Assembly: GCA_036375715.1 (NCBI GenBank) | Contig: DASVBS010000031.1 | Coordinates: forward strand, 1-64,000 | Length of the DNA stretch: 64,000 bases | Source of the DNA: Longimicrobiaceae bacterium | GTDB lineage: Bacteria; Gemmatimonadota; Gemmatimonadetes; Longimicrobiales; Longimicrobiaceae | Direction: 5' to 3' | Part shown: one piece after another, positions 1 through 64,000 of the stretch | How the letters are laid out: each line of letters begins with the position of its first letter | Position numbering within the stretch: the first letter of the stretch is position 1 | The notes under the pieces: generated by a model | The model's database searches: none | Seen by the model: the letters and a program-made list of their open reading frames with translations, nothing else | Told to the model about the DNA's origin: nothing | Position numbers and translations under genes: made by a program

Positions 1-165
1 ATGCAGATCTCCCTGATCGGGCGCAACCTCTGGCTGTGGACCCCGTCCGAGAACCGGCACATCGATCCGGAGACCTCGAACGAGGCGAGCAACGTACAGG
101 GCTTCGAGTACGGCCAGATGCCCACCCCGCGGAGCATCGGCTTCACCGTCAGCGTGCGGCCGTAG
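1..165 (+). CDS. SusC/RagA-family TonB-linked outer membrane protein, C-terminal end (partial)
   Basis: The window opens inside a reading frame that runs to a TAG at 163-165. The last 54 residues contain NLWLWTPSENRHIDPE and finish with a PTPRSIGFTVSVRP strand, which is the usual final beta-strand of SusC/RagA TonB-dependent receptors, with the aromatic residue and short tail expected for Bam recognition. The gene starts outside the window, so nothing can be said of its plug or signal peptide. It is followed 23 bases later by a SusD gene, the normal partner. SusC is the outer-membrane channel that takes up oligomers captured by SusD. Confidence 0.85.
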   Translation: MQISLIGRNLWLWTPSENRHIDPETSNEASNVQGFEYGQMPTPRSIGFTVSVRP

Positions 166-188
166 CCGCGACTCGAAAGGATATTCAT

Positions 189-1628
189 ATGCGTCGAAAT
201 AAACTGTTCACGGCCGTACCCGTGCTGGCGCTGGCGATTGCAGCCGGCGCGTGCGACGACGGCCTGGCGGACATCAACCGGAACCCGAACAACCCCGAGG
301 ACGTCCCGGTCGAGACGGTCCTCTCGAGCGGGATCTGGGATGTCGTTGCCAACGCAGGCGGCCGCGGGGTGTTTGGCGAGTGGACCACACTCTACCATAC
401 GTCCCTCTGGCCGCAGCACGTCGCCCAGTCCGCCTACAACGACGAGGATCGCTACAGCCCTCGTGAAGGCGTGAACGAGAACATCTGGGAGGAGATGTAC
501 GCGGGGGCGCTTCAGGATCTCCAGCGGACGAAGGAGCTCGCGCAGGAGAGTGGGGATCAGAACCTGCTCGCCGTCGCGGAAATCATGCAGGTGTACGGCT
601 TCCTGTTCCTCACCGACATGTTCGGGGACGTACCCTACTTCGAGGCGCTGAACCTGGAAGAGTTCCCGAAGCCAGCCTTCACGCCGCAGGCGGAGATCTA
701 CACCGATCTGCTTACGCGTCTCGAAACGGCGGCGAGTCAGATCAATCCGGGGGCTAGCGCCACCTTTGCCACCGGAGATCTGATCTACGACGGCAACCTG
801 CAGCAGTGGGTGGAGTTCGCGAACGCGCTGCGGCTCCGCGTCGCGATCCGCCTCGCCAACACGGAGCTCGCCGAGACGGGGCGCGCGGCCTTCGCCGCAG
901 CCTGGGCGGCCGACAAGTTCGACGACAACTCCGACAACGCCGATCTCGACTGGGCGGGGACGCCACCGGCCCAGAATCCAATCTACGAGCAGATCGTGAT
1001 CGGAGGCCGCACTGGCGACTTCCGTGTCAGCGCCACCCTTGTCGACACGCTGAAGTCGCTGAGCGACCCGCGCCTCCCGATCTTCGCCGATCCGGCCAAG
1101 ACGGACGGAGCGTACCGCGGTCTGCAGAACGGCCGCACGCCGGCGCAGGCGGGAGGTACGGTGGACCACTTCTCCTGGATCGGTTCGTACTTCATCCAGC
1201 CCACCACACCGTCGGTGCTGATGTCGTACTCCGAGATGCTCTTCCTCGGAGCCGAAGCTGCCGCGCTGGGCTGGATCGCCGACGATCCGGCCACCCTGTA
1301 CCGCCAGGGGATCGAAGCCTCGATGCAGCAGTACGGCGTTGCGCAGACTGAGATCGACGCCTACCTGGCGCAGCCGAAGGTGGCTTACAACGGCCTGCCC
1401 AGCATCGGCGTGCAGAAGTGGATCGCGCTCTATCTGGCCGGTCCGGAGGCATTTACGGAGGTCCGGCGCACCGGGTATCCACAGCTTCAGCTCGCCTTTG
1501 CCAACGTGACCGGTGCCTTCCCTGCACGTCTGCCGTACCCGGCGGACGAGGGTCTGTACAACGCGGAGAACTTCGCTCCGTACGAGAATGTGACGTTTAC
1601 CGATCCCGTCTGGTTCATGCAGCAGTAG
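189..1628 (+). CDS. SusD/RagB-family substrate-binding lipoprotein (SusD_2-like)
   Basis: A 479-residue surface lipoprotein that should cap the SusC channel encoded just upstream and bind its substrate. The ATG at 189 was chosen over an upstream in-frame start because AAAGG lies at 176-180 and the protein then begins with a clean lipoprotein signal: MRRNK, a hydrophobic stretch, then AAGAC with Cys22 as the lipidated residue. DINRNPNNPEDV just after the signal and the later SYSEMLFLGAEAA helix are typical of the SusD_2 branch. The imported substrate cannot be read from the sequence. The pectin and uronate genes at the other end of the window are one possible link, about 40 kb away. A strong hairpin terminator follows the gene. 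Confidence 0.93.
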   Translation: MRRNKLFTAVPVLALAIAAGACDDGLADINRNPNNPEDVPVETVLSSGIWDVVANAGGRGVFGEWTTLYHTSLWPQHVAQSAYNDEDRYSPREGVNENIWEEMYAGALQDLQRTKELAQESGDQNLLAVAEIMQVYGFLFLTDMFGDVPYFEALNLEEFPKPAFTPQAEIYTDLLTRLETAASQINPGASATFATGDLIYDGNLQQWVEFANALRLRVAIRLANTELAETGRAAFAAAWAADKFDDNSDNADLDWAGTPPAQNPIYEQIVIGGRTGDFRVSATLVDTLKSLSDPRLPIFADPAKTDGAYRGLQNGRTPAQAGGTVDHFSWIGSYFIQPTTPSVLMSYSEMLFLGAEAAALGWIADDPATLYRQGIEASMQQYGVAQTEIDAYLAQPKVAYNGLPSIGVQKWIALYLAGPEAFTEVRRTGYPQLQLAFANVTGAFPARLPYPADEGLYNAENFAPYENVTFTDPVWFMQQ

Positions 1629-1655
1629 AGGGGATCGATCAACAGTGGTAAACGA

Positions 1656-1688
1656 CCAAGGGGGGCTCCGAATCGGGGCCCCCCTTGG
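1656..1688 (+). terminator. Hairpin terminator after susD
   Basis: A 14-bp stem (CCAAGGGGGGCTCC at 1656-1669 against GGGGCCCCCCTTGG at 1675-1688, one T-G wobble) with the loop GAATC, followed by a T-rich TACTTCCTTGGTACTTT stretch. It lies between the plus-strand susD and the convergent minus-strand lipoprotein gene and could serve both. Confidence 0.8.
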
Positions 1689-1737
1689 TACTTCCTTGGT
1701 ACTTTCCAGCGGTTCAGAACAGCCGCGCTGCGGATGG

Positions 1738-2190
1738 TCAGCCCGTTTCTTCCTCCTCCGATCCGTCCTTCATGAAGACCAGAATCAGGCCGCCCGCGGT
1801 GGCGTAGTAGCCCGGACGATTGGTCACACCCATGGGGTAGATCTCGACGAGCGAGATGTCTTTGGGGTCGAGCAGATCCAGCACGCAGGTGTTAACAGTC
1901 CTCTGACCGTTCACGTACACCATGGGTGGCGTGGGTAGCATCACGCTGTTCCGACCACGAAACTCCAGCTCGGGACAGGCGCCGACCCGGCGGACCTCCA
2001 GGTTGGACACCCGTGACTGGATCAGGGTCACGAGATTGACCGGGGAGGTCATCTCGCTCACGCGAATGACGATGCGACTGACCGAGGAATGGCCTACGTC
2101 CGGACCGCCGTTGGAACTGTGGCGATTGGCTCCAGCACAGCCGGTGAGGATGAGTACTGCAGCCGCCAGCCAGACGCGGGAGGGGAACAT
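1738..2190 (-). CDS. Small lipoprotein with a TonB-receptor plug-like module
   Basis: A 150-residue lipoprotein. The ATG at 2190 is preferred to an upstream start because GGAGG lies a few bases before it and the product starts with a signal peptide ending LILTGC. The C-terminal half (VYVNGQRT, LDLLDPKDISLVEIYPMG, PGYYATAGGLILVFMK) matches the pattern of plug domains of SusC-type receptors: a 'YVDG' strand, a 'DP.DI..IEV' helix-strand and a final 'GG.I...T' strand. There is no barrel, so it cannot be a receptor itself. Similar stand-alone plug modules occur in the BlaR1-like protein at 17157-19193. Function unknown; it may dock on another envelope protein near SusCD (inference). Confidence 0.75.
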   Translation of the reverse strand: MFPSRVWLAAAVLILTGCAGANRHSSNGGPDVGHSSVSRIVIRVSEMTSPVNLVTLIQSRVSNLEVRRVGACPELEFRGRNSVMLPTPPMVYVNGQRTVNTCVLDLLDPKDISLVEIYPMGVTNRPGYYATAGGLILVFMKDGSEEEETG

Positions 2191-2376
2191 GGGACCTCCA
2201 GGGGGCGAAGGGCGTACCGGAAGCACCTGCATTTATGCTGCACACCCCGGGCCGCGTCAACGATCTGGTGAGCCGTTGCGGGGTAGCCGTTAGTGGATGG
2301 ACCGCCCCGGGAACTCAGCCCGTCGAGGGTATTCCGCGGGGCCACCCTGGCTCGAACCTTGCCCGCCGTGCGCGAC

Positions 2377-4359
2377 ATGACCGACTCAGATGCAACCCGT
2401 AGTGAGCGGCGCCGGGGTCCGTCCGACCGCCGCCAGAGCCGTGCGCCCGGTGGCCCCATGGACGACCGCCGGACACGCTTCTCCCTCGGCTACTTCATCC
2501 TCGCGTTCATCCTCATCTTCGGCATCCAGTTTCTCGTAGGACGCCAGGGCACGGAGCAGCTCCCCTACAGCGAGATCAAGCAGCGGATCGCCAACGGGCA
2601 GGTGCAGGCGGTACGCCTCGGCCAGGAGGTAATCGAGGCGGTTCCCGTCGATTCTATCCAGCAGGCGGACGGGGTGCGCGCCTGGGTCGCCACGCGCGTG
2701 GTTCCCGACGAGAGTTTGGTTCCGCTTCTCGAGGAGGCCGGGATCGACTATACCGGCGTCACTGCCGGGTGGCTGACCCGAGCGCTGGGCTGGATCATCC
2801 CCCTCCTTCTCTTCGCCGCCTTCTGGTTCTGGATGCTGCGGCGCATGAACCCCACCCAGGGCGTGCTCACTGTCGGCAAGAGCCGGGCGAGAATTCTGGG
2901 CGAGGAGGGCACCGGGGTCACCTTCGACGACGTGGCTGGGGTGGATGAGGCAAAACTGGAGCTGGTCGAGATCGTCGAGTACCTGAAGAATCCCGAGAAA
3001 TTCAGCCGGCTCGGTGCCAAGATCCCGAAAGGGGTGCTCCTGGTCGGCCCTCCGGGGACGGGAAAGACCCTGCTGGCGCGAGCGGTGGCGGGAGAGGCGG
3101 GGGTGACCTTCTTTTCCATCTCCGGCGCCGAGTTTGTGGAGATGTTCGTGGGGGTCGGAGCGGCGCGGGTGCGCGACCTGTTCGCGCAGGCGAAGGCGCA
3201 AGCTCCCTGCATCATCTTCATCGACGAGCTCGACGCGCTGGGGAAGGCGCGCGGCGCGGGTGGGTTGATCGGTGGCCACGACGAGCGCGAGCAGACGCTG
3301 AATCAGCTCCTGGTGGAGATGGACGGCTTCGACCCGCGCATCGGGGTCATCATCATGGCCGCCACCAACCGCCCCGAAATCCTCGATCCCGCGCTCCTCC
3401 GCCCCGGACGCTTCGATCGGCAGGTGCTGGTGGACCGTCCAGACCTGGCGGGCCGCCTCGCCATCCTGAAGATCCATGCAGAGGGCATCGTCCTCGGCCC
3501 CGACGTCGACCTGGAGCGCGTAGCGCGTCGGACTCCCGGCTTCGTGGGCGCCGATCTCGCCAACCTGCTGAACGAGGCAGCGCTGCTCACCGCCCGCCGC
3601 AATAAGGAGGCGGTCGGGATGGAGGAGATCGACGACGCCATCGACCGGATCATTGCCGGGCTGGAGAAGAAGAACCGGCTGATCAATTCGCGCGAGCGGA
3701 AGATCGTTGCCTACCACGAGGCGGGGCACGCGATCGTGGCGGAGCGCGTGCCCACCGCGGACCCGGTGCACAAGATCTCTATCATTCCGCGCGGGGTCGC
3801 TGCCCTCGGCTACACGCAGCAGCTCCCCACGGAGGATCGGTACCTTCTCACCAAGCAGGAGCTGATGGACCGGATTGCCGTGCTCCTGGGCGGGAGGGTG
3901 GCCGAGGAGATCGTCTTCGACGAGATCTCCACCGGGGCCGGAAACGATCTCGAGCGGGTGTCCGACCTGGCTCGCCGCATGGTGATGGAGTACGGCATGT
4001 CACGCGAGCTCGGGCCGATCAACTATCGAGGGCCGGCGCGCGGGCAGTTCCTCCCCGGAGCGGACGGGGTGCCGTCGGATGGGCGGAACTATTCCGAGGA
4101 GACCGCTCGCGAGATCGACCAGGAAGTGCAGGGAATCGTCGAGGGGACCTACGCCCGCGTGCGAGAGATCCTGCTCGCGGATCGCGACGTGCTGGAAGTG
4201 CTTGCGCAGCGACTGCTCGAGAAGGAGGTGGTGGATGAGGCGGAGCTGCGCGAGATCATGGGTTTGCCGCCGCGCAGGCGCGAAGACGAGGACAACGTGG
4301 TCGTTCCCCCTGCAATCGAGCCGGTGGGGGGCGCGAGCGAAGATCGCGTACCCGGCTGA
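2377..4359 (+). CDS. ftsH: ATP-dependent zinc metalloprotease FtsH
   Basis: A 660-residue membrane AAA+ protease that degrades misfolded or short-lived membrane and cytosolic proteins as a hexamer. Two membrane segments ([19 protein letters not shown] and [18 protein letters not shown]) flank a short periplasmic domain. The AAA domain follows, with Walker A GPPGTGKT at residues 224-231, Walker [12 protein letters not shown] and the [10 protein letters not shown] pore region. The zinc site is HEAGH at 447-451 with third ligand Asp524. The start is uncertain: ATG 2377 is used, ATG 2458 ([13 protein letters not shown]) would give a length closer to typical FtsH, and GTG 2293 is also open. A small acidic protein gene follows. 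Confidence 0.96.
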
Positions 4360-4463
4360 CCCGGCCGCACCCGCTGGACCGGGGAATGCATCGAAACAGG
4401 GTGAGCACGCCGGGCGTCCGCGGCGTCCGGGGTGACGAGCCCACCCGAGGAGGAGCGATCTCC

Positions 4464-4676
4464 ATGAGAGACCTGCACAAGAGCCCGCTCACGGCGGCCG
4501 AGCAGGATGCACCCGAGCCGGAGCGGTTGATCACTCCGGAAGAGGAAGCGGGGATGGACCTCGCCGAGCTGGACGATCCACCCCAGGCGGAGGGTGCGCG
4601 CGACCTCGACGAGGACGAGAGAATGCGGGCCGCGCCGGCGCGGAAGGAAGAGGGGGGACACGAAGCAGCCGGCTGA
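4464..4676 (+). CDS. Small acidic hypothetical protein
   Basis: A 70-residue protein starting MRDLHKSPLTAAEQ, rich in Glu and Asp with no membrane segment or Cys, probably largely disordered. GAGGAGGAG at 4447-4455 is a strong ribosome binding site 8 bases before the ATG, which is the main reason to believe in the gene. It lies about 100 bases after ftsH on the same strand and just before a hairpin terminator, so it may be co-transcribed with ftsH. I do not recognise a family. Confidence 0.6.
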   Translation: MRDLHKSPLTAAEQDAPEPERLITPEEEAGMDLAELDDPPQAEGARDLDEDERMRAAPARKEEGGHEAAG

Positions 4677-4729
4677 GAGGCCACCGAAATGGTCAGCTGA
4701 GGTGCTGGCCGTAGGTGCGAGAAGATACC

Positions 4730-4754
4730 AAGGGCGCCCGCACCGGGCGCCCTT
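4730..4754. terminator. Bidirectional hairpin terminator
   Basis: A perfect 10-bp stem AAGGGCGCCC (4730-4739) and GGGCGCCCTT (4745-4754) with loop GCACC, then GTGTTTG on the plus strand. It sits between the convergent ftsH/small-protein transcript and the minus-strand lipoprotein gene that ends at 4777. Confidence 0.8.
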
Positions 4755-4776
4755 GTGTTTGCGGGATGTATGTGGG

Positions 4777-5181
4777 CTATGGGGTAACCTGGAAGCTTCC
4801 GCTACGGATTGGCCCCCCTCCACCGTCCACCGGGCCGGCGTTGGTGATAGCCTGGTATTCCCCCGGGGCAAGATCCGCCGGGAGCTGGAGCGTGTAGCGA
4901 GCTTCGTCGCCGGGGGGCAGGGTACGAAGCTCCATCGTGCAGAGGCGATCGGAGGGGACCTGCTCCCAGCCCGACTCGACCCGCCGCTCGAGCCCGCTGG
5001 AGCAGAGGTTGTATCCCACATCGCTGGACGAGTTGTTGCGCAGCACGAGCTCCACCGAATCGCCGGGCGCGGCGCTCGTCGGTTCCACCGACAGAGTGAT
5101 GTCGCTTGCTTCTCCCGCCTGCATCCCCTGCCCGCACGCGGCGAGGGTGAGTACGGTGCACATCGCCAGCATCGTTCGCAT
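4777..5181 (-). CDS. Lipoprotein with bacterial Ig-like domain
   Basis: A 134-residue lipoprotein. ATG 5181 is chosen over an upstream start because GGAGG precedes it and it begins MRTMLAMCTVLTLAACGQG, a signal peptide with lipobox LAAC. The rest is one beta-rich domain: LSVEPTSAAPGDSVELVLRN, then a pair of Cys residues (NLCSSGLERR and RLCTMEL), then LPPGDEARYTLQLPADLAPGEYQA. This is the layout of small Ig-like domains that recur as single-domain lipoproteins. No enzyme motif; binding partner unknown. Confidence 0.72.
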   Translation of the reverse strand: MRTMLAMCTVLTLAACGQGMQAGEASDITLSVEPTSAAPGDSVELVLRNNSSSDVGYNLCSSGLERRVESGWEQVPSDRLCTMELRTLPPGDEARYTLQLPADLAPGEYQAITNAGPVDGGGGPIRSGSFQVTP

Positions 5182-5282
5182 CAAGGGCCTCCCTGTGACG
5201 TACGGATGTTGCAGCAATTGCCAGCGTTCGGCGCTCCGGCATCAATCGCGCCGACGGAGCGGGCCGCGGAAAGGAGGGAGCC

Positions 5283-5999
5283 ATGCACGCCGGTTCCGGG
5301 CCGACGGGTGAAGAGCGGGAGATCCACATTCCCGCAGCGGGGGTCGAGCTAGCCGCGAACCTGGTGGTGCCGGAGCACGCCTCCGGGATCGTTCTGTTTG
5401 CCCATGGCAGTGGCAGCAGCCGGCACAGTCCGCGCAACCGACGCGTTGCCCGACAACTCCAGCAGGCCGGGTTCGCCACGCTGTTGATGGATCTGCTCAC
5501 GGAGGCGGAGGAGCAGGTGGACGCGCACACCCGTCAGCATCGCTTCGACATCCCGCTGCTGGCGGAGCGGCTCGCAGGGGCGACGGGATGGGTCGGTCGC
5601 TACCACGCCACACAGGCGCTGCCGGTTGGTTATTTCGGCGCCAGCACGGGCGGGGCTGCCGCGCTGGTCGCCGCGACGGAGCTGCCGGTGCGCGTGGAGG
5701 CGGTGGTATCCCGCGGGGGTCGGCCCGATCTCGCGGGAGAGGCGCTCGGAAGGGTGCGTGCGCCCACCCTGCTCATCGTGGGTGGCCTCGACACGGTCGT
5801 GATCGACCTGAACCGGGAGGCCATGGCGAAGATGACGCAGGCCGAGGTGCGCCTGGAGATCGTGCCGGGGGCGAGCCACCTCTTCGAGGAGCCCGGTGCG
5901 CTGGACGAGGTGGCGCGGCTGGCGATCGACTGGTTCCGCACCCACCTGGTCACCCCTCCGGATCGGCGCGGGGCGGCGTCAGCCAGTCCGGGGAAGTAA
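5283..5999 (+). CDS. Dienelactone-hydrolase-like alpha/beta hydrolase
   Basis: A 238-residue soluble serine hydrolase. AAAGGAGGGAGCC stands directly before the ATG. The fold is read from VLFAHGSGSS (oxyanion region), the nucleophile elbow GYFGASTGGAA with Ser121, LLIVGGLDTVV with Asp170, and GASHLFEEPG with His199, giving a complete Ser-Asp-His triad. Proteins of this type are often found next to or fused with a phosphoribosyltransferase domain; no such domain is present here. The substrate is unknown. Convergent with waaA downstream. Confidence 0.85.
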   Translation: MHAGSGPTGEEREIHIPAAGVELAANLVVPEHASGIVLFAHGSGSSRHSPRNRRVARQLQQAGFATLLMDLLTEAEEQVDAHTRQHRFDIPLLAERLAGATGWVGRYHATQALPVGYFGASTGGAAALVAATELPVRVEAVVSRGGRPDLAGEALGRVRAPTLLIVGGLDTVVIDLNREAMAKMTQAEVRLEIVPGASHLFEEPGALDEVARLAIDWFRTHLVTPPDRRGAASASPGK

Positions 6000-6085
6000 A
6001 GGCCCGCTGGGGAAAGGACGTTCCGCTGCCCTCGGCTCGACTGCCCTGTTTCGGCCGCGTAATGCGGTGAAATCGGAAGAGGGTT

Positions 6086-7381
6086 CTAGAGCCATGCCTC
6101 GGCGATGACGCATTCGGCTCCGCGGACGGCCGCTCCGCGCCCTGCTTCCACGTAGGCCGCCGCCGCGGCGCCCATCCGCTGACGCAACGCTTCGTCACGG
6201 AGGAGAGACGCCAGCCGGTCGCCCAGCTCGGAGGCGCTCGCCACCGAAAACGCACCCCCCTGACGGACCAGCTCGCCCGCCTCGCGGGCGTTGGCGTGAC
6301 GCGGGCCGAAAAGGACGGGCACCCCGAACGCCGCCGGCTCGAGCACCGAGTGCAGGCCGGCCGATCCCCATCCCCCGCCCACGTACGCCAGGTCCGCAAC
6401 CGCATACAGGTCCCCGAGCACCCCGACGCGATCGACGAGCACGACTTCGCTGGTTACGCGGTCGCGCTCAACTTCGGCCAGGCGTTGATGTGTGAGTCCC
6501 AGGCGCTCCAGCTGCGCGGCGCTGCGCTCGAGGTGCTGTTCGGTGGGCTCGTGCGGAACGAGGATCACCCGGACCGGCGGTGCCCCGCCCCGCGCGTCGC
6601 GCAGGGCAGGGAGGAGCACGTCCTCATCCGGGGGCCAGGTGGAGCCCGCCACCAGGACGAGGTGGTCATCGGAGCCCAGCAGCGCCGGCCAGCGAGACTC
6701 GCGCGCGGTCACCGTCCGGGCGAGCACCTGGTCGAAGCGAGCATCACCCATCACCGAGCGGCGCTCCTCGGGCACGCCGAAGGCTTCGAAGCGGGAAGCG
6801 TCGGCCTCCGAGATCGCCGCCACCCGGGCAAGGCGGCGGTAGGCCGGTCCGAGCAGCAGGCGGGCCATCGGTCCCACCCGCGAAGAGCTGGCGGGCAGGG
6901 TGGCGCTCAACAGCACCATCGGAATCCCTCGCCGCTCCGCCGCGAGGGTGAGGTTGGGCCAGACATCCGTCTTGGAGAAGGCCATCAGCCGCGGGCGGAG
7001 CAGGTCGATCGCGCGGGCGGACGGTCCGGGCAGGTCGAACGGTAGATAGTCGGTGAAGTCGGCGGGAACGCTCTGCGCGAAGCGCTCCGCCGAGGGCGAG
7101 AAGAAGGTGTAGACGATCTGCACCTCCGGCCGACGCTCGCGCACCGCCTCAATGACCGCTCGCGCCTGCAACCCTTCGCCCACGCTGGGAGCGTGAAACC
7201 ACAGCAGAGGACGTTCGGGGTTCCGTTGCTTCGCGCTCCACTGCTCCATGCGCTGCAACACCCCCTGTCGCCCGCGGATGCCGCGGGCAAGCTTCCCCTG
7301 CCCCTTGGCGAGCAGCGGCAGCCCGGGTCGGAGCGCGCGCAGAGCGAGGGTGTATATTGATTCCGTGAGCGATGAGGGCAT
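6086..7381 (-). CDS. waaA: 3-deoxy-D-manno-octulosonic acid (Kdo) transferase
   Basis: A 431-residue inner-membrane glycosyltransferase that adds Kdo from CMP-Kdo to lipid A precursor, the first core step of lipopolysaccharide synthesis. N-terminal features are the membrane-proximal helix IYTLALRALRPGLPLL and LLWFHAPSVGEGLQARAVIE (the 'H.aSvGE' motif with catalytic Glu). The C-terminal GT-B half has LVAGSTWPPDEDVLLPAL and the sugar-nucleotide region AYVGGGWGSAGLHSVLEPAAFGVPVLFGPR. Start ATG 7381 has no clear ribosome binding site. Its upstream region holds one arm of a paired heptamer repeat. It implies a Gram-negative envelope with LPS. Confidence 0.93.
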   Translation of the reverse strand: MPSSLTESIYTLALRALRPGLPLLAKGQGKLARGIRGRQGVLQRMEQWSAKQRNPERPLLWFHAPSVGEGLQARAVIEAVRERRPEVQIVYTFFSPSAERFAQSVPADFTDYLPFDLPGPSARAIDLLRPRLMAFSKTDVWPNLTLAAERRGIPMVLLSATLPASSSRVGPMARLLLGPAYRRLARVAAISEADASRFEAFGVPEERRSVMGDARFDQVLARTVTARESRWPALLGSDDHLVLVAGSTWPPDEDVLLPALRDARGGAPPVRVILVPHEPTEQHLERSAAQLERLGLTHQRLAEVERDRVTSEVVLVDRVGVLGDLYAVADLAYVGGGWGSAGLHSVLEPAAFGVPVLFGPRHANAREAGELVRQGGAFSVASASELGDRLASLLRDEALRQRMGAAAAAYVEAGRGAAVRGAECVIAEAWL

Positions 7382-7388
7382 GAGATGA

Positions 7389-7498
7389 GAAGCTAGGAGC
7401 TAGAAGCTAGAGTGGGATTCGGGCGATAACGCCGCCACGGCCGGAGTCGCGTGCAGCGTATTCTGGCTTCTAGCTTCTCGCAGCTAGCTCCTGATTCT
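7389..7498. repeat. Paired inverted heptamer array A (waaA-uvrA intergenic)
   Basis: The left arm has 7-bp units GAAGCTA, GGAGCTA, GAAGCTA in exact register at 7389-7409, flanked outside by TGAGATGA. The right arm at 7464-7498 has TGGCTTC, TAGCTTC, TCGCAGC, TAGCTCC, TGATTCT, followed by GTCATCTCG. The right arm is the reverse complement pattern of the left, and even the outer flanks (TGAGATGA / TCATCTC) match. The spacer is about 54 bp. This lies between divergent genes, so it also occupies their promoter region. Confidence 0.8.
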
Positions 7499-7562
7499 GT
7501 CATCTCGCTCGACCTGGGATCAGCAACCGATATTCTGAGATTCTGCTTACTCTTTCTTCCTC

Positions 7563-10403
7563 TTGAATTTCATCTCCGTTCGCGGCGCACGCCAGCACAA
7601 CCTGAAGAACCTCGACCTCGATCTGCCTCGACGGGCGTTCGTGGTGGTGACCGGTCCGTCGGGGTCGGGGAAGAGCTCCCTGGCCTTCGACACCATCTAT
7701 GCCGAGGGACAGCGTCGCTACGTCGAGTCGCTCTCTACGTACGCCAAGCAGTTCCTCGACCGGATGGAGAAGCCGGACGTGGACAGGGTGGATGGGATCT
7801 CACCCGCGGTCGCGATCGAGCAGCGTAACCCGACCAAGACCAGTCGTTCCACCGTAGGTACCGCCACCGAGGTCTACGACTACCTGCGGCTTCTCTGGGC
7901 GCGCACCGGGCGCACCCGCTGTCCAGAGTGTGGGCGGGACGTGCGCCCCGATACGGTGCAGAGCGCAACCGACAGGGTTCTCGCGCTGCCCGACGGGACG
8001 CGGGTGATGGTCACCTTTCCTCTGCCGCGTTCGGCGCGGGTGACCCACAAGCTGGTCGTCGACAACCTGCGGGCGTTGGGCTTCGTCCGCGTGCTGGCGG
8101 ATAAGCGCGAGGTGCACCTGGAGGAGCTCGACGAGGGGGAGGATCTCACCCAGCCAGCCGAGCTGCTGGTGGTCGTAGACCGCCTGCGGCTTCCGCTGGA
8201 AGATCCGTCGCGGCTTGCTGACTCCCTTCAGACGGCCTTTTCCGAGGGGGAAGGGGAGGCGGTGGTCGTTCCGGTGGGTGGAGAGCGGCTGCGCTTCACC
8301 GAGAGCTTTCGCTGTCCCGAGCACCCGGAAATCGCCTTCGCTACTCCCACGCCGCAGCTCTTCTCCTTCAACAACCCCTATGGCTCCTGCCCGGAGTGCA
8401 CGGGTTTCGGCGCGGTCCTCACCTACGACCCGGAGCTGATCGTCCCGAACGAGTCTCGCAGCCTGCGCGAGGGGGCGGTCGACCCCTGGTCGAAGCCGCG
8501 GTACGAGCCACGCCGCGCGCGACTGGCCGAGTTCGCTCGAAGGGAAGGGGTTTCGCTGGATGCGCCCTGGGCCACGCTTCCGGAGAGCTTCCGTCATGCG
8601 GTTATCTACGGGGCGCCAGGATTCCAGGGAGTGATCCCTTTCCTCACCGCACTCGAGGAGAAGCGCTACAAGCAGTACATCCGGGTCTTCCTGCGCCAGT
8701 ACCAGAGCGCGCTGCCATGCCCCGTCTGCAACGGGACGAAGCTGCGCCGCGAAGCACTATGGGTGAAGGTCGCCGGGCAATCCATCTCCGAGGTTGCGCA
8801 GATGCCGATCAGCGAGCTGCGCACCTGGATCGAGCGGCTGCAGCCCGACCAGCCGCTGGTGGATGGGCAGGAAGCCCCGACCGCGATCCCCGTCCCCGAT
8901 GCACTCTACCGGGAGCTCCGCTCGCGGGTGGGCTTCCTGGCCGACGTCGGTCTTGGCTACCTGACCCTCGACCGGCAGACCCGGACCCTCTCCGGGGGAG
9001 AGGCGCAGCGGATCTCTCTGGCGAACGCGCTGGGAAGCCGCCTGGTGGACACCCTCTACGTCCTGGACGAGCCCACCATCGGGCTTCACCCGGCCGACAA
9101 CGAGCGCCTGCTCGCCCTGCTCGCACGTCTTCGCGACAGCGGCAACAGCGTGCTGGTGGTGGAGCACGATCCCGACGCGATGCGGATGGCGGACTATCTG
9201 GTGGAGCTGGGACCCGGCAGCGGCGAGCGCGGCGGCGAGATCGTTTTCCAGGGCTCGCTCGAAGAGATGCAGCGTGCCGACACTCTGACCGGCCGCTATC
9301 TCTCGGGCGTCGAGGAGATTCCCGTTCCCGAAAAGCGCAGGCCGGTGAACGGACCGCGGCTTCGGCTCGTCGGCGCCACGGAGCACAACCTGAAGGATGT
9401 GACCGTGGAGATCCCGTTCCGGGCGATGACCGTGGTCACCGGGGTCTCCGGTTCGGGGAAGTCGACCCTCGTACACGACGTGCTCTACCGCGCCCTCGAG
9501 CGCGAGCTCTCGGGAGGGGAGACCAGCGCCAAGCGGCACCTTGGCGAGACGGTGGGGGCGTACCGTGAGCTTTCCGGTGCGTCGCGGTTCCGCGAGGTCG
9601 TGCGGGTGGACCAATCACCAATCGGTCGCAGTTCCCGATCCAATCCGGTGACCTACATCAAGGCGTACGACGAGCTGCGCAGGATCTTCGCGAACCTGCC
9701 GGAGTCGCGTGCACGGGGATACACCGCCGGCAGCTTCTCCTTCAACGTGGCCGGCGGCCGTTGCGAGGCATGCAAAGGCGAGGGGACGGTGCAGGTGGAG
9801 ATGGTCTTCATGGCCGACGTATACGTCCCCTGCGAGATCTGCGGCGGCAAGCGCTTCAAGCCCGAGATCCTCGAAGTGCGCTATCGCGGGAAGAACATTG
9901 CTGAGGTGCTGGATCTGACAGTCGACGAGGCGATTCGCTTCTTCCTGCACGAGGATCGGCTTGGCCAGGCGCTCTGGCACCTGCAGCAGGTGGGGCTGGG
10001 ATACCTCCGGCTGGGGCAGCCCGCGCCGACCCTCTCGGGTGGCGAGGCACAGCGCATCAAGATCGCGCGCGAGTTGGCGCTCGGCGCGCGGCGTAGCGGG
10101 CGCAAGCTCTACCTGCTCGACGAGCCGACGACCGGTCTGCACCCGGACGACATCCGGCAGCTTCTGAGGGTTCTTTCCGACCTGGTGGATGCCGGTCACA
10201 CGGTCGTTCTCATCGAGCACAACCTCGACGTGATCAAGACGGCTGACTGGATCATCGATCTCGGCCCGGGTGCGGGACCGGAAGGCGGGAGGGTGGTGGC
10301 CATGGGTCCGCCCGAGGAGGTGGCCGAGACGGAGGGGAGTCTGACGGGCGCCTACCTTCAGCGGGTGTTGCGCGGCGAGCCGGCGGGGGCGGGAAGGGGA
10401 TGA
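7563..10403 (+). CDS. uvrA: Excinuclease ABC subunit A
   Basis: A 946-residue damage-recognition ATPase of nucleotide excision repair, which dimerises, binds distorted DNA and loads UvrB. It has two ABC ATPase halves. Walker A1 is [10 protein letters not shown] at residues 31-40 with signature [11 protein letters not shown]. Walker A2 [16 protein letters not shown] begins near residue 626, with the second signature [11 protein letters not shown]. Zinc modules are CPECGRD in the first half and CEACKGEG...CEICGGKRF in the second; [12 protein letters not shown] is also present. TTG 7563 is the first start codon after an in-frame stop and gives the normal N-terminus [14 protein letters not shown] strong hairpin follows. 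Confidence 0.97.
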
Positions 10404-10500
10404 TGGCACGCGCGTCCGGGCGGAGCTGATCGACCGACCGCGGACGGCGAGGTAGGTCGATCGTTCGGTCTGAAGACTACAAGCGGAGGCTACATAGGAG

Positions 10501-10536
10501 CGCGAGCGCAGCCGAGGTCGGTCGGCTGCGCTCGCG
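10501..10536. terminator. Hairpin terminator between uvrA and convergent gene
   Basis: A perfect 15-bp stem, CGCGAGCGCAGCCGA at 10501-10515 against TCGGCTGCGCTCGCG at 10522-10536, loop GGTCGG, followed by ATTTCC. It lies between the convergent uvrA and the minus-strand gene ending at 10564. The T tract is short, but the stem is very stable. Confidence 0.7.
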
Positions 10537-10563
10537 ATTTCCCGAACTCCGGGAGCGAGCTCG

Positions 10564-11184
10564 CTACGAGTGTCTCGTCCCGGTTCGCTCGTGCCACTGC
10601 GCGTGATCCGCAGCCTTCTCCGCGCGCAGGCGAATCAGGTAGAACGGGTCGTTGCGGTGCCGTTCGGCGCGGGCGGCGTATTCACGATCGAGCGCCCGAT
10701 GGAAGGCGCGGTGCGCCTCGGCGTAGGAGCCATAGCCGCCGTAGCGATCGCGATAGTCCCAGTCGTACCGCCGATTGGAGTAGCCGCAGTTCTCAGGCGT
10801 GTTGTGAGGGTTGCCGCGACCCCTGCACCACCCCGGCGGCACCCTGGTTCGACCGTGCTCGTCCCGCCCGAACAGGATGTCCTCCCAGGTGGCCTGGGGC
10901 CGGCGACGTCGATTGTCGTAGCGGTCACGACTGTCGCGATCATCGCGATCCCGGCGATCGTCGTAACGGTCGCGGCTGCGGTCCTCGTATCGAGGTCGTC
11001 GGGTGTCGTCTCGATCAATCCGCCGCTGCAGGGTCGGACGACCGCGCTCGGCCTGGACGCTCGCCGGCCGATTCTTCCCCCTGCCGTTTCCTTCTCCCTT
11101 CCCCTGCGCCAGCGCCGGGGAGACCGCCACGAAGGAGAAGGCCGCGATCGCGAGAGCTGTCCTGAGCTGATGCTTGTGGATCAT
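10564..11184 (-). CDS. Secreted Arg/Asp-rich repetitive protein
   Basis: A 206-residue exported protein. ATG 11184 gives MIHKHQLRTALAIAAFSFVAVSPALAQ, a clear Sec signal with an ALA cut site, and AAGGAAGCAGG lies upstream. After a Gly/Lys/Arg-rich stretch (GKGEGNGRGKNR) comes a low-complexity run of RDRYDDRRDRDDRDSRD type, with alternating basic and acidic residues. Then follow PPGWCRGRGNPHNTPENCGY, a two-Cys segment, and a helix rich in Arg, Ala and His (AEAHRAFHRALDREYAARAE). I do not recognise a family. Its charge pattern suggests binding to polyanions such as LPS or metal-bound surfaces (inference). Confidence 0.7.
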   Translation of the reverse strand: MIHKHQLRTALAIAAFSFVAVSPALAQGKGEGNGRGKNRPASVQAERGRPTLQRRIDRDDTRRPRYEDRSRDRYDDRRDRDDRDSRDRYDNRRRRPQATWEDILFGRDEHGRTRVPPGWCRGRGNPHNTPENCGYSNRRYDWDYRDRYGGYGSYAEAHRAFHRALDREYAARAERHRNDPFYLIRLRAEKAADHAQWHERTGTRHS

Positions 11185-11392
11185 GGTGCCTGCTTCCTTG
11201 CTCGGGATTCGTCCACTCGCCCCGAGCACGAGGCAACGCCGGTGCCGAACGCTACAGCGCGCAGGAATGCAGGCTTTACCAAGGTTTTCGCGGAAGCAGG
11301 CGTTTCGCAAAAGAGTCGCGGGTGTCCACCTCTGATGACGCGCCGCGCGGCCCGTGGGGGACGCTGGGGCGGGTAGTCCCGCGCGGGTCGGC

Positions 11393-11422
11393 TTGACGCC
11401 CGAATCGCGGCGCGGCTAGGTT
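11393..11422 (+). promoter_or_regulatory. Putative sigma70-type promoter for the amidohydrolase pair
   Basis: TTGACG (11393-11398), an 18-bp spacer and TAGGTT (11417-11422) lie about 60 bases before the ATG at 11483. The rest of the 298-base gap 11185-11482 is GC-rich and shows no gene that I can support. Confidence 0.4.
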
Positions 11423-11482
11423 GGCGCGACCGCCGGGTGGGGGATCTACGCCTGGCTCCAGCAATTCCAGGCCGCGAGCACG

Positions 11483-12877
11483 ATGCGATCTGCCGCCGTG
11501 ATTCTCCTGCTGGTGGCAACCGGTTGCGCCGGCAGGGGCCGTACTCCCTCCGAAGCCGCTGCACCCGTTCCCGGCGCGGCCGCCGATCCCTACCCCAGCA
11601 CCTACTCCCCACTCCCGTCGGGCCCCACGTTGATCCGAGGCGGCACCGTGATGACCGCCGCGGGCGAGGTCATCGAGGGCGGCTCGGTCCTGATCGAGAA
11701 CGGGCGCATCAGCGCCGTGGCTACTGATCTCCAGGCGCCGGCGGGCGCGACCGTGATCGATGCGACCGGCCGATTTGTCACCCCCGGCCTCATCGATACC
11801 CATTCACACCTCGGGGCATATCCGAGTCCCGCGGTCGATGCGCTAGCCGACGGCAACGAAGCCACCGATCCGAACACCGCCGAGGTGTGGGTGGAGCATT
11901 CCGTATGGCCGCAGGATCCCGGCTTCATCCGCGCGCTGGAAGGTGGAATCACCACGCTGCAGATCCTGCCCGGCTCGGCGAACCTCTTCGGCGGGCGCAG
12001 CGTCACCCTCCGTAACGTACCCGCGCGCACCGTGCAGGAGATGAAGTTCCCGGGCGCCCCGTACGGCCTGAAGATGGCCTGTGGAGAGAACCCCAAGCGG
12101 GTCTATGGCGATAACGGGCGCTCGCCCGCGACGCGGATGGGCAACATCGCCGCGGTACGTGCGGCGTGGATCCGTGCCCAGGAGTACCAGCGCCGCTGGG
12201 ATGCCTGGAACCGTGGCTCCCGCTCGCCAGGATCCATGCCGACGCGCGATCTGGAGCTGGAGACTCTCGTCGGTGTTCTGCGAGGCGACATCCTCGTTCA
12301 CAACCATTGCTACCGGGCCGACGAAATGGCCTGGATGATCGACGTCGCCCACGAGTTCGGCTACAAGATCCGCTCCTTCCACCACGCGGTGGAGGCCTAC
12401 AAGATCCGCGACCTGCTGGCCAGGGAAGGGATCGCGGCCTCGCTCTGGGCGGACTGGTGGGGGTTCAAGATGGAAGCGATGGACTTCACCCGAGCGAACA
12501 TCGCCCTGGTTCACCAGGCGGGCGTGCGGGCGATCGTGCACTCGGATGATCCGATCGGGATCCAGCGTCTGAACCAGGAAGCGGCGAAGGCGCTGCGCGC
12601 TGGTCGGGAGGTGGGAATCGAGATCTCGGACGACGAGGCGCTGCGCTGGATCACGGCCAACGCGGCGTGGGCCCTGGGGATCGAGGAAGAGGTGGGCACG
12701 CTCGAGCCGGGCAAGCGGGCGGACGTGGTGATCTGGTCCGCGCACCCGTTCAGCGTCTACGCTCGGGCCGACCAGGTGCTCATCGACGGCGCGGTCGTGT
12801 ACGATCGCCTGGATCCGGCGCGACAGCCGCGTACCGACTTCGAGCTCGGACTGCCGTCCGGGAGGAGTGATGACTGA
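11483..12877 (+). CDS. Lipoprotein amidohydrolase (imidazolonepropionase-like)
   Basis: A 464-residue metal-dependent hydrolase of the amidohydrolase superfamily, exported as a lipoprotein (VATGC, Cys15). An N-terminal beta-sandwich segment (LIRGGTVMTAAGEVIEGGSVLIENGRI) precedes the TIM barrel. Metal ligands are visible: HSH at residues 107-109 (TPGLIDTHSHLG), HNHC, SFHHAVEAYK, and HSDD near the C-terminal side. The C-terminal EVGTLEPGKRADVVIWSAHPF is the usual closing strand. The substrate is unknown. It overlaps the next amidohydrolase gene by a few bases, so the two are probably translated together and may form a complex. Confidence 0.88.
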   Translation: MRSAAVILLLVATGCAGRGRTPSEAAAPVPGAAADPYPSTYSPLPSGPTLIRGGTVMTAAGEVIEGGSVLIENGRISAVATDLQAPAGATVIDATGRFVTPGLIDTHSHLGAYPSPAVDALADGNEATDPNTAEVWVEHSVWPQDPGFIRALEGGITTLQILPGSANLFGGRSVTLRNVPARTVQEMKFPGAPYGLKMACGENPKRVYGDNGRSPATRMGNIAAVRAAWIRAQEYQRRWDAWNRGSRSPGSMPTRDLELETLVGVLRGDILVHNHCYRADEMAWMIDVAHEFGYKIRSFHHAVEAYKIRDLLAREGIAASLWADWWGFKMEAMDFTRANIALVHQAGVRAIVHSDDPIGIQRLNQEAAKALRAGREVGIEISDDEALRWITANAAWALGIEEEVGTLEPGKRADVVIWSAHPFSVYARADQVLIDGAVVYDRLDPARQPRTDFELGLPSGRSDD

Positions 12878-14225
12878 CATGTCTCCCAGGCCGGGGCCCG
12901 GATACGAAGGTTTGCGTCCGTCCAGGGGATTGCGCCGGCTTGACCTCGTCGCCGTGCTCGCTGGGGCCACCGTAGCGGTGGTGTTCGCCGGGCTGCCGGC
13001 TCATCCGCTGCAGGCGCAGGTCATCGCGATCGAGGGTGGGACGGTGCACACCATGACTGGTCCGCCGCTGCCGAATGCCACCGTGCTCATCCGCGATGGC
13101 AGGATCGCGGAGGTGGGGACAAACGTGGCTGTCCCGGCCGACGCTGTGCGCATCGACGCCACGGATCGGATCGTCACCCCGGGGCTCTTCGACTCCGGCA
13201 CCCACGTGGGGGTGGTGGAGATCGAGGCGGTGGAGGAGAGCGACGACTCGCGCGGCGCGGACCAGGAGGACCTCGTGGACGCCGCGTTCCGCGTGGAGGA
13301 CGGGCTCAACCCTCAATCCATGGTGATCCCGGTGACGCGCTCCGGTGGCGTCACGACGGTGATGGCACGCCCGGACGGCGGGCTATTCTCCGGCCAGGGT
13401 GCCGTCATCGATCTGGCCGGCGAGCGACGTGAGGACATGGTTGTGCGGGCACCCGCCGCCATGTTCGCGAGCCTGGGAGAGACGGCCCGTAGCGCGGTGG
13501 AGGGTGGGCGAGGCGAGACCGTCATGCACTTCCGCGAGGTGCTGGAGGACGCACGGGCGTACGGCGAGAACCGGGAGCGCTTCGAGGGAGGAGCCTTCCG
13601 GGAACTGGCGGTCGATCGCCTCGACCTCGAAGCGCTGCAGCCCGTGCTCGCGGGGGAGATCCCCCTGGTGATCGAGGCGCACCGCGCGAGCGACATCCGC
13701 ACCGTCCTACGGCTTGCCGAGGAGTACAAATTTCGTCCGATCATTTACGGCGGGACCGAAGCCTGGATGGTCGCGGACGAGCTCGCGGCCGCCAACGTGC
13801 CGGTCATCGTCAAGGTCCTGCAGAATCTCCCCGAGAGCTTCGAGAAGCTGGGCGCAACCTACGAGAACGCCGCCCGGCTCTCCCGCGCCGGCGTCACTGT
13901 CGCCATCACCACCGACGATACCTTCCGCGCGTTCACCCTGCGACAGGAGGCGGGCAACGCCGTCGCCCATGGGATGGACCACGCCGAGGCCCTCCGCGCG
14001 CTCACCCTCTACCCCGCGCGGATCTGGGGGCTGGAAGCCGACTACGGCTCCCTCGAACCCGGCAAAGTCGCCAACGTCGTCGTCTGGGACGGCGATCCGC
14101 TGGAGCTTCTCACCTCCGTCACCCACCTGATCATCCGCGGCCGGCAGATCCCGCTTGAGAGCCGGGAGACCCAGCTGCGGGATCGATATCTCGACCTGGG
14201 GCCGGAGAGGGCGTATAGGCCCTGA
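12870..14225 (+). CDS. Second amidohydrolase, metal site incomplete
   Basis: A 451-residue exported paralogue of the preceding protein, with a hydrophobic N-terminal segment (LVAVLAGATVAVVFAGLPAHPLQAQ). GGAGGA at 12861-12866 precedes GTG 12867 and ATG 12870, so the exact start is uncertain; the gene overlaps the upstream one. The barrel is recognisable (VIAIEGGTVHTMTG, RIVTPGLFDSGTHVG, VIEAHRASDI, VAITTDDTFRAFTLRQEAG, SLEPGKVANVVVWDGDPL). The first His of the HxH motif is replaced by Gly (S-G-T-H). It may be a non-catalytic partner of the first enzyme, or use a different metal arrangement. The gene is followed at once by a heptamer array. Confidence 0.85.
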   Translation: MTDMSPRPGPGYEGLRPSRGLRRLDLVAVLAGATVAVVFAGLPAHPLQAQVIAIEGGTVHTMTGPPLPNATVLIRDGRIAEVGTNVAVPADAVRIDATDRIVTPGLFDSGTHVGVVEIEAVEESDDSRGADQEDLVDAAFRVEDGLNPQSMVIPVTRSGGVTTVMARPDGGLFSGQGAVIDLAGERREDMVVRAPAAMFASLGETARSAVEGGRGETVMHFREVLEDARAYGENRERFEGGAFRELAVDRLDLEALQPVLAGEIPLVIEAHRASDIRTVLRLAEEYKFRPIIYGGTEAWMVADELAAANVPVIVKVLQNLPESFEKLGATYENAARLSRAGVTVAITTDDTFRAFTLRQEAGNAVAHGMDHAEALRALTLYPARIWGLEADYGSLEPGKVANVVVWDGDPLELLTSVTHLIIRGRQIPLESRETQLRDRYLDLGPERAYRP

Positions 14226-14231
14226 GGGGTG

Positions 14232-14408
14232 GAATTTTGAATTTTGGCTTTTGAATTTCGAATTACGAATTACGAATTACGGGGGCGATCCGCAGACTTC
14301 AGCCGAGCCCAATTCAAGATCCAGAATTCAAAATTGTAAAATGGTGCTCGGTCGTCTGCTGCCGGCACCCGTCAGTCATTCATAATTCATAATTCGTAAC
14401 TCGTAACT
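14232..14408. repeat. Paired inverted heptamer array B (upstream of gyrA)
   Basis: The left arm at 14232-14280 is seven 7-bp units in exact register: GAATTTT, GAATTTT, GGCTTTT, GAATTTC, then GAATTAC three times. The right arm has CATAATT twice (14381-14394) and CGTAACT twice (14395-14408), the reverse-complement pattern. Between them, 14311-14338 holds AATTCAA, GATCCAG, AATTCAA, AATTGTA, a third degenerate array in the right-arm orientation. The left arm begins six bases after the amidohydrolase stop codon. Base composition is far more AT-rich than the flanking genes. Confidence 0.85.
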
Positions 14409-14410
14409 GC

Positions 14411-14450
14411 GCGTTCGCGCGCGCTGCGCGCGCGAACACGCGCGCGCGTG
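14411..14450. other. Alternating CG palindrome (Z-DNA/cruciform-prone) upstream of gyrA
   Basis: About 40 bases of almost unbroken alternating purine-pyrimidine sequence. It contains a perfect 12-bp inverted repeat, GTTCGCGCGCGC (14413-14424) and GCGCGCGCGAAC (14426-14437), separated by a single T, followed by another ACGCGCGCGCGTG stretch. Such DNA readily adopts left-handed or cruciform structure under negative supercoiling (established property). It ends 70 bases before the gyrA start codon. Confidence 0.75.
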
Positions 14451-14519
14451 AGGGGTAGAAATATTGGTTATGCCGGCGACGGCGCCGGTCCGAGAGGATT
14501 CGCCATTTTCCGATCATTC

Positions 14520-17045
14520 ATGAGCTCTCTACCCCCCGAGCAGAAGATCCTTCCTCGTCTGATCGAAGACGAGATGCGCGAGTCGTTCATCGATTATTCG
14601 ATGAGCGTGATCGTGCAACGTGCCCTGCCGGATGTACGCGATGGGCTGAAGCCGGTGCACCGGCGGATCCTCTTCGCGATGCACGAGAGCGGATTGACCC
14701 CGAACCGCCCGTTCAAGAAGAGCGCGACGGTGGTGGGTGACGTGCTGGGCAAGTACCACCCGCACGGCGATGCCGCGGTCTACGACGCCATGGTGCGGAT
14801 GGTCCAGGACTTCTCCCTCCGCTATCCGCTGGTGGCCGGCCAGGGGAACTTCGGCTCGATCGACGGCGATTTCGCTGCCGCCTACCGGTATACCGAGGCG
14901 CGGTTGGCCCCGATCGCGAGCGAGATGCTGGCGGACATCGACAAGAACACCGTCGATTTCGCTCCCAACTTCGACGACCGGCTGCAGGAGCCGACGGTCC
15001 TTCCCGCGCGCCTGCCGAACCTCCTGGTGAACGGTTCGAGCGGCATCGCCGTCGGAATGGCCACCAACATCCCCCCGCACAACCTGCGGGAGATCGTGGA
15101 CGCCTGCGTCTTCCTCATCGACAATCCCGAAGCCACCGTGGAGCAGCTCCGCGCCTTCGTGCGCGGCCCCGATTTCCCCACGGGCGGCTTCGTCTACGGA
15201 ATCGAGGGGATCGACGAGGCGTACAGGACGGGTCGCGGGCGGGTGGTCATGCGGGCGCGCGCGACGATCGAGGAGCAGGACGACGGACGCGAGCGGATCA
15301 TCGTCACCGAGATCCCCTTCATGGTCAACAAGGCCCGGCTGATCACCCAGATCGCCGAGCTGGTCCGCGACAAGAAGATCGAGGGCATCTCGGACCTGCG
15401 CGACGAGTCCGACCGCGAAGGGATGCGCATCGTGATCGAGGTGAAGCGCGATGCCATTCCGAACATCGTGCTGAACCAGCTCTACAAGCACACCCAGATG
15501 CAGTCCACCTTCGGCGTGATCATGCTGGCGCTGGTCAACGGCGTCCCGCGCGTGCTCTCGCTGAAGGACATGCTGAGGCACTTCATCGACCATCGGCATG
15601 ACGTGGTGGTGCGGCGCACCCAGTTCGATCTCGACAAGGCGCTGGAGCGCGAGCACATCCTGGAGGGCTTGAAGATCGCCGTCGACAACATCGACGAGGT
15701 GATCGCCATCATCCGTGGCTCCGAGACGACGGAGGAGGCGGGTGAGCGTCTACGGGTGAGGTTCCAGCTCACCGAGCGTCAGACCGACGCGATCCTCAAC
15801 ATGCGCCTCGCCAAGCTTACCGGCCTCGAGATCGAGCAGCTCGAGGCGGAGCTGGCAGAGGTCCGGGGGCTGATTTCCGAGCTGAAGGGGATCCTGGAGA
15901 GCCCTGCGCGGCGCTACCAGATCATCAAGGACGAGCTGCAGGAGGTGGCGGACAAGTACGGCGATGAGCGGCGTACGGAGATCCTGGGCGAGACCGGGGA
16001 GCTCTCGTACGAGGACCTCATCGCCGACGAGGAGATGGTCATCACCATCTCCCACGCCGGCTACATTAAGCGCATGCCGGTGGATGCCTACCGCAGGCAG
16101 GGCCGCGGCGGGCGCGGTGTGGCCGGGATGGGCACCAAGGAAGAGGACTGGGTGGAGCAGATCTTCGTGGCCAACACCCACGACTATCTGCTGTTCTTCA
16201 CCCGCAACGGCCAGTGCTTCTGGCTCAAGGTCTACGAGATCCCGCAGGGGAGCCGGACCAGTCGTGGTAAGCCGATCGTCAACCTGATCAATATCGATCC
16301 CGGCGATCGGCTGGCGGCGCTGGTCCCGGTGCGGTCCTTTTCCAGCGATCGCTACCTGATGTTCGCCACCCGTAAGGGGGTGGTGAAGAAGACGGTCCTG
16401 TCCGCGTACGGCAACCCGCGGGTCACGGGGATCAACGCGATCAACATCGCCCCGGCCGATGAGCTGATCGACGTGCAGCTCACCAACGGGAACAACGAGA
16501 TCATTCTGGCCACGCGCGGCGGCCTGGCGATCCGTTTCTCCGAGAGCGATGTGCGGGAGATGGGTCGGGCCACCACCGGAGTGCGCGGCATTACCCTGAC
16601 GGGAGACGATGTAGTAGTGGGGATGGTGGTCGCGAAGGCGGGGACCACGCTGCTGGTAGTGACTGAGAACGGAATGGGCAAGCGTTCCGAGATCGAGGAA
16701 TACCGGCTGCAGCGGCGCGGCGGGAAGGGCGTCATCAACGTGAAGACCACGGCGAAGACGGGCCTGGTGGTGGCGATCAAGCCGGTGGTGCCCGACGACG
16801 AGCTGATGCTGATCACGCGCAACGGGATCGTGAACCGGCAGTCGGTGAACGGCATCCGCGTGATCGGAAGAAACACCCAGGGGGTGCGGCTGATCAATCT
16901 CGACGCCAACGACCAGGTGGTGGATGTCGCCTGCGTGGTCAGCGAGGAAGCGCTCGATGAGGTCGCCGAAGCGGCCGCCGCAGGGGACCTCGAAGCGGTG
17001 AGCGGAGGGGCGATCGAGGTGGTTGGCGACGAGGAGGAGGAGTAG
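14520..17045 (+). CDS. gyrA: DNA gyrase subunit A
   Basis: An 841-residue subunit of the type II topoisomerase that cuts and re-joins DNA to introduce negative supercoils with GyrB. ATG 14520 ([19 protein letters not shown]) is preferred to GTG 14448, which would add 24 residues translated from repeat [30 protein letters not shown] opens the breakage-reunion domain; the catalytic tyrosine is Tyr124 in RYTEARL. In the C-terminal beta-pinwheel the GyrA box is seen as [12 protein letters not shown], with a similar RLQRRGGKG later, which marks gyrase rather than topoisomerase IV. No gyrB is adjacent. Confidence 0.97.
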
Positions 17046-17071
17046 GAAGAGAAGCGGGATCGCAATATCAA

Positions 17072-17104
17072 AGGCGCGAAGGGAGCTGGAAGCCCTTCGC
17101 GCCT
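17072..17104 (+). terminator. Hairpin terminator after gyrA
   Basis: A 12-bp perfect stem AGGCGCGAAGGG (17072-17083) and CCCTTCGCGCCT (17093-17104) with a 9-base loop, followed by GCGCTTTGTG. It lies between the convergent gyrA and blaR1-like genes. Confidence 0.8.
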
Positions 17105-17156
17105 GCGCTTTGTGTGCGAGCGCCCCTCCCGGCGTACCGGGTCCTGGGCTCGGGAA

Positions 17157-19193
17157 TCAGCGTGCTTCGGATTCGGCGTCGGACGAGACCGTCTCGTCTT
17201 CGACGATTTTGACCGGCTGACCCGGCTGTGCGGCGATCGCCTGTACATTCGCGACGGCCGGGGCAGCCGTGGCGTCAGGTGCTTGCTCCGACGGGACAGC
17301 TATTGCTTGGGGCAGGTTGGCTACCTGGCCATCCGCTACTTTCACCGCACGCGCGTTGGCGCCCACGCCGTAACCTTCGCCAGGGGCGCTCGCCGGTTTC
17401 ACCCGCAGAGGCGTCCCGGGTGTGGGAGCAACCGCTTGCGCGCTGGGAGCAACCTTCCGGACCGCCAGAGGGGGCGCTGCAAGGCGTGGAGCACCATTCG
17501 GGTCGATCATGGCTTCGGCGTTGACCCGATTCGGGACACCTACAGGCGTCGCTGCGCTCGCCCGCTCCCGCGCGACGGAGCGCGTGGTCACGATGATCAC
17601 CCCGTCCTTCGCCTCGGGGCCATAACGCTCTATCGCTTCGCTCCCCTTGAAGACCTCGATGCGATCGATCCGCGCTGGATCCAGCTCGTCGAGGGAGACG
17701 CCCCTCTTCCCATCCACGATCACCAGCGGCTGGGCGTCCGGGTTGCCCGGGTTGAAGATCTGGAGCCGTGATTCGCCCGGCTCGCGGTCTTCGAGGCGCA
17801 CTCCGACGCCATCGCGCGCAATTTCAAGGGCTCGTTCGCGTTCAACGCTCGCTGACGACTCCCGCTGCACGGTCCCACCCGGCTCACCGGTCTGGATCTG
17901 GACTACGCCGTTCTCTGCATCCGGGCCGAACTGCTCGAGGGCGAGCGGGCCCTTCAGGACGTCGATCGAGACGATGCGGCTCGGGTCGAGCTGCTCGATC
18001 GATTCCACCCTTTCCCCGTCCACTATGTACAGCGGCTGTGGCCCATCCTGAGCGAGCTCGTCGAGGGGGGATACCTTGATCCTCATGTCGCGGATCTCGG
18101 TGGTATCTCCGTCCGGCCCCACCCGGATGACCGTCACCTCTCCCTCGGGCGAGAGGCTGTGGGCGATCGCGCCGGCCGAATCGTCGGCCGACATCTGGAT
18201 GACCACTCGCTCGCTCACACCCGGCGCTTCCGGCTCCAGCACGTCCGCGAGCTGCGGCTCGGTGGGAGACGGGGTGCCGCCGCGCGGAGTCATTTCGCAG
18301 GCGACGATGAACATCAGGGCGCCGAGCCCGCTGGCGACGGCGATGCGCATGCGGCGATGCGCGGGAATGCGACCAGTCATGGCGACAATCCTCCGTTCGA
18401 GCAGGGTGGGGGGCTCCAGCAGGGCGGGAGCGAGTAAGGGAGCCGGACCGGGGCGGCTGGCGGTCTGGATCAGGATCGTCCCGTAGGTACGACGGTCGGC
18501 GCCGCTGGCGAGCACGCGCGCGTCGCAGTCCAGCTCGAGAGCCTGCCGCAGCCGCGTGCGCATCCACCAGAGGGGGAGGTTCCACGGCATGGCGGCCACC
18601 AGCATCGCAGCCAACATCAACAGGCGAGGATCACCCGCGCACATATGCTCCCACTCGTGTCGGACGACCAGCTTGCGCTCCTCCTCCGAGAGCAGGTCGA
18701 TCCAGCGCGGCAGGACGATCTCGGGCTTGCCCACGCCGATCACCACCGGCCCGGTGGATTCGGTGAGGATGGCCGGGAACCCCGCGATCTGCACGGGCAC
18801 CCCGGAGGCGCGCACGCGTCGCAGCCGGTGATAGGCAACCCAGAGGGTGAGCCCGATCGCGACCGTGAGAGTCAGCCAGGCTGTCAGGAGGATGGGACCA
18901 GCGGCAGGGGCGTGGAGGATGCGGTCCAGAATGCCCACTTCCGCCTGCCCTGCCTGGGCGTGCGCCAACAGCTCCGCCAGTAGCGCAGGGTCCATCGGGG
19001 CAGTGCGCGACGGGCGCGGCGTCTCAGCTGGTAGGAAACGGAAGAGCACCGGAAGGCCGACCGCCAGCAGCATCACCGCCAGCCAGCCCCAGCGGCGCGG
19101 TCGCCGCAGCAGGCCGGTAGCCTGCTCGAGCGCCACGCCGGCCCCGGCGAGCAGCGCCGAGGCGATCAGTGCGTAGGTCATCCAGGTGATCAT
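17157..19193 (-). CDS. BlaR1-like M56 metallopeptidase with two plug-like C-terminal modules
   Basis: A 678-residue membrane sensor protease. GGAGGTGAGG precedes ATG 19193. The N-terminal part has several membrane segments (residues about 4-22, 36-54, 100-120, 285-300) and a cytosolic M56 zinc protease site HEWEH at 179-183 with Glu220 in ALELDCDARVL. In BlaR1/MecR1 this protease inactivates the cognate BlaI repressor when the outer domain senses a signal. Here the extracellular part carries no penicillin-binding SxxK domain. Instead it has two repeats (about 385-436 and 487-538) of the form PLYIVDGERV...LDPSRIVSIDVLKGP...GVVQIQT, like SusC plug modules. It overlaps the blaI-like gene by 4 bases. 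Confidence 0.88.
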   Translation of the reverse strand: MITWMTYALIASALLAGAGVALEQATGLLRRPRRWGWLAVMLLAVGLPVLFRFLPAETPRPSRTAPMDPALLAELLAHAQAGQAEVGILDRILHAPAAGPILLTAWLTLTVAIGLTLWVAYHRLRRVRASGVPVQIAGFPAILTESTGPVVIGVGKPEIVLPRWIDLLSEEERKLVVRHEWEHMCAGDPRLLMLAAMLVAAMPWNLPLWWMRTRLRQALELDCDARVLASGADRRTYGTILIQTASRPGPAPLLAPALLEPPTLLERRIVAMTGRIPAHRRMRIAVASGLGALMFIVACEMTPRGGTPSPTEPQLADVLEPEAPGVSERVVIQMSADDSAGAIAHSLSPEGEVTVIRVGPDGDTTEIRDMRIKVSPLDELAQDGPQPLYIVDGERVESIEQLDPSRIVSIDVLKGPLALEQFGPDAENGVVQIQTGEPGGTVQRESSASVERERALEIARDGVGVRLEDREPGESRLQIFNPGNPDAQPLVIVDGKRGVSLDELDPARIDRIEVFKGSEAIERYGPEAKDGVIIVTTRSVARERASAATPVGVPNRVNAEAMIDPNGAPRLAAPPLAVRKVAPSAQAVAPTPGTPLRVKPASAPGEGYGVGANARAVKVADGQVANLPQAIAVPSEQAPDATAAPAVANVQAIAAQPGQPVKIVEDETVSSDAESEAR

Positions 19194-19573
19194 TCCTCAC
19201 CTCCTGCCTCTGCCAGACGCCGATCCAGCAGGTCGCGCATCCGCTGCAACTCCTCCGCGGGCAGGTTGCGCTCGGTGACCAACTGGGCGAGGAGCTGCTC
19301 GGCGGATCCGTGGAAGACCTTGTCCACGATCCGGCTCAGCGCGGTGGCGCCCGCTTCCTCGGGTTCGACCAGCGGGATGTAGCGGTGTGCTCGTCCTTCC
19401 CGTTCGTGTCGGACGTAACCCTTTTCCTCCAGCGTCTGCAGCACCCACAGCACGGTGGTGTAGGCGAGCTCGTCCGGGAGCTGCTCACGCACCTCCGCCA
19501 CCGTGCCGGAGCCCTGCCGCCAGAGGACGCTCATCACGTCCAGCTCGCGTGCGGTAAAACGGGGTCCCTTCAT
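19190..19573 (-). CDS. BlaI/MecI/CopY-family transcriptional repressor
   Basis: A 127-residue winged-helix repressor (FTARELDVMSVLWRQGSGTVAEVREQLPDELAYTTVLWVLQTLEEKGYV, then RYIPLV and a C-terminal dimerisation helix pair). It is encoded directly before its BlaR1-like protease with a 4-base ATGA overlap, the classic arrangement in which the membrane protease cleaves or releases the repressor. Two 18-bp palindromes in its own promoter (19588-19605 and 19634-19651) indicate autoregulation. No beta-lactamase gene is adjacent, so the controlled process is probably not penicillin resistance (inference). Confidence 0.93.
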   Translation of the reverse strand: MKGPRFTARELDVMSVLWRQGSGTVAEVREQLPDELAYTTVLWVLQTLEEKGYVRHEREGRAHRYIPLVEPEEAGATALSRIVDKVFHGSAEQLLAQLVTERNLPAEELQRMRDLLDRRLAEAGGEE

Positions 19574-19587
19574 GCATCGGCTCCTAT

Positions 19588-19605
19588 CTACGGGTCATCC
19601 CGTAG
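19588..19605. promoter_or_regulatory. Probable BlaI-type operator 1
   Basis: A perfect palindrome CTACGGG-TCAT-CCCGTAG (7-4-7). It lies just downstream of the -10 element, where transcription should start, 15 bases upstream of the repressor start codon. Bound dimer here would block initiation. Confidence 0.75.
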
Positions 19606-19607
19606 CA

Positions 19608-19636
19608 AGGATAATTGCCCCTGAGAGAGTTGTCAA
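19608..19636 (-). promoter_or_regulatory. Sigma70-type promoter of the blaI-blaR1 operon
   Basis: On the minus strand TTGACA (19636-19631), a 17-bp spacer and TATCCT (19613-19608). The -35 is a perfect consensus and the spacing is ideal. It is sandwiched between the two operators, so it should be repressed by the first gene product. Confidence 0.75.
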
Positions 19637-19651
19637 CGGGTTTCCCCGTAG
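19634..19651. promoter_or_regulatory. Probable BlaI-type operator 2
   Basis: CAACGGG-TTTC-CCCGTAG, the same 7-4-7 layout as operator 1 with one mismatch between arms, 46 bases away from it. It overlaps the -35 element. The remaining part of the 317-base gap (19652-19890) shows no gene I can support. Confidence 0.7.
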
Positions 19652-19890
19652 TAGAACGATAGGTGGGAACTGGCGAGTTCCTCGGACGGCACGGCCTCGG
19701 CGGCCGGGGAGGAGCAGGACGACAGCCCGCATCACATGGCCGGTGGCAATGAGGGACGGTGATCGCTGGCGCCAATCTTGCCACGCTTGCAGCCCTGCAG
19801 TGTCCCTGCCCGGAAGGGGATCATCATACCTCGCCGCCGCTGGTCGACCCTTTCGGATAATCCCCTGTTTCCCTCGAAGGAGCGCCTCCT

Positions 19891-20376
19891 GTGGTGGCCC
19901 AAACCGAGAAGCGTGCTAGGATTTTCATTGCCGAAGACAATCCCATCCTCCTCCAGGGGCTGGACCGGGCGCTCACCGCAAGCGGCTACGAGGTGGCCAC
20001 CGCCTCCTGCGGAGAGGAGGTACTCGCCATGATCGACGGGGGTCAGGTCGACCCGGACCTGCTCCTCCTCGACGTGATGATGCCCGGCATCGACGGCTTC
20101 GCCGTGCTGCGCACGCTCCAGGCTCACCCACGCGGGTGCAAACTCCCCGTGCTGATGATCACGGCGGCGACGGACGAGGCGCTGCGTGTGGCCGCCCGGG
20201 AGGAAGGCGCTGTCGACCTCCTGATCAAGCCGTTTCGCCTCGGCGAGCTGCTCGAGCGGATCGAGGCGCATGTACGTCGGAGCGACCGCAAAGAAGGCGG
20301 GCAGCGCAAAGAAGGCGGGCAGCCAGGACGAGGTGCTCCGCAGATCATCCACGCCACCCGGGAGCGCCCCTCCTGA
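19891..20376 (+). CDS. Stand-alone response regulator receiver protein
   Basis: A 161-residue protein made of one CheY-like receiver domain: acidic pair IAEDN, phospho-acceptor Asp61 in LLLLDVMMPGIDG, Thr91 in LMITAATD and Lys113 in LLIKPF. No output domain follows; the tail holds a duplicated KEGGQ motif created by a tandem 18-bp DNA duplication (20287-20322). GAAGGAG at 19876-19882 supports GTG 19891. No histidine kinase is adjacent; one with PAS domains is at 32.8 kb. It probably acts through protein contacts or as a phospho-relay. Confidence 0.87.
   Translation: MVAQTEKRARIFIAEDNPILLQGLDRALTASGYEVATASCGEEVLAMIDGGQVDPDLLLLDVMMPGIDGFAVLRTLQAHPRGCKLPVLMITAATDEALRVAAREEGAVDLLIKPFRLGELLERIEAHVRRSDRKEGGQRKEGGQPGRGAPQIIHATRERPS
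20287..20322 (+). repeat. Tandem 18-bp duplication inside the receiver gene
   Basis: Two identical 18-bp copies of CGCAAAGAAGGCGGGCAG, back to back and in frame, encoding a repeated RKEGGQ in the C-terminal tail after the receiver fold. Likely a slippage duplication with little effect on the domain. Confidence 0.9.
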
Positions 20377-20517
20377 CCCGGTTCGATCGGGATCGTTCGG
20401 CCTGTGCGCTGTCTGACCGTCGACCGCGTCGGCACCCGCTGAAACCTCCCCGCTGTCTCTGACCGGCGCGATTCCTGCTGCGGGCGTCGCGCGGACAAAT
20501 CGTTGCGCGGAGAAGAG

Positions 20518-21279
20518 ATGCGACCACGGATCGCGGTCACCACCAGCAGTCACATCGCAGCGGAGTACCGAACGCCTCAGGTCGTACTCGGCAGTCCCTA
20601 CCTCGAAGCGGTGGAACGGGTGAGTGCTACCCCGTTGCTGGTGACCCCCGCCCACGGCAAAGCCTCCATTGCCGAGCTGATGGAGCTGGTCGACGGCCTG
20701 TTGCTGACCGGTGGGGAAGACATCGACCCCTCACGCTACGGGCAGAGACCGCACGCCAAGCTGGAGACGGTCAATCACGCCCGCGATGTGATGGAGCTCG
20801 AGGTGCTCCGACGAGCGCTGGAGGCGAGGATGCCCGTCCTGGCCATCTGTCGGGGTCTACAGCTGCTCAACGTGCACTTCGGGGGGACCCTCGTTCAGGA
20901 TCTGCCGTCCGAGCGGCCGGGTGGGCTGATTCATGAGCAGCAGGCGCCGATCACCGACCACTGGCACGGCGCGCGGGTGGAGAGCGGATCGAGACTGGCC
21001 AGGATCCTGGGGTCGGAGAGCCTGCAGATCAACTCCTTCCATCACCAGGGAATCGAACGCCTGGGTGCAGGGCTGCGCCCCCTCGCCTGGGCCGAGGATG
21101 GCCTGATCGAGGCTGTCGAAGCGGTGGACCACCCGTGGGTCATCGGCGTGCAGTGGCACCCCGAGCGCGCCGAAGCCGAGGTCCCCGACACCCACACCCA
21201 CCCGGACTGGCGACTGTTCTCCGCCTTCGGGGAGGAGGCAAGGAGGTTCAGGAGTGAAAGGGTGAGGGCGGCGGCGTGA
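20518..21279 (+). CDS. Gamma-glutamyl-gamma-aminobutyrate hydrolase family (peptidase C26) amidotransferase
   Basis: A 253-residue class I glutamine-amidotransferase-like hydrolase. In PuuD-type enzymes it splits gamma-glutamyl amides. The nucleophile is Cys111 in LAICRGLQLLNV; the His-Glu partners are in GVQWHPERAE. LLLTGGEDIDPSRYG is the characteristic N-terminal loop of this family. ATG 20518 has AGAAGAG close before it; an in-frame start 15 bases upstream is also possible. Whether it serves polyamine breakdown or another gamma-glutamyl compound cannot be told from the neighbours. Confidence 0.9.
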   Translation: MRPRIAVTTSSHIAAEYRTPQVVLGSPYLEAVERVSATPLLVTPAHGKASIAELMELVDGLLLTGGEDIDPSRYGQRPHAKLETVNHARDVMELEVLRRALEARMPVLAICRGLQLLNVHFGGTLVQDLPSERPGGLIHEQQAPITDHWHGARVESGSRLARILGSESLQINSFHHQGIERLGAGLRPLAWAEDGLIEAVEAVDHPWVIGVQWHPERAEAEVPDTHTHPDWRLFSAFGEEARRFRSERVRAAA

Positions 21280-21286
21280 CGAGAAG

Positions 21287-21499
21287 TCACCACACCACTT
21301 CAAACGCCTCGATCTCGCCAAACGGAAACGCCAGCTCGTCCCCCGTGTTCGTGGTCCCCACCAGCTCATCGTCGGGACCGCGGGAGCGGATCTCGCGTGG
21401 GACCAGCATGTACTCGGTGCCGCGGCGCCAGATCTGCACCCGCGCGCCCTCCACGATCGCGCGCTCCAGGCGATCGACCGCCTCCGGGGTCCACTGCAT
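21287..21499 (-). CDS. Small hypothetical protein coupled to the upstream membrane protein
   Basis: A 70-residue protein, MQWTPEAVDRLERAIVEGAR at the start and a beta-rich second half (VQIWRRGTEYMLVPREI, ELAFPFGEIEAFEVV). Its ATG overlaps the stop codon of the gene before it (TGATG), so translation is probably coupled. A much longer open frame upstream in the same phase is a shadow of that gene. No family recognised. Confidence 0.65.
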   Translation of the reverse strand: MQWTPEAVDRLERAIVEGARVQIWRRGTEYMLVPREIRSRGPDDELVGTTNTGDELAFPFGEIEAFEVVW

Positions 21500-22104
21500 C
21501 ACTCCGCCGCCTCCTCGTCCTCGGGCTCCAGCGCCTCCGGGCGCACCGAGATGTAAAAGGTCTTCACGAAAAGCGAGTCCAGCCGCATGAAGGCCGGATC
21601 GGGAAGGTCGCCGAACTTGCGCCCGGGCCGCGGGCGCGGGATCGAGGCTCCCAGGGTGTCGATCCAAACGTTGAACTCGGCCCGGCTGACCTTGGAGATG
21701 TAGCCGGGGAGGTCGATCCTGCTTCCGGGTCCTAAGCGCGCCAGAGCTCCCTCCGGTGGTGACGGTTCGAAGCGCACGAGAATGCGTCGCCCGTCGGCGG
21801 CCTGCACCCACGCCGAATTCGCCCGCACCCCGTTCTCGATCACCCCGGTGATCCGCACCAGGCGCCCCAGGTCGCGGGTCTCTATGGGGTTGATCTCTTC
21901 AAACGGCTCAGCCACCATCGGGATCAGCGGCGCACGCTCGTCGCCGAAGCCGGCGTTCGCTCCCACCCCGCGGACCCGCTCCGGATCCGTTGCGTCTCCC
22001 ACCACGAACTTGCTGGCCCAGAGCAGGATCCCGAGCAGGGCGAGGGCGAGTGCCCAGAACCACATTCGCCCCGTCCGGGGCTGTACCATCCGGATATCCG
22101 CCAT
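21499..22104 (-). CDS. Membrane-anchored hypothetical protein
   Basis: A 201-residue protein with one N-terminal membrane anchor (MWFWALALALLGILLWASKFVVG) and an outside domain of about 160 residues. RDLGRLVRITGVIENGVRANSAWVQAADGRRILVRF and GSRIDLPGYISKVSRAEFNVWIDTLG look like an OB-fold or small beta-barrel pattern, which is an impression from alternation and not a family match. Starts at 22104 or 22089 are both possible. Divergent from the DsbA-like gene. Confidence 0.7.
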   Translation of the reverse strand: MADIRMVQPRTGRMWFWALALALLGILLWASKFVVGDATDPERVRGVGANAGFGDERAPLIPMVAEPFEEINPIETRDLGRLVRITGVIENGVRANSAWVQAADGRRILVRFEPSPPEGALARLGPGSRIDLPGYISKVSRAEFNVWIDTLGASIPRPRPGRKFGDLPDPAFMRLDSLFVKTFYISVRPEALEPEDEEAAE

Positions 22105-22259
22105 GATCGGAGCTCGAGCGCTTGTTGATCGTTACGCCGGCGAAGGGGGTGCAAGCAGCATTCCGCACACCACCTTGCCGGTGCCGGCGGAGAGATTGTA
22201 CTGTTCGCCCTCTGATCGAGGATATTCCATCAGACTCCACCTGTACAGGGAGCGGTTCC

Positions 22260-22997
22260 GTGGCCCGCAAATCCGCCAGTGCGTCCGGATCGATGAAGCC
22301 TTTCTACGTCGCCCTCGCCGTCGTGGCGGTGGCAGGCGTCGCCTTCATTCTCTGGCAGATGCGTGCAGGAGGGAGCGGAGGCGCGGCGACGCAGCCAATT
22401 CCGGTGCAGATCAGCGACGCCGAGCTCAACAGCGTGCAGGGGATCTCCATCGGGCGGCAGGACGCACCCGTGGTTATCTACGAGTTCGCTGACTTCCAGT
22501 GCCCCGGCTGCGGACAGTTCGCCACGTTCACCGCCCCGCTCATCAAGGAGCGGCTGGTGGAGACGGGCCAGGTGCGCTTCGTCTACTACGATTTCCCGCT
22601 CCCTCAGCACCAGCACGCCTTCCTGGCCGCCCGCGCCGCGCGCTGTGCCAACGAGCAGGGCAAATTCTGGGAGTACCACGACGTGCTCTACGCCCGACAG
22701 CCCACCTGGGCGGTGCTGCGGAACGCAACCGATTTCTTCATCGACCTCGCCGAAGAGATCGGCCTGGACGAGTCCGCGTTCTCCTCCTGTCTGCGTTCGG
22801 ACCGCTACCAGGAGGAGGTGTCGCGTAGCATCGAGCTCGGGGAGCGTCTGGGGGTGCGGAGCACCCCGACCCTCATGGTAAACATGAAGCGCCTGCCGGA
22901 CGTTCCCGATTTCTCCCAGCTTCAGCAGATGGTGGAGCAGGAGCTGGGCGCGCCTGCCGCGGCGGCGGATTCAGCGGCGGGTGCCACCGCGCCGTGA
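22260..22997 (+). CDS. DsbA-like thiol:disulfide oxidoreductase (membrane-anchored)
   Basis: A 245-residue periplasmic thioredoxin-fold protein with an N-terminal anchor (FYVALAVVAVAGVAFILW). The active site is C81-P-G-C84 in FADFQCPGCGQF, and the cis-Pro loop is RSTPTLMVN. GTG 22260 is favoured since CAGGGAG lies 6 bases before it and it keeps the VARKS-type basic start; ATG 22293 is an alternative. It overlaps the VKOR gene by 4 bases, so the pair forms an oxidative folding system: the DsbA-like protein oxidises substrates and VKOR re-oxidises it using quinone. Confidence 0.92.
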   Translation: MARKSASASGSMKPFYVALAVVAVAGVAFILWQMRAGGSGGAATQPIPVQISDAELNSVQGISIGRQDAPVVIYEFADFQCPGCGQFATFTAPLIKERLVETGQVRFVYYDFPLPQHQHAFLAARAARCANEQGKFWEYHDVLYARQPTWAVLRNATDFFIDLAEEIGLDESAFSSCLRSDRYQEEVSRSIELGERLGVRSTPTLMVNMKRLPDVPDFSQLQQMVEQELGAPAAAADSAAGATAP

Positions 22998-23515
22998 CCT
23001 CCACGATCCGCAGCGAGGCGGGAGCTGCTCGGGGGGTCTCGCCTGCCCCTCCACCGCTCGGCCGGATGGCGCTCGTTCTTCTCGCGCTGATCGGTGTCTT
23101 CGTCGCGGGGTACCTCACCCTCCATCGCTTCGGGTACATCGGGACCCTGCAGTGCAGCGTGGTCGGCGGATGCGAGACGGTACAGGCTTCGGCTTATGCC
23201 TTCTTTCCCCCACGGACCGTGGTCCAGTGGGGGATCCCCGTGGCCTTGCTCGGCCTGATCGGCTACCTGACCCTTTTCGTCGTCGGCCTGCTCGGGCTGC
23301 AGCCCCGCTACGTCGGGTCGCGCACGATCGCGCGGCTGCTGGTCCTGCTCTCCGGCGGGGGCCTGCTGTTCTCCTTCTGGCTCACCTATGTGGAGGCGGT
23401 CGTCCTGCGCGCCTGGTGCCAGTGGTGCGTAGTATCGGCCGTGCTGATCACCCTCATCTTCCTTCTCTCACTCCTCGGATTGCTACGAGGACCGAGGCGG
23501 AGCCCGACGAACTGA
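22994..23515 (+). CDS. Vitamin K epoxide reductase (VKOR) family protein
   Basis: A 173-residue integral membrane protein with four or five hydrophobic segments. It has the two Cys pairs of the VKOR family: loop Cys54 and Cys60 (LQCSVVGGCE) and the quinone-side CxxC C142-Q-W-C145. In bacteria VKOR replaces DsbB, passing electrons from DsbA to quinone. GTG 22994 overlaps the stop of the DsbA-like gene (GTGA). Confidence 0.92.
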   Translation: MTSTIRSEAGAARGVSPAPPPLGRMALVLLALIGVFVAGYLTLHRFGYIGTLQCSVVGGCETVQASAYAFFPPRTVVQWGIPVALLGLIGYLTLFVVGLLGLQPRYVGSRTIARLLVLLSGGGLLFSFWLTYVEAVVLRAWCQWCVVSAVLITLIFLLSLLGLLRGPRRSPTN

Positions 23516-23530
23516 CGATCGAAGAGAGTC

Positions 23531-23731
23531 ATGGGAGATATAGCGAAGGTCCGACTCGTTTTTGCCGACTCGGGTAGCTTCCACACCGAATTCATCGAGG
23601 TGGAACGGACGACCCTGGAGCAGTACGACCGGTTGATCGACCTGCTGCGCGAGGATCCCGTCGTGACCCGCAACAACTACGTAGATCTCAAGCGTCTCGT
23701 GACGGCCACCGTACTCGAAGCCGGAGAATAG
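23531..23731 (+). CDS. Small hypothetical protein after the DsbA-VKOR pair
   Basis: A 66-residue protein (MGDIAKVRLVFADSGSFHTEF), a beta-hairpin followed by a helix (EQYDRLIDLLREDPVV) and a KRLVTATVLEAGE strand. GAAGAGAG lies just before the ATG and the gene starts 15 bases after VKOR, so it is probably the third gene of that operon. No Cys, no membrane segment, no family recognised. Confidence 0.68.
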   Translation: MGDIAKVRLVFADSGSFHTEFIEVERTTLEQYDRLIDLLREDPVVTRNNYVDLKRLVTATVLEAGE

Positions 23732-23805
23732 ACCCGACGCGCGAGCTCCAGGAGGTGGCCCGGACGGGCGGTTCCCGCGAGGGCTGCCAGCCACCGTAGC
23801 TCCGC

Positions 23806-24342
23806 TCAGTTGCTGATCCTCTCAGCTACGTCGCGCGCTCGATCAACGGTCCAGAGCTCCACGTGCTTGGGTGGCCACAGCCCGTTGCGCGCGGCGCTGA
23901 GCAGATCCCGGGCGTGACTGCGGGCCTTCTCCGCCAGCTCCGCATCCACCCATCCGAGCTCGACTGCCTGGTCGAGCTCCTCCTCGTCCAGCAGGATCGC
24001 CTCCCCGTCGGCAGGAATCCAGACGTCCAGGAAAAGGTCAGTCGTCTCCCACCGGTCGTCCTCCATGGCGACCGGCGTGAGGATGTTCGCGTAGTACCCG
24101 GTGAACTCCCCGTTGGCGAGGTGGAACCGGCCGATGTCGTGCCAGAGCCCTGGATAGGTGAACCAGACGACCGGGGCGCCGGGTTCCAGGATCACCCGGC
24201 CCGCCGCGGCAACGGGGCGCGGGAGCTCGGCCTCCGGCAGGAAGGTCACCGTGCAGTCCGGAGTTCGCTCGAGCACGAGCTGATCGAACACCTGAATCCG
24301 GTCGGGAGGGCGTCGGTAGTGGATGGTGACCCGGGCGGTCAT
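23806..24342 (-). CDS. DUF402 family protein
   Basis: A 178-residue protein of the DUF402/FAU-1-like beta-barrel family (IHYRRPPDRIQVFDQLVLERT, PVVWFTYPGLWHDIGRFHL, GYYANILTPVAMEDDRWETTDLFLDVWIPADGEAILLDEEEL). Characterised relatives hydrolyse nucleoside tri/diphosphates or bind RNA; the acidic cluster DVWIPADGEAILLDEEELD fits the metal site. ATG 24342 overlaps the stop codon of maeB by one base, so it is translated behind maeB. A longer open frame through this region is a shadow of maeB. Confidence 0.85.
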   Translation of the reverse strand: MTARVTIHYRRPPDRIQVFDQLVLERTPDCTVTFLPEAELPRPVAAAGRVILEPGAPVVWFTYPGLWHDIGRFHLANGEFTGYYANILTPVAMEDDRWETTDLFLDVWIPADGEAILLDEEELDQAVELGWVDAELAEKARSHARDLLSAARNGLWPPKHVELWTVDRARDVAERISN

Positions 24343-26615
24343 CAGAATCCTCGCATCACGCCTGAGCGCATCTCCTGCGCATCCACCACCGCGAGCGCGG
24401 TGAGGTTGACGATGTCCGCGGCGGAGCTGCCCCGCTGCAGCACGTGGATGGGGCGCGACATCCCCATCAGCACCGGGCCGATCGCCTCCGCTCCGCCCAG
24501 TCGCCAGACCAGCTTGTAGGCGATGTTCGCGGCGTCCAAATCGGGAAAGATGAGGACGTTTGCCGACCCGGTCAGAGTGGTGAACGGGTAGAGCTCGGTG
24601 CGGTACTCCGGCATGAGCGCCGGCTCCACCTGCATCTCCCCGTCGATGATGAGGTCGGGATCGCGCTGCTTCACCAACTCGGTGGCGATCCGCACCTTTT
24701 CGGAATGGGGGTGGCGCACCGACCCGAAGTTGGAGAAGGAGAGCATCGCTACTCGCGGTACGATTCCCAGCTTGCGCACGACTCCCGCAGCGAGCAGGGC
24801 AATCTCCGCCAGTGTCTCCGCGTCCGGCTCGATGTTCACGGTGGTGTCGGCGAAGAAGAGGAGGTCCTTCTCGAGCACCATCAGGTACAACCCCGCCACT
24901 TTGTGCACCCCGGGAGCGGTACCGACGGTCTCCAGCGCGGGGCGGATCGTATCGGGGTAGTACATCTCCTCCCCGGCTACCAGGCCGTCCGCATCTCCAG
25001 ACTGGACCATCATGCAGCCGTAATAGATCGGCTGCCGCATGCGTTCGCGCGCCTCTGCCAGGGTCACGCCTTTCCGCTGCCTCGCCTGGTAGAACTGTTG
25101 GGCGTACCGCTCCTTGGTTTCGGGGTCGGCCGCGGGATCGACCACTACGATTCCTTTCAGCGACATGGAGAGCTCCTCCGCCCGCTGCTCGATGATGCGG
25201 GGTCTTCCTAACAGAATCGGCACGGCGATCCCTTCCTCGACGATCCGGGTGGCCGCTCGGATGATGCGCTCGTGCTCGCCCTCCGGGAACACGATGCGTC
25301 GCGGATCTCTTCGGGCACGGGTGATGATCCCGCGCATGACTTCCTGTCCCCGACCGAGCCGGGATTCGAGCTCGTACTGGTATCGTTCCAGATCCAGGTG
25401 CACGCGGGCCACCCCCGACTCCATCGCCGCTTTCGCCACCGCCGGGGCCACCCAGAGCATGATGCGCGGATCGAAGGGCTTGGGAATGAGGTAGTCCGGC
25501 CCGAAGCGGAAGCGCTCGCCACCGTACGCGCGTTCGACCGCCTCCGGCACGTCCTGTCGGGCCAGTTCGGCCAGGGCGTGCGTTGCGGCCAGCTTCATCG
25601 CGTCGTTGATGGCCCGTGCCCGCACATCCAGGGCTCCCCTGAAGATGAAGGGGAAGCCGAGCACGTTGTTGATCTGGTTCGGATAATCGCTGCGGCCGGT
25701 GGCGGTGATGGCGTCCGGGCGCACCTCCAGCACCTGTTCGGGGGTGATCTCCGGCTCGGGGTTGGCAAGGGCGAAGATGATCGGCTGTTCCGCCATGTGG
25801 CGGATCATCTCCTGGGTGGCGGCGCCGGCAGCCGAGAGCCCCACAAAGACGTCGGCTCCCCGCAGTGCCTCGGCGAGGGTGCGCAGCGGCGTCTCCCGGG
25901 CGAAGCGAGCCTTGTACGGGTCGAGGTCCTCGCGCCCGGAGTGCACCACGCCGACGATGTCGCACATGGTGATGTTTTCACGGCGAACGCCGAGCGCCAC
26001 GTAAAGCTCTGCCGTGGCCACCGCGGACGCACCGGCGCCGGCGAAGACCACTTGAATTTCGTCGATCTTCTTGCCGGTAATGTGCAGCGCGTTGATCAGA
26101 GCCGCGCCGGAGATCACCGCCGTGCCGTGCTGGTCGTCGTGGAAGACGGGGATGTCGAGGCGCTCCCTGAGCGTCTCCTCGATGTAGAAACACTCGGGGG
26201 CGCGGATGTCCTCGAGGTTGATCCCCCCCACGGTCGGTTCCAGCAGCTCGCAGAAGCGGATCACGTCATCAGGGTCGGTGGAGGCGACCTCGAGGTCGAA
26301 CACGTCGATGTCCGCGAATCGCTTGAACAGGACTCCCTTGCCCTCCATCACGGGCTTGGAAGCCAACGGCCCGAGGTTCCCCAGCCCCAGGACGGCCGTG
26401 CCGTTGGTTACCACCGCCACGAGGTTGCCGCGTGCCGTGTAGCGAAACACGTCTTCCGGGTTCTGCGCGATCTCCCGACAGGGCTCCGCGACGCCGGGTG
26501 AATAAGCCAGTCCCAGGTCTCGCTGGGTGTAGGCGGGCTTGCTCGGGATAACCGCGATCTTCCCTGGCCGGCCCACGGCGTGATAATCGAGCGCGTCCTG
26601 GCGTTTGACCGACAT
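24342..26615 (-). CDS. maeB: NADP-dependent malic enzyme with phosphotransacetylase domain
   Basis: A 757-residue MaeB-type protein that decarboxylates malate to pyruvate with NADP reduction. The malic enzyme half has [30 protein letters not shown] and [15 protein letters not shown] (NADP fold). The C-terminal half, from about residue 440, is homologous to phosphate acetyltransferase ([39 protein letters not shown]). In characterised MaeB proteins that domain is regulatory, responding to acetyl-CoA. Length and order are normal for the family. Confidence 0.96.
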
Positions 26616-26741
26616 CGAGAGTTCTCCGGGAATGACGAGGGCAGGTGGTCCGTTCGGGCGGTGAGCCGCGCTCCGTCGGGTCGTGGCGCCGTGCCGCGAA
26701 GGGAATGCCAGGCGCCTGAAGCGACTCTTTCCGGCGCCCGC

Positions 26742-26770
26742 TTGACCTAATTAGCTACGCGGCGTAGAGA
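26742..26770 (+). promoter_or_regulatory. Putative promoter with embedded palindrome for the BamA-like operon
   Basis: TTGACC (26742-26747), a 17-bp spacer and TAGAGA (26765-26770). The spacer and the first two bases of the -10 hold a 13-bp perfect palindrome, CTACGC-G-GCGTAG (about 26755-26767), a good candidate operator. The half-site CTACG resembles the BlaI-type operator at 19588 but the spacing differs. Confidence 0.5.
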
Positions 26771-26876
26771 TTGCGAGTTCCGCGAGCATTCTGTGGCAAT
26801 TTTTCCGCACCCGAACCGTTGTCGGTGGCCCTCTTCGGTCCCTCCGGCGAAGGTTTCGCACCGTCTTCCGATCAAC

Positions 26877-28688
26877 GTGAAGGATCCTCGACGACTGCAC
26901 CCGCGGGCCTGGCGTCGCGGCCGCACCGCCGCGCTCGCCTTCCTCCTGTCCGCCAGTCCCGGGATCGTCCTGGCGCAGGAGATCGACGGGGCGTGCCGCG
27001 AGGGGCGGATCTCCAACGTCTTCATCGACAACCATTCGGTTTTCGACCTGTCCGATCCCGACCTGGACATGCGCTTCGACTGGGCCTACCGCCTCGCGAA
27101 CCGCATGCATCCCGCCACTCGCGAGAAGCTCATTCGCCGTGAGCTGCTCTTTGCTCCCGGCGATTGCTACGACGTGGAGCGGTTACGCGACTCGGAGCGC
27201 TTGTTGCGCTCGCTCGACTTCATTGCCGCGGTGGACATCTTCGGGATTCGACAGGCCGACGGGACCATTCACGTGCTGGTGGACACGCGAGACGAGTGGT
27301 CGCTGCGCGTGGAGCCGGAGATCGGGGGAGGAAACGGCTCGGGGCTGACGGGAGTTCGGGCGGGTGACGACAACCTCTTCGGATCGGGAACTCACCTCTC
27401 CGCCTTCTACCTCAACGACCAGGAGGAGCAGGTGTACGGCGGCTCCTTCTTCACCCCGCAGCTCCTCGGCTCGCGCTGGGACGCCGCGTTGGACGTCGGG
27501 AAGACGCCGGTAGGCGCGCTGCTACACGAGAGCGTCTCGTATCCCTTTGTCGGGGAGTTCGGACGCTGGGCTTTTCGCCAGCGGCTGAACCTCCACGATC
27601 GCTATTTCGAATACGTGGTGCGGAACGGGGAAGGGGAGCTGGAGCGGGTCTGGTTCCCGGAGCGGCGACTCAGCACGGATATTGGCTTCGCCGTCAGGCT
27701 CGGTCACGATCGGTACAATCGGACGACGATCGGCGCCGCCATCGCCGGTGAGTGGACCAGCTACCCCGAGGACGAGCTGCCCCGATTCGCCGATCCGGAC
27801 CTGGCCGACAGCATTCCGGATTTCGAGGGGCTGCGCCGGGACACCGTACAGAGCGTCCGGGCGCTGGTGCTGCTCGGGCAACGGAGCGTCTATTACCTCA
27901 GGAGCCGTCGGCTCGACACTGTCAACGGCGTCGAAGACGTCCGCCTGGGCGTGGAGACGGAGATCGCCTTCGGTCCGAGTATCGCCGGCCTTACCCACCG
28001 GCAGGATCTGACGGTGGACATGCTGCTGACGGCGGCGGGCGAGCTGCCGAGGGAGAGTGTCGCCGGGGGGCAGCTCGTTCTCGAGGCACGGCGGGACTAC
28101 CGGGCCAAAGAGGGGGAGCCGGAGTGGACCGACGTCTTCGGCCAGCTCGACCTCTGGGCGTACCTCCGATCCGATCCCGAGGCCTCGTCGGTCCTCGTAG
28201 CGGCCCTCAATGCCGCCGGCGGCTGGCACGACCGCACCCCCTTTCAGCTCACCCTCGGCGGCGAGGCCGGGCTGCGTGGCTTTCCGGACCACGTGTATCC
28301 GGGGGCGCGGCGAATCGTGGCTACCCTGGAGCAGCGGATGTATCTCGGCTGGCCGTACCCCGATCTCTTTGACGCAGGCGCTGTTGCCTTCGTGGACGCG
28401 GGGAAGATCTGGGCAGGCTCGGCCCCGTTCGGGGAAACGTCACCCATCCGGGTGAATGCTGGGGTGGGGCTGCGGCTGGCCTTCCCGCCGGGTTCGCGCC
28501 AGACCCTCCGCATGGACGTGGCCGTGCCCTTCGGTCCCGGCGGTGGAATCGGCAACGCGGTGTTCTCTGTCGGCGTGGGTCAGGCGGTCGGGTTCCGCGG
28601 TACCCTCGGGGATCCTCAGCTCGACCGCAGCACCCGGCAAGCCGCCCTGCCCTCCATCTTCGTGCAGCCTCCGCTGCAGTCCCGATGA
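26877..28688 (+). CDS. BamA/TamA-type outer membrane barrel protein
   Basis: About 603 residues. A signal peptide (RRGRTAALAFLLSASPGIVLAQ) is followed by a POTRA-like region (REKLIRRELLFAPGDCYDVERLRDSERLLRSLDFIAAVDIFG, VLVDTRDEW) and a long beta-barrel with alternating strands. GEAGLRGFPDHVYPGARRIVATLEQRMYLGWPY is the RGF/RGY-type motif of the BamA/FhaC superfamily. GTG 26877 is a compromise; GTG 26793 is in frame but adds a long unusual N-terminus. Only one clear POTRA motif is seen, so it is not BamA itself. It is the first gene of a coupled six-gene operon. Confidence 0.8.
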   Translation: MKDPRRLHPRAWRRGRTAALAFLLSASPGIVLAQEIDGACREGRISNVFIDNHSVFDLSDPDLDMRFDWAYRLANRMHPATREKLIRRELLFAPGDCYDVERLRDSERLLRSLDFIAAVDIFGIRQADGTIHVLVDTRDEWSLRVEPEIGGGNGSGLTGVRAGDDNLFGSGTHLSAFYLNDQEEQVYGGSFFTPQLLGSRWDAALDVGKTPVGALLHESVSYPFVGEFGRWAFRQRLNLHDRYFEYVVRNGEGELERVWFPERRLSTDIGFAVRLGHDRYNRTTIGAAIAGEWTSYPEDELPRFADPDLADSIPDFEGLRRDTVQSVRALVLLGQRSVYYLRSRRLDTVNGVEDVRLGVETEIAFGPSIAGLTHRQDLTVDMLLTAAGELPRESVAGGQLVLEARRDYRAKEGEPEWTDVFGQLDLWAYLRSDPEASSVLVAALNAAGGWHDRTPFQLTLGGEAGLRGFPDHVYPGARRIVATLEQRMYLGWPYPDLFDAGAVAFVDAGKIWAGSAPFGETSPIRVNAGVGLRLAFPPGSRQTLRMDVAVPFGPGGGIGNAVFSVGVGQAVGFRGTLGDPQLDRSTRQAALPSIFVQPPLQSR

Positions 28689-30046
28689 GTCGCTCCGTGC
28701 GCGCTCTCTACCGGGCCGACTGGGTGCTACCGGTGACGGCGCCCCCCATCCGCAACGGTGCGGTGCTGGTGGATGATGCCGGGTGCATTGCCGCCGTGGG
28801 ACCGCAAGCCGCCATCGAGCCCCCGCAAGGGATCGAGATCATCGAGCTGGGAGAAGCCATCCTCCTTCCCGGACTCATCAACGCCCACGCGCACGCGGAG
28901 CTCGCGATGTTCCGGGGCGCGCTGGAGGATCTTCCCTTCTGCGATTGGATCGTGCGCCTGGTCGGAGCCAAGCGGGGAACCCTTCAGGACGAGGATTATC
29001 GTTGGGCAGCGCGCTGGACGATGGTGGAGGCGCTCCGCGTAGGGATCACCACGATTGCCTGTACCGAGTCGTCCACGGCGGCGGTTGCGGCCCTGCGCGA
29101 GGCGGGGATGCGGGGCATCGTCTACCAGGAGGTGTTCGGTCCCGACCCGGCGGATGCCGAGTCAGCCATCCGGGGGCTGCGCGAAAGGGTCGAGGCTCTA
29201 CGCCGGGACGAATCTGCGGACGACCTGGTGCGGGTGGGCATTTCCCCTCACGCGCCCTACACGGTCTCCGACCGGCTGTACCGCCTCGGCGCCGAGCTGG
29301 CGATCGGCGAGGGCTTTCCTATGGCGCTGCACATCGCTGAATCCGCGGCGGAGCGCGCACTGGTCGCCAACGGCGGGGGGGATTTCCAGCCGGGATTGAA
29401 CGCCCGCGGGATCGCCACGCCGGTACGAGCCGGCTCTCCGATCGAGCTTCTGGACCGTCTCGGCGTGCTTCGCGCGCGTCCTCTCCTGATCCACGTGGTG
29501 GATGTGGACGATGAGGACGTGCGCCGCATCGGCGCATCGGGGAGTTCGGTCGCTCACTGCCCGATCGCGAATGCTCGGCTCGGCCACGGCATCGCTCCGG
29601 TTACAGAAATGCGTGCGGCGGGGGTGCCCGTCGCTCTGGGGACCGATTCGGTCGGCAGCAACAACCGGCTCGATCTGCTCGAGGAGGCTCGGGTCGCCTC
29701 CATCCTGCAGCGGGCGAGGTTGCGAACCCCCGCGGCCCTGGGGGGAGAGGAGCTGCTTCGCATGTGCACGCTCGAGGGGGCGCGCGCCCTGGGCATCGAG
29801 CACCGGGTCGGCGCGCTGCAGCCGGGCCTGGAAGCAGACCTGTGCGCGGTGTCGCTCCGCGGCGTCCACGCGCGACCGGTGCACGACCCGCTCGCCGCCC
29901 TCTTCCACTCGACCCGGGGGTGTGACGTGATCCTGACGGTCGTCCGGGGGCGCGTGCTCTACAATGGTGAGAGGGTGCTCACAGTCGACGAGGAGGCTAC
30001 GCGCAGCGCGCTCGACGGGATCGCCCGCCGCATGGGAGAACGATGA
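28685..30046 (+). CDS. Amidohydrolase of the SAH/MTA-deaminase-like group
   Basis: A 453-residue zinc hydrolase. Metal ligands and signature segments: LPGLINAHAHAELAMFRG (HxH), GISPHAPYTVS, MALHIAESAAE, VAHCPIANARLGHG and VALGTDSVGSNNRLDLLEEAR. This set is typical of deaminases acting on S-adenosylhomocysteine, methylthioadenosine or aminodeoxyfutalosine. With a methyltransferase encoded next, removal of S-adenosylhomocysteine is one possible role; an aminofutalosine deaminase (MqnX) role in menaquinone synthesis is another, without other mqn genes in view. ATGA overlaps with both neighbours. Confidence 0.85.
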   Translation: MSRSVRALYRADWVLPVTAPPIRNGAVLVDDAGCIAAVGPQAAIEPPQGIEIIELGEAILLPGLINAHAHAELAMFRGALEDLPFCDWIVRLVGAKRGTLQDEDYRWAARWTMVEALRVGITTIACTESSTAAVAALREAGMRGIVYQEVFGPDPADAESAIRGLRERVEALRRDESADDLVRVGISPHAPYTVSDRLYRLGAELAIGEGFPMALHIAESAAERALVANGGGDFQPGLNARGIATPVRAGSPIELLDRLGVLRARPLLIHVVDVDDEDVRRIGASGSSVAHCPIANARLGHGIAPVTEMRAAGVPVALGTDSVGSNNRLDLLEEARVASILQRARLRTPAALGGEELLRMCTLEGARALGIEHRVGALQPGLEADLCAVSLRGVHARPVHDPLAALFHSTRGCDVILTVVRGRVLYNGERVLTVDEEATRSALDGIARRMGER

Positions 30047-30759
30047 GGACCACGCGTGTTCCCGGCTCGGAGCTGATGGATCGGCTAGACGTGGCTTCTG
30101 CCGCGCTGGCGGAGGGGCTGTCCGATCTGCGCCGGGTGAACCGCTGGTTCGGCGGAGGGCGTGCGGCTCTGAGGGCCGCGTTGCCGGCGATCCGCGCCGT
30201 CGATGCGCCGACCGTGAAGGTTCTCGACGTGGCTACCGGTTCGGCCGACATCCCGTTGGCTCTGGTCCGACGGACCCGAGCGGAGGGGCTGCGCGTGCAC
30301 GTGGTCGCGAGCGACCTGCACCCGGAGACGCTCTCGGTTGCGCGGGAGGTGGTAGCGGATGAACCGGCGATCGAAGTCGCCCGGGCGGACGCGCTCGACC
30401 TGCCCTTCGCGGACGCTGAGTTCCACGTGGCCATGTGCCATACTTCCCTCCACCACTTCGCGGACCGCGAGGCGCGGCAGCTACTCTCGGAGCTGGGGCG
30501 GGTGGCCAGCCACGCTGTCGTGGTCACAGACCTGGCTCGCGGCCGCCTGGCGGAGCTGGTGGTGCGCCTGCTCGCAGCCACCCTCTGGCGCGCCCACCCT
30601 GTGACGCGCCACGACAGCGTGGTGTCCATTCGAGCGGCATATACCGCCGACGAAGCAGCCGAGCTGGCCCGCGCCGCCGGGCTCGAGCAGATCCGGACGC
30701 GTCGCCACCTGTTCTTCCGCTTCTCGCTGGTTGCTGCCCCAGCCGCGAGGGGGAGATGA
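30043..30759 (+). CDS. Class I SAM-dependent methyltransferase
   Basis: A 238-residue methyltransferase. Motif I VLDVATGSADIPLAL, acidic loop VVASDLHPETL, then ADALDLPFADAEFHVAMCHTSLHHFADREA. The N-terminus (NRWFGGGRAALRAAL) and the AHPVTRHDSVVSIRAAYTADEAAELARAAGLEQ tail resemble methyltransferases that travel with geranylgeranyl-reductase-like FAD enzymes in type III polyketide clusters. Such an FAD enzyme is next here, but no polyketide synthase is in view. Four-base overlaps on both sides. Confidence 0.85.
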   Translation: MRTTRVPGSELMDRLDVASAALAEGLSDLRRVNRWFGGGRAALRAALPAIRAVDAPTVKVLDVATGSADIPLALVRRTRAEGLRVHVVASDLHPETLSVAREVVADEPAIEVARADALDLPFADAEFHVAMCHTSLHHFADREARQLLSELGRVASHAVVVTDLARGRLAELVVRLLAATLWRAHPVTRHDSVVSIRAAYTADEAAELARAAGLEQIRTRRHLFFRFSLVAAPAARGR

Positions 30760-31931
30760 GGGCGTCGACCTTCGACGTGGTGGTGGTGGGCGCGGGTCCG
30801 GCCGGCTCGGCGACCGCCGCGCGGCTAGCCCGGGAAGGTTTTCGGGTGCTGCTGCTGGATCGCGCCACCTTCCCCCGGCCCAAACCCTGTGGCGACTGTC
30901 TCAGCCCGGCGGCCGTGCGGGAGCTGGATGACCTTGGCCTGCTGGATCGGATCCGCTCGGTGCCACACGCAACTCTGCGCGGGTGGACCATCCGAGCGGA
31001 GGAATCCGACCGATTTTGCGGCACATTCCCGAGCGGTCTGGAGGGGATTGCGGTCGCGCGGGAGAGGCTCGACACCATCCTCCTCGAGCACGCGGCCGCA
31101 AGCGGGGCGGAAGTGCGCACCGGCGTGCGGGCTGCCGATCTGCGGCGGGGCACGGCGGGAGAGGTGTGCGGCGTGGTGCTGCAGGACGGTGAGGTGCTGG
31201 CGGCGCGGCTGGTGGTGGGCGCGGATGGCCTTCGCTCGGTGGTGGTGCGGCGGGCGGGCTTGCTTGCGCGTTCGCCCCGCCTGCGCAAGATCGCGTTGAC
31301 CGCTCGCCTGCAGTGGGTCGGCGAGCCCGCGCAGACGGGAGAGCTGCGAGTGCTCCCTTTCGCCACCGTCGGCATCGCGCCGCTGGGCGACGGGCGCGCC
31401 AACGTCACGGTGGTCGTGGACGAAGCGGAGGGACCGCGCCTGGCCGGAGCACCGGACCGATATTACGACGCAGTTGTCGCGGGACTGGGCGTGACGGGAG
31501 CTCGCCGCGTGGGACCCGTTCGTGCAACGGGACCCTTCGACTGGCCGGTTCGTTGCGCGGTAGCAGACGGGTTGATGCTGGTGGGGGATGCAGCAGGCTA
31601 CTTCGACCCCTTCACCGGGCAGGGCATCTTTCGCGCGCTGCGTGGAGCGTCGCTGGCCGCCGCGACCGCGGCTCGAGCGCTTGCAACCGGCAGCGTCTCC
31701 GCGCAGGCGCTGCGACCATACGAGGTCGCGCGGCGGGCCACGTTCGGGCCGGGCGTGCGGCTGCAGCACGTGATCGAGGGTTTCGTTGCGCGAAGACGCC
31801 TCTTCCGGGTAGCCAGCACCATTCTCCGCAGCCGCCCGGCAATTGCGGATGCCCTGGTAGCGGTAACGGGTGACCTGCAGCCCGTCCGCTCCCTGTGGTC
31901 GCCGCGCACGCTGGTCAGGCTCGTGGCCTGA
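30756..31931 (+). CDS. FAD-dependent oxidoreductase, geranylgeranyl-reductase-like
   Basis: A 391-residue flavoprotein. It has the Rossmann motif VVVVGAGPAGSATAARLAREGFRVLLLDR, then FPRPKPCGDCLSPAAVREL, VVGADGLRSVVVRRAGL and the FAD-binding GLMLVGDAAGYFDPFTGQGIFRALRGA. PCGDCLSP is typical of the geranylgeranyl reductase/aromatic hydroxylase group, which reduces prenyl chains or hydroxylates lipids and quinones. ATGA overlap with the methyltransferase, one-base overlap with the next gene. Confidence 0.88.
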   Translation: MRASTFDVVVVGAGPAGSATAARLAREGFRVLLLDRATFPRPKPCGDCLSPAAVRELDDLGLLDRIRSVPHATLRGWTIRAEESDRFCGTFPSGLEGIAVARERLDTILLEHAAASGAEVRTGVRAADLRRGTAGEVCGVVLQDGEVLAARLVVGADGLRSVVVRRAGLLARSPRLRKIALTARLQWVGEPAQTGELRVLPFATVGIAPLGDGRANVTVVVDEAEGPRLAGAPDRYYDAVVAGLGVTGARRVGPVRATGPFDWPVRCAVADGLMLVGDAAGYFDPFTGQGIFRALRGASLAAATAARALATGSVSAQALRPYEVARRATFGPGVRLQHVIEGFVARRRLFRVASTILRSRPAIADALVAVTGDLQPVRSLWSPRTLVRLVA

Positions 31932-32749
31932 TGATGAGGGGGCTGCCTCGGCACCGATCCGTCGCCGGCTTTCCCGAACTACGGGTGCTGCGCGCGGCCA
32001 GTCGGTCGCCGATGACGCTGGACGGAACACGCACCTTCGTGCTGGGGACGCAGCGGCCGCTGGTGATCGACCCGGGGCCGCGGGACGAGGAGCACCTGGA
32101 GACCTTGCTCCGGCTGCTGGACGGATTTACTCCAGGTGCCATCCTCCTCACGCACGGGCACGCAGATCACGCGGGAGGTGCTCCACTGCTCGCGGAACGC
32201 ACCGGCGCGCCGATCGCGATGGGCAGGGGCGCCCTGCGCCTCCCCTTCCCGGTGGAGCGAGTGACCACGTGGTTGACGAACGGCGACGTGCTCGACTCCG
32301 ATGCGGGTCCCGTCCGGGTGATCTCCACCCCGGGGCACGCGCCCGAGCACCTCGTCTTCCTGTACGTCGCCCCTGACGGCCGGAGAGCCTTGTTTGCGGG
32401 GGATCTTTTGCTCGGAGTGGGGGATAGTACGGTCGTTTCGCACCCGGAGGGGAGCGTGTCGGATTATCTCCGCTCCCTGGAAACGGTTACCGAAGCTCGA
32501 CCGACAGTGATCTTCCCCGCTCACGGCCCGCCGTTACGGGACCCCGAGCGGGCGATCGCGCGTTACCGGTCCCATCGGTTGGCGCGGATCGAGCAGGTCC
32601 GACGATTGAGGTCGGAGCGGCCCGAGCTGGGCGCGGAAGCGATGATCGAGCTGGTCTACGGTCCGGAGCTCGATCCGCGGCTGCTCGGAGCCGCGCGAGG
32701 ATCGATCGAGGCGATCCTCGCTCATCTGGATGCGGACAATGCGCACTGA
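31931..32749 (+). CDS. Metallo-beta-lactamase-fold hydrolase
   Basis: A 272-residue MBL-fold enzyme with the zinc motif H75-G-H77-A-D79-H80 (LLTHGHADHAGG), STPGHAPEHLVF, LFAGDLLLGVGDSTV and VIFPAHGPPLRDP, followed by a C-terminal helical region (RLARIEQVRRLRSERPELGAEAMIELVYG) of the LACTB2 type. Relatives hydrolyse thioesters or nucleic acids. ATG 31931 overlaps the preceding TGA (TGATG); ATG 31934 is the alternative. Confidence 0.87.
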   Translation: MMRGLPRHRSVAGFPELRVLRAASRSPMTLDGTRTFVLGTQRPLVIDPGPRDEEHLETLLRLLDGFTPGAILLTHGHADHAGGAPLLAERTGAPIAMGRGALRLPFPVERVTTWLTNGDVLDSDAGPVRVISTPGHAPEHLVFLYVAPDGRRALFAGDLLLGVGDSTVVSHPEGSVSDYLRSLETVTEARPTVIFPAHGPPLRDPERAIARYRSHRLARIEQVRRLRSERPELGAEAMIELVYGPELDPRLLGAARGSIEAILAHLDADNAH

Positions 32750-32810
32750 GCCAGCGGTTGAGGCCGCCGACGCGGTGAAGCCGAGGATCCTCGAAGGAGT
32801 AGAGGGCAGG

Positions 32811-34283
32811 ATGGCGCGCGCAACGCAGACCCTGGAGGTGCACGCGGTGCAGCCGGCGCTGGAAGCGCTCGGTGACGGTGTGTGCATCCTCGATAGGGAT
32901 TGGCGAATCACCTATTGGAACGCGGCCGCGGAAAAGCTCCTGGGGGTGCGGAGACACCGGGTCCTGGGCCGCGTGTTGTGGAACGAGTTCCCGCTCCTGC
33001 GCGGTACCGCGACGTGGGATGCCCTGCGCATCGCGCGGGCCGAGAATCGATCGCACGACTTCATCGAGAGCTTACCACGCAGGCAGGGCCGGGGCTTCGC
33101 GGCGGTGCACGCCGCACCGATGAGCGACGGTAGTCTGCTCGTGCAGTTCCGTGACGCCACCGACGAAGTCACCCGCTCCAACGAGCACACTGCGCTGCTG
33201 GAGTCCATGCGCGACGGCTTCATCGCCGTCGATACCGGCTGGCGGGTCCTCTACATCAACGGCGTTGCCGAGTCGCTCCTGCGCTTCTCCCGGGAGCAGG
33301 CGCTGGGGCTCTCCATCTGGCCCCTCCTTCCCACCGGCCCGGCGGAGATCGCGGAGAGCCTCCGGGCGACGATGGAAGACGGCATCCAGCGTCACTTGCG
33401 CGAAGTCCGCCCCGAGGGCCGCATTTTCCGCGGCCGGATCTTCGACCTGTGGATCTACCCGCTGGTCGGAGGTGGGATCTCCATCATGTTCGAGAACGTG
33501 ACGGAACGGGTGCAGCGCGAGCACGAGCTGGCGCGACTGGTGGAGAAGGCGAACGAGGCCAACGAAGCGAAAGGGCGCTTCTTCGCCGCCATCAGCCACG
33601 AGCTGCGCACCCCCCTCAACGCCATCGTCGGCTACACTCACCTGCTCAACAGCGAGACCTATGGGAGGCTGCCCGAGGCGGCGCGCCGCGCCGCGGAGCG
33701 CGCTGGGGTCTGCGCCGAGCACCTCGCCCGGCTGGTGGACGACGTGCTGCTCCTCACCACCGCGGAGATCGGGAAGCTCCCCGTGGTCCCCGAGGCGGTC
33801 TCGCTCCCAGAGTTCCTGCCGCCCATTCTGGAGCCCCACCGTCACCAGGCCGAAGCCAAGGGGCTTACCTTCAACGTGGTGGTGGCCGACGAGGCGGCCC
33901 GTCTCGAGACCGATCCGCAGAGGCTGCGGCAGCTTCTCTCGTCCCTGGTGTCCAACGCGGTCAAGTTTACCGCTTCGGGAAGCGTGATGGTGGAGGTGAC
34001 GCTCACCCGCCTCGAGTCGGAGGGCGAGTCGGTCGAGCCGCGCGTGCTCTTCCGGGTGCTCGACACCGGGCGCGGCATTCCGGTCGCTGACCAGGACCGC
34101 ATCTTCGGTCCCTTCGAACAAACGGGAGACCCATCCCGCTCCCAATCGATGGTCATGGGAAGCGGGCTGGGTCTCGCCGTAGCCCGCCGGGTCGCGGGGC
34201 TGCTCAACGGGAGACTCTACCTCGAGTCGTCTTCTCCGCAGGGTTCCTGCTTCTGTCTGGAGCTACCGCTCAAAACGGCCTGA
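32811..34283 (+). CDS. PAS-domain sensor histidine kinase
   Basis: A 490-residue soluble kinase, or up to 517 if translation starts at ATG 32730 or 32739, which would overlap the upstream gene. Two PAS domains are seen (LEALGDGVCILDRDWRITYWN and LESMRDGFIAVDTGWRVLYIN). The phospho-acceptor is His263 in AISHELRTPLNAIVGY, followed by LVSNAVKFT (N box), VLDTGRGIP and GSGLGLAVARRVAG (G boxes). There is no membrane segment, so it senses an internal signal. It closes the operon that starts at the BamA-like gene; its 3' end overlaps the convergent gene by 14 bases. Confidence 0.92.
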   Translation: MARATQTLEVHAVQPALEALGDGVCILDRDWRITYWNAAAEKLLGVRRHRVLGRVLWNEFPLLRGTATWDALRIARAENRSHDFIESLPRRQGRGFAAVHAAPMSDGSLLVQFRDATDEVTRSNEHTALLESMRDGFIAVDTGWRVLYINGVAESLLRFSREQALGLSIWPLLPTGPAEIAESLRATMEDGIQRHLREVRPEGRIFRGRIFDLWIYPLVGGGISIMFENVTERVQREHELARLVEKANEANEAKGRFFAAISHELRTPLNAIVGYTHLLNSETYGRLPEAARRAAERAGVCAEHLARLVDDVLLLTTAEIGKLPVVPEAVSLPEFLPPILEPHRHQAEAKGLTFNVVVADEAARLETDPQRLRQLLSSLVSNAVKFTASGSVMVEVTLTRLESEGESVEPRVLFRVLDTGRGIPVADQDRIFGPFEQTGDPSRSQSMVMGSGLGLAVARRVAGLLNGRLYLESSSPQGSCFCLELPLKTA

Positions 34284-34818
34284 CGTCGACTCCCAACCGC
34301 AAGGCCATCCAGCGAGCAGCGCTGTCATCGGTCGGTACGCTGGCCTCTCCCCGCAGGTACACACCCGAGTTGTAAGCCACGTCCCGGCGAAGCTCCGCCG
34401 CGAAGGTCAGGGCCTCGTCGTAGTACGACTCCGATCCGCTCCCTTCTTCGTCCAACCGCTTCATCTCGTACCATCCCATACCCGCCCCGAGAGAGAGATC
34501 TGTCCGTCGACCGTCTACCGCCGTGAACATCCCCAGGACGTTGAGTCCGCGATTACCGTAACCCACCCGCGGATCTTCGCAGCCTCCGCTTGGACACCCG
34601 GACCATTGCGAGCCCGTGGCGGCCACGCGTAGCCGTTCGGTCAGCGGAAGGAAGAGGGAGACTCCGACCGCGGGACGCACCCCGTCGTAACTTTCGACCC
34701 CGCTCATTCCCGCCTCGAATCCGACGCTCTGAGCCCGGACGGGGTTGGTCGCCACAGCGGCCATCCCGAGCGCAAAGACGGCAGCGATGAGCAGGCGTAG
34801 CCTGGATGAAGCGGCCAT
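34270..34818 (-). CDS. Small outer-membrane beta-barrel-like protein
   Basis: A 182-residue exported protein. ATG 34818 yields MAASSRLRLLIAAVFALGMAAVATNPVRAQ, a signal peptide. The rest alternates short beta strands ending in aromatic or hydrophobic residues (VGFEAGMSGVESYDGVRPAV, LSLGAGMGWYEMKRL, ALTFAAELRRDVAY, WMALRLGVDVRPF), like 8-stranded OmpW/OmpX-type barrels. It contains a two-Cys loop (SGCPSGGCEDP). No family identified. It has its own AT-rich promoter and overlaps the kinase gene tail to tail. Confidence 0.75.
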   Translation of the reverse strand: MAASSRLRLLIAAVFALGMAAVATNPVRAQSVGFEAGMSGVESYDGVRPAVGVSLFLPLTERLRVAATGSQWSGCPSGGCEDPRVGYGNRGLNVLGMFTAVDGRRTDLSLGAGMGWYEMKRLDEEGSGSESYYDEALTFAAELRRDVAYNSGVYLRGEASVPTDDSAARWMALRLGVDVRPF

Positions 34819-34936
34819 GTCGATTCTCAAGAGGTAAAGGTGACGGGCAGACTGTGCCAATCTCTCGATCCCGAATCCCTGCCCGACCTCACTCGAGAGC
34901 AAAGTGGATTCCCGTTTCCCTGATAGTGTATAAGGT

Positions 34937-34966
34937 ATTATCAGCAAATACGATAAGCGCTTTCAA
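34937..34966 (-). promoter_or_regulatory. Putative promoter of the barrel-like protein gene
   Basis: On the minus strand TTGAAA (34966-34961), an 18-bp spacer and GATAAT (34942-34937), in a conspicuously AT-rich patch about 120 bases before the start codon. The rest of the gap to 35090 shows nothing I can support. Confidence 0.55.
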
Positions 34967-35090
34967 GCAGCTAACCCGAAGGGCTCTTCTGGCATCTGCA
35001 GAGGACAACCAGCGGAAGGGGCGGTGGACGCTTCTGGGAAGGCGGAGGCCGCGGAGGCCGTCTTCGCGGCGCTGGGGCGGAGGCAGGTGG

Positions 35091-36088
35091 CTACAGCTTG
35101 CGTAGTCGCACGCGCTGGACCGAGTGGCGTCTTCCCTTTTCCAGGATCAGATCGGCGCGCTCGCGGGTGGGAAGCACGTTCTCGACCAGGTTCACTTCGT
35201 TGATCTCCTTCCAGATGCGCAGCGCCGTCTCCACGGCCTCCTCCTCGGAGATGTCGGCGAAACGGTGGAAGTACGACTCGGGGTCCTGGAAGACGGTTTC
35301 GCGCAGCCGCAGGAATCGCTGCACGTACCACTCTCGCAGGTCCTCGACCGAGGCGTCGACGAAGATGGAGAAGTCGAAGAAGTCAGAAACGAAAACGGGA
35401 GCTGCCGCGCCGGTCTGCAACACGTTCAGGCCTTCGATGATGACGATGTCGGGTCGGTCCACCGTCTGCACTTCGCCCGGCACGATGTCGTAGCGCAGGT
35501 GAGAGTAAACCGGGGCGGTTACCCGCGGACGACCCGACTTGACGTCCGAGCAGAAGCGGATCAGCCGCCGCAGGTCGTAGCTCTCCGGAAACCCCTTGCG
35601 GTGCATGAGCCCGCGCTCTTCCAGGATCCGGTTCGGGTAGAGGAAGCCGTCCGTGGTGATGAGGTCGACGCGGGGGTGGTCGTCCCAGCGGGAGAGGAGC
35701 GCCTGAAGGATGCGCGCCGTGGTGCTCTTTCCCACCGCGACGCTGCCAGCCACGCCGATCACGTAGGGCACCTTCGCCGGCGTGCTCTCCAGGAAGGTCT
35801 CGCTGACCCGGTGCAGGTGCTGGGCTGCCGCCACGTGGAGGTTCACGAGGCGCGCGAGGGGCAGGTAGATGTCGGCTACTTCCTGCAGCGAGATCTCCTC
35901 GTTGATTCCCCGCAGTCGCAGCACCTCCTCCTCGGTGAGCGGAACGGGGATCTTTCCGCTGAGAGCCGACCACTCCTCTCGCGAGAAGGTGACGTACGGG
36001 GAATAGGCGGCGACCTCGTCCGCTGAATGGATTGCCCGCTTGTCTCGGGCGGGATCAGGCACGTTCGCCGCTGCCGACTGTGCCACCA

Positions 36089-36089
<1 letters not shown>
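35091..36089 (-). CDS. coaA: Type I pantothenate kinase
   Basis: A 332-residue kinase that phosphorylates pantothenate, the first and regulated step of coenzyme A synthesis. P-loop [11 protein letters not shown] at residues 112-122, [31 protein letters not shown] and the [10 protein letters not shown] region are those of bacterial Coa[10 protein letters not shown] marks the N-terminus. Its ATG overlaps the ddl stop codon by one base, so it is coupled to ddl. Confidence 0.96.
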
Positions 36090-37626
<1,537 letters not shown>

Positions 37627-37638
37627 CGACCCCGGGAC

Positions 37639-37827
37639 TCAGCCACCGATGCCACCCGGCCCGAGCGGATCGAGCGGCTCCTCCTGGACGGGCGGTACGT
37701 GTCGTGCCGCGCCGTGGTTGCGGATCTCCTCCTCGTCTGCCTCCCCCGGGCGGTCCCGCCGGGCAGCAGGGTTCACATCCGCCTTTTCCCGGGCGCTCTG
37801 TTCGCGCTTTCGCCTGGCTTCGTCCAT
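37639..37827 (-). CDS. Small charged hypothetical protein
   Basis: A 62-residue hydrophilic protein (MDEARRKREQSAREKADVNP and a Pro-rich end EPLDPLGPGGIGG). It sits in the gap between msrA and the thioesterase with AAGGGA before its ATG. Composition suggests disorder. No family; existence inferred from position and ribosome binding site. Confidence 0.5.
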   Translation of the reverse strand: MDEARRKREQSAREKADVNPAARRDRPGEADEEEIRNHGAARHVPPVQEEPLDPLGPGGIGG

Positions 37828-37834
37828 CGTCCCT

Positions 37835-38401
37835 TCACCTGCCAGTGGCGGGTTCGCGGAGTCGGTCTGCGTACCGCTGCCGGAACTTCGCCAGCTTCGG
37901 GGCGATCACTACCTGGCAATAGCCCTGCCGCGGATTTCGGACGTAGTAGTCGTAGTGGTATTCCTCCGCTGGATAGAAAGGCCCCTCCGGTTCGATGGTC
38001 GTAACGATCGGATCCGGGTAGATCCCGTTCCGCTCGAGCTCTGCGATCACCGCCTCCGCAATCGCCCTCTGCTCGGGCGAGTGCGGGAAGATGGCCGAGC
38101 GGTACTGCGTTCCCGCGTCCGCGCCCTGACGATTCGGGGTGGTCGGATCGTGGGTGCTGAAGAAGATCTCCAGCAACTCGCGATAGGAGATCTCGTTAGG
38201 GTCGAAGGTGATGCGGATCGCTTCGGCGTGGCCGGTGGTGCCCGAGCAGACCTGCTCGTAGGTCGGGTTCGGAGCGGTGCCGCCGGTGTACCCCGGTTCC
38301 ACCTTCTCCACCCCGCGCAGGCTGTCGAAGACCGCTTCGGTGCACCAGAAACAGCCCCCCGCGAGGGTGGCGACCTGACGCTCCGCCGTGCGCTCGTTCA
38401 T
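37835..38401 (-). CDS. msrA: Peptide methionine sulfoxide reductase A
   Basis: A 188-residue enzyme that reduces methionine-S-sulfoxide in oxidised proteins. The catalytic motif G-C17-F-W-C20 lies at [16 protein letters not shown], followed by [16 protein letters not shown] and the Glu/Tyr-rich [13 protein letters not shown] 38401 gives a cytosolic protein of normal length; a longer open frame upstream has no family similarity. Confidence 0.95.
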
Positions 38402-38408
38402 CGGGCGT

Positions 38409-38630
38409 TCAATCGAGGAAGGGAGACGGCGGCCGCGGCCGATCCTCCGCGAGCCGCAGCGCCGTCTGCAGGTGACGCGCGGCTTCGAACCCGTCGTCGT
38501 CGCGACGCAGTACCCGTTCCGCGTCCGCGAGTGCGGCGAGCAGGCGAGCACGGAGCTCGTCGGGGATCGGCGCAGCCTTGACCCGCTCCGAGATGCGGGC
38601 AATGCGCTCGGCGAGGCGATCCGCCATCAC
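38409..38630 (-). CDS. Small helical hypothetical protein
   Basis: A 73-residue all-helical protein ([34 protein letters not shown]). GTG 38630 or ATG 38627 could start it. It lies 8 bases upstream of msrA, probably in one transcript. No family recognised. Confidence 0.6.
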
Positions 38631-38704
38631 CGGGCTGTCGCCGACGCGTCGAGCCTCCTGTTGAGCGAGCGAGATTCCCGCCTCAGGTCCGCGTCGAGAG
38701 CCAT
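38627..38704 (-). CDS. Possible 25-residue leader peptide
   Basis: ATG 38704 opens a short frame MALDADLRRESRSLNRRLD ending in a TGA that overlaps the start of the next gene (GTGATG). GGAG stands about 8 bases upstream. It may be a coupled micro-protein or chance. Confidence 0.25.
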   Translation of the reverse strand: MALDADLRRESRSLNRRLDASATAR

Positions 38705-38779
38705 TGCGAAGTTCTCCGACGAGCGGAGGGAGGGGAGCAGGTCGCGGGCGGCATCGACCGCGCCTCCCCTCTCTCCGGC

Positions 38780-38899
38780 TCAGTGGGCTGCCAGCCAGTA
38801 CGAGAAAGCCATCACGATGCCGATGAAGACCAGCGCCGTGGCAAAGCCGATCAGGCCGATCTTCAGGTTCGACTCCTCCCGGTTGTGCATGTCCGCCAT
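38780..38899 (-). CDS. 39-residue single-span membrane protein
   Basis: MADMHNREESNLKIGLIGFA followed by a hydrophobic span to FSYWLAAH: a short charged N-terminus and one membrane helix ending in an aromatic belt (FSYW). GGAGAAG lies 6 bases before the ATG at 38899. It is too short for usual gene-finding limits. It resembles in form the single-helix accessory subunits of membrane complexes, but no specific family is recognised. Confidence 0.6.
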   Translation of the reverse strand: MADMHNREESNLKIGLIGFATALVFIGIVMAFSYWLAAH

Positions 38900-38942
38900 T
38901 TCGTGCTTCTCCGCCAGTACAGAAGGTTGATTGTTGGGGAGC

Positions 38943-40607
38943 CTAGTTGGAGCTGCCGCTGATCTGCTCGGCGAGCCGCAGCGCCTCGTAGGCGTTGACG
39001 ATTCCCCCGGTGATCGAGAGCTCGCCGAAGGGAACTCGCCTGTCGCCGTCGCCCGGGAGCGTCACCGTCAGGTCGGGCTGCCGCACCGCCGATTGGAGAA
39101 TGATCTCCTTTACCTGCTCCGCCGTCAAATCCGGGTAGTAGGACATGATCAGCGCGGCGATGCCGGTCACCACGGGCGCAGCCATGCTGGTGCCGCTGTT
39201 CTCCTCGTATTCGCCATCCGGAATGGTGGAGAGGATGTCTACGCCGGGGGCGAAGACGTGCACCGCGTTCGCGCCGTAGTTGGAAAACGGGGCGACCAGC
39301 TCGGGTGGCGACTTCCAGGAGAGAGCGCCGACTTCGATCCACGCCCGCGCCGAATCACCGTCCAGGAAGACGCGAGTCGGGTAGCTGGGTTCCACCCCTA
39401 CGTCCTCTCCGTCGTTGCCCGCGGCGTGCACGAATAGCACGCCCTTCTCCTCGGCGTAGCGGACCGCCTCGTCCACCAACTCCTTGTTGGGCGAGTAACC
39501 CTTGCCGAAGCTCATGTTGATGATCTGCGCGCCGTTGTCCGCGGCGTAGCGGATGGCGTTGGCCACGTCCTTGTCGCGCTCATCCCCGTCCGGCACCGTT
39601 CGCACCGACATGATCTGGACCGCGGACGCGATCCCGTCGATGCCCATTCCGTTCCCCCGCTCTGCGGCCACGATGCCCGCGACGTGCGTTCCGTGCTCGG
39701 CGGTGGGGCCCTCCACGTCGTTGTTGCCGTAGTAGCGCTGATGCAGGCTATCGGGGTCGTCCCCGACGATCGGCCGTGGGTCGAAGGAGGGGTTGAGGTT
39801 GTACTCCACCATCTCCTCCAGCACCTCCAGGTCCCGGTCGATCACCTCCGGCGTCGCCCCCTGCCGGGCAAGCTGGAGGTAGATGCTCTGCGCCTGCATT
39901 ACGTCGACGCGGCCGCTGTTGATGGCCTCCACGTTCTCGACGGTGAGGCTGTCGGTCCCCAGCTCCGCGCGCAGGACCGCCATCGCGCGGTCGAGCGCCG
40001 CGTCGATGTTCCGGTACTGGTTCAGCAGATTTGTCTTGTCCGCCCGCTCGGCCTGGAATTCCTCGGCGGCGGCGAGATACGTTTCATAGTCCTCGCGCGC
40101 TTCCGGCGAGAGGGTGTCCGGCTGCACGTTGGCGAAACGGGTCCGGCCCTCGACGTACAGCCGCGTCATCTCGTACGTGTCCTGCTCCACGTTCCGCCCG
40201 TCGGGTGCGCCGAGGAAGTTCCATCCATGCACATCGTCCGGATAGCCGTTGCCGTCGTCGTCTACCCCGTTACCCGCAACCTCGTCGCTGTTCGTCCAGA
40301 TGTTGTCCGCGAGATCGGGGTGATCGATGTCGACCCCCGAGTCGAGGATGGCCACCACCACGGTCCGCTCGGGTTCGCGCCCGGAGAGCAGCTCGCGGTA
40401 GGCGCGCTCGGTGCCGGTACCGAAAACGTGTGCCTCCGTGTCGAGGAGCCACCAGTTTTCCGGGGCTTCCTCTAGCACCACCGTGGGCGCCGGCGGGGGT
40501 GGCGCCCCGCGATCGTCCGGGGCAGGTCCACTTACCGACGCTGCCGTCGGGGCACATGCACCCAGGAGCAGGGAGACGGCAAGGAACGGATGAAAACGGT
40601 TGACCAC
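38943..40607 (-). CDS. S8 subtilisin-like lipoprotein protease
   Basis: A 554-residue exported serine protease. GTG 40607 is chosen because it gives VVNRFHPFLAVSLLLGAC, a lipoprotein signal with Cys18. The triad is Asp89 (ILDSGVDIDHPDLADN), His305 (EHGTHVAGIVAA) and Ser474 (NSGTSMAAP), with oxyanion Asn397 (HAAGND). About 215 residues separate Asp and His, including an inserted helical region (residues about 155-270, rich in Glu/Ala) that ordinary subtilisins lack; similar inserts are known in Bacteroidota-type S8 lipoproteins. DDDGNGYPDDVHGWNF is a probable Ca2+ loop. Divergent from the HU gene. Confidence 0.92.
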   Translation of the reverse strand: MVNRFHPFLAVSLLLGACAPTAASVSGPAPDDRGAPPPPAPTVVLEEAPENWWLLDTEAHVFGTGTERAYRELLSGREPERTVVVAILDSGVDIDHPDLADNIWTNSDEVAGNGVDDDGNGYPDDVHGWNFLGAPDGRNVEQDTYEMTRLYVEGRTRFANVQPDTLSPEAREDYETYLAAAEEFQAERADKTNLLNQYRNIDAALDRAMAVLRAELGTDSLTVENVEAINSGRVDVMQAQSIYLQLARQGATPEVIDRDLEVLEEMVEYNLNPSFDPRPIVGDDPDSLHQRYYGNNDVEGPTAEHGTHVAGIVAAERGNGMGIDGIASAVQIMSVRTVPDGDERDKDVANAIRYAADNGAQIINMSFGKGYSPNKELVDEAVRYAEEKGVLFVHAAGNDGEDVGVEPSYPTRVFLDGDSARAWIEVGALSWKSPPELVAPFSNYGANAVHVFAPGVDILSTIPDGEYEENSGTSMAAPVVTGIAALIMSYYPDLTAEQVKEIILQSAVRQPDLTVTLPGDGDRRVPFGELSITGGIVNAYEALRLAEQISGSSN

Positions 40608-40858
40608 GGGGCGAGTCCGGGTGAAGGTGGGTTCCAGCACGCGTAACGAGTGTGCGGATCGCGTTTTGTTGCGTAGATGCCAGCTTCGCGCCCGCGCGGG
40701 GCGTGCAGCCGCATACCCCGATCCGGCCTGCCGGATCCCTCGTGCTCGCAAGGATCTTGCGCAGAGTTGTGCGCCGCGCCGGTGGGGTGGTAGCTCCCAC
40801 GCCTCACGGACGCGTCTTTCCGCCTCTATTCAGAACCCCAAAGGGAAGGGAAAAGGGC

Positions 40859-41149
40859 ATGAACAAGAGCGAGCTCATCCAGGATGTTGCGGAGCGCACC
40901 GGAATGCCGCGAAGCCAGGTGAGTACTGTCGTCGACGCGCTCTTCAACCCTGAGAACGGAGCGATCGTGTCGGCGCTGCGAAAGGGGGAGAACGTCGGGA
41001 TCACCGGCTTCGGGAGCTTCCGCACAACCCGGCGTGCGGCCAGAAAGGGGCGCAACCCTCAGACCGGGAAGGTAATCGACATCGCCGCTTCCACCGCGGC
41101 CGGGTTCACCGCTGGAAAGGGGCTGAAGGACGCGCTGAACCGGAAATGA
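40859..41149 (+). CDS. HU-family DNA-binding protein
   Basis: A 96-residue nucleoid protein (MNKSELIQDVAERTGMPRSQ, FGSFRTTRRAARKGRNPQTG, then GFTAGKGLKDALNRK). HU dimers bend and compact DNA; the arm G-R-N-P-Q-T-G is intact. ATG 40859 is preceded by AAGGGAAAAGGG. The variant segment ALFNPENGAIVSALRKG is slightly longer than in E. coli HU. The 250-base gap to the divergent protease gene should hold both promoters, which I cannot assign. Confidence 0.95.
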   Translation: MNKSELIQDVAERTGMPRSQVSTVVDALFNPENGAIVSALRKGENVGITGFGSFRTTRRAARKGRNPQTGKVIDIAASTAAGFTAGKGLKDALNRK

Positions 41150-41179
41150 ATTTTTCCTGAATCTCGAGCCGCGAGGTTC

Positions 41180-41237
41180 GAGACCTGGGCCACCGAGGCG
41201 GAGCCGGGTCGCGCTTTCCTTCGGTGGCTCAGGTCTC
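41180..41237 (+). terminator. Long-arm hairpin after the HU gene
   Basis: GAGACCTGGGCCACCGA (41180-41196) pairs with TCGGTGGCTCAGGTCTC (41221-41237), 17 bp with one mismatch and a 24-base loop. It is followed by a 250-base pyrimidine-rich, weakly repetitive stretch (41238-41484; many CTC, CGAGCT and CCTACCTCT motifs) with no gene I can support. It may terminate HU transcription or be part of that degenerate repeat. Confidence 0.5.
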
Positions 41238-41484
41238 TCGGGCCTCAGAGCTCGAAGCCCGTCCGCAGCACCTCGAGCTTACACCGTCGAGCTCATACCT
41301 TGCGCCTGAAATCTCGAGCTCACCTCTCCAGCTGATCTCGCCAACCTACCTCTCCCGCCTACCTCTATAGCTTAACTCTCGCGCCTGCATCATCGGCCTC
41401 CCCCGCTGGACTCTCCCTCTCCGCCTCTCTATTCTTCCCGGCGTTCCTGACCATCAACCTCTCGACCGCCGGAGGCCATTCGCC

Positions 41485-42852
41485 GTGATCGACCTGAGCC
41501 AGCCGCTCTCCCCCGCCGACCTGGTGTCCGCAATTACCCGGATGTGGGAGCTGTCCGCCCGCAAGATCCGCTCGATCGCCTCCGACTTCGACCCCGCACT
41601 CGGGGCCCCCGTATTCACGGTGGAAGGACGGTATACCACCCGGGGCTGGACGGAATGGACGCAGGGCTTTCAGTATGGCTCGGAGATCCTCCAGTTCGAC
41701 GCCACCGGCGAGACGGAGTTCCTCGAGTCGGGCCGGCGGAACACGCTGGAGCGGATGGCGCCGCACGTCACCCATTTTGGCGTCCACGATCACGGCTTCA
41801 ACAACGTCAGCACCTACGGAAACCTCCGCCGCCTCGTGCTGGAGGGCCGCGTACCGCGCGATCCGTGGGAGCTCGCCTTCTACGAGATGGCGCTGAAAGC
41901 CTCCGGAGCGGTGCAGGCTCATCGCTGGACCGAGCTGCCCTCGGGGGAAGGGTACATCTACTCCTTCAACGGCCCACACTCGCTCTTTGCGGACACCATC
42001 CGGTCGCTGCGCTCGCTCGCCGTTGCCCACCAACTCGGGCATACCCTATCGGGGGAGAACGACCGAAGCGTCTCGCTGCTCGAGCGCCTGGTAGTGCATG
42101 CGCGGACCACCGCACGCTACACGGTCTACTACGGCGAGGGACGCGATCACTACGACGTGCGCGGACGGGTAGCCCACGAGAGCATCTTCAACGTGAACGA
42201 CGGGCAGTATCGCTGCCCGAACAGCCAGCAGGGCTTCTCGCCCTTCACTACCTGGACGCGCGGGCTTGCCTGGATCATCTGCGGCTACGCGGAGCAGCTG
42301 GAGTTCCTCCAGACCCGCTCCGACGAAGAGCTGGCTCCGCTCGGCGGCCGTGCCGAGATCGAGGGGATGATGCAGAGGGCAGCCCTGGCAACGGCGGACT
42401 TCTACATCGAGAACACGCCGACCTGCGGGGTCCCCTACTGGGACACGGGGGCTCCTGAGCTGCACCGACTGGAGGACTACCTCTCGCGGCCGGCGGACCC
42501 GTTCAACGACGTGGAGCCGGTGGACAGCTCGGCGGCGGCGATTGCCGCGCAGGGGCTCCTCCGCCTGGGCACTTACCTCGGTCGCGAGGGCGACGGTGCG
42601 CGCTACTGGCAGGCCGGGCTCCGCGTGATGAGGACCCTGCTGGACGAGCCTTACCTGAGCACCTCCCCGGATCACCACGGGCTGCTGCTGCACGTGGTGT
42701 ATCACTGGCCCCGGGGGTGGGACCACGTACCGCGGGGAAAGCGGGTGCCGGCGGGTGAATCGGCGATGTGGGGCGACTACCACCTTCGCGAAGCCGCGCT
42801 CTATCTGCAGCGCGTGGCTCGCGGTGAACCGTACCTCACTTTCTGGGCGTGA
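41485..42852 (+). CDS. GH88-like unsaturated uronyl hydrolase
   Basis: A 455-residue (alpha/alpha)6-barrel protein resembling glycoside hydrolase family 88, which releases unsaturated uronic acids left by polysaccharide lyases. Visible elements: helix SAITRMWELSARKIRSI, GRYTTRGWTEWTQGFQYGSEIL, HVTHFGVHDHGFNNVSTYGNL with conserved His/Asp, NGPHSLFADTIRSLRSL, QGFSPFTTWTRGLAWIICGYAEQ and TPTCGVPYWDTGAPEL. There is no signal peptide, so it acts on imported fragments. GTG 41485 is used. It is coupled to an SDR gene by a 4-base overlap. Confidence 0.8.
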   Translation: MIDLSQPLSPADLVSAITRMWELSARKIRSIASDFDPALGAPVFTVEGRYTTRGWTEWTQGFQYGSEILQFDATGETEFLESGRRNTLERMAPHVTHFGVHDHGFNNVSTYGNLRRLVLEGRVPRDPWELAFYEMALKASGAVQAHRWTELPSGEGYIYSFNGPHSLFADTIRSLRSLAVAHQLGHTLSGENDRSVSLLERLVVHARTTARYTVYYGEGRDHYDVRGRVAHESIFNVNDGQYRCPNSQQGFSPFTTWTRGLAWIICGYAEQLEFLQTRSDEELAPLGGRAEIEGMMQRAALATADFYIENTPTCGVPYWDTGAPELHRLEDYLSRPADPFNDVEPVDSSAAAIAAQGLLRLGTYLGREGDGARYWQAGLRVMRTLLDEPYLSTSPDHHGLLLHVVYHWPRGWDHVPRGKRVPAGESAMWGDYHLREAALYLQRVARGEPYLTFWA

Positions 42853-43652
42853 GCGCCCCGGACGACCCGACGACAGGAACGATGAGAAAAGTCGCACTGG
42901 TGACCGGCGGCGCGCGGGGGATCGGGCTCGGGATCTCCGAGTCGCTCGCCCGGGAGGGGTACGACCTGGTGCTCTGTGGACAGCGTCCCGCCGAGGCGGT
43001 CGGGGAGGTGGTGCAGTCGCTGGAGCGTTTCGGCGGCGCCGTCCACTACGTCACCGCCGACGTGAGTGACGGCGAGGCCAGGGCACGGCTCCTGGCCAGC
43101 GCGCGGGAGCGCTTCGGCCGGCTGAACCTGCTGGTGAACAACGCCGGGGTGGCACCGCGGGTCAGGAACGACATCCTCGACACCACCGAGGAGAGCTACG
43201 ATTGGGTGCTGAGTGTGAATCTGCGCGGACCCTTCTTCCTGACTCAGGCGGTGGCCCGCTGGATGCTCGAGCAGCGTCGGGAAGATCCCTCCTTCGAGGG
43301 ATCGATCGTGTTCGTGACCTCGATCTCCTCCACCGTGGCCTCCACCAACCGGGTGGAGTACTGCATCTCCAAAGCGGGGTTGAGCATGGCTGCGCAGACC
43401 TGGGCGGTGCGGCTGGCCGAGTTCGGGATCCCCGTGTACGAGGTTCGTCCCGGGGTGATCCAGACGGACATGACCGCGGGCGTGCAGGAGCGCTACAACC
43501 GGCTGATCGAACAGGGTCTCATGCTCCAGCCCCGCTGGGGCCTCCCGGAGGACGTGGGTCGCGCCGTCGCCATGCTCGCCCGCGGCGACCTCAGCTATTC
43601 CACCGGCCAGGTGATCATGGTGGATGGGGGAATGCTGGTGGATCGACTTTGA
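42849..43652 (+). CDS. Short-chain dehydrogenase/reductase (3-ketoacyl-ACP-reductase-like)
   Basis: A 267-residue SDR: cofactor motif TGGARGIG near residues 19-26, NNAGVAP, catalytic Ser around 158-160 and Y171-x-x-x-K175 (EYCISKAG), with the PGVIQTDMT loop. Although annotated relatives are often called FabG-like, pairing with a GH88-type hydrolase suggests reduction of a keto-sugar or keto-uronate (inference). GTG 42849 overlaps the upstream stop (GTGA). Confidence 0.9.
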   Translation: MSAPDDPTTGTMRKVALVTGGARGIGLGISESLAREGYDLVLCGQRPAEAVGEVVQSLERFGGAVHYVTADVSDGEARARLLASARERFGRLNLLVNNAGVAPRVRNDILDTTEESYDWVLSVNLRGPFFLTQAVARWMLEQRREDPSFEGSIVFVTSISSTVASTNRVEYCISKAGLSMAAQTWAVRLAEFGIPVYEVRPGVIQTDMTAGVQERYNRLIEQGLMLQPRWGLPEDVGRAVAMLARGDLSYSTGQVIMVDGGMLVDRL

Positions 43653-43664
43653 GGGGCAGGTGGG

Positions 43665-44005
43665 GATTCTGAATTCTGAATTACGAATTACGAATCGCTG
43701 CTCATGTCCTACCCTCCTGCCGACGACGACGCCCGACGACGAGAGGTGCTCGAGCGGCTCGCCGCCGCCGCTCGCCGGCTGGGCCTTCCGCGCGAGCGCC
43801 TCGCCCTCCTCCTGCGCAAGCTCGAAGCGAACGAGGAGGCCACGCGAAGCTTCCTCGCTCGCGAAGTCTACGGAGTGACCGAGGAAGAGTTGGACGAGAT
43901 GCTCAGGCGGGAACTGGGAGAGGGAGGGGATTGATGCCGGTGAGCAACTCAAAATTCAACATTGAGAATCTACCATTCGTAATTCGTAATTCGTAATTCA
44001 ATACC
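43665..44005. repeat. Paired inverted heptamer array C, enclosing a small gene
   Basis: The left arm at 43665-43698 is GATTCT, GAATTCT, GAATTAC, GAATTAC, GAATCGC. The right arm at 43950-44005 is eight 7-bp units in exact register: CAAAATT, CAACATT, GAGAATC, TACCATT, CGTAATT three times, CAATACC. The arms are inverted with respect to each other (GAATTAC against GTAATTC). The left begins 12 bases after the SDR stop codon; the right covers the stop codon of the minus-strand Nudix gene. A 76-codon gene fills the space between the arms. Confidence 0.85.
43704..43934 (+). CDS. Small helical protein located between heptamer arms
   Basis: A 76-residue, highly charged helical protein (MSYPPADDDARRREVLERLA, then LGLPRERLALLLRKLEANEE and TEEELDEMLRRELGEGGD). 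It has normal high-GC codon use, unlike the AT-rich arms on either side. It starts 6 bases after the left arm and ends 15 bases before the right arm. No family recognised. It may be an ordinary operon member after the SDR gene or a gene carried by the repeat element. Confidence 0.65.
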   Translation: MSYPPADDDARRREVLERLAAAARRLGLPRERLALLLRKLEANEEATRSFLAREVYGVTEEELDEMLRRELGEGGD

Positions 44006-44447
44006 GAACCCCCTCAGCCTCCAGCAGGATCCTCGAGCATACCGATCCGTGGCGGGCGGCCTCGATGAGAAGGGAGAGGTCGGTGGTCCACTGCTGCTCG
44101 ACGTAGGCCGTTCCGGTGGTGCGTGCTCGGCGCACGTCGGGGGCACCGCTCACCACCACCGCTTCCAGGTCCATCAGGATCAGCAGGTACTCGCCGCGGT
44201 CCGCGGCGCGGATCCCGACGAAGCGCCTAGCAGCCAGCTCCGCGCCTAGCTTCTCTTCTCCCAATCGCCGCAGGGCCGCTTCGGGCAGCTCACCGGGTTT
44301 GAGCGATACGGCCGGGAGGCCCCACAGCAGGGCGAGCTCCGGGTCGTGGGGCGGACGGCGCACGGCCAGGAACGCCGCTGGTCTGGCGCGATCCCGCACC
44401 ACCGCCGCAACCGAGCATTTGACTGGCTTGTCCAGGATCTCACTCAC
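43998..44447 (-). CDS. Nudix-like hydrolase
   Basis: A 149-residue protein with a weak Nudix pattern: ALLWGLPAVSLKPGELPEAALRRLGEEKLGAEL stands where GX5EX7REUXEEXGU is expected, with several Glu residues kept but a partly degenerate box. The following beta strands (RFVGIRAADRGEYLLILMDLEAVVV) fit the fold. GTG 44447 is used. It lies 4 bases after the SAM hydrolase gene and its stop codon is inside a heptamer arm. Confidence 0.65.
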   Translation of the reverse strand: MSEILDKPVKCSVAAVVRDRARPAAFLAVRRPPHDPELALLWGLPAVSLKPGELPEAALRRLGEEKLGAELAARRFVGIRAADRGEYLLILMDLEAVVVSGAPDVRRARTTGTAYVEQQWTTDLSLLIEAARHGSVCSRILLEAEGVRY

Positions 44448-44451
44448 CGCT

Positions 44452-45294
44452 CTATCCCTGTTCCCCGGCCTTCGACCCATCCGTCGCCTCGAGCGACGAT
44501 CGGCGCACGACCTCGACCGGATCGCTGCGGCGGATCCCCAGCGCCTCGGCCGCCGACGCACCGTTCACCGAGACCTCTACGAACCCGGAGCTCCCGATGA
44601 TCAGGAACGGCGCCCCCGGGATGGCTCCCGCGTAGGTCGTGCGGATTTCCCGCAGCTCGATCTCGCCACCGCGGCCGTGGACTCGCACCGCGCCGTCCGC
44701 CAGCAGCGCCTCGGTGAGGTTGGTGACGCAGTTCCCGAACCGGTCCACGTGGAGAACGCGCCCGCGAATCCGATCCCCACTGAGGTGTGGCTCCAGCGGT
44801 GGGAGCCGCCGAGGATCCGCGACGGGTGGGCCGAGGGTGGCCGAATTCACCCCGCGAGCGAGGGCGGCGCCCAGCGGCGCAAAGATATCACGGCCGTGAA
44901 AAGTCGTGCTCACCGTCGGTCGAAAGAAGCGCCGCTCGGTGACCTCGCGGACCACCGCGTTCGGCTCCCGATCGAGGAGGTAGCTGAACACACCGTTGTC
45001 CGGCCCGACGAAGCGCTGTTCCGCCGCCTCTACCACGATGACCCTCCGCTCGCTCCCCACGCCCGGATCCACCACCACCACGTGCACGGTCCCCGCAGGG
45101 AAGTAGGGGTAGGCCGCAAGCAGCGAGAAGGCGGCTGCCTCCACGTCGCCAGGAGGAATCTCGTGGCCGAGGTCCACGATCGAGACCCCGGGCGCGCTAC
45201 CCAGCAGGACCGCCTTCATCGTCCCCACGTAGTGATCGCGCCCCCCGAAGTCCGTCAGCAGCGAAACGAGTCCGGTAGACTCTCCAAAATCCAC
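44452..45294 (-). CDS. SAM hydroxide adenosyltransferase (DUF62 family)
   Basis: A 280-residue enzyme that splits S-adenosylmethionine into adenosine and methionine with an activated water or hydroxide. Motifs: LVSLLTDFGGRDHYVGTMKAVL, IVDLGHEIPPGDVEAAAFSL, VVVVDPGVGSERRVIVVE, FVGPDNGVFSYLL and TTFHGRDIFAPLGAAL, with the C-terminal GSSGFVEVSVNGASAAEALG. GTG 45294 is favoured because GGAG stands 5 bases before it and a TATAAT lies just upstream, excluding the TTG at 45342. Confidence 0.9.
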   Translation of the reverse strand: MDFGESTGLVSLLTDFGGRDHYVGTMKAVLLGSAPGVSIVDLGHEIPPGDVEAAAFSLLAAYPYFPAGTVHVVVVDPGVGSERRVIVVEAAEQRFVGPDNGVFSYLLDREPNAVVREVTERRFFRPTVSTTFHGRDIFAPLGAALARGVNSATLGPPVADPRRLPPLEPHLSGDRIRGRVLHVDRFGNCVTNLTEALLADGAVRVHGRGGEIELREIRTTYAGAIPGAPFLIIGSSGFVEVSVNGASAAEALGIRRSDPVEVVRRSSLEATDGSKAGEQG

Positions 45295-45328
45295 AAAAAC
45301 TCCAATTTCCGAAGGGCTTGGTGGTTGG

Positions 45329-45334
45329 ATTATA
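45329..45334 (-). promoter_or_regulatory. -10 element of the SAM hydrolase promoter
   Basis: A perfect TATAAT on the minus strand about 35 bases before GTG 45294, in an AT-rich patch; the -35 is not convincing. The stretch 45295-45735 holds this promoter, an unremarkable middle part and a hairpin near 45613-45651; I see no gene in it. Confidence 0.5.
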
Positions 45335-45612
45335 ACCGACAATGCAGCAATTACTTAGATTGATGCTTCAGATCGATTCTTTCTACCCGATCTCTCCGTA
45401 TCGAGACCCTTGACGGGTCAGCGCTTCCGGCATACGTTTGACACCGTCGCGCATGACGGGGGCTCCATTTTGAGCCGACAGTTCAGAAGCCGGGGGCCGT
45501 TTCGAACGGTGACGCCACGCCCCGAGAGGGGAAGGCGGGAGCTCAAGAACGGTCACCCAACGATTGTACAATCGGGCTTCAAAACACCCCCGGCATGCAC
45601 GGCACCAGAAGC

Positions 45613-45651
45613 GAGAAGCCTCCCCCCGGCCATTCGGGTGGGAGGCTTCTC
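45613..45651 (-). terminator. Hairpin terminator after the 45736 gene
   Basis: A perfect 12-bp stem GAGAAGCCTCCC (45613-45624) and GGGAGGCTTCTC (45640-45651) around a 15-base loop, 85 bases downstream of the stop of the minus-strand gene. The run of T after the stem is poor, so strength is uncertain. Confidence 0.6.
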
Positions 45652-45735
45652 TGCCTTCGGAGTGTGGCAACGCCCGTGTTCGATTCCGCGACGCGTGACA
45701 GCCAAGCCGGAGCCATCGAAGAGACAGCCACTACT

Positions 45736-46233
45736 TCACCTTCGGTCGCTCTCCGGCTCTTCCGGCGCGTGGCTGACGAGCCAATCCAGCGCCGCCTCCG
45801 TGCTCTGGAATGCCTCCAGAGGGCGCCCCGTGAAATCCGCCACCGCTCCGAGCGTGGGGCGCTCAGTCTCAGGAAGGCCCACCACCGCCCGCGCCCTCAC
45901 GAAGTCCACATTCGCGGCGGCGGCCTCCCCCAGCATGCGCACGAGGCGCAGGCCGAAAGGAACCCCGTTCAGGTCCAGCAGGGCAAGGACGGAGTTCGGT
46001 GGCTCCGCCTGCACCATGCTGGTCGCCTGGCGGGCAGCCTCTTCCAGCTCCTCTACCGTGCGGATTCCCGAGTAGTCCACGTAGAGGATGCGTTTCCCGC
46101 GGTGGGCGAGGTATCGCGCCCTCTCCATCCTGCTCGCTAGGCTGTGCGGGTCCCGCGTGACGACCACCCCCGGATCGCCACGCGGGTGAATGTACTGCGG
46201 GCTCGAAAGGGTGGTTCCCTTCAGGGCTTCCAC
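45736..46233 (-). CDS. STAS/SpoIIAA-like hypothetical protein
   Basis: A 165-residue cytosolic protein with alternating strands and helices: GKRILYVDYSGIRTVEELEEAARQATSMV, SVLALLDLNGVPFGLRLVRML and ARAVVGLPETERPTLGAVADFTGRPLEAFQSTEAALDWLVSH. The last segment (a strand, a helix and 'f.s.e.Al.WL') is typical of SpoIIAA/STAS-like proteins. GTG 46233 overlaps the end of the upstream oxidoreductase gene by 13 bases. Function unknown. Confidence 0.65.
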   Translation of the reverse strand: MEALKGTTLSSPQYIHPRGDPGVVVTRDPHSLASRMERARYLAHRGKRILYVDYSGIRTVEELEEAARQATSMVQAEPPNSVLALLDLNGVPFGLRLVRMLGEAAAANVDFVRARAVVGLPETERPTLGAVADFTGRPLEAFQSTEAALDWLVSHAPEEPESDRR

Positions 46234-47462
46234 TCCCCTCGAGCAACCGCGGGCACGAAGGACTCGATTCCCGGTGGCGGGAACTCGAGCGTGCGCCCCT
46301 CCTCCGCGCTCCGATAGGCGGTCATGAGCAGGTCCATCACGTCCACCCCGTCGTCGAAGGTCAGCAGGGGCTTCTCTTTACCCAGGAAGGCTCGGGCGAA
46401 GTGCCGGTTTTCCGCCTCGTAACCATAGACCGAGGGCTCGTTCGGAACCACCGGCATCAGCCCCATCTCGGCGTTCTGCTTCTCCACCAGGTCCTCGCCC
46501 GCTTCGCCCTTCACCTCGCGGCTGAAGAAGACGTTGAGACCGCTGTCGATGGAGCGCCAGGACATCGAATACTCGGGTCCGAGCAGCTCGGCGGAGAGCC
46601 TGAGACCCGCGCCGACGTAGCTCCAGGAGGTGGTCGCCTCCCCGATCACTGTGTGGCCGTCGTCCGTCTCGAACTCGACCGTCATGCTGGCAAAGTCCTC
46701 CACCGGGCGCCGGGTGAAGTCGACCTCGGCCCCGTACCGCTGGGTCAGCAGGCGGGCGTACTCCGGGCGAGTCCACTTCAAGCTGGCGATCTTCGCGCTG
46801 ATCCGGACCGGACGCACGGTCGACAGCGGTTCGCCCGGGCGGGTGAGCAGGTGTCGGACGAGGACCACCGAGTGGCACATCATATCGTTCAGCACCCCGC
46901 CACCCTGCTTGTCTCCCTGCCAGAACCAGGGATTGTGCGGCCCGCTATGCTCTTCCGCCGCCCGAGCCAGATAGGGCCTGCCGGTGACCGCGGCGCCTCG
47001 CGCCCAGATCAGCTCGCGCCCGCGCTCCACGTGCGGGGTGAAGAGCTGATCCTCGAGATAAGCGTGGGTGAGGCCGGCCCGCTTCACCAGGGCGGTGATG
47101 TGTCGTGCCTCGGCGGAGTTCCGGGCGAGCGGCTTCTCGCACGCGACGCCCATCAGTGATCCCTTTCCGCTCTCTACCGCGGCGACGATCTCCTCGACGT
47201 TCTCCACGCGGGCGTGGTTGGGTCCGCAGATCCAGATGGCGTCGATCTCCGGATCGGCCACCATCTCCGTGATTGACCCGTAGGCCTTGGCCTCGCCCAC
47301 ATCCAGCTCGCGGGCAAGACGCGCGGCGGCCTCGGCGCGGTCGCGGTGAGGGCTCCAGACGCCCGCCACGTCCGCCTCGCGGACCCCGATGATAGACTTG
47401 ATGTGGAACTGCGTGATGAAACCGCTGCCGACGAAACCGATACGGAGGCGACGCGCGCTCAT
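46221..47462 (-). CDS. Gfo/Idh/MocA-family sugar oxidoreductase
   Basis: A 413-residue NAD(P)-dependent dehydrogenase. N-terminal Rossmann part: RIGFVGSGFITQFHIKSIIG; then IDAIWICGPNHARVENVEEIVAA and GVACEKPLARNSAEA with the conserved EKP. The C-terminal half has GGGVLNDMMCHSVVLVRHLL, where H in 'D..cH' is the usual catalytic His. Members oxidise sugars, often at C3; with several DUF1080 proteins nearby, a 3-keto-sugar pathway is plausible. There is no Tat or Sec signal, so it is cytosolic. Confidence 0.92.
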   Translation of the reverse strand: MSARRLRIGFVGSGFITQFHIKSIIGVREADVAGVWSPHRDRAEAAARLARELDVGEAKAYGSITEMVADPEIDAIWICGPNHARVENVEEIVAAVESGKGSLMGVACEKPLARNSAEARHITALVKRAGLTHAYLEDQLFTPHVERGRELIWARGAAVTGRPYLARAAEEHSGPHNPWFWQGDKQGGGVLNDMMCHSVVLVRHLLTRPGEPLSTVRPVRISAKIASLKWTRPEYARLLTQRYGAEVDFTRRPVEDFASMTVEFETDDGHTVIGEATTSWSYVGAGLRLSAELLGPEYSMSWRSIDSGLNVFFSREVKGEAGEDLVEKQNAEMGLMPVVPNEPSVYGYEAENRHFARAFLGKEKPLLTFDDGVDVMDLLMTAYRSAEEGRTLEFPPPGIESFVPAVARGEWKP

Positions 47463-47565
47463 GATGCCACCCCCGGCGCACAGGTGGCAGCGCGTGCCTG
47501 CAAGGCGGGAGCGAAGGTGCTTTCCGACCGGAAAGCCCGGGGGGTGCCGGCCTCAGGCCAGAGCG

Positions 47566-47790
47566 CTAGCGCACCACAGGTCGGGCGACCAGCACGGCCT
47601 CCGCGATGTCCGCGTCCCGCGCGTGCACGGCGAGGGCGATCCCCGGCGGGCTCGAAGGAGAAGCGACGGGATTCGTCGCCTCCTCCGTGAAGAGTAGCGA
47701 GTAGATTCCCGCCGAGAGCAGTTCTACCTGCGCCTCGTCGGCGTCCATGTACTCGTCGAAGGTTCGGATGATAACCAGGCTTTCCGACAT
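47566..47790 (-). CDS. DUF2007-type small protein
   Basis: A 74-residue protein with the layout of DUF2007 'putative signal transducing' proteins: LVIIRTFDEYMDADEAQVELLSAGIYSLLF, then a strand IALAVHARDADIAEAVLVA. The family resembles ACT or PII-like small folds; its role is not known. It is an isolated gene between the oxidoreductase and gntP. Confidence 0.75.
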   Translation of the reverse strand: MSESLVIIRTFDEYMDADEAQVELLSAGIYSLLFTEEATNPVASPSSPPGIALAVHARDADIAEAVLVARPVVR

Positions 47791-47928
47791 GATGATCCAC
47801 CGATGGAAGGAAGGCCTCGCGCCCTACCCCCGAATGGGTGGAACCGCCGAGAACCCTCGTGCGCGGGCTCTCAATGCAAGAGCTCTGCCGGAATCGCTGG
47901 ATAGCGTGTAAATGTCGTATTTCCATAG

Positions 47929-49314
47929 CTATACGAGGGGGAAAAAGTGCGCCAGAACCAGCGTGACGAGCAATCCAGTGAAGCCGAGAACGACCAGCAA
48001 TGTGGTCCAGGATCGGAGCCCCTGAGTGACGGTGAGCCCGCCCATCTTGGTGTAGATCCAGAAGCCGCTGTCGTTCATCCAGGAGACCACCAGCGAGCCG
48101 CTGGCGATGGCCGTGGCCAGATAGACGACGTGGAAGGAGAGCTGATCCGTCCCCCCGAGGATCGCCATCATCATCGCCGAAGCGGTGATCATGGCGACAG
48201 TGCTCGAACCCTGCGCCGTCTTCAGCAGGCTCGAAAGGGCGAACGAGACCAGGATGAGCATGACCGGCGAGGCCGCCAGGTTTCCTTCGAAGAGGCTCTG
48301 GATGGCGGGGCCGATCTGTGCCTCGCGCAACATCGCCCCGAACGCGCCTCCCGCGGCGGTGATCAGGATGATCACGCCGCCGCTCATCAGCGCATCCTCC
48401 GTCATCGTGGCCATCTCGTCCAGCGAGGGGCGCCGCTGGTCGTAGTATAGCCACATCGCGACGAAGGCGGACAGAAGGAGGGCGAAGTTGGAGTTACCGA
48501 ACACCGCGGTGTACGGCTGCACCGTCGTCCAGAAAGCGGATGAGCCGGGAATCTCCACGAAGGTGGAGACGATCGTGTTGGCGGAAATCAGGACGACGGG
48601 TAGGAGAATCGGGAGCAGCGACGGGAAAAGCCCCGGAAGCGTGGGCTCGGGTGCGTAGTCGGGTTGCGGAACCCCCGCCTCGTCGCCGGTCAGGTGCACC
48701 GGCATCTGGCGATCCATCCAACCGGCGTATAGCAGCCCGGCCACCGCGCAGGGGATGCCTACCATCGCACCTATCACGATCATGACTCCCAGGTCTATCC
48801 CCATCGTTCCCGCGAGCACCAGGGGTCCGGGGGTCGGCGGGACCATGGTGTGGGTGACCGCCCCACCGGCTCCGATCGCCATGATGTAGAGCAGATAATT
48901 CTTGCGCGTCCGCCGGTACATGGAGCGCGCGAGCGGTACCAGCAGGTAGAAGACCGTATCGAAGAAGACGGGCACTCCCAGCACGTATCCGCTGGACAGG
49001 AGCGCCACTCCTCCTCGGTCCTCGCCGAGCAGCGAGAGGAACGCTCGCACGATTCTGTCGGCCGCCCCGCTGTCCATCATCGCTTTGCCGATCACGGCCG
49101 CCAGGGCGATGACGATGCCGATGCTTCCGGCGGTGGTGCCGAAGGCCTCGGCTACCCGACCGATCTTCACCGCGAGGTCGCCGGGCGCCAGCAAACTCAC
49201 TACGATGGCCGCGATGAGCAGCGCGATGAAGGCGTTGAGACGAAGGCCGACGATCAGGCCGATGACCGTGACCATCCCGATGAGCAGGATGACCAGCGGG
49301 AAGAGCTCACTCAC
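47929..49314 (-). CDS. GntP-family gluconate/sugar-acid permease
   Basis: A 461-residue inner-membrane transporter with about 12 hydrophobic segments. Recognisable GntP segments: FPLVILLIGMVTVIGLIVGLRLNAFIALLIAAI, GVPVFFDTVFYLLVPLARSMYRRT, HTMVPPTPGPLVLAGTMGIDLG, AAGGAFGAMLREAQIG and QGSSTVAMITASAMM. It takes up gluconate or related aldonates by proton symport. The neighbouring dehydratase and dehydrogenase could use such acids. The 271-base gap upstream (49315-49585) shows nothing I can support beyond a promoter position. Confidence 0.93.
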   Translation of the reverse strand: MSELFPLVILLIGMVTVIGLIVGLRLNAFIALLIAAIVVSLLAPGDLAVKIGRVAEAFGTTAGSIGIVIALAAVIGKAMMDSGAADRIVRAFLSLLGEDRGGVALLSSGYVLGVPVFFDTVFYLLVPLARSMYRRTRKNYLLYIMAIGAGGAVTHTMVPPTPGPLVLAGTMGIDLGVMIVIGAMVGIPCAVAGLLYAGWMDRQMPVHLTGDEAGVPQPDYAPEPTLPGLFPSLLPILLPVVLISANTIVSTFVEIPGSSAFWTTVQPYTAVFGNSNFALLLSAFVAMWLYYDQRRPSLDEMATMTEDALMSGGVIILITAAGGAFGAMLREAQIGPAIQSLFEGNLAASPVMLILVSFALSSLLKTAQGSSTVAMITASAMMMAILGGTDQLSFHVVYLATAIASGSLVVSWMNDSGFWIYTKMGGLTVTQGLRSWTTLLVVLGFTGLLVTLVLAHFFPLV

Positions 49315-49585
49315 GGGCAGATTTCCGTTTGTGGTTCATAGGCATGCGCGCACGGGTCAGAAGATCCGGACCGATCCGGAACCCCTGCCGGAGTCCGGGA
49401 GGGGTGGGAGCGCGGGCCGGAGTTAGCCGGCCTATCGAATGGGTGAACGATCCGTCGGGCGGAGGAAGGACGGCTCCACCTTCGACGCGATGCGCCCGTC
49501 GACCTGCGAAGCCGCGAGACCTCACGCCACCCGGAACTGGCGTCGAAGGCAGCCCAATTCCGCTCCGCGGCCTGGCGGCCGGGCG

Positions 49586-49870
49586 TCAGTTCCCGATCGC
49601 ACCTCCACGAGCGAACTCGAGGCCTGCCTCCAGGCACACCCTGGCGTAGTCCCAGGTGTCCTCGTCGATGGTCGAACCGGCACGGTCGAGAACGCGGAGC
49701 GACTCGGCGAGACAGCTGCGCACACGCTCCGGTGCGTCACCCTCTGCCTCGACGTGCCGGGACAGTCCGGCGAAGGCGAGTCGCAGCCGGTGGGCGTCCT
49801 CTTCGGTGGCGCGAGTCCGACAGAGCTCGATCACGTTCTCGAGGTCCTCGATCAGGTGCTCCCGGGTCAT
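49586..49870 (-). CDS. Small helical hypothetical protein
   Basis: A 94-residue acidic helical protein (MTREHLIEDLENVIELCRTR, then a run of helices with LRLAFAGLSRHVE and DEDTWDYARVCLEAGLEFARGG). GGAGGAGACC directly precedes the ATG. No family recognised. It is next to a Dabb-domain gene on the same strand. Confidence 0.65.
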   Translation of the reverse strand: MTREHLIEDLENVIELCRTRATEEDAHRLRLAFAGLSRHVEAEGDAPERVRSCLAESLRVLDRAGSTIDEDTWDYARVCLEAGLEFARGGAIGN

Positions 49871-49920
49871 GGTCTCCTCCTCGCGGGTGGCGGACGCCCT
49901 CGGCGGACCGTCGTGCGGCG

Positions 49921-50220
49921 CTAGTCTACCGAATCGTAGATCAGCACGCGGGTCCAGAAGCTACTACACTCATTGCGAAAGCGGTCGTGGACCGGGTGGT
50001 CCTGATAAGCGTCATGACCGGCCTGGTCGTCGAAAACCACCGTGAGAGCGTAGGAGTAGCTTCGATCGATCACCGGGCGGTCCGTCGGGGCCGGCCTGCC
50101 CAGCCAGCCGTAACGGACGGTCTCGATGCGCGTAAGCGCTCGAGCCTGACTCACGAACTGCTCGCGCTGCGCCTCGGTGAGGCCATCGGCGAGCCAGAAG
50201 TAGACGGAATGGATGAACAT
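49921..50220 (-). CDS. Dabb-domain (stress-responsive A/B barrel) protein
   Basis: A 99-residue dimeric alpha+beta barrel protein: MFIHSVYFWLADGLTEAQRE, the signature SYSYALTVVFDDQAGHDAYQDHPVHDRF and a final strand WTRVLIYDSVD. Members are stress proteins or small enzymes; the substrate is not known here. Confidence 0.88.
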   Translation of the reverse strand: MFIHSVYFWLADGLTEAQREQFVSQARALTRIETVRYGWLGRPAPTDRPVIDRSYSYALTVVFDDQAGHDAYQDHPVHDRFRNECSSFWTRVLIYDSVD

Positions 50221-50336
50221 GGGATACGAACGCGGGGTGAACGTGCGTGAAAGCGCTAATCATTCACCCCGTGAGCCGATTTGGAAAGGACGAGCCGAGA
50301 AGCGAGCTCGTCCTGAACACGGCGCGGATGCTGCAG

Positions 50337-50517
50337 GAATTTTGGATTTTGGATTTTGGATTTTGGATTTTGAATCAGAAGTCGTCGTCGATTGCGAATT
50401 GTAAGTGACGAGCCCGCTGATAGTTGTTCGTTGGAGCTTACTGTGTAGCAGTTCGGGCTGCGTCCGACGATTCGGCCTCAGAGCCAATTCAAAATTCAAA
50501 ATTCAAAATCAAAAATT
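50337..50517. repeat. Paired inverted heptamer array D
   Basis: The left arm at 50337-50378 is GAATTTT, GGATTTT four times, GAATCAG in exact register. The right arm at 50485-50517 is CAATT, CAAAATT, CAAAATT, CAAAATC, AAAAATT. The arms are inverted (GGATTTT against CAAAATT). The right arm covers the stop codon of the dehydratase gene. The arm sequence differs from loci C and E (T-tract heptamers and no GAATTAC), yet both arms changed together. The rest of 50221-50515 holds no gene. Confidence 0.85.
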
Positions 50518-52522
50518 ACCCCACGGCCTCTGCCTCCGTCACACGCAATCCGGCCTCGAGCACCTCGATGATCCGGTCCACGTCATAGACGCACCCGGCC
50601 CAGGTGCCGCCGCTGACGCGCTGCAGGGCCGCCCAGAGGCGCGTATCGTCGGGCAGATTGGGGTGCGGGCGCAGCGCGGGGTGGGGATCGCGGCCGCGCA
50701 GGATCGCCTCGGCCTCGGCGGGCGAGAGGGGGCCGTCCGCAGTGCCGACCAGGTCGATCCGCCCGGTGAGCGCCTTACGATCGATCTCGATCTCGATCAG
50801 GTCGTCGTCCCGCAGGCGACCGATCGGACCGCCGGCGAGCGCTTCGGGACCGATGTGCCCCACGCAGGCGCCCGTGGAGAAGCCGGAGAAGCGGGCGTCG
50901 GTCAGCACGGGGATGTATTTGCCCCAGGGAACGTACTTCAACGCGGTCGTGATCTGTGCGCTCTCCTGCATTCCTGTTCCCGAAGGGCCCGCGCCGATGA
51001 GGACGAGCACCTCTCCGGGCTGCACCGGGCGCTCCGTTCCCCCCTTTACCGCCCGGATCGCTTCCCTCTCGTCGACGAAGACCCGCGCACGACCTCTGAA
51101 CCGGTACACCTGGTCCTCGTCCACGACCGTAGGGTCGATGGCGGTGGCTTTCACCACCGACCCCTCTGGAGCGATGTTCCCCACGGGGAAGACAACGGTG
51201 CTGGTGAGTCCCGCCGCGCGTGCCGCGTCGGGGTCCATGATCACCCGATCGGGATCGACCCCCGCCGCGTCTCGCAGACGAGCGCGCACGGCGTGTCGGC
51301 GCTCGCTCCCCTCCCACCAGTCGAGGACGCTGTCGAGGGTCTCGCCGGTAGCGGTCCGAGCCCCGAGCTCCAGCAGTCCCATCCTGCGCAGGTGCAGCAT
51401 CACCTCCGGCACTCCGCCGGCCATGAAGGCATGAACGGTGGGGTGATTGCGGGGCCCGTTCGGAAGCACGTCCACCAGGCGGGGGATCGACCGGTTGACG
51501 TGGATCCAGTCCTGAACGGTCGGGCGGGGAAGTCGTGCGGCGTGCGCGATCGCCGGGATGTGCAGCAGGAGGTTGGTCGACCCGCCGAACGCGGCGTGCA
51601 CCAGCATGGCGTTGTGCAGCGCCCGCTCGTCCAGGAGGTCGCGCAGAGCCGTGCCCGCGGCAGCGAGCCGCACCAGCGCCAGCGCGGAGCGGTGGGCCAT
51701 ATCCAGCCAGATCGGCTCCCCCGAGGGGCACAGCGCGCTGTGCGGGAGCGTCAGTCCCAGCGCCTCGGCGACCACCTGTGAGGTCGCCGCCGTCCCCAGG
51801 AACTGACAGCCACCCCCGGGTGAGCCGCAGGCGCGGCATCCCATCTCCTCCGCATATTCCAGAGTGATCAGGCCGTGCGCGAAGCGCGCTCCGAGGCTCT
51901 GCACCTGCCCCGCGTCTTCTGCTCCGACGGTGGGCAGGGTCACGCCCCCCGGAACGACGATGCCTGGAAGGTGGCTCATCCCGGCGAGCGCCAGCATGGT
52001 CGCGGGAAGACCCTTGTCACAGGTGGCGACACCCATGACCGCCTTCGCCGTGGGTAGCGACCGGATCAGCCGTCTCATCACCTGAGCGGCGTCGTTCCGA
52101 TAAGGCAGGCTGTCGAACATCCCGGTGGTGCCCTGCGTGCGCCCGTCGCAGGGATCGCTGCAGTACACCGCGAAGGGAACTCCGCCCTGCTCGCGAATCG
52201 TGTCCGCCGCCCGGCGAACCAGGAGGCCGATCTCCCAGTGGCCCGTGTGATAGCCGAGCGCGATCGGACTGCCGTCTTCCCGCCGCAGACCTCCGTGCGT
52301 GCTCACGATCACGAAATCGGAGCCGAGGGCGGCAGTCGGGTCCCAGCCCATCCCCACGTTCTGAGTCAGCCCGAAGAGGTTCCCGCTCGGCGCCTCGCGG
52401 AGCATTGCCTCCGTGAGTGTGAGGCGTCCGTGCGGGCCCTCCCCCGCCAGTCGGGTGGTGGTGGCGGAGGCATCGCCTCCCAGAACCTCATCGAGCGTGG
52501 GCGTGCGAAGTCGGGACATCAT
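50516..52522 (-). CDS. IlvD/Edd-family sugar-acid dehydratase (YjhG/YagF type)
   Basis: A 668-residue iron-sulfur dehydratase. The Fe-S cysteines lie in VYCSDPCDGRTQGTTGMFDSLPYRNDAA, ATCDKGLPATMLALAG and GCRACGSPGGGCQFLGTAATSQ. TDARFSGFSTGACVGHIGPEALAGGPIG is the conserved C-terminal segment of the family. The longer N-terminus and DPCDGRTQGT pattern match the YjhG/YagF xylonate-dehydratase branch, not IlvD. It should convert an aldonate to a 2-keto-3-deoxy acid. ATG 52522 or 52519 starts it; the ribosome binding site is weak. Confidence 0.9.
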   Translation of the reverse strand: MMSRLRTPTLDEVLGGDASATTTRLAGEGPHGRLTLTEAMLREAPSGNLFGLTQNVGMGWDPTAALGSDFVIVSTHGGLRREDGSPIALGYHTGHWEIGLLVRRAADTIREQGGVPFAVYCSDPCDGRTQGTTGMFDSLPYRNDAAQVMRRLIRSLPTAKAVMGVATCDKGLPATMLALAGMSHLPGIVVPGGVTLPTVGAEDAGQVQSLGARFAHGLITLEYAEEMGCRACGSPGGGCQFLGTAATSQVVAEALGLTLPHSALCPSGEPIWLDMAHRSALALVRLAAAGTALRDLLDERALHNAMLVHAAFGGSTNLLLHIPAIAHAARLPRPTVQDWIHVNRSIPRLVDVLPNGPRNHPTVHAFMAGGVPEVMLHLRRMGLLELGARTATGETLDSVLDWWEGSERRHAVRARLRDAAGVDPDRVIMDPDAARAAGLTSTVVFPVGNIAPEGSVVKATAIDPTVVDEDQVYRFRGRARVFVDEREAIRAVKGGTERPVQPGEVLVLIGAGPSGTGMQESAQITTALKYVPWGKYIPVLTDARFSGFSTGACVGHIGPEALAGGPIGRLRDDDLIEIEIDRKALTGRIDLVGTADGPLSPAEAEAILRGRDPHPALRPHPNLPDDTRLWAALQRVSGGTWAGCVYDVDRIIEVLEAGLRVTEAEAVG

Positions 52523-52718
52523 CGTCGAGAGTAAAAAGCCGTGTGCGGAAACAGTGTTCAACTTCGCACGTTGCCCCCGGGGCGGCAACGCTCCTCGAAC
52601 GCCCTCCCCATACGGCACTTCGCCTGGTACAGTGTGACCTGCAGAGGACAGAGAATGTGTGCTAGATCAGATAACTACTTGTTATAACTCAACTTACGAA
52701 GCGGCACGCTTTAAGCAT

Positions 52719-52746
52719 TCTCCGAGGGTGAACCTCGAGACGGAGA
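52719..52746 (+). promoter_or_regulatory. Leader hairpin overlapping a ribosome binding site
   Basis: TCTCCG (52719-52724) pairs with CGGAGA (52741-52746), with an inner AGG/CCT pairing. The second strand is the GGAGAG ribosome binding site of the small gene starting at 52753, so the stem would hide it. A weak structure; possible translational control. Confidence 0.3.
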
Positions 52747-52752
52747 GTGCTC

Positions 52753-52989
52753 ATGGAAATCATGCGTCGATATATGGTGACACACCCCACGCGACTGGGT
52801 GCGTACCTGGCCCTGCAGTGCGCTCTGATGCGGAGGTTTCTAGCGCGGGGGGGAACGGCGGAGGAATTCTGCGAGCGGCTCGCACCGATCTTCCACCGCC
52901 GATACGCGCCGCTCGTGTTTGGTGATGCGAGCCGTGCCCTTCCACTCGACAGCCCTCGTCTGCGTCAGGAGTGGCGGACCGGCCCCTGA
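52753..52989 (+). CDS. Small hypothetical protein
   Basis: A 78-residue basic protein (MEIMRRYMVTHPTRLGAYLA, then LQCALMRRFLARGGTAEEFCERLAPIFHRRYAPLVFG). GGAG stands 9 bases before ATG 52753. It has an AT-rich upstream region that also serves the divergent dehydratase gene. No family recognised. Confidence 0.45.
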   Translation: MEIMRRYMVTHPTRLGAYLALQCALMRRFLARGGTAEEFCERLAPIFHRRYAPLVFGDASRALPLDSPRLRQEWRTGP

Positions 52990-52998
52990 GGGCAGCCG

Positions 52999-53430
52999 TC
53001 AGCCTTTCTGCAGCTCCACCAGCTCCAGATCGAACGTCAGATCCTTGCCGGCCAGCGGGTGATTCGCATCCAGTGTCACGGCGTCATCCGTGACCTCGGA
53101 GATGCGGGCGATGGCTCGCTGGCCTCCCTGGGTGAGCTGCACCTCGAGCCCCACGGCCGGCTCCATGCCGGGAGGGAACTGTTCGCGGGGAACAGAGAAG
53201 ACGAGGTCGTCGCGATGGTCCCCGTACGCCTCGGCCGCGGGGATGGTGACGGTGCGCTCCTCCCCCTCCGCCATGCCGGTGACGGCCTGGTCGAAGCCGG
53301 AGATCACCCGCCCGGAGCCGACCGTGAACTCGAGCGGATCCCTGCCGCGCGAGGAGTCGAAGACGCTTCCGTCTTCCAGGCTGCCGGTGTAGTGCACGCG
53401 GACGGTGTCACCGGGTTGCGCTCTATCCAT
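52999..53430 (-). CDS. FKBP-type peptidyl-prolyl isomerase (SlyD-like)
   Basis: A 143-residue isomerase/chaperone: VRVHYTGSLEDGSVFDSSRG, FTVGSGRVISGFDQAVTGMAEGEERTV, then an inserted flap domain (VFSVPREQFPPGMEPAVGLEVQL) and VTLDANHPLAGKDLTFDLELVEL. That order is the SlyD layout, but without a His-rich metal-binding tail. It is cytosolic. It lies 4 bases after the Ldh gene. Confidence 0.92.
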   Translation of the reverse strand: MDRAQPGDTVRVHYTGSLEDGSVFDSSRGRDPLEFTVGSGRVISGFDQAVTGMAEGEERTVTIPAAEAYGDHRDDLVFSVPREQFPPGMEPAVGLEVQLTQGGQRAIARISEVTDDAVTLDANHPLAGKDLTFDLELVELQKG

Positions 53431-53434
53431 GGTC

Positions 53435-54484
53435 TCACTCCGCTGGGGGTGAAGAAGTACGCGGGACGGCGCTCCCGCGGGAAGCGGCTGGGCGACGCAA
53501 GAGCGTTGCCGCCTCTTCGCGTACCCGGCTCCAGATCTCCGGATCGACGAGGACCCCTCGGCGCAGACTCTCTTCGCGATCGCGGAGAACCCGCTCCCCG
53601 GGGTAGCGCACTCCTTCTTCCCGCAGACCCGCGATGACCCGCTCGGCCACGGCACTCCCGTCGGCCGGGATGGCCAGGAAAACCTGCGAGATCTCGGTCT
53701 CGCGATCGAAGTCGGGCTCGATGTCGCAGGTTGCCCGCCCACCGGCCAGCGTGGCCGCCACGATGTCGAGCAGCATCGCCAACCCGCTGCCCTTCCAGTA
53801 GCCTGTGGGCAGCGGCCGCCCCGTGCGCAGGATGGCCGCCGCATCGCGGGTCAGCTCCCCGTTCTCGTCGTGGCCGCCAGGAACCGGCAGCGGCCGTCCC
53901 GACCGCGCGTACCCGGCCAGCGAGCCATAGGAGAACTGCGACATGGCCATGTCGAGGACCACGTGGCCCCCCGGGCGCGGAACGGCGATCACGAGCGGGT
54001 TGTTGCCGAGCAGGGGACGCTCGGAGCCCCAGGGAGGCAGGTTCGGGAGAGTGTTCGTCCAGCAGATGCCGATCATCCCCGCCTCGGCCGCCTGCCAGCC
54101 GTAGCTTCCGGCGCGCATCCAGTGGTTGGTGTTCCTGAGCGCCACGCAGCCGATACCCCGCTCACGCGCCAGCGCGATAGCCCGAGCCATGGCGAATCGG
54201 GCGTTGAGGTTACCGGGGCCGCGCCGTCCGTCCCAGCGCTCGACGGCGCCATCGCCCGAGACCTTCACAGGCGTGGCCGACGGATCCACCAGCCCGTCGC
54301 GGATATTCCTGACGAAGCGGGGGAAGCGATTCAGGCCGTGTGAGTGCACCCCGTCGCGGCTGGCCTCCGCAAAGAGGAGCGCGGAGGCGGCGGCGCGCTC
54401 CTGTTCGAAGCCCTCTGCCACCAGGATCGCCGTCAGCGTGCGGTGCAACTCCTCGAACGGGACGCGAACCTCCGTACTGCTCAT
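53435..54484 (-). CDS. Ldh-family dehydrogenase (YiaK / 3-dehydro-L-gulonate 2-dehydrogenase-like)
   Basis: A 349-residue NAD(P)-dependent oxidoreductase of the malate/L-lactate dehydrogenase family that is unrelated to classical LDH. Family segments: DGVHSHGLNRFPRFVRNIRDG with the conserved SHG, GCVALRNTNHWMRAGSYGWQAAEAG, GNNPLVIAVPRPGGHVVLDMAMSQFSYG and WKGSGLAMLLDIVAATLAGG. YiaK members reduce 2,3-diketo-L-gulonate, which fits the sugar-acid genes around. It is in a run with DUF1080 genes. Confidence 0.9.
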   Translation of the reverse strand: MSSTEVRVPFEELHRTLTAILVAEGFEQERAAASALLFAEASRDGVHSHGLNRFPRFVRNIRDGLVDPSATPVKVSGDGAVERWDGRRGPGNLNARFAMARAIALARERGIGCVALRNTNHWMRAGSYGWQAAEAGMIGICWTNTLPNLPPWGSERPLLGNNPLVIAVPRPGGHVVLDMAMSQFSYGSLAGYARSGRPLPVPGGHDENGELTRDAAAILRTGRPLPTGYWKGSGLAMLLDIVAATLAGGRATCDIEPDFDRETEISQVFLAIPADGSAVAERVIAGLREEGVRYPGERVLRDREESLRRGVLVDPEIWSRVREEAATLLRRPAASRGSAVPRTSSPPAE

Positions 54485-54485
54485 C

Positions 54486-55379
54486 TCACTCGTAGCGGCA
54501 ACGGGCCGGGTCGGAGGCCACGAAGTACCGCTTGTAGTTGGTCGCCTTCGGGTCCATGCACCCCTTCAGGTCGAGGAGCCGGATGTTGCGGAATTCGATC
54601 GGCTGTCCTTCGCTCTGCAGGGCGATGTACCCGCTGTCCAGGATCTTGCCGTCCTGCTTGATCGCCGGGTCGAATCGGGTGACGACCCCGCCGCCGATCT
54701 GCGGCTTGCTGTAAACCAGTACGGTGTCACCGTTGATGATGTGCTTGATGATGGAGTCACCGAGCACCAGTGCCTCCGCATGCACCCACTCGTCCTTGGG
54801 CAGCGCCTGACCACTCGCGTTGATGCAGTGCCGCGTATCGAGCCGTCCGTTGTAGACGACGTGCGTGCCCGGCGTGCAGAGGTTACCGGTCGGTCGTGGC
54901 CGCTGCCCGGGGATCAGAGCGTAGAATTGCATCTCGACCGAGATTGGCCAGTCCTGCTCCCGCGGCATCGTGCGGGGATCCTGCGCGTGCAGCATGATGC
55001 CGCTGTTGAGCAGGACGTAGTCCGGGGCGCCACGCTGCATCTCGCCCGAGAAGCGGTACTCGAGGGAGACGAGGTAGTGTGAGAAGGGCTGATCGTAGTA
55101 GAGGTGCGCGAAGCGATCGCCGAAATCGCCGTACTGATCGTACCGCACCTTGACCATCCCGTCCTCGGCCCGGAAGGTGTCGCCGTAATTGTCCCCCACC
55201 TCGTGGTGGTGGATCTTCACCGTCCAGCCGCTGAGGTCACGACCGTTGAACAGCTCGATCCACTCGCGCTCGTCGGGATCATTGGCCGCGGTCGTGCCGG
55301 CGGCGGAGACGCATGCGGCGAGCAGCACGAGCACCCCCGCGAGCGCGGTCCGGTGCCGCGCGGGGGAACGGGGAGACAT
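54486..55379 (-). CDS. DUF1080 (3-keto-glycoside hydrolase-like) lipoprotein, copy 1
   Basis: A 297-residue lipoprotein (LVLLAAC) with a lectin-like beta-sandwich of the DUF1080/GH16-like family: EWIELFNGRDLSGWTVKI, SLEYRFSGEMQRGAPDYVLLNSGIMLHAQ, NGDTVLVYSKPQIGGG and SGYIALQSEGQPIEFRNIRLLDL. Characterised DUF1080 proteins cleave 3-keto-glycosides. It ends with a two-Cys tail GCMDPKATNYKRYFV...ARCRYE. It is a tandem paralogue of the next gene; ATG 55379 follows its stop by two bases. Confidence 0.88.
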   Translation of the reverse strand: MSPRSPARHRTALAGVLVLLAACVSAAGTTAANDPDEREWIELFNGRDLSGWTVKIHHHEVGDNYGDTFRAEDGMVKVRYDQYGDFGDRFAHLYYDQPFSHYLVSLEYRFSGEMQRGAPDYVLLNSGIMLHAQDPRTMPREQDWPISVEMQFYALIPGQRPRPTGNLCTPGTHVVYNGRLDTRHCINASGQALPKDEWVHAEALVLGDSIIKHIINGDTVLVYSKPQIGGGVVTRFDPAIKQDGKILDSGYIALQSEGQPIEFRNIRLLDLKGCMDPKATNYKRYFVASDPARCRYE

Positions 55380-55381
55380 CC

Positions 55382-56293
55382 TCAGTAGCTGCACTGGGAG
55401 AGATCCGAGTGGACGTAGTAGGACTTGTAGTTCGCCGCCTGCGGATCGGTGCAGCCGGAGAGGTTGAGGATCTCGACCTTGCGGAAGTCGATCGGGTGGC
55501 TCTCGCTCTGGAGGGTGATGTAACCCCCGGTGAGTAGCCGCCCGTCCTGTTTCACCTCCGGATCGAACGGGTTCACCGAGCCACCGCCGATCTGCGGCTT
55601 GGTGTACGTGAGCACCGTATCCCCCTCCACGATGTGCTTGATGATGGAGTCACCGAGCACCAGCACCTCGACGCGAACCCACTGCTCGCCCTCGTAGGTC
55701 TCCGAAGACGAGTTGATGCAGTGCCGGGTCTCCAGCTCACCGTTCATCACCACGTTGGTGCCGGGCGTGCACAGGTTGGCCGTCGTTCGTGGTCCCTCTC
55801 CCAGCCCGCCGAGGAGCTGCACCTCGATGGAGATGGGGAAGTCCTGGTCACGGAGCATCGTCTCGGGGGGCTGCGAGTGCACCATGATGCCGCTGTTGCG
55901 TCTCGCCCAGCCCGGACCGCCGGGGGCCTGTTCCCCGACGAAGCGGTATTCGACGCCGAGCAGGTAATAGGAGAACGGCTCCTGATAGTAGAGGTGGCCG
56001 AACTGGTCATTGAAGTCCGTGTACCCGTCGTACCGGACGCTCAGGTTGCCGTCGATCACCCGGAAGGTGTTCGCGTAATTCTCACCGAGCTCATGCGTTC
56101 GGATCTTGGGCGTCCAGCCGGTGAGGTCGCGGCCATTGAAGAGTTGCACCCACTCGCGTTCGTCGGGATCGACCCTCGGGGTTCTGCTGCCTCCCGAGGC
56201 GCACCCGGCGAGCGTGGCGGTGGCGGCCACGGACAGGGTGAGAACCAGGCGGCCATGAAGGGCGCGACAAAGCAGCGATGCGACGGTAGTCAT
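55382..56293 (-). CDS. DUF1080 (3-keto-glycoside hydrolase-like) lipoprotein, copy 2
   Basis: A 303-residue lipoprotein (ATLAGC) very similar to copy 1 in layout: EWVQLFNGRDLTGWTPKI, GVEYRFVGEQAPGGPGWARRNSGIMVHSQ, GDTVLTYTKPQIGGGSVNPFDP and GGYITLQSESHPIDFRKVEIL, ending GCTDPQAANYKSYYV...SQCSY. It starts at ATG 56293 with a weak ribosome binding site. It is the first gene of a minus-strand run with copy 1, the Ldh enzyme and FKBP. Confidence 0.88.
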   Translation of the reverse strand: MTTVASLLCRALHGRLVLTLSVAATATLAGCASGGSRTPRVDPDEREWVQLFNGRDLTGWTPKIRTHELGENYANTFRVIDGNLSVRYDGYTDFNDQFGHLYYQEPFSYYLLGVEYRFVGEQAPGGPGWARRNSGIMVHSQPPETMLRDQDFPISIEVQLLGGLGEGPRTTANLCTPGTNVVMNGELETRHCINSSSETYEGEQWVRVEVLVLGDSIIKHIVEGDTVLTYTKPQIGGGSVNPFDPEVKQDGRLLTGGYITLQSESHPIDFRKVEILNLSGCTDPQAANYKSYYVHSDLSQCSY

Positions 56294-56474
56294 GTTACCG
56301 GGGGATGATGGGTTGGTCCGGTGCGGCGTCCGGGTCGGCGCGGAGCGGGAGATCGATGCCACACGTCGACCAGGTTCAGCGGCCAGACTAAGGCACCGTG
56401 GACGATCGGGCAAGCGGCGTGTGCCTTGCGTTGTGCACGGTCTCCAGCCGCGTCCACCCCCTCTCCGTGTGTCC

Positions 56475-57092
56475 ATGCCCGGCAAGCACGACGACCTTCA
56501 CGGCAATGCTCCCGATCGGTCGCCGACCGCGCTGTTGCTGGTCGACGTGATCAACGACCTGGAGTTCGAGGGGGGCGAGCAGCTGCTCGAGTTCGCCTTA
56601 CCCGCCGCGCGGGGCATCGCTGAGCTGAAGCAGCGCGCGGCTCGACACGGGATCCCGACGATCTACGCGAACGACAACTTCGGGCGCTGGCAGTCGAACC
56701 TGAACGACGTGGTGCAGCACTGCCTGGAGGACGGGGTGCGAGGCGAGCCGATCGTCGAGCTCCTTCGGCCGGGATCGGAAGACTATTTCGTCCTGAAGCC
56801 GAAGCACTCCGCCTTCTTCGCCACGCCCCTGGAGCTCCTGCTCAAATACCTGGAGGTCGATCGACTGGTGCTCTGCGGCTTCAGCGGCGACCAGTGTGTG
56901 CTGCTGAGCGCCGCCGACGCCTATCTACGGGATCTGCACCTCCACGTACCCTCGGATTGTGTGGCCTCCATGAACCCGCGCGAGAACGCGCGGGCGCTGG
57001 CCTACATGCAGCGCAATTTCGACGCGGATATCGCCCCCGCCGCCGAGCTGGACCTCTCGCGCTTGAGCCGGGGCGACGGGGAAGGCCGCTGA
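56475..57092 (+). CDS. Isochorismatase-like cysteine hydrolase
   Basis: A 205-residue cytosolic hydrolase with the family triad: Asp24 (LLLVDVINDLEF), Lys108 (FVLKPKHSAF) and Cys141 (LVLCGFSGDQCVLLSA). Relatives hydrolyse amides, nicotinamide or isochorismate; the substrate is unknown here. ATG 56475 was chosen because similarity begins there. It is divergent from the DUF1080 genes. Confidence 0.88.
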   Translation: MPGKHDDLHGNAPDRSPTALLLVDVINDLEFEGGEQLLEFALPAARGIAELKQRAARHGIPTIYANDNFGRWQSNLNDVVQHCLEDGVRGEPIVELLRPGSEDYFVLKPKHSAFFATPLELLLKYLEVDRLVLCGFSGDQCVLLSAADAYLRDLHLHVPSDCVASMNPRENARALAYMQRNFDADIAPAAELDLSRLSRGDGEGR

Positions 57093-57111
57093 GGCACGCC
57101 AGCAGACCTGC

Positions 57112-57750
57112 TCACTTCAGCGGGCGGACCTGGATCGAGCGGAAGGCGGCGGGATCGTCGAAGGAGCCGAAGCCGATCCGACCGGTGCGAAGGGTGGTGT
57201 CGCTCGCCTCCAGCGCGAGCACGTCGTCGAGGTACACCCGGATCGCGCCCGTGGAGGACTCCCTTTCGAGCCGAACGCGGTGCCAGGCATCGTCCATCAG
57301 TCGCGGCACGGCCGCACCGTCGTCGATGCGCACCCGATCGGCGTCGTTGACCAGGAAGATGCCGTTGTGCGGTGGGGAGGTCTCGTTGGAGAGGTGCGCG
57401 TAGTAGAAGCGAGTAGGGGACTGGTAGCCGAAGAAGACCAGTACGTCCCGTCCCATGCGGGTTACCGGGGCGTCGGCGCGCACCTCCGCCTCGACAAGCA
57501 CGTCGCCGAACGGCTCGCTCTGCAGGATGGCCCACTCCGCCGGCTTGCGAATCGGGCCCGAGGGGCGTCCTGGCGTAGCGATGCGCAGGATCCCGTCCTC
57601 GATCACCCACGAGTCCGGATGCTGGAACTCCCACGCCTCGGCGGCCATAGGGCCGTCGAGGGACGGGGTCAGCGTCTCGTCGCCCGCGGCGGGAGTGCAG
57701 GCGAGCAGCGCGATCGCGACGAAAGGCAGCTTCCGGAGCGGAGGGAGCAT
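57112..57750 (-). CDS. DUF1080/LamG-like exported protein
   Basis: A 212-residue exported protein (MLPPLRKLPFVAIALLACTP, signal peptide, possibly a lipoprotein) with one concanavalin-like sandwich: WVIEDGILRIATPGRPSGPIRKPAEWAILQSEPFGDVLVEAEVR, FGYQSPTRFYYAHLSNETS, HRVRLERESSTGAIRVYLDDVLALEA and RTGRIGFGSFDDPAAFRSIQV. It is shorter than the other DUF1080 proteins here and lacks their Cys tail. It probably binds or processes carbohydrate. Confidence 0.78.
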   Translation of the reverse strand: MLPPLRKLPFVAIALLACTPAAGDETLTPSLDGPMAAEAWEFQHPDSWVIEDGILRIATPGRPSGPIRKPAEWAILQSEPFGDVLVEAEVRADAPVTRMGRDVLVFFGYQSPTRFYYAHLSNETSPPHNGIFLVNDADRVRIDDGAAVPRLMDDAWHRVRLERESSTGAIRVYLDDVLALEASDTTLRTGRIGFGSFDDPAAFRSIQVRPLK

Positions 57751-57776
57751 GATCGGGGTCGGGGTTCTGTCGAGCG

Positions 57777-58136
57777 TCAGAAGAGCCAGGTCAGTATCGC
57801 GATAAGGGCCCCCACCGTGACCACGGTGAGCCGCAGCGCGAAGCTCGCGGCTTCCGCATGAGCTTCGATCTTCCGCGAGGCGGCCTCCTCCTCCTGCGCG
57901 CGGATGAGCTGCTGCTGCTGGCAGAAAGTGACCTCGCGAACCTCGTTCTCGCTGAAGCGGGTCATCCCCACGGCCGCCGCGCGGTTGATGAGCGAGTCGC
58001 AGGTCGCCGGCACCGCCACCGGACGGGGTTCGTAATTGGGGATCTGGATCTCGTCGGGGCGGATCAGCCGATAGGGGCCACAGGCGGCGAACACCAGCAG
58101 GAGTGCGAGCAGCAGGAGGGGTTTGTACGAGCGCAT
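57777..58136 (-). CDS. Small lipoprotein with C-terminal membrane helix
   Basis: A 119-residue protein with lipobox VFAAC after MRSYKPLLLLALLLVFAACG, a middle part with two Cys (PATCDSLINRAAAVG, EVTFCQQQQLIRAQEEEAASRKIEA coiled coil) and a C-terminal hydrophobic helix (LTVVTVGALIAILTWLF). A lipid anchor at one end and a membrane helix at the other is unusual. Family unknown. ATG 58136 used; ATG 58163 possible. Confidence 0.6.
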   Translation of the reverse strand: MRSYKPLLLLALLLVFAACGPYRLIRPDEIQIPNYEPRPVAVPATCDSLINRAAAVGMTRFSENEVREVTFCQQQQLIRAQEEEAASRKIEAHAEAASFALRLTVVTVGALIAILTWLF

Positions 58137-58306
58137 GCGCCGGGAACAGCGGTTCGGGTCCATATGCGAACGACGGGACAGAGTACAGCGCAAAGGGCCG
58201 CCCCGGCAACGGCCGCCGGCGCCCTCCGCCTGAGACGCTGCCGGCCCCAGGAGCGGTTGCATCGGAGGGGGAGACGGGCCGAGTACGCAGAGGGAGGATG
58301 GACGTA

Positions 58307-58573
58307 CAATTACGAATTACGAATTACGAATTAACGGCAAATCACAGAGGCCGCAGAGGGTGACACGGAGGGCACGGAGGATCATTGGAAAAACTCGCCG
58401 CATGTAGAACCGGCCACATTGAAGCTCTTAAACACAACGACTATGCGGCTTCGTTCGGGCGGAACGGATGCACTCCTCCGCGCTCTCTGCGCCATCCTCC
58501 GTGACCTTCGTGGTTCCAATCCCAGTCCATCCAGACCTCACAATTCGTAATTCGTAATTCGTAATTCGTAATC
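58307..58573. repeat. Paired inverted heptamer array E with inner nonamer-type arms
   Basis: The outer left arm at 58307-58334 is CAATTAC, GAATTAC, GAATTAC, GAATTAA. The outer right arm at 58539-58573 is CACAATT, CGTAATT three times, CGTAATC. Inside them is a second inverted pair with about 9-bp units: CACAGAGGC, CGCAGAGGG, (TGA) CACGGAGGG, CACGGAGGA on the left (about 58343-58381), and the complementary CTCTCTGCG, CCATCCTCCGTGA, CCTTCGTGG on the right (about 58482-58514). No gene is seen in 58137-58582; the right arm ends 10 bases from the stop of the esterase gene. Confidence 0.8.
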
Positions 58574-58582
58574 CCTTAGTCG

Positions 58583-59320
58583 TCAGCTTCCCGCCATCTT
58601 CCTGACCACCGGCTCCACGATCGATTCCCAGAGGTCGTACCCGCGGGCGTTCAGGTGGAGGCCGTCCTCGATGAACAGCGCGGGGTCGGGGGTTCCGTCG
58701 CTCCGCAGCATCGGGGTGTAGATGTCGATGAACTCGAGGCGCGGATCGGTTTCGGTAAACCGGCGGATCAGGTCGTTGGTCTCCCGGATACGATCGACGA
58801 TACTCCAGCGCGCGACGCTCGGCTTGACCGCGATGTAGGCGATGGGGGTCTCGGGTAGCTCGGCGTGGACGATCCGGACGAAGGATTGAAAGTCCTCCAG
58901 CACCTGCTGCGGCGTGTCCCCCTCCCACAGGTCGTTGTCTCCGGCGTAGACGACGATCGCCCGTGGCCGGTACGGCAGCACGATACGGTCGGCGAACTCG
59001 ACCACGTCGGACATCTGCGAGCCACCGAAACCGCGGTTGAGCACCGGCAGGCCCTCGAAGTCCTCCTCCAAGGTTTCCCACATCCGGATCGAGGAGCTGC
59101 CGACGAAGAGGACGCCGCCCGGAGCGGGCGGATGTTCCTGGTCGGCCGCCTCGAAGGCCTGGATGTCGGGCTCCCAACGGGACGTCGCCGCCGGCGGAGC
59201 GGCGCTCGAGCACGCGGCCAGCATCACTCCCAACAGCAGCGCTCCGATCACAGGCCCGAGGATGGGCGACGGAACTGCACCGCGGCGCTCTCGCGCCGTC
59301 CCGCGGTTCCGCGCGCTCAC
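58583..59320 (-). CDS. SGNH/GDSL-type lipoprotein esterase
   Basis: A 245-residue lipoprotein (MLAACSS, Cys37) with the SGNH hydrolase fold: VLFVGSSSIRMWETLEEDF (nucleophile Ser near 75), NRGFGGSQMSDVVEF, VVYAGDNDLWEGDTPQQVLEDF (Gly and Asn blocks) and the terminal DGLHLNARGYDLW with Asp and His. It probably removes acyl (acetyl) groups from carbohydrate. Its ATG overlaps the upstream DUF1080 gene by 4 bases (ATGA). Confidence 0.9.
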   Translation of the reverse strand: MSARNRGTARERRGAVPSPILGPVIGALLLGVMLAACSSAAPPAATSRWEPDIQAFEAADQEHPPAPGGVLFVGSSSIRMWETLEEDFEGLPVLNRGFGGSQMSDVVEFADRIVLPYRPRAIVVYAGDNDLWEGDTPQQVLEDFQSFVRIVHAELPETPIAYIAVKPSVARWSIVDRIRETNDLIRRFTETDPRLEFIDIYTPMLRSDGTPDPALFIEDGLHLNARGYDLWESIVEPVVRKMAGS

Positions 59321-60399
59321 TGGGCCCTCACGCCACGGCTGCGGCTGCCGCCCATCTCGAATACCACCGCCGTCGGCCGGCCCTGGTCGTCGAGCTCGAA
59401 GATCAGCCGCCCTGCGGTGTGCGAGAGCGCGAACTCGGTCTCGGAGAGAGGCGTCAGGCGCTGCGGCGAGTGTGTGTTGATGTCGGCGACCAGGTGGTCG
59501 CCCTCGCGGCTGACCTCCACGAGCTTGGGGCCCTGCCCCTGCTCACCGCGGTTGTACCGACCCACGAAGCGATCCAGTTGCGCCGAGCTGAGCTCGATTC
59601 CGGCAGGCGGGTAGCCGGGCGGTGGAGCCGGGCGCTCCGGTAGCGGGCGGACCCAGATGTTCCGGTAGCGCACCGGATGTCCGTGGTCCTGGAGCTGGAT
59701 GGGTCCCTCGTCCCCGTGGGCGGAATAGGGGGAGAACTGCATGTAGCTCGTCGGCCCCAGGATCTCCTCGTTGTTCTGCACCAGGATGCCGTTGTGCACT
59801 ACCGTCACCCGCGCCGGCTCCAGGAGCGAGCCGTCCTCGGCGAAGCGCGGCCGCCGGAAGTAGATGTCGTACGCCTGCCATTCTCCCGGCGCGCGCGAGG
59901 CGTTGGCGAGCGGGGGGTACTGGCCGTAGATCGCTGCCGCCTGACCGTCGGCGTAGGTCTCCGCCTGGTATGAGTCGAGGACCTGGATCTCATATCGACC
60001 CATCAGGAAGACGCCGCTGTTCCCCCGGTCCTGGTTGGTCCCGCGCGGTGGCGAGGGGGAAGCCCACTCGACGTGGAGCTGCACGTCCCCGAACTCCTGG
60101 CGCGTCTGGATCGTGCCCGTCCCCGGGCGTACCTGGAAGAATCCATCACCCACCTCCCACGGCGCGGCCGACCCGTCCGGCTTCTGCCAGGCGTCGAGGT
60201 CGTCGCCGTCGAAGAGGACGACGGCGTCCGCCGGCACAGGGGCGGGAAGGTCGATCGCTACCGGCTCCACGACCGGCGGGCGCGGACGATCCCACTCGTG
60301 CTGCTTCCAGCCGGACGGCTGCTGCGCGGCCCCTGGCGCGGAAAGGCTCATCAGCAGTACCGGCGCGAGGATCGAGATCCGAGAGACGTAGCCTCGCAT
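59317..60399 (-). CDS. DUF1080 family protein, copy 3 (two-domain)
   Basis: A 360-residue exported protein (MRGYVSRISILAPVLLMSLS, signal to GAAQ). The central DUF1080 sandwich reads DAVVLFDGDDLDAWQKPDGSAAPWEVGDGFFQVRPGTGTIQTRQEFGDVQLHVEWASP, NSGVFLMGRYEIQVLDSYQ and PIQLQDHGHPVRYRNIWVRPL. An added C-terminal beta domain of about 80 residues follows (LDRFVGRYNRGEQGQGPKLVEVSREGDHLVADIN). This is a longer branch than copies 1 and 2. The 296 bases upstream (60400-60695) hold no gene I can support. Confidence 0.9.
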   Translation of the reverse strand: MRGYVSRISILAPVLLMSLSAPGAAQQPSGWKQHEWDRPRPPVVEPVAIDLPAPVPADAVVLFDGDDLDAWQKPDGSAAPWEVGDGFFQVRPGTGTIQTRQEFGDVQLHVEWASPSPPRGTNQDRGNSGVFLMGRYEIQVLDSYQAETYADGQAAAIYGQYPPLANASRAPGEWQAYDIYFRRPRFAEDGSLLEPARVTVVHNGILVQNNEEILGPTSYMQFSPYSAHGDEGPIQLQDHGHPVRYRNIWVRPLPERPAPPPGYPPAGIELSSAQLDRFVGRYNRGEQGQGPKLVEVSREGDHLVADINTHSPQRLTPLSETEFALSHTAGRLIFELDDQGRPTAVVFEMGGSRSRGVRAQ

Positions 60400-60695
60400 G
60401 AGCTCATTGGATGGAAGGGGGTGGTCAGAAAGCACACGGGGTTGCCGGACAGTATGATGAAGATGATGAGCGTGCTGATGCAACCGCCGCTCGGTGCGCC
60501 GGCATCGCGACGCGCAGGGCGGCCGCGGCCCCGGCCCCTCATCCGGCGCTCGAATCGCGCAGGAGTCGACGACCTTAGCCGGCGGATGCTCCAGTCCGAT
60601 GTTTCCGGTGTGGCCCGGCGGAACGCTCGGTCCGGCCGGCGCGGAATGCTTCCTGCCGCTAGGCCAGGGCTAGTCCTTCAGGAGCGGGAGCGGCC

Positions 60696-60881
60696 ATGGC
60701 AACGGATCCCAAGATTCCCATCGACGACCCCGACGACGAGGTCCTCCCGGCAAGCCCCGCACGGCGCCGGGCCAAGCTCGCCATCGGCTGTCTCATCGTG
60801 CTCGGGGTGCTGGTCTTCCTGATCTGGTTCGCGGTCACCCACACCGGCACCGCGGATCGCCCGGGTCGGTTTGGAACCTGA
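60696..60881 (+). CDS. 61-residue single-span membrane protein
   Basis: A charged N-terminus (MATDPKIPIDDPDDEVLPAS) and one membrane helix (LAIGCLIVLGVLVFLIWFAV) followed by a short tail HTGTADRPGRFGT. CAGGAGCGGGAG precedes the ATG. No family is recognised. Confidence 0.6.
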   Translation: MATDPKIPIDDPDDEVLPASPARRRAKLAIGCLIVLGVLVFLIWFAVTHTGTADRPGRFGT

Positions 60882-60954
60882 CCGGGCGCGAGGTGCCCGC
60901 CTACGGGGAGCGCAGTCGTTGAGAGGAGCGCCGCTTAGCGGACGCACCCCGCCG

Positions 60955-62163
60955 CTACCAGCCGTCGCGCGGGAGGTCGGCAAAGAGCTTGAGGGCGTTC
61001 CCGTAGTAGAGCTTGCGGAGGACCTCGTCCGGAAGGTCCATCCCGTAGAGCTTCCAGAAGGCGTGATAGTCCCGATAGTAATCGAAGTATTCGTCATCGG
61101 TCTCGAATACCCGCCAGTAGTAGGGGTACTCCACGGGCTGGAAGCTGTCCTTACCGAAGAGGATCCGGTCCTGGTACTTGATGAAGAACTCGCGCGCCGC
61201 GCGGGGCTGCCGCCCGAAGTCGTACAGCACCGCCCCGACCTCGAGGTACACGTTGGGAAACTCATCCAGCAGCTTGGCTGCGCGGGCGAGATCGTGCGCG
61301 TGCCAACCGAAGTGGGCCGCGATGAAGGTGGTCTCGGGGTGGCGGCGGAAGAGGTTGTTGCGCTCCTCGATGAGCTGCTCGAAGGGGACCTCGTCCGGCC
61401 CGAAAGCGCGGCGGTTGGGGAACAGGGCGAGCTCCAGCCAGCGCTCGTTGGTGTAATCGAATGGCTCCCAGAACTCCGGCGGATCCGCGGTGTGGATGAA
61501 GGCCGGCACTCCCAGCCGCGCAAGCGTTTCCCAGACCGGGTCCAGTTCGGGGTCGTCGATGGCGAGGCGAGTGCCGTCGGCCTTCCGGATGGACATGCCG
61601 AAGCCCTTGCCGATCTCGCCGACGCCGATCGCCCCGGCGCGGATGTCCTCCTCCAGCTGACGCGCCGCGCGCTCGCCCCAGCCGGGCCCCACGTTGTCGA
61701 AGTTCAGGCCCGCCATCACCCGAAAACGATCCCCGTGTGGGCTCGCGCGGAGGGCCGCCAGCGTTTCCCGCAGTCGCTCCCCCTGCAGGTTATCCGCGGC
61801 GATGTAGATGCGGATGTTGAGCGAGTCGAGTGCGGCGACGATCTCCTCGATGCGGCCGGGATCGGTGAGGTCGCGTGCGTGTCCGTGAACGTCGACCACC
61901 GGGAAGCGCGCACGGGGGACGAGCGTCTCCTTGGTGACCAGCGTGGACTCCGGCCGGTAGTCGAGAATGGACGGCGCGGGAACCTCCGGGGCGCGACAGT
62001 TTCCCGGCCGGACCTCGGTGGTACCCGGGGGACACTCCTCACCCGGGGACACCCTCACGCCGCCCGGTCCACCGGGGCCCTGGAAGGCGGCGGCGCGGTC
62101 AACCGGGACGAAGGTCAGCAGGAGCGCCAGCAGCAGGCTGGCGCACAGCGTCGGCCGGATCAT
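60955..62163 (-). CDS. Exported amidohydrolase (amidohydrolase_2 type)
   Basis: A 402-residue exported metal hydrolase (MIRPTLCASLLLALLLTFVP, signal to AAA). Barrel motifs: FPVVDVHGHARDL with HxH, VGEIGKGFGMSIRKADG, VPAFIHTADPPEFWEPFDY, TFIAAHFGWHAHDLARAAKLL and DRILFGKDSFQP, which gives the metal ligands and the final Asp. A short N-terminal segment with two Cys (GEECPPGTTEVRPGNCRAPE) is extra. It lies 2 bases after the lyase gene stop, so the two are coupled. Substrate unknown. Confidence 0.85.
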   Translation of the reverse strand: MIRPTLCASLLLALLLTFVPVDRAAAFQGPGGPGGVRVSPGEECPPGTTEVRPGNCRAPEVPAPSILDYRPESTLVTKETLVPRARFPVVDVHGHARDLTDPGRIEEIVAALDSLNIRIYIAADNLQGERLRETLAALRASPHGDRFRVMAGLNFDNVGPGWGERAARQLEEDIRAGAIGVGEIGKGFGMSIRKADGTRLAIDDPELDPVWETLARLGVPAFIHTADPPEFWEPFDYTNERWLELALFPNRRAFGPDEVPFEQLIEERNNLFRRHPETTFIAAHFGWHAHDLARAAKLLDEFPNVYLEVGAVLYDFGRQPRAAREFFIKYQDRILFGKDSFQPVEYPYYWRVFETDDEYFDYYRDYHAFWKLYGMDLPDEVLRKLYYGNALKLFADLPRDGW

Positions 62164-62165
62164 GG

Positions 62166-64000
62166 TCAATCGCTCTCTTCAGGATGGGGGTACTTGTCGA
62201 GCGGGGAGTAGCTGAGGTGCGGGGGCTGGTTGTAGGCCACGTTCTGCCAGGCGATGCCGAGCCGATAGATGTGATCGTGCATCAGGGTGGGCAGACGGAC
62301 CGCGGTGGGGTGAGTGGTCGTGTAGAGCCGCAGCTCCCGCGGGTTGTCCTCCGCCCGCAGGATGATCTCCTCCCGCCAATCTCCCAGCAGGTCACCGCTG
62401 AGCGTGGGGGTTGCCTTGGTGCCGTTGTTGGACGCGGCTCCCTCCGCGACGAAGAGGGTGTCCAGTCGCGAGGCTTCCCAGTCCCACTTGTAGACTACGT
62501 TGCGGTCGAGCAGCTCCCGCAACAGATCCCCGTCCCAATAGACCGCGAAGTTGACCGACCTTGGCTGGGTCTCGCTGATCAGCTCGCCGCGGGCGTTCCA
62601 GATTCCGTTCAGATTGGCGCCCGCCACCCACGCTTCCGCACCCGGATGCCTCGGATCCACGTCAAAAGCGTTTCCCCGCCCGGGACCCTCTCCGTCCTCC
62701 CCGGCCCGGACTGAAGCCTTCTTCCAGAGCACCTCCCCCGTGCGGGCGTCGCGGAAGTTCGCGCCAGCATCGTCGAAGCGCTCCTGGATGTTGAAGACCT
62801 CCAGCCCCGGTCGGGTCGGATCGAGGTCGCCGAAGTGGAGCGCGTCCCCGTGGCCCAGAGCGGTCGAATAGAGTCCGGTGCCATCGTCGTCGATGGCCGC
62901 GGCACCGTAGATGATCTCGTCGCGACCGTCTGCGTCGACGTCGCCCACGCTGAGGTTGTGGTTTCCCTGGCCGCGATACGCTTCGTTGCCTGGTGTGCCG
63001 TCGTCGCTGTCAAAGGTCCAGACCCGCGTGAGCTGCCCGTCGCGGAAGTTCCATGCGGTGATGACGGAGCGGGTGTAGTAGCCTCGCGCCATGATGAGGC
63101 TCGGCCGCTCGCCGTCCACATAGGCCACCGCGGCGAGGTAGCGGTCCGACCGGTTTCCTCTTCCGTCGCCCCAGATCTCGCGCAGCTCCTCTTCGCTCGG
63201 ATGGAGCTTGGTCGGGTGACGGGGTGGGATGTAGGGGGCGGTGGCGAGCGCCGCGCCGGTGCGGCCGTCAAAGACGGTCAGGTATTCCGGACCGGCCAGC
63301 ACGTGTCCCCGCTCGTTCCGATAGTCGGCGTTGGCATCGCCGATCACCTTGCCGAGCCCGTCCACGGTGCCGTCGGCGGTCTTCATGGCCACTTCCGCAC
63401 GCCCATCCCCGTCCAGGTCATAGACGATGAACTGCGTGTAGTGGGCGCCCTCGCGGATGTTTCGCCCCAGGTTGATGCGCCAGAGGAGCGTCCCATCGAG
63501 CTCATAGGCCTCGATGATCGGCTCCGTGGTCACCCCGTTCTGGGAGTTGTCGCGCCCGCGACCGACCTGGTGGATGACCAGCTCGTACGCGCCGTCGCCA
63601 TCCAGGTCCCCGACAGACCCGTCGTTGGGGGTGTATCCCTCCGGCGTCTGCAGCGGGATGACGATATACGGAGTCTCGGGCTGCAGGGTGAACCACCCGT
63701 CGGCGGGACTCTCCCGCCCATCCACCACCGGCCGCACCGAATAGACGGCTCTCTCGCCTGGCGCGACCGTCTCGTCGAGCAGGAAGGTCACCTGGCTGAT
63801 CGACTCGGGGTTGAGCCTCCGGGGCTCGCCTCCCTGCGAAGCCCGGTACACGTTGAAGGCGATTCCTTCAGGATCGTCCCCCAGCAGGCGCCAGCTCACG
63901 AAAGCTCCGCCTTCCTCCCGCGGCACCGCGACGACCCCTCGGTCCAGCTTCTCCAGAGGCCACTGGCCGCTGGCCGGCGTCACCCCCGACGCGGAAAGCA
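62166..64000 (-). CDS. Rhamnogalacturonan lyase (PL11 family), 5' end outside window
   Basis: At least 605 residues; the frame remains open to the window edge, where LSASG looks like the end of a signal peptide, so the gene is nearly complete. The protein begins GQWPLEKLDRGVVAVPREEGGAFVSWRLLGDDPEG, as in YesW/YesX rhamnogalacturonan lyases, and then has an eight-bladed beta-propeller with repeated Ca2+ motifs (GDLDGDGAYELVI, YDLDGDGRAEVAM, GDVDADGRDEIIYG). It cleaves the rhamnogalacturonan I backbone of pectin by beta-elimination, which would supply unsaturated uronides for the GH88-type enzyme. Confidence 0.95.
   Translation of the reverse strand, partial: LSASGVTPASGQWPLEKLDRGVVAVPREEGGAFVSWRLLGDDPEGIAFNVYRASQGGEPRRLNPESISQVTFLLDETVAPGERAVYSVRPVVDGRESPADGWFTLQPETPYIVIPLQTPEGYTPNDGSVGDLDGDGAYELVIHQVGRGRDNSQNGVTTEPIIEAYELDGTLLWRINLGRNIREGAHYTQFIVYDLDGDGRAEVAMKTADGTVDGLGKVIGDANADYRNERGHVLAGPEYLTVFDGRTGAALATAPYIPPRHPTKLHPSEEELREIWGDGRGNRSDRYLAAVAYVDGERPSLIMARGYYTRSVITAWNFRDGQLTRVWTFDSDDGTPGNEAYRGQGNHNLSVGDVDADGRDEIIYGAAAIDDDGTGLYSTALGHGDALHFGDLDPTRPGLEVFNIQERFDDAGANFRDARTGEVLWKKASVRAGEDGEGPGRGNAFDVDPRHPGAEAWVAGANLNGIWNARGELISETQPRSVNFAVYWDGDLLRELLDRNVVYKWDWEASRLDTLFVAEGAASNNGTKATPTLSGDLLGDWREEIILRAEDNPRELRLYTTTHPTAVRLPTLMHDHIYRLGIAWQNVAYNQPPHLSYSPLDKYPHPEESD

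Follow-up and report, generated by a model that had tools for sequence, protein, structure and literature searches.

Inverted heptamer arrays around a small gene of a Longimicrobiaceae bacterium as probable members of a species-wide intergenic repeat population

Genes and heptamer arms at locus C

The window, i.e., the whole stretch of 64,000 nucleotides analyzed here, contains at the site termed locus C two heptamer arrays in inverted orientation and, between them, a gene of 76 codons:

42849..43652, plus strand: upstream gene for a short-chain dehydrogenase/reductase (SDR; Pfam PF13561/PF00106)
43666..43695, plus strand: left heptamer arm, exact period-7 runs with GAATTCT units followed by GAATTAC units
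43704..43934, plus strand: 76-codon gene, supported by homologues in 15 other genomes, codon-position GC and an AlphaFold2 model (pLDDT 84)
43949..43999, minus strand: right heptamer arm, with degenerate units at 43949-43974 (read from the sequence) and an exact run at 43975-43999
43998..44561, minus strand: convergent gene for a NUDIX-domain protein (Pfam PF00293; open reading frame)

The exact runs of the left arm extend over 43666-43682 (GAATTCT) and 43678-43695 (GAATTAC), and that of the right arm comprises 3.6 copies of GTAATTC, the reverse complement of GAATTAC, with degenerate period-7 units reaching back to about position 43949. The presence of heptamer arms around the gene, as described in the initial annotation, was thus confirmed by exact period-7 runs on the one hand and an open reading frame with conserved homologues on the other. 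The reading frame starts with ATG and exhibits codon-position GC values of 0.82/0.47/0.77, a coding pattern in agreement with the earlier view of a real gene with normal high-GC composition. Distances of 6 and 15 bases between gene and arms had been given and correspond well to the 6-8 bases found on the left and about 14 on the right when degenerate units are counted; 40 bases separate the gene from the exact right run. The arms had also been stated to touch the stop codons of both neighbors. This holds true for the NUDIX gene, the stop codon of which (43998-44000, minus strand) overlaps the right arm, and not for the SDR gene, which ends (43650-43652, plus strand) 13 bases before the left arm, so that the NUDIX stop is the only neighboring one to overlap. 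Next beyond the NUDIX gene lies a gene for a SAM hydroxide adenosyltransferase.

The 76-codon gene and its homologues

The gene belongs to a single-copy family present in 16 of 21 Longimicrobiaceae genomes, the assignment to this family of the Gemmatimonadota being derived from named records. Homologues with 42-51% identity occur in one clear copy each in 15 of the 20 other Longimicrobiaceae genomes, while a class-wide sample of 149 genomes yielded one marginal match outside the family (E = 7.6e-4). The earlier statement that the protein has no recognized family is therefore correct insofar as Pfam and NCBIfam gave no match over the cut-off, and incorrect insofar as a clear family of Longimicrobiaceae homologues exists. 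An Rv0078B-related antitoxin (PF18993) was considered and rejected, as the score of 17 bits lies below the cut-off of 27.1 and the model is matched by only one of 16 family members. AlphaFold2 predicts three helices (pLDDT 84, pTM 0.55). Fold searches of the PDB with this structure yielded no match better than E = 9.9, and sequence-profile matches in the PDB, mainly to designed helical proteins, were taken as composition effects. A small helical partner-binding protein would be a guess only.

The initial annotation had asked whether homologues are always flanked by heptamer arrays. At 13 of the 15 homologue loci a heptamer run of at least 18 bases beside the gene is absent, and bracketing arms were found at none of the 15. 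In three genomes the gene directly follows glyA (G018, G015 and G016; labels L063, L066 and L015, respectively), with identities among the three of 86-91% for glyA and 64-86% for the small protein. The gap between the two genes measures 11 bases (GGAGAAAGGCG) and is devoid of arrays in G018, comprises 94 bases with an inverted AGTGCCC/GGGCACT pair in G015, and spans 116 bases with direct CAGGGGG/CAGGGGA arrays in G016. The same junction thus exists in three array states with the gene always kept, indicating that arrays are gained or lost independently of the gene. The further question of whether related genomes lack both arms and gene is thereby addressed in a sister context. This junction provides a direct view of arrays in a fixed gene context. 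None of 40 relatives possesses the SDR gene of the window at a threshold of E <= 1e-60, so an alignment of the site itself lacks a counterpart there. The 76-codon gene is vertically inherited; because its neighbors here differ from those in every examined relative, it may have been relocated at some past time. In itself, the bracketed gene is ordinary.

Heptamer arms in the genome

The genome (4.37 Mb, 67% GC, 95% complete) was sampled over 911,616 bases (0.91 Mb, 21%) on nine contigs. This sample contained 134 arms and 43 inverted pairs, a density to be read as an upper estimate since all contigs besides the window's own were picked for the GAATTAC motif. Period-7 runs of at least 18 bases numbered 113, compared with 0-8 for most other periods and 21 for period 8 (14 and 21 being multiples of seven) and with 0-1 period-7 runs in block-shuffled sequence; a 7-base tandem unit far above other periods is likewise the mark of the heptamer arrays of Xanthomonas and cyanobacteria. 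Across the whole genome, GAATTACGAATTAC occurs 188 times in forward and 194 times in reverse orientation, and its reversed control is absent. Among the sampled arms GAATTAC, GAATTTT, GAAGCTA, GAAGCCA and GTTATCC are recurrent words.

Neighboring arms are almost strictly convergent, with the order plus-minus found 43 times vs. two cases of minus-plus, and both arms share a matching unit in 34 of the 43 pairs (permutation mean 19.5, maximum 28 in 10,000 permutations). None of 86 arm midpoints fell inside genes called with a simple in-house caller, and the median distance amounted to 18.5 bases to a stop codon vs. 52.5 bases to a start codon. Spacers range from 17 to 279 bp, with locus C representing the longest of all 43 and the only pair that holds a gene.

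At least five inverted heptamer pairs are located in the window, those besides locus C at 14232-14408, 50339-50514, 58308-58583 and 7388-7489 (units GAATTTT/GAATTAC, GGATTTT, GAATTAC and GAAGCTA). The spacer 58334-58541 of the pair 58308/58542 carries CACAGAGG/CGGAGG-type repeats at both ends, inverted and forming a second inverted-repeat layer. On the same contig beyond the window (C31, 247171-247244), and also in L167 (7897-7970), the heptamer is altered by one or two bases at a time along the array, from GTAATTC via GTAATTT to CAAAATT. This gradual change suggests that heptamer words evolve in place. Arrays may also break assembly, because contig C14 (L089, position 1) begins within one.

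Origin of the arrangement and alternative explanations

Based on 34 short genes with usable gaps on both sides, independent placement of arms would lead to 0.49 brackets in the sample, and one was seen. Hence no particular cause has to be invoked for the bracket: the arms themselves exceed chance, the bracket does not. We consider it likely that the arms at locus C are ordinary members of the species-wide population of intergenic heptamer repeats and that the gene lies between them by chance and is not carried. Heptamer arms, usually as inverted pairs, would expand and be replaced over time in the short stretches that follow stop codons. The probable mechanism is replication slippage together with copying between nearby arms, and selection would remove arrays from coding sequence. 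At locus C the arms would then have filled both gaps beside a short, vertically inherited gene. In a transcript that covers the two arms, these may pair to form a long stem enclosing the message of the gene, with an effect on expression that would be modest at most.

Less probable, though still a serious possibility, is that the pairs are maintained by selection as RNA or DNA structures, in that a long-range stem would serve to terminate the transcript, to direct its processing by RNase III or to protect the mRNA, and the loop would contain the message of the gene. The near-strict inverted order, the matching of units and the position of arms shortly after stop codons are consistent with such a role. 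For RNA across locus C, a 25-bp stem enclosing the gene is predicted (-144.7 kcal/mol, z = -2.4), with three of 100 shuffles being as good. The earlier notion of a gene within a potential hairpin is thereby supported in silico in its geometry, and any function of the hairpin is putative. On the other hand, complementarity of an arm to its partner is no higher than to arms of other loci with the same unit class (24 pairs): within the AATTACG class, the mean pairing score was 47.5 for the own partner vs. 48.6 for arms of other loci. Co-evolution of arms beyond the unit class was accordingly not seen, and apart from the common word nothing points to selection for pairing at individual loci. In addition, convergent gene pairs show only a slight trend (10 of 42 vs. 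72 of 400), spacer length varies widely and no terminator-like site is present.

It is rather doubtful that the left arm acts as a 5' untranslated region which sets the translation of the small gene and replaces a Shine-Dalgarno site. The arm stops 6-8 bases short of the ATG and a GGAG-like site is lacking here, several relatives feature GGAG- or GAGG-like sites at that very position, and the AGTGCCC-type array of G015 likewise abuts the gene start. From position, an effect of the left arm on translation is possible, as it occupies the place of a ribosome-binding site just as the G015 array does. Most arms, however, reside closer to stops than to starts.

Slippage alone leaves the inverted pairing with matching units unexplained. 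We regard it as unlikely that a hitherto undescribed process copies matched inverted arms, using the same words in unrelated bacteria, and in doing so enclosed the gene, the message of which would be regulated by forming the loop of an extended RNA stem. If true, this would be a new process acting at pairs of nearby intergenic sites.

Very improbable is a mobile element that would carry the small gene as cargo between heptamer arms acting as its terminal inverted repeats, a possibility that had been raised at the outset. The gene fills the space between the arms almost exactly and its neighbors vary among genomes, as such an element would imply. However, 42 of the 43 sampled pairs are gene-free, their spacers are unrelated and share short patches only, homologues are unbracketed and present in single copy per genome, and arrays come and go at the syntenic glyA junction independently of the gene. 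Units differ and arms vary between loci, so there is no fixed terminal repeat, and the combination of conserved terminal repeats with related internal sequence that characterizes MITEs or transposons is lacking. Target-site duplications are absent, as outer flanks are no more alike than permuted ones (longest common word, mean 3.72 vs. 3.57 +/- 0.14). Searches for the locus in plasmids and for the 76-residue protein in phages gave no match, and no heptamer array was found on plasmids, where the low-complexity filter of BLAST may hide matches. Equally remote are REP/REPIN-like elements whose dispersal would depend on a RAYT (Y1) transposase or a reverse transcriptase: these resemble the arms in being dispersed and intergenic in many copies per genome and often in forming inverted pairs, but neither a Y1_Tnp nor an RVT_1 match exists in this 95% complete genome, which argues against two possible generators, while relatives possess both, and the unit is a tandem heptamer and not a conserved palindrome of 20-40 bp.

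Comparison with known heptamer repeats

With regard to known systems, the arrays described here are a further member of the known and poorly understood kind of heptamer arrays found in Xanthomonas, Beggiatoaceae and cyanobacteria. The GGGAATC repeats of Xanthomonas are intergenic and dispersed, with more than 100 arrays per genome and 70-75 inverted "convergent" pairs, and on average 28 nt separate them from where the upstream gene ends (Rehm et al., 2015; PMC4692102). Our arms share the heptamer unit, the intergenic and dispersed occurrence, the inverted pairing and the closeness to the upstream gene end. In contrast, the G-rich unit of Xanthomonas may give rise to G-quadruplexes, while the words found here are mostly AT-rich (GAATTAC/GAATTTT, together with GAAGCTA and GTTATCC) in a genome of 67% GC, and Xanthomonas belongs to a phylum different from the Gemmatimonadota.

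TAACTGA arrays occur in Beggiatoaceae, Cyanobacteria and Bacteroidetes with no known mechanism and have been proposed to set translation in place of a Shine-Dalgarno site in Beggiatoaceae (MacGregor, 2015; PMC4679880). Like the arrays studied here, they are intergenic, feature one unit in unrelated phyla and are sometimes situated directly before start codons; their loci differ between strains. Unlike our arms, which mostly form inverted pairs near stops, those of Beggiatoaceae are almost all direct (with one indirect case) and mostly precede starts. Several heptamer words per genome are a further point of likeness, by description only, with cyanobacteria such as Calothrix PCC 7601, for which several different tandem heptamers per genome are mentioned in a secondary citation (in PMC4692102). 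Our genome resembles these organisms in containing several words.

The heptanucleotide repeats of cyanobacteria go by the name of STRR and are spread among members of this group. Among 395 Gemmatimonadota genomes, the 21-mer GAATTACGAATTACGAATTAC is confined to the genome studied here, with 90 copies in forward and 90 in reverse orientation. It was also present in 30 IMG/VR contig stretches (L159-L188) with GC contents of 0.36 to 0.67, some of them with inverted pairs, and this occurrence in contigs of very different GC indicates that organisms unrelated to one another share identical heptamer words. The wider pattern outweighs the bracketed gene: a single species of the Gemmatimonadota carries hundreds of inverted arms, the main word of which is absent from 394 genomes of the phylum, and its richness in heptamers poses the same puzzle as that of Xanthomonas, Beggiatoaceae and cyanobacteria.
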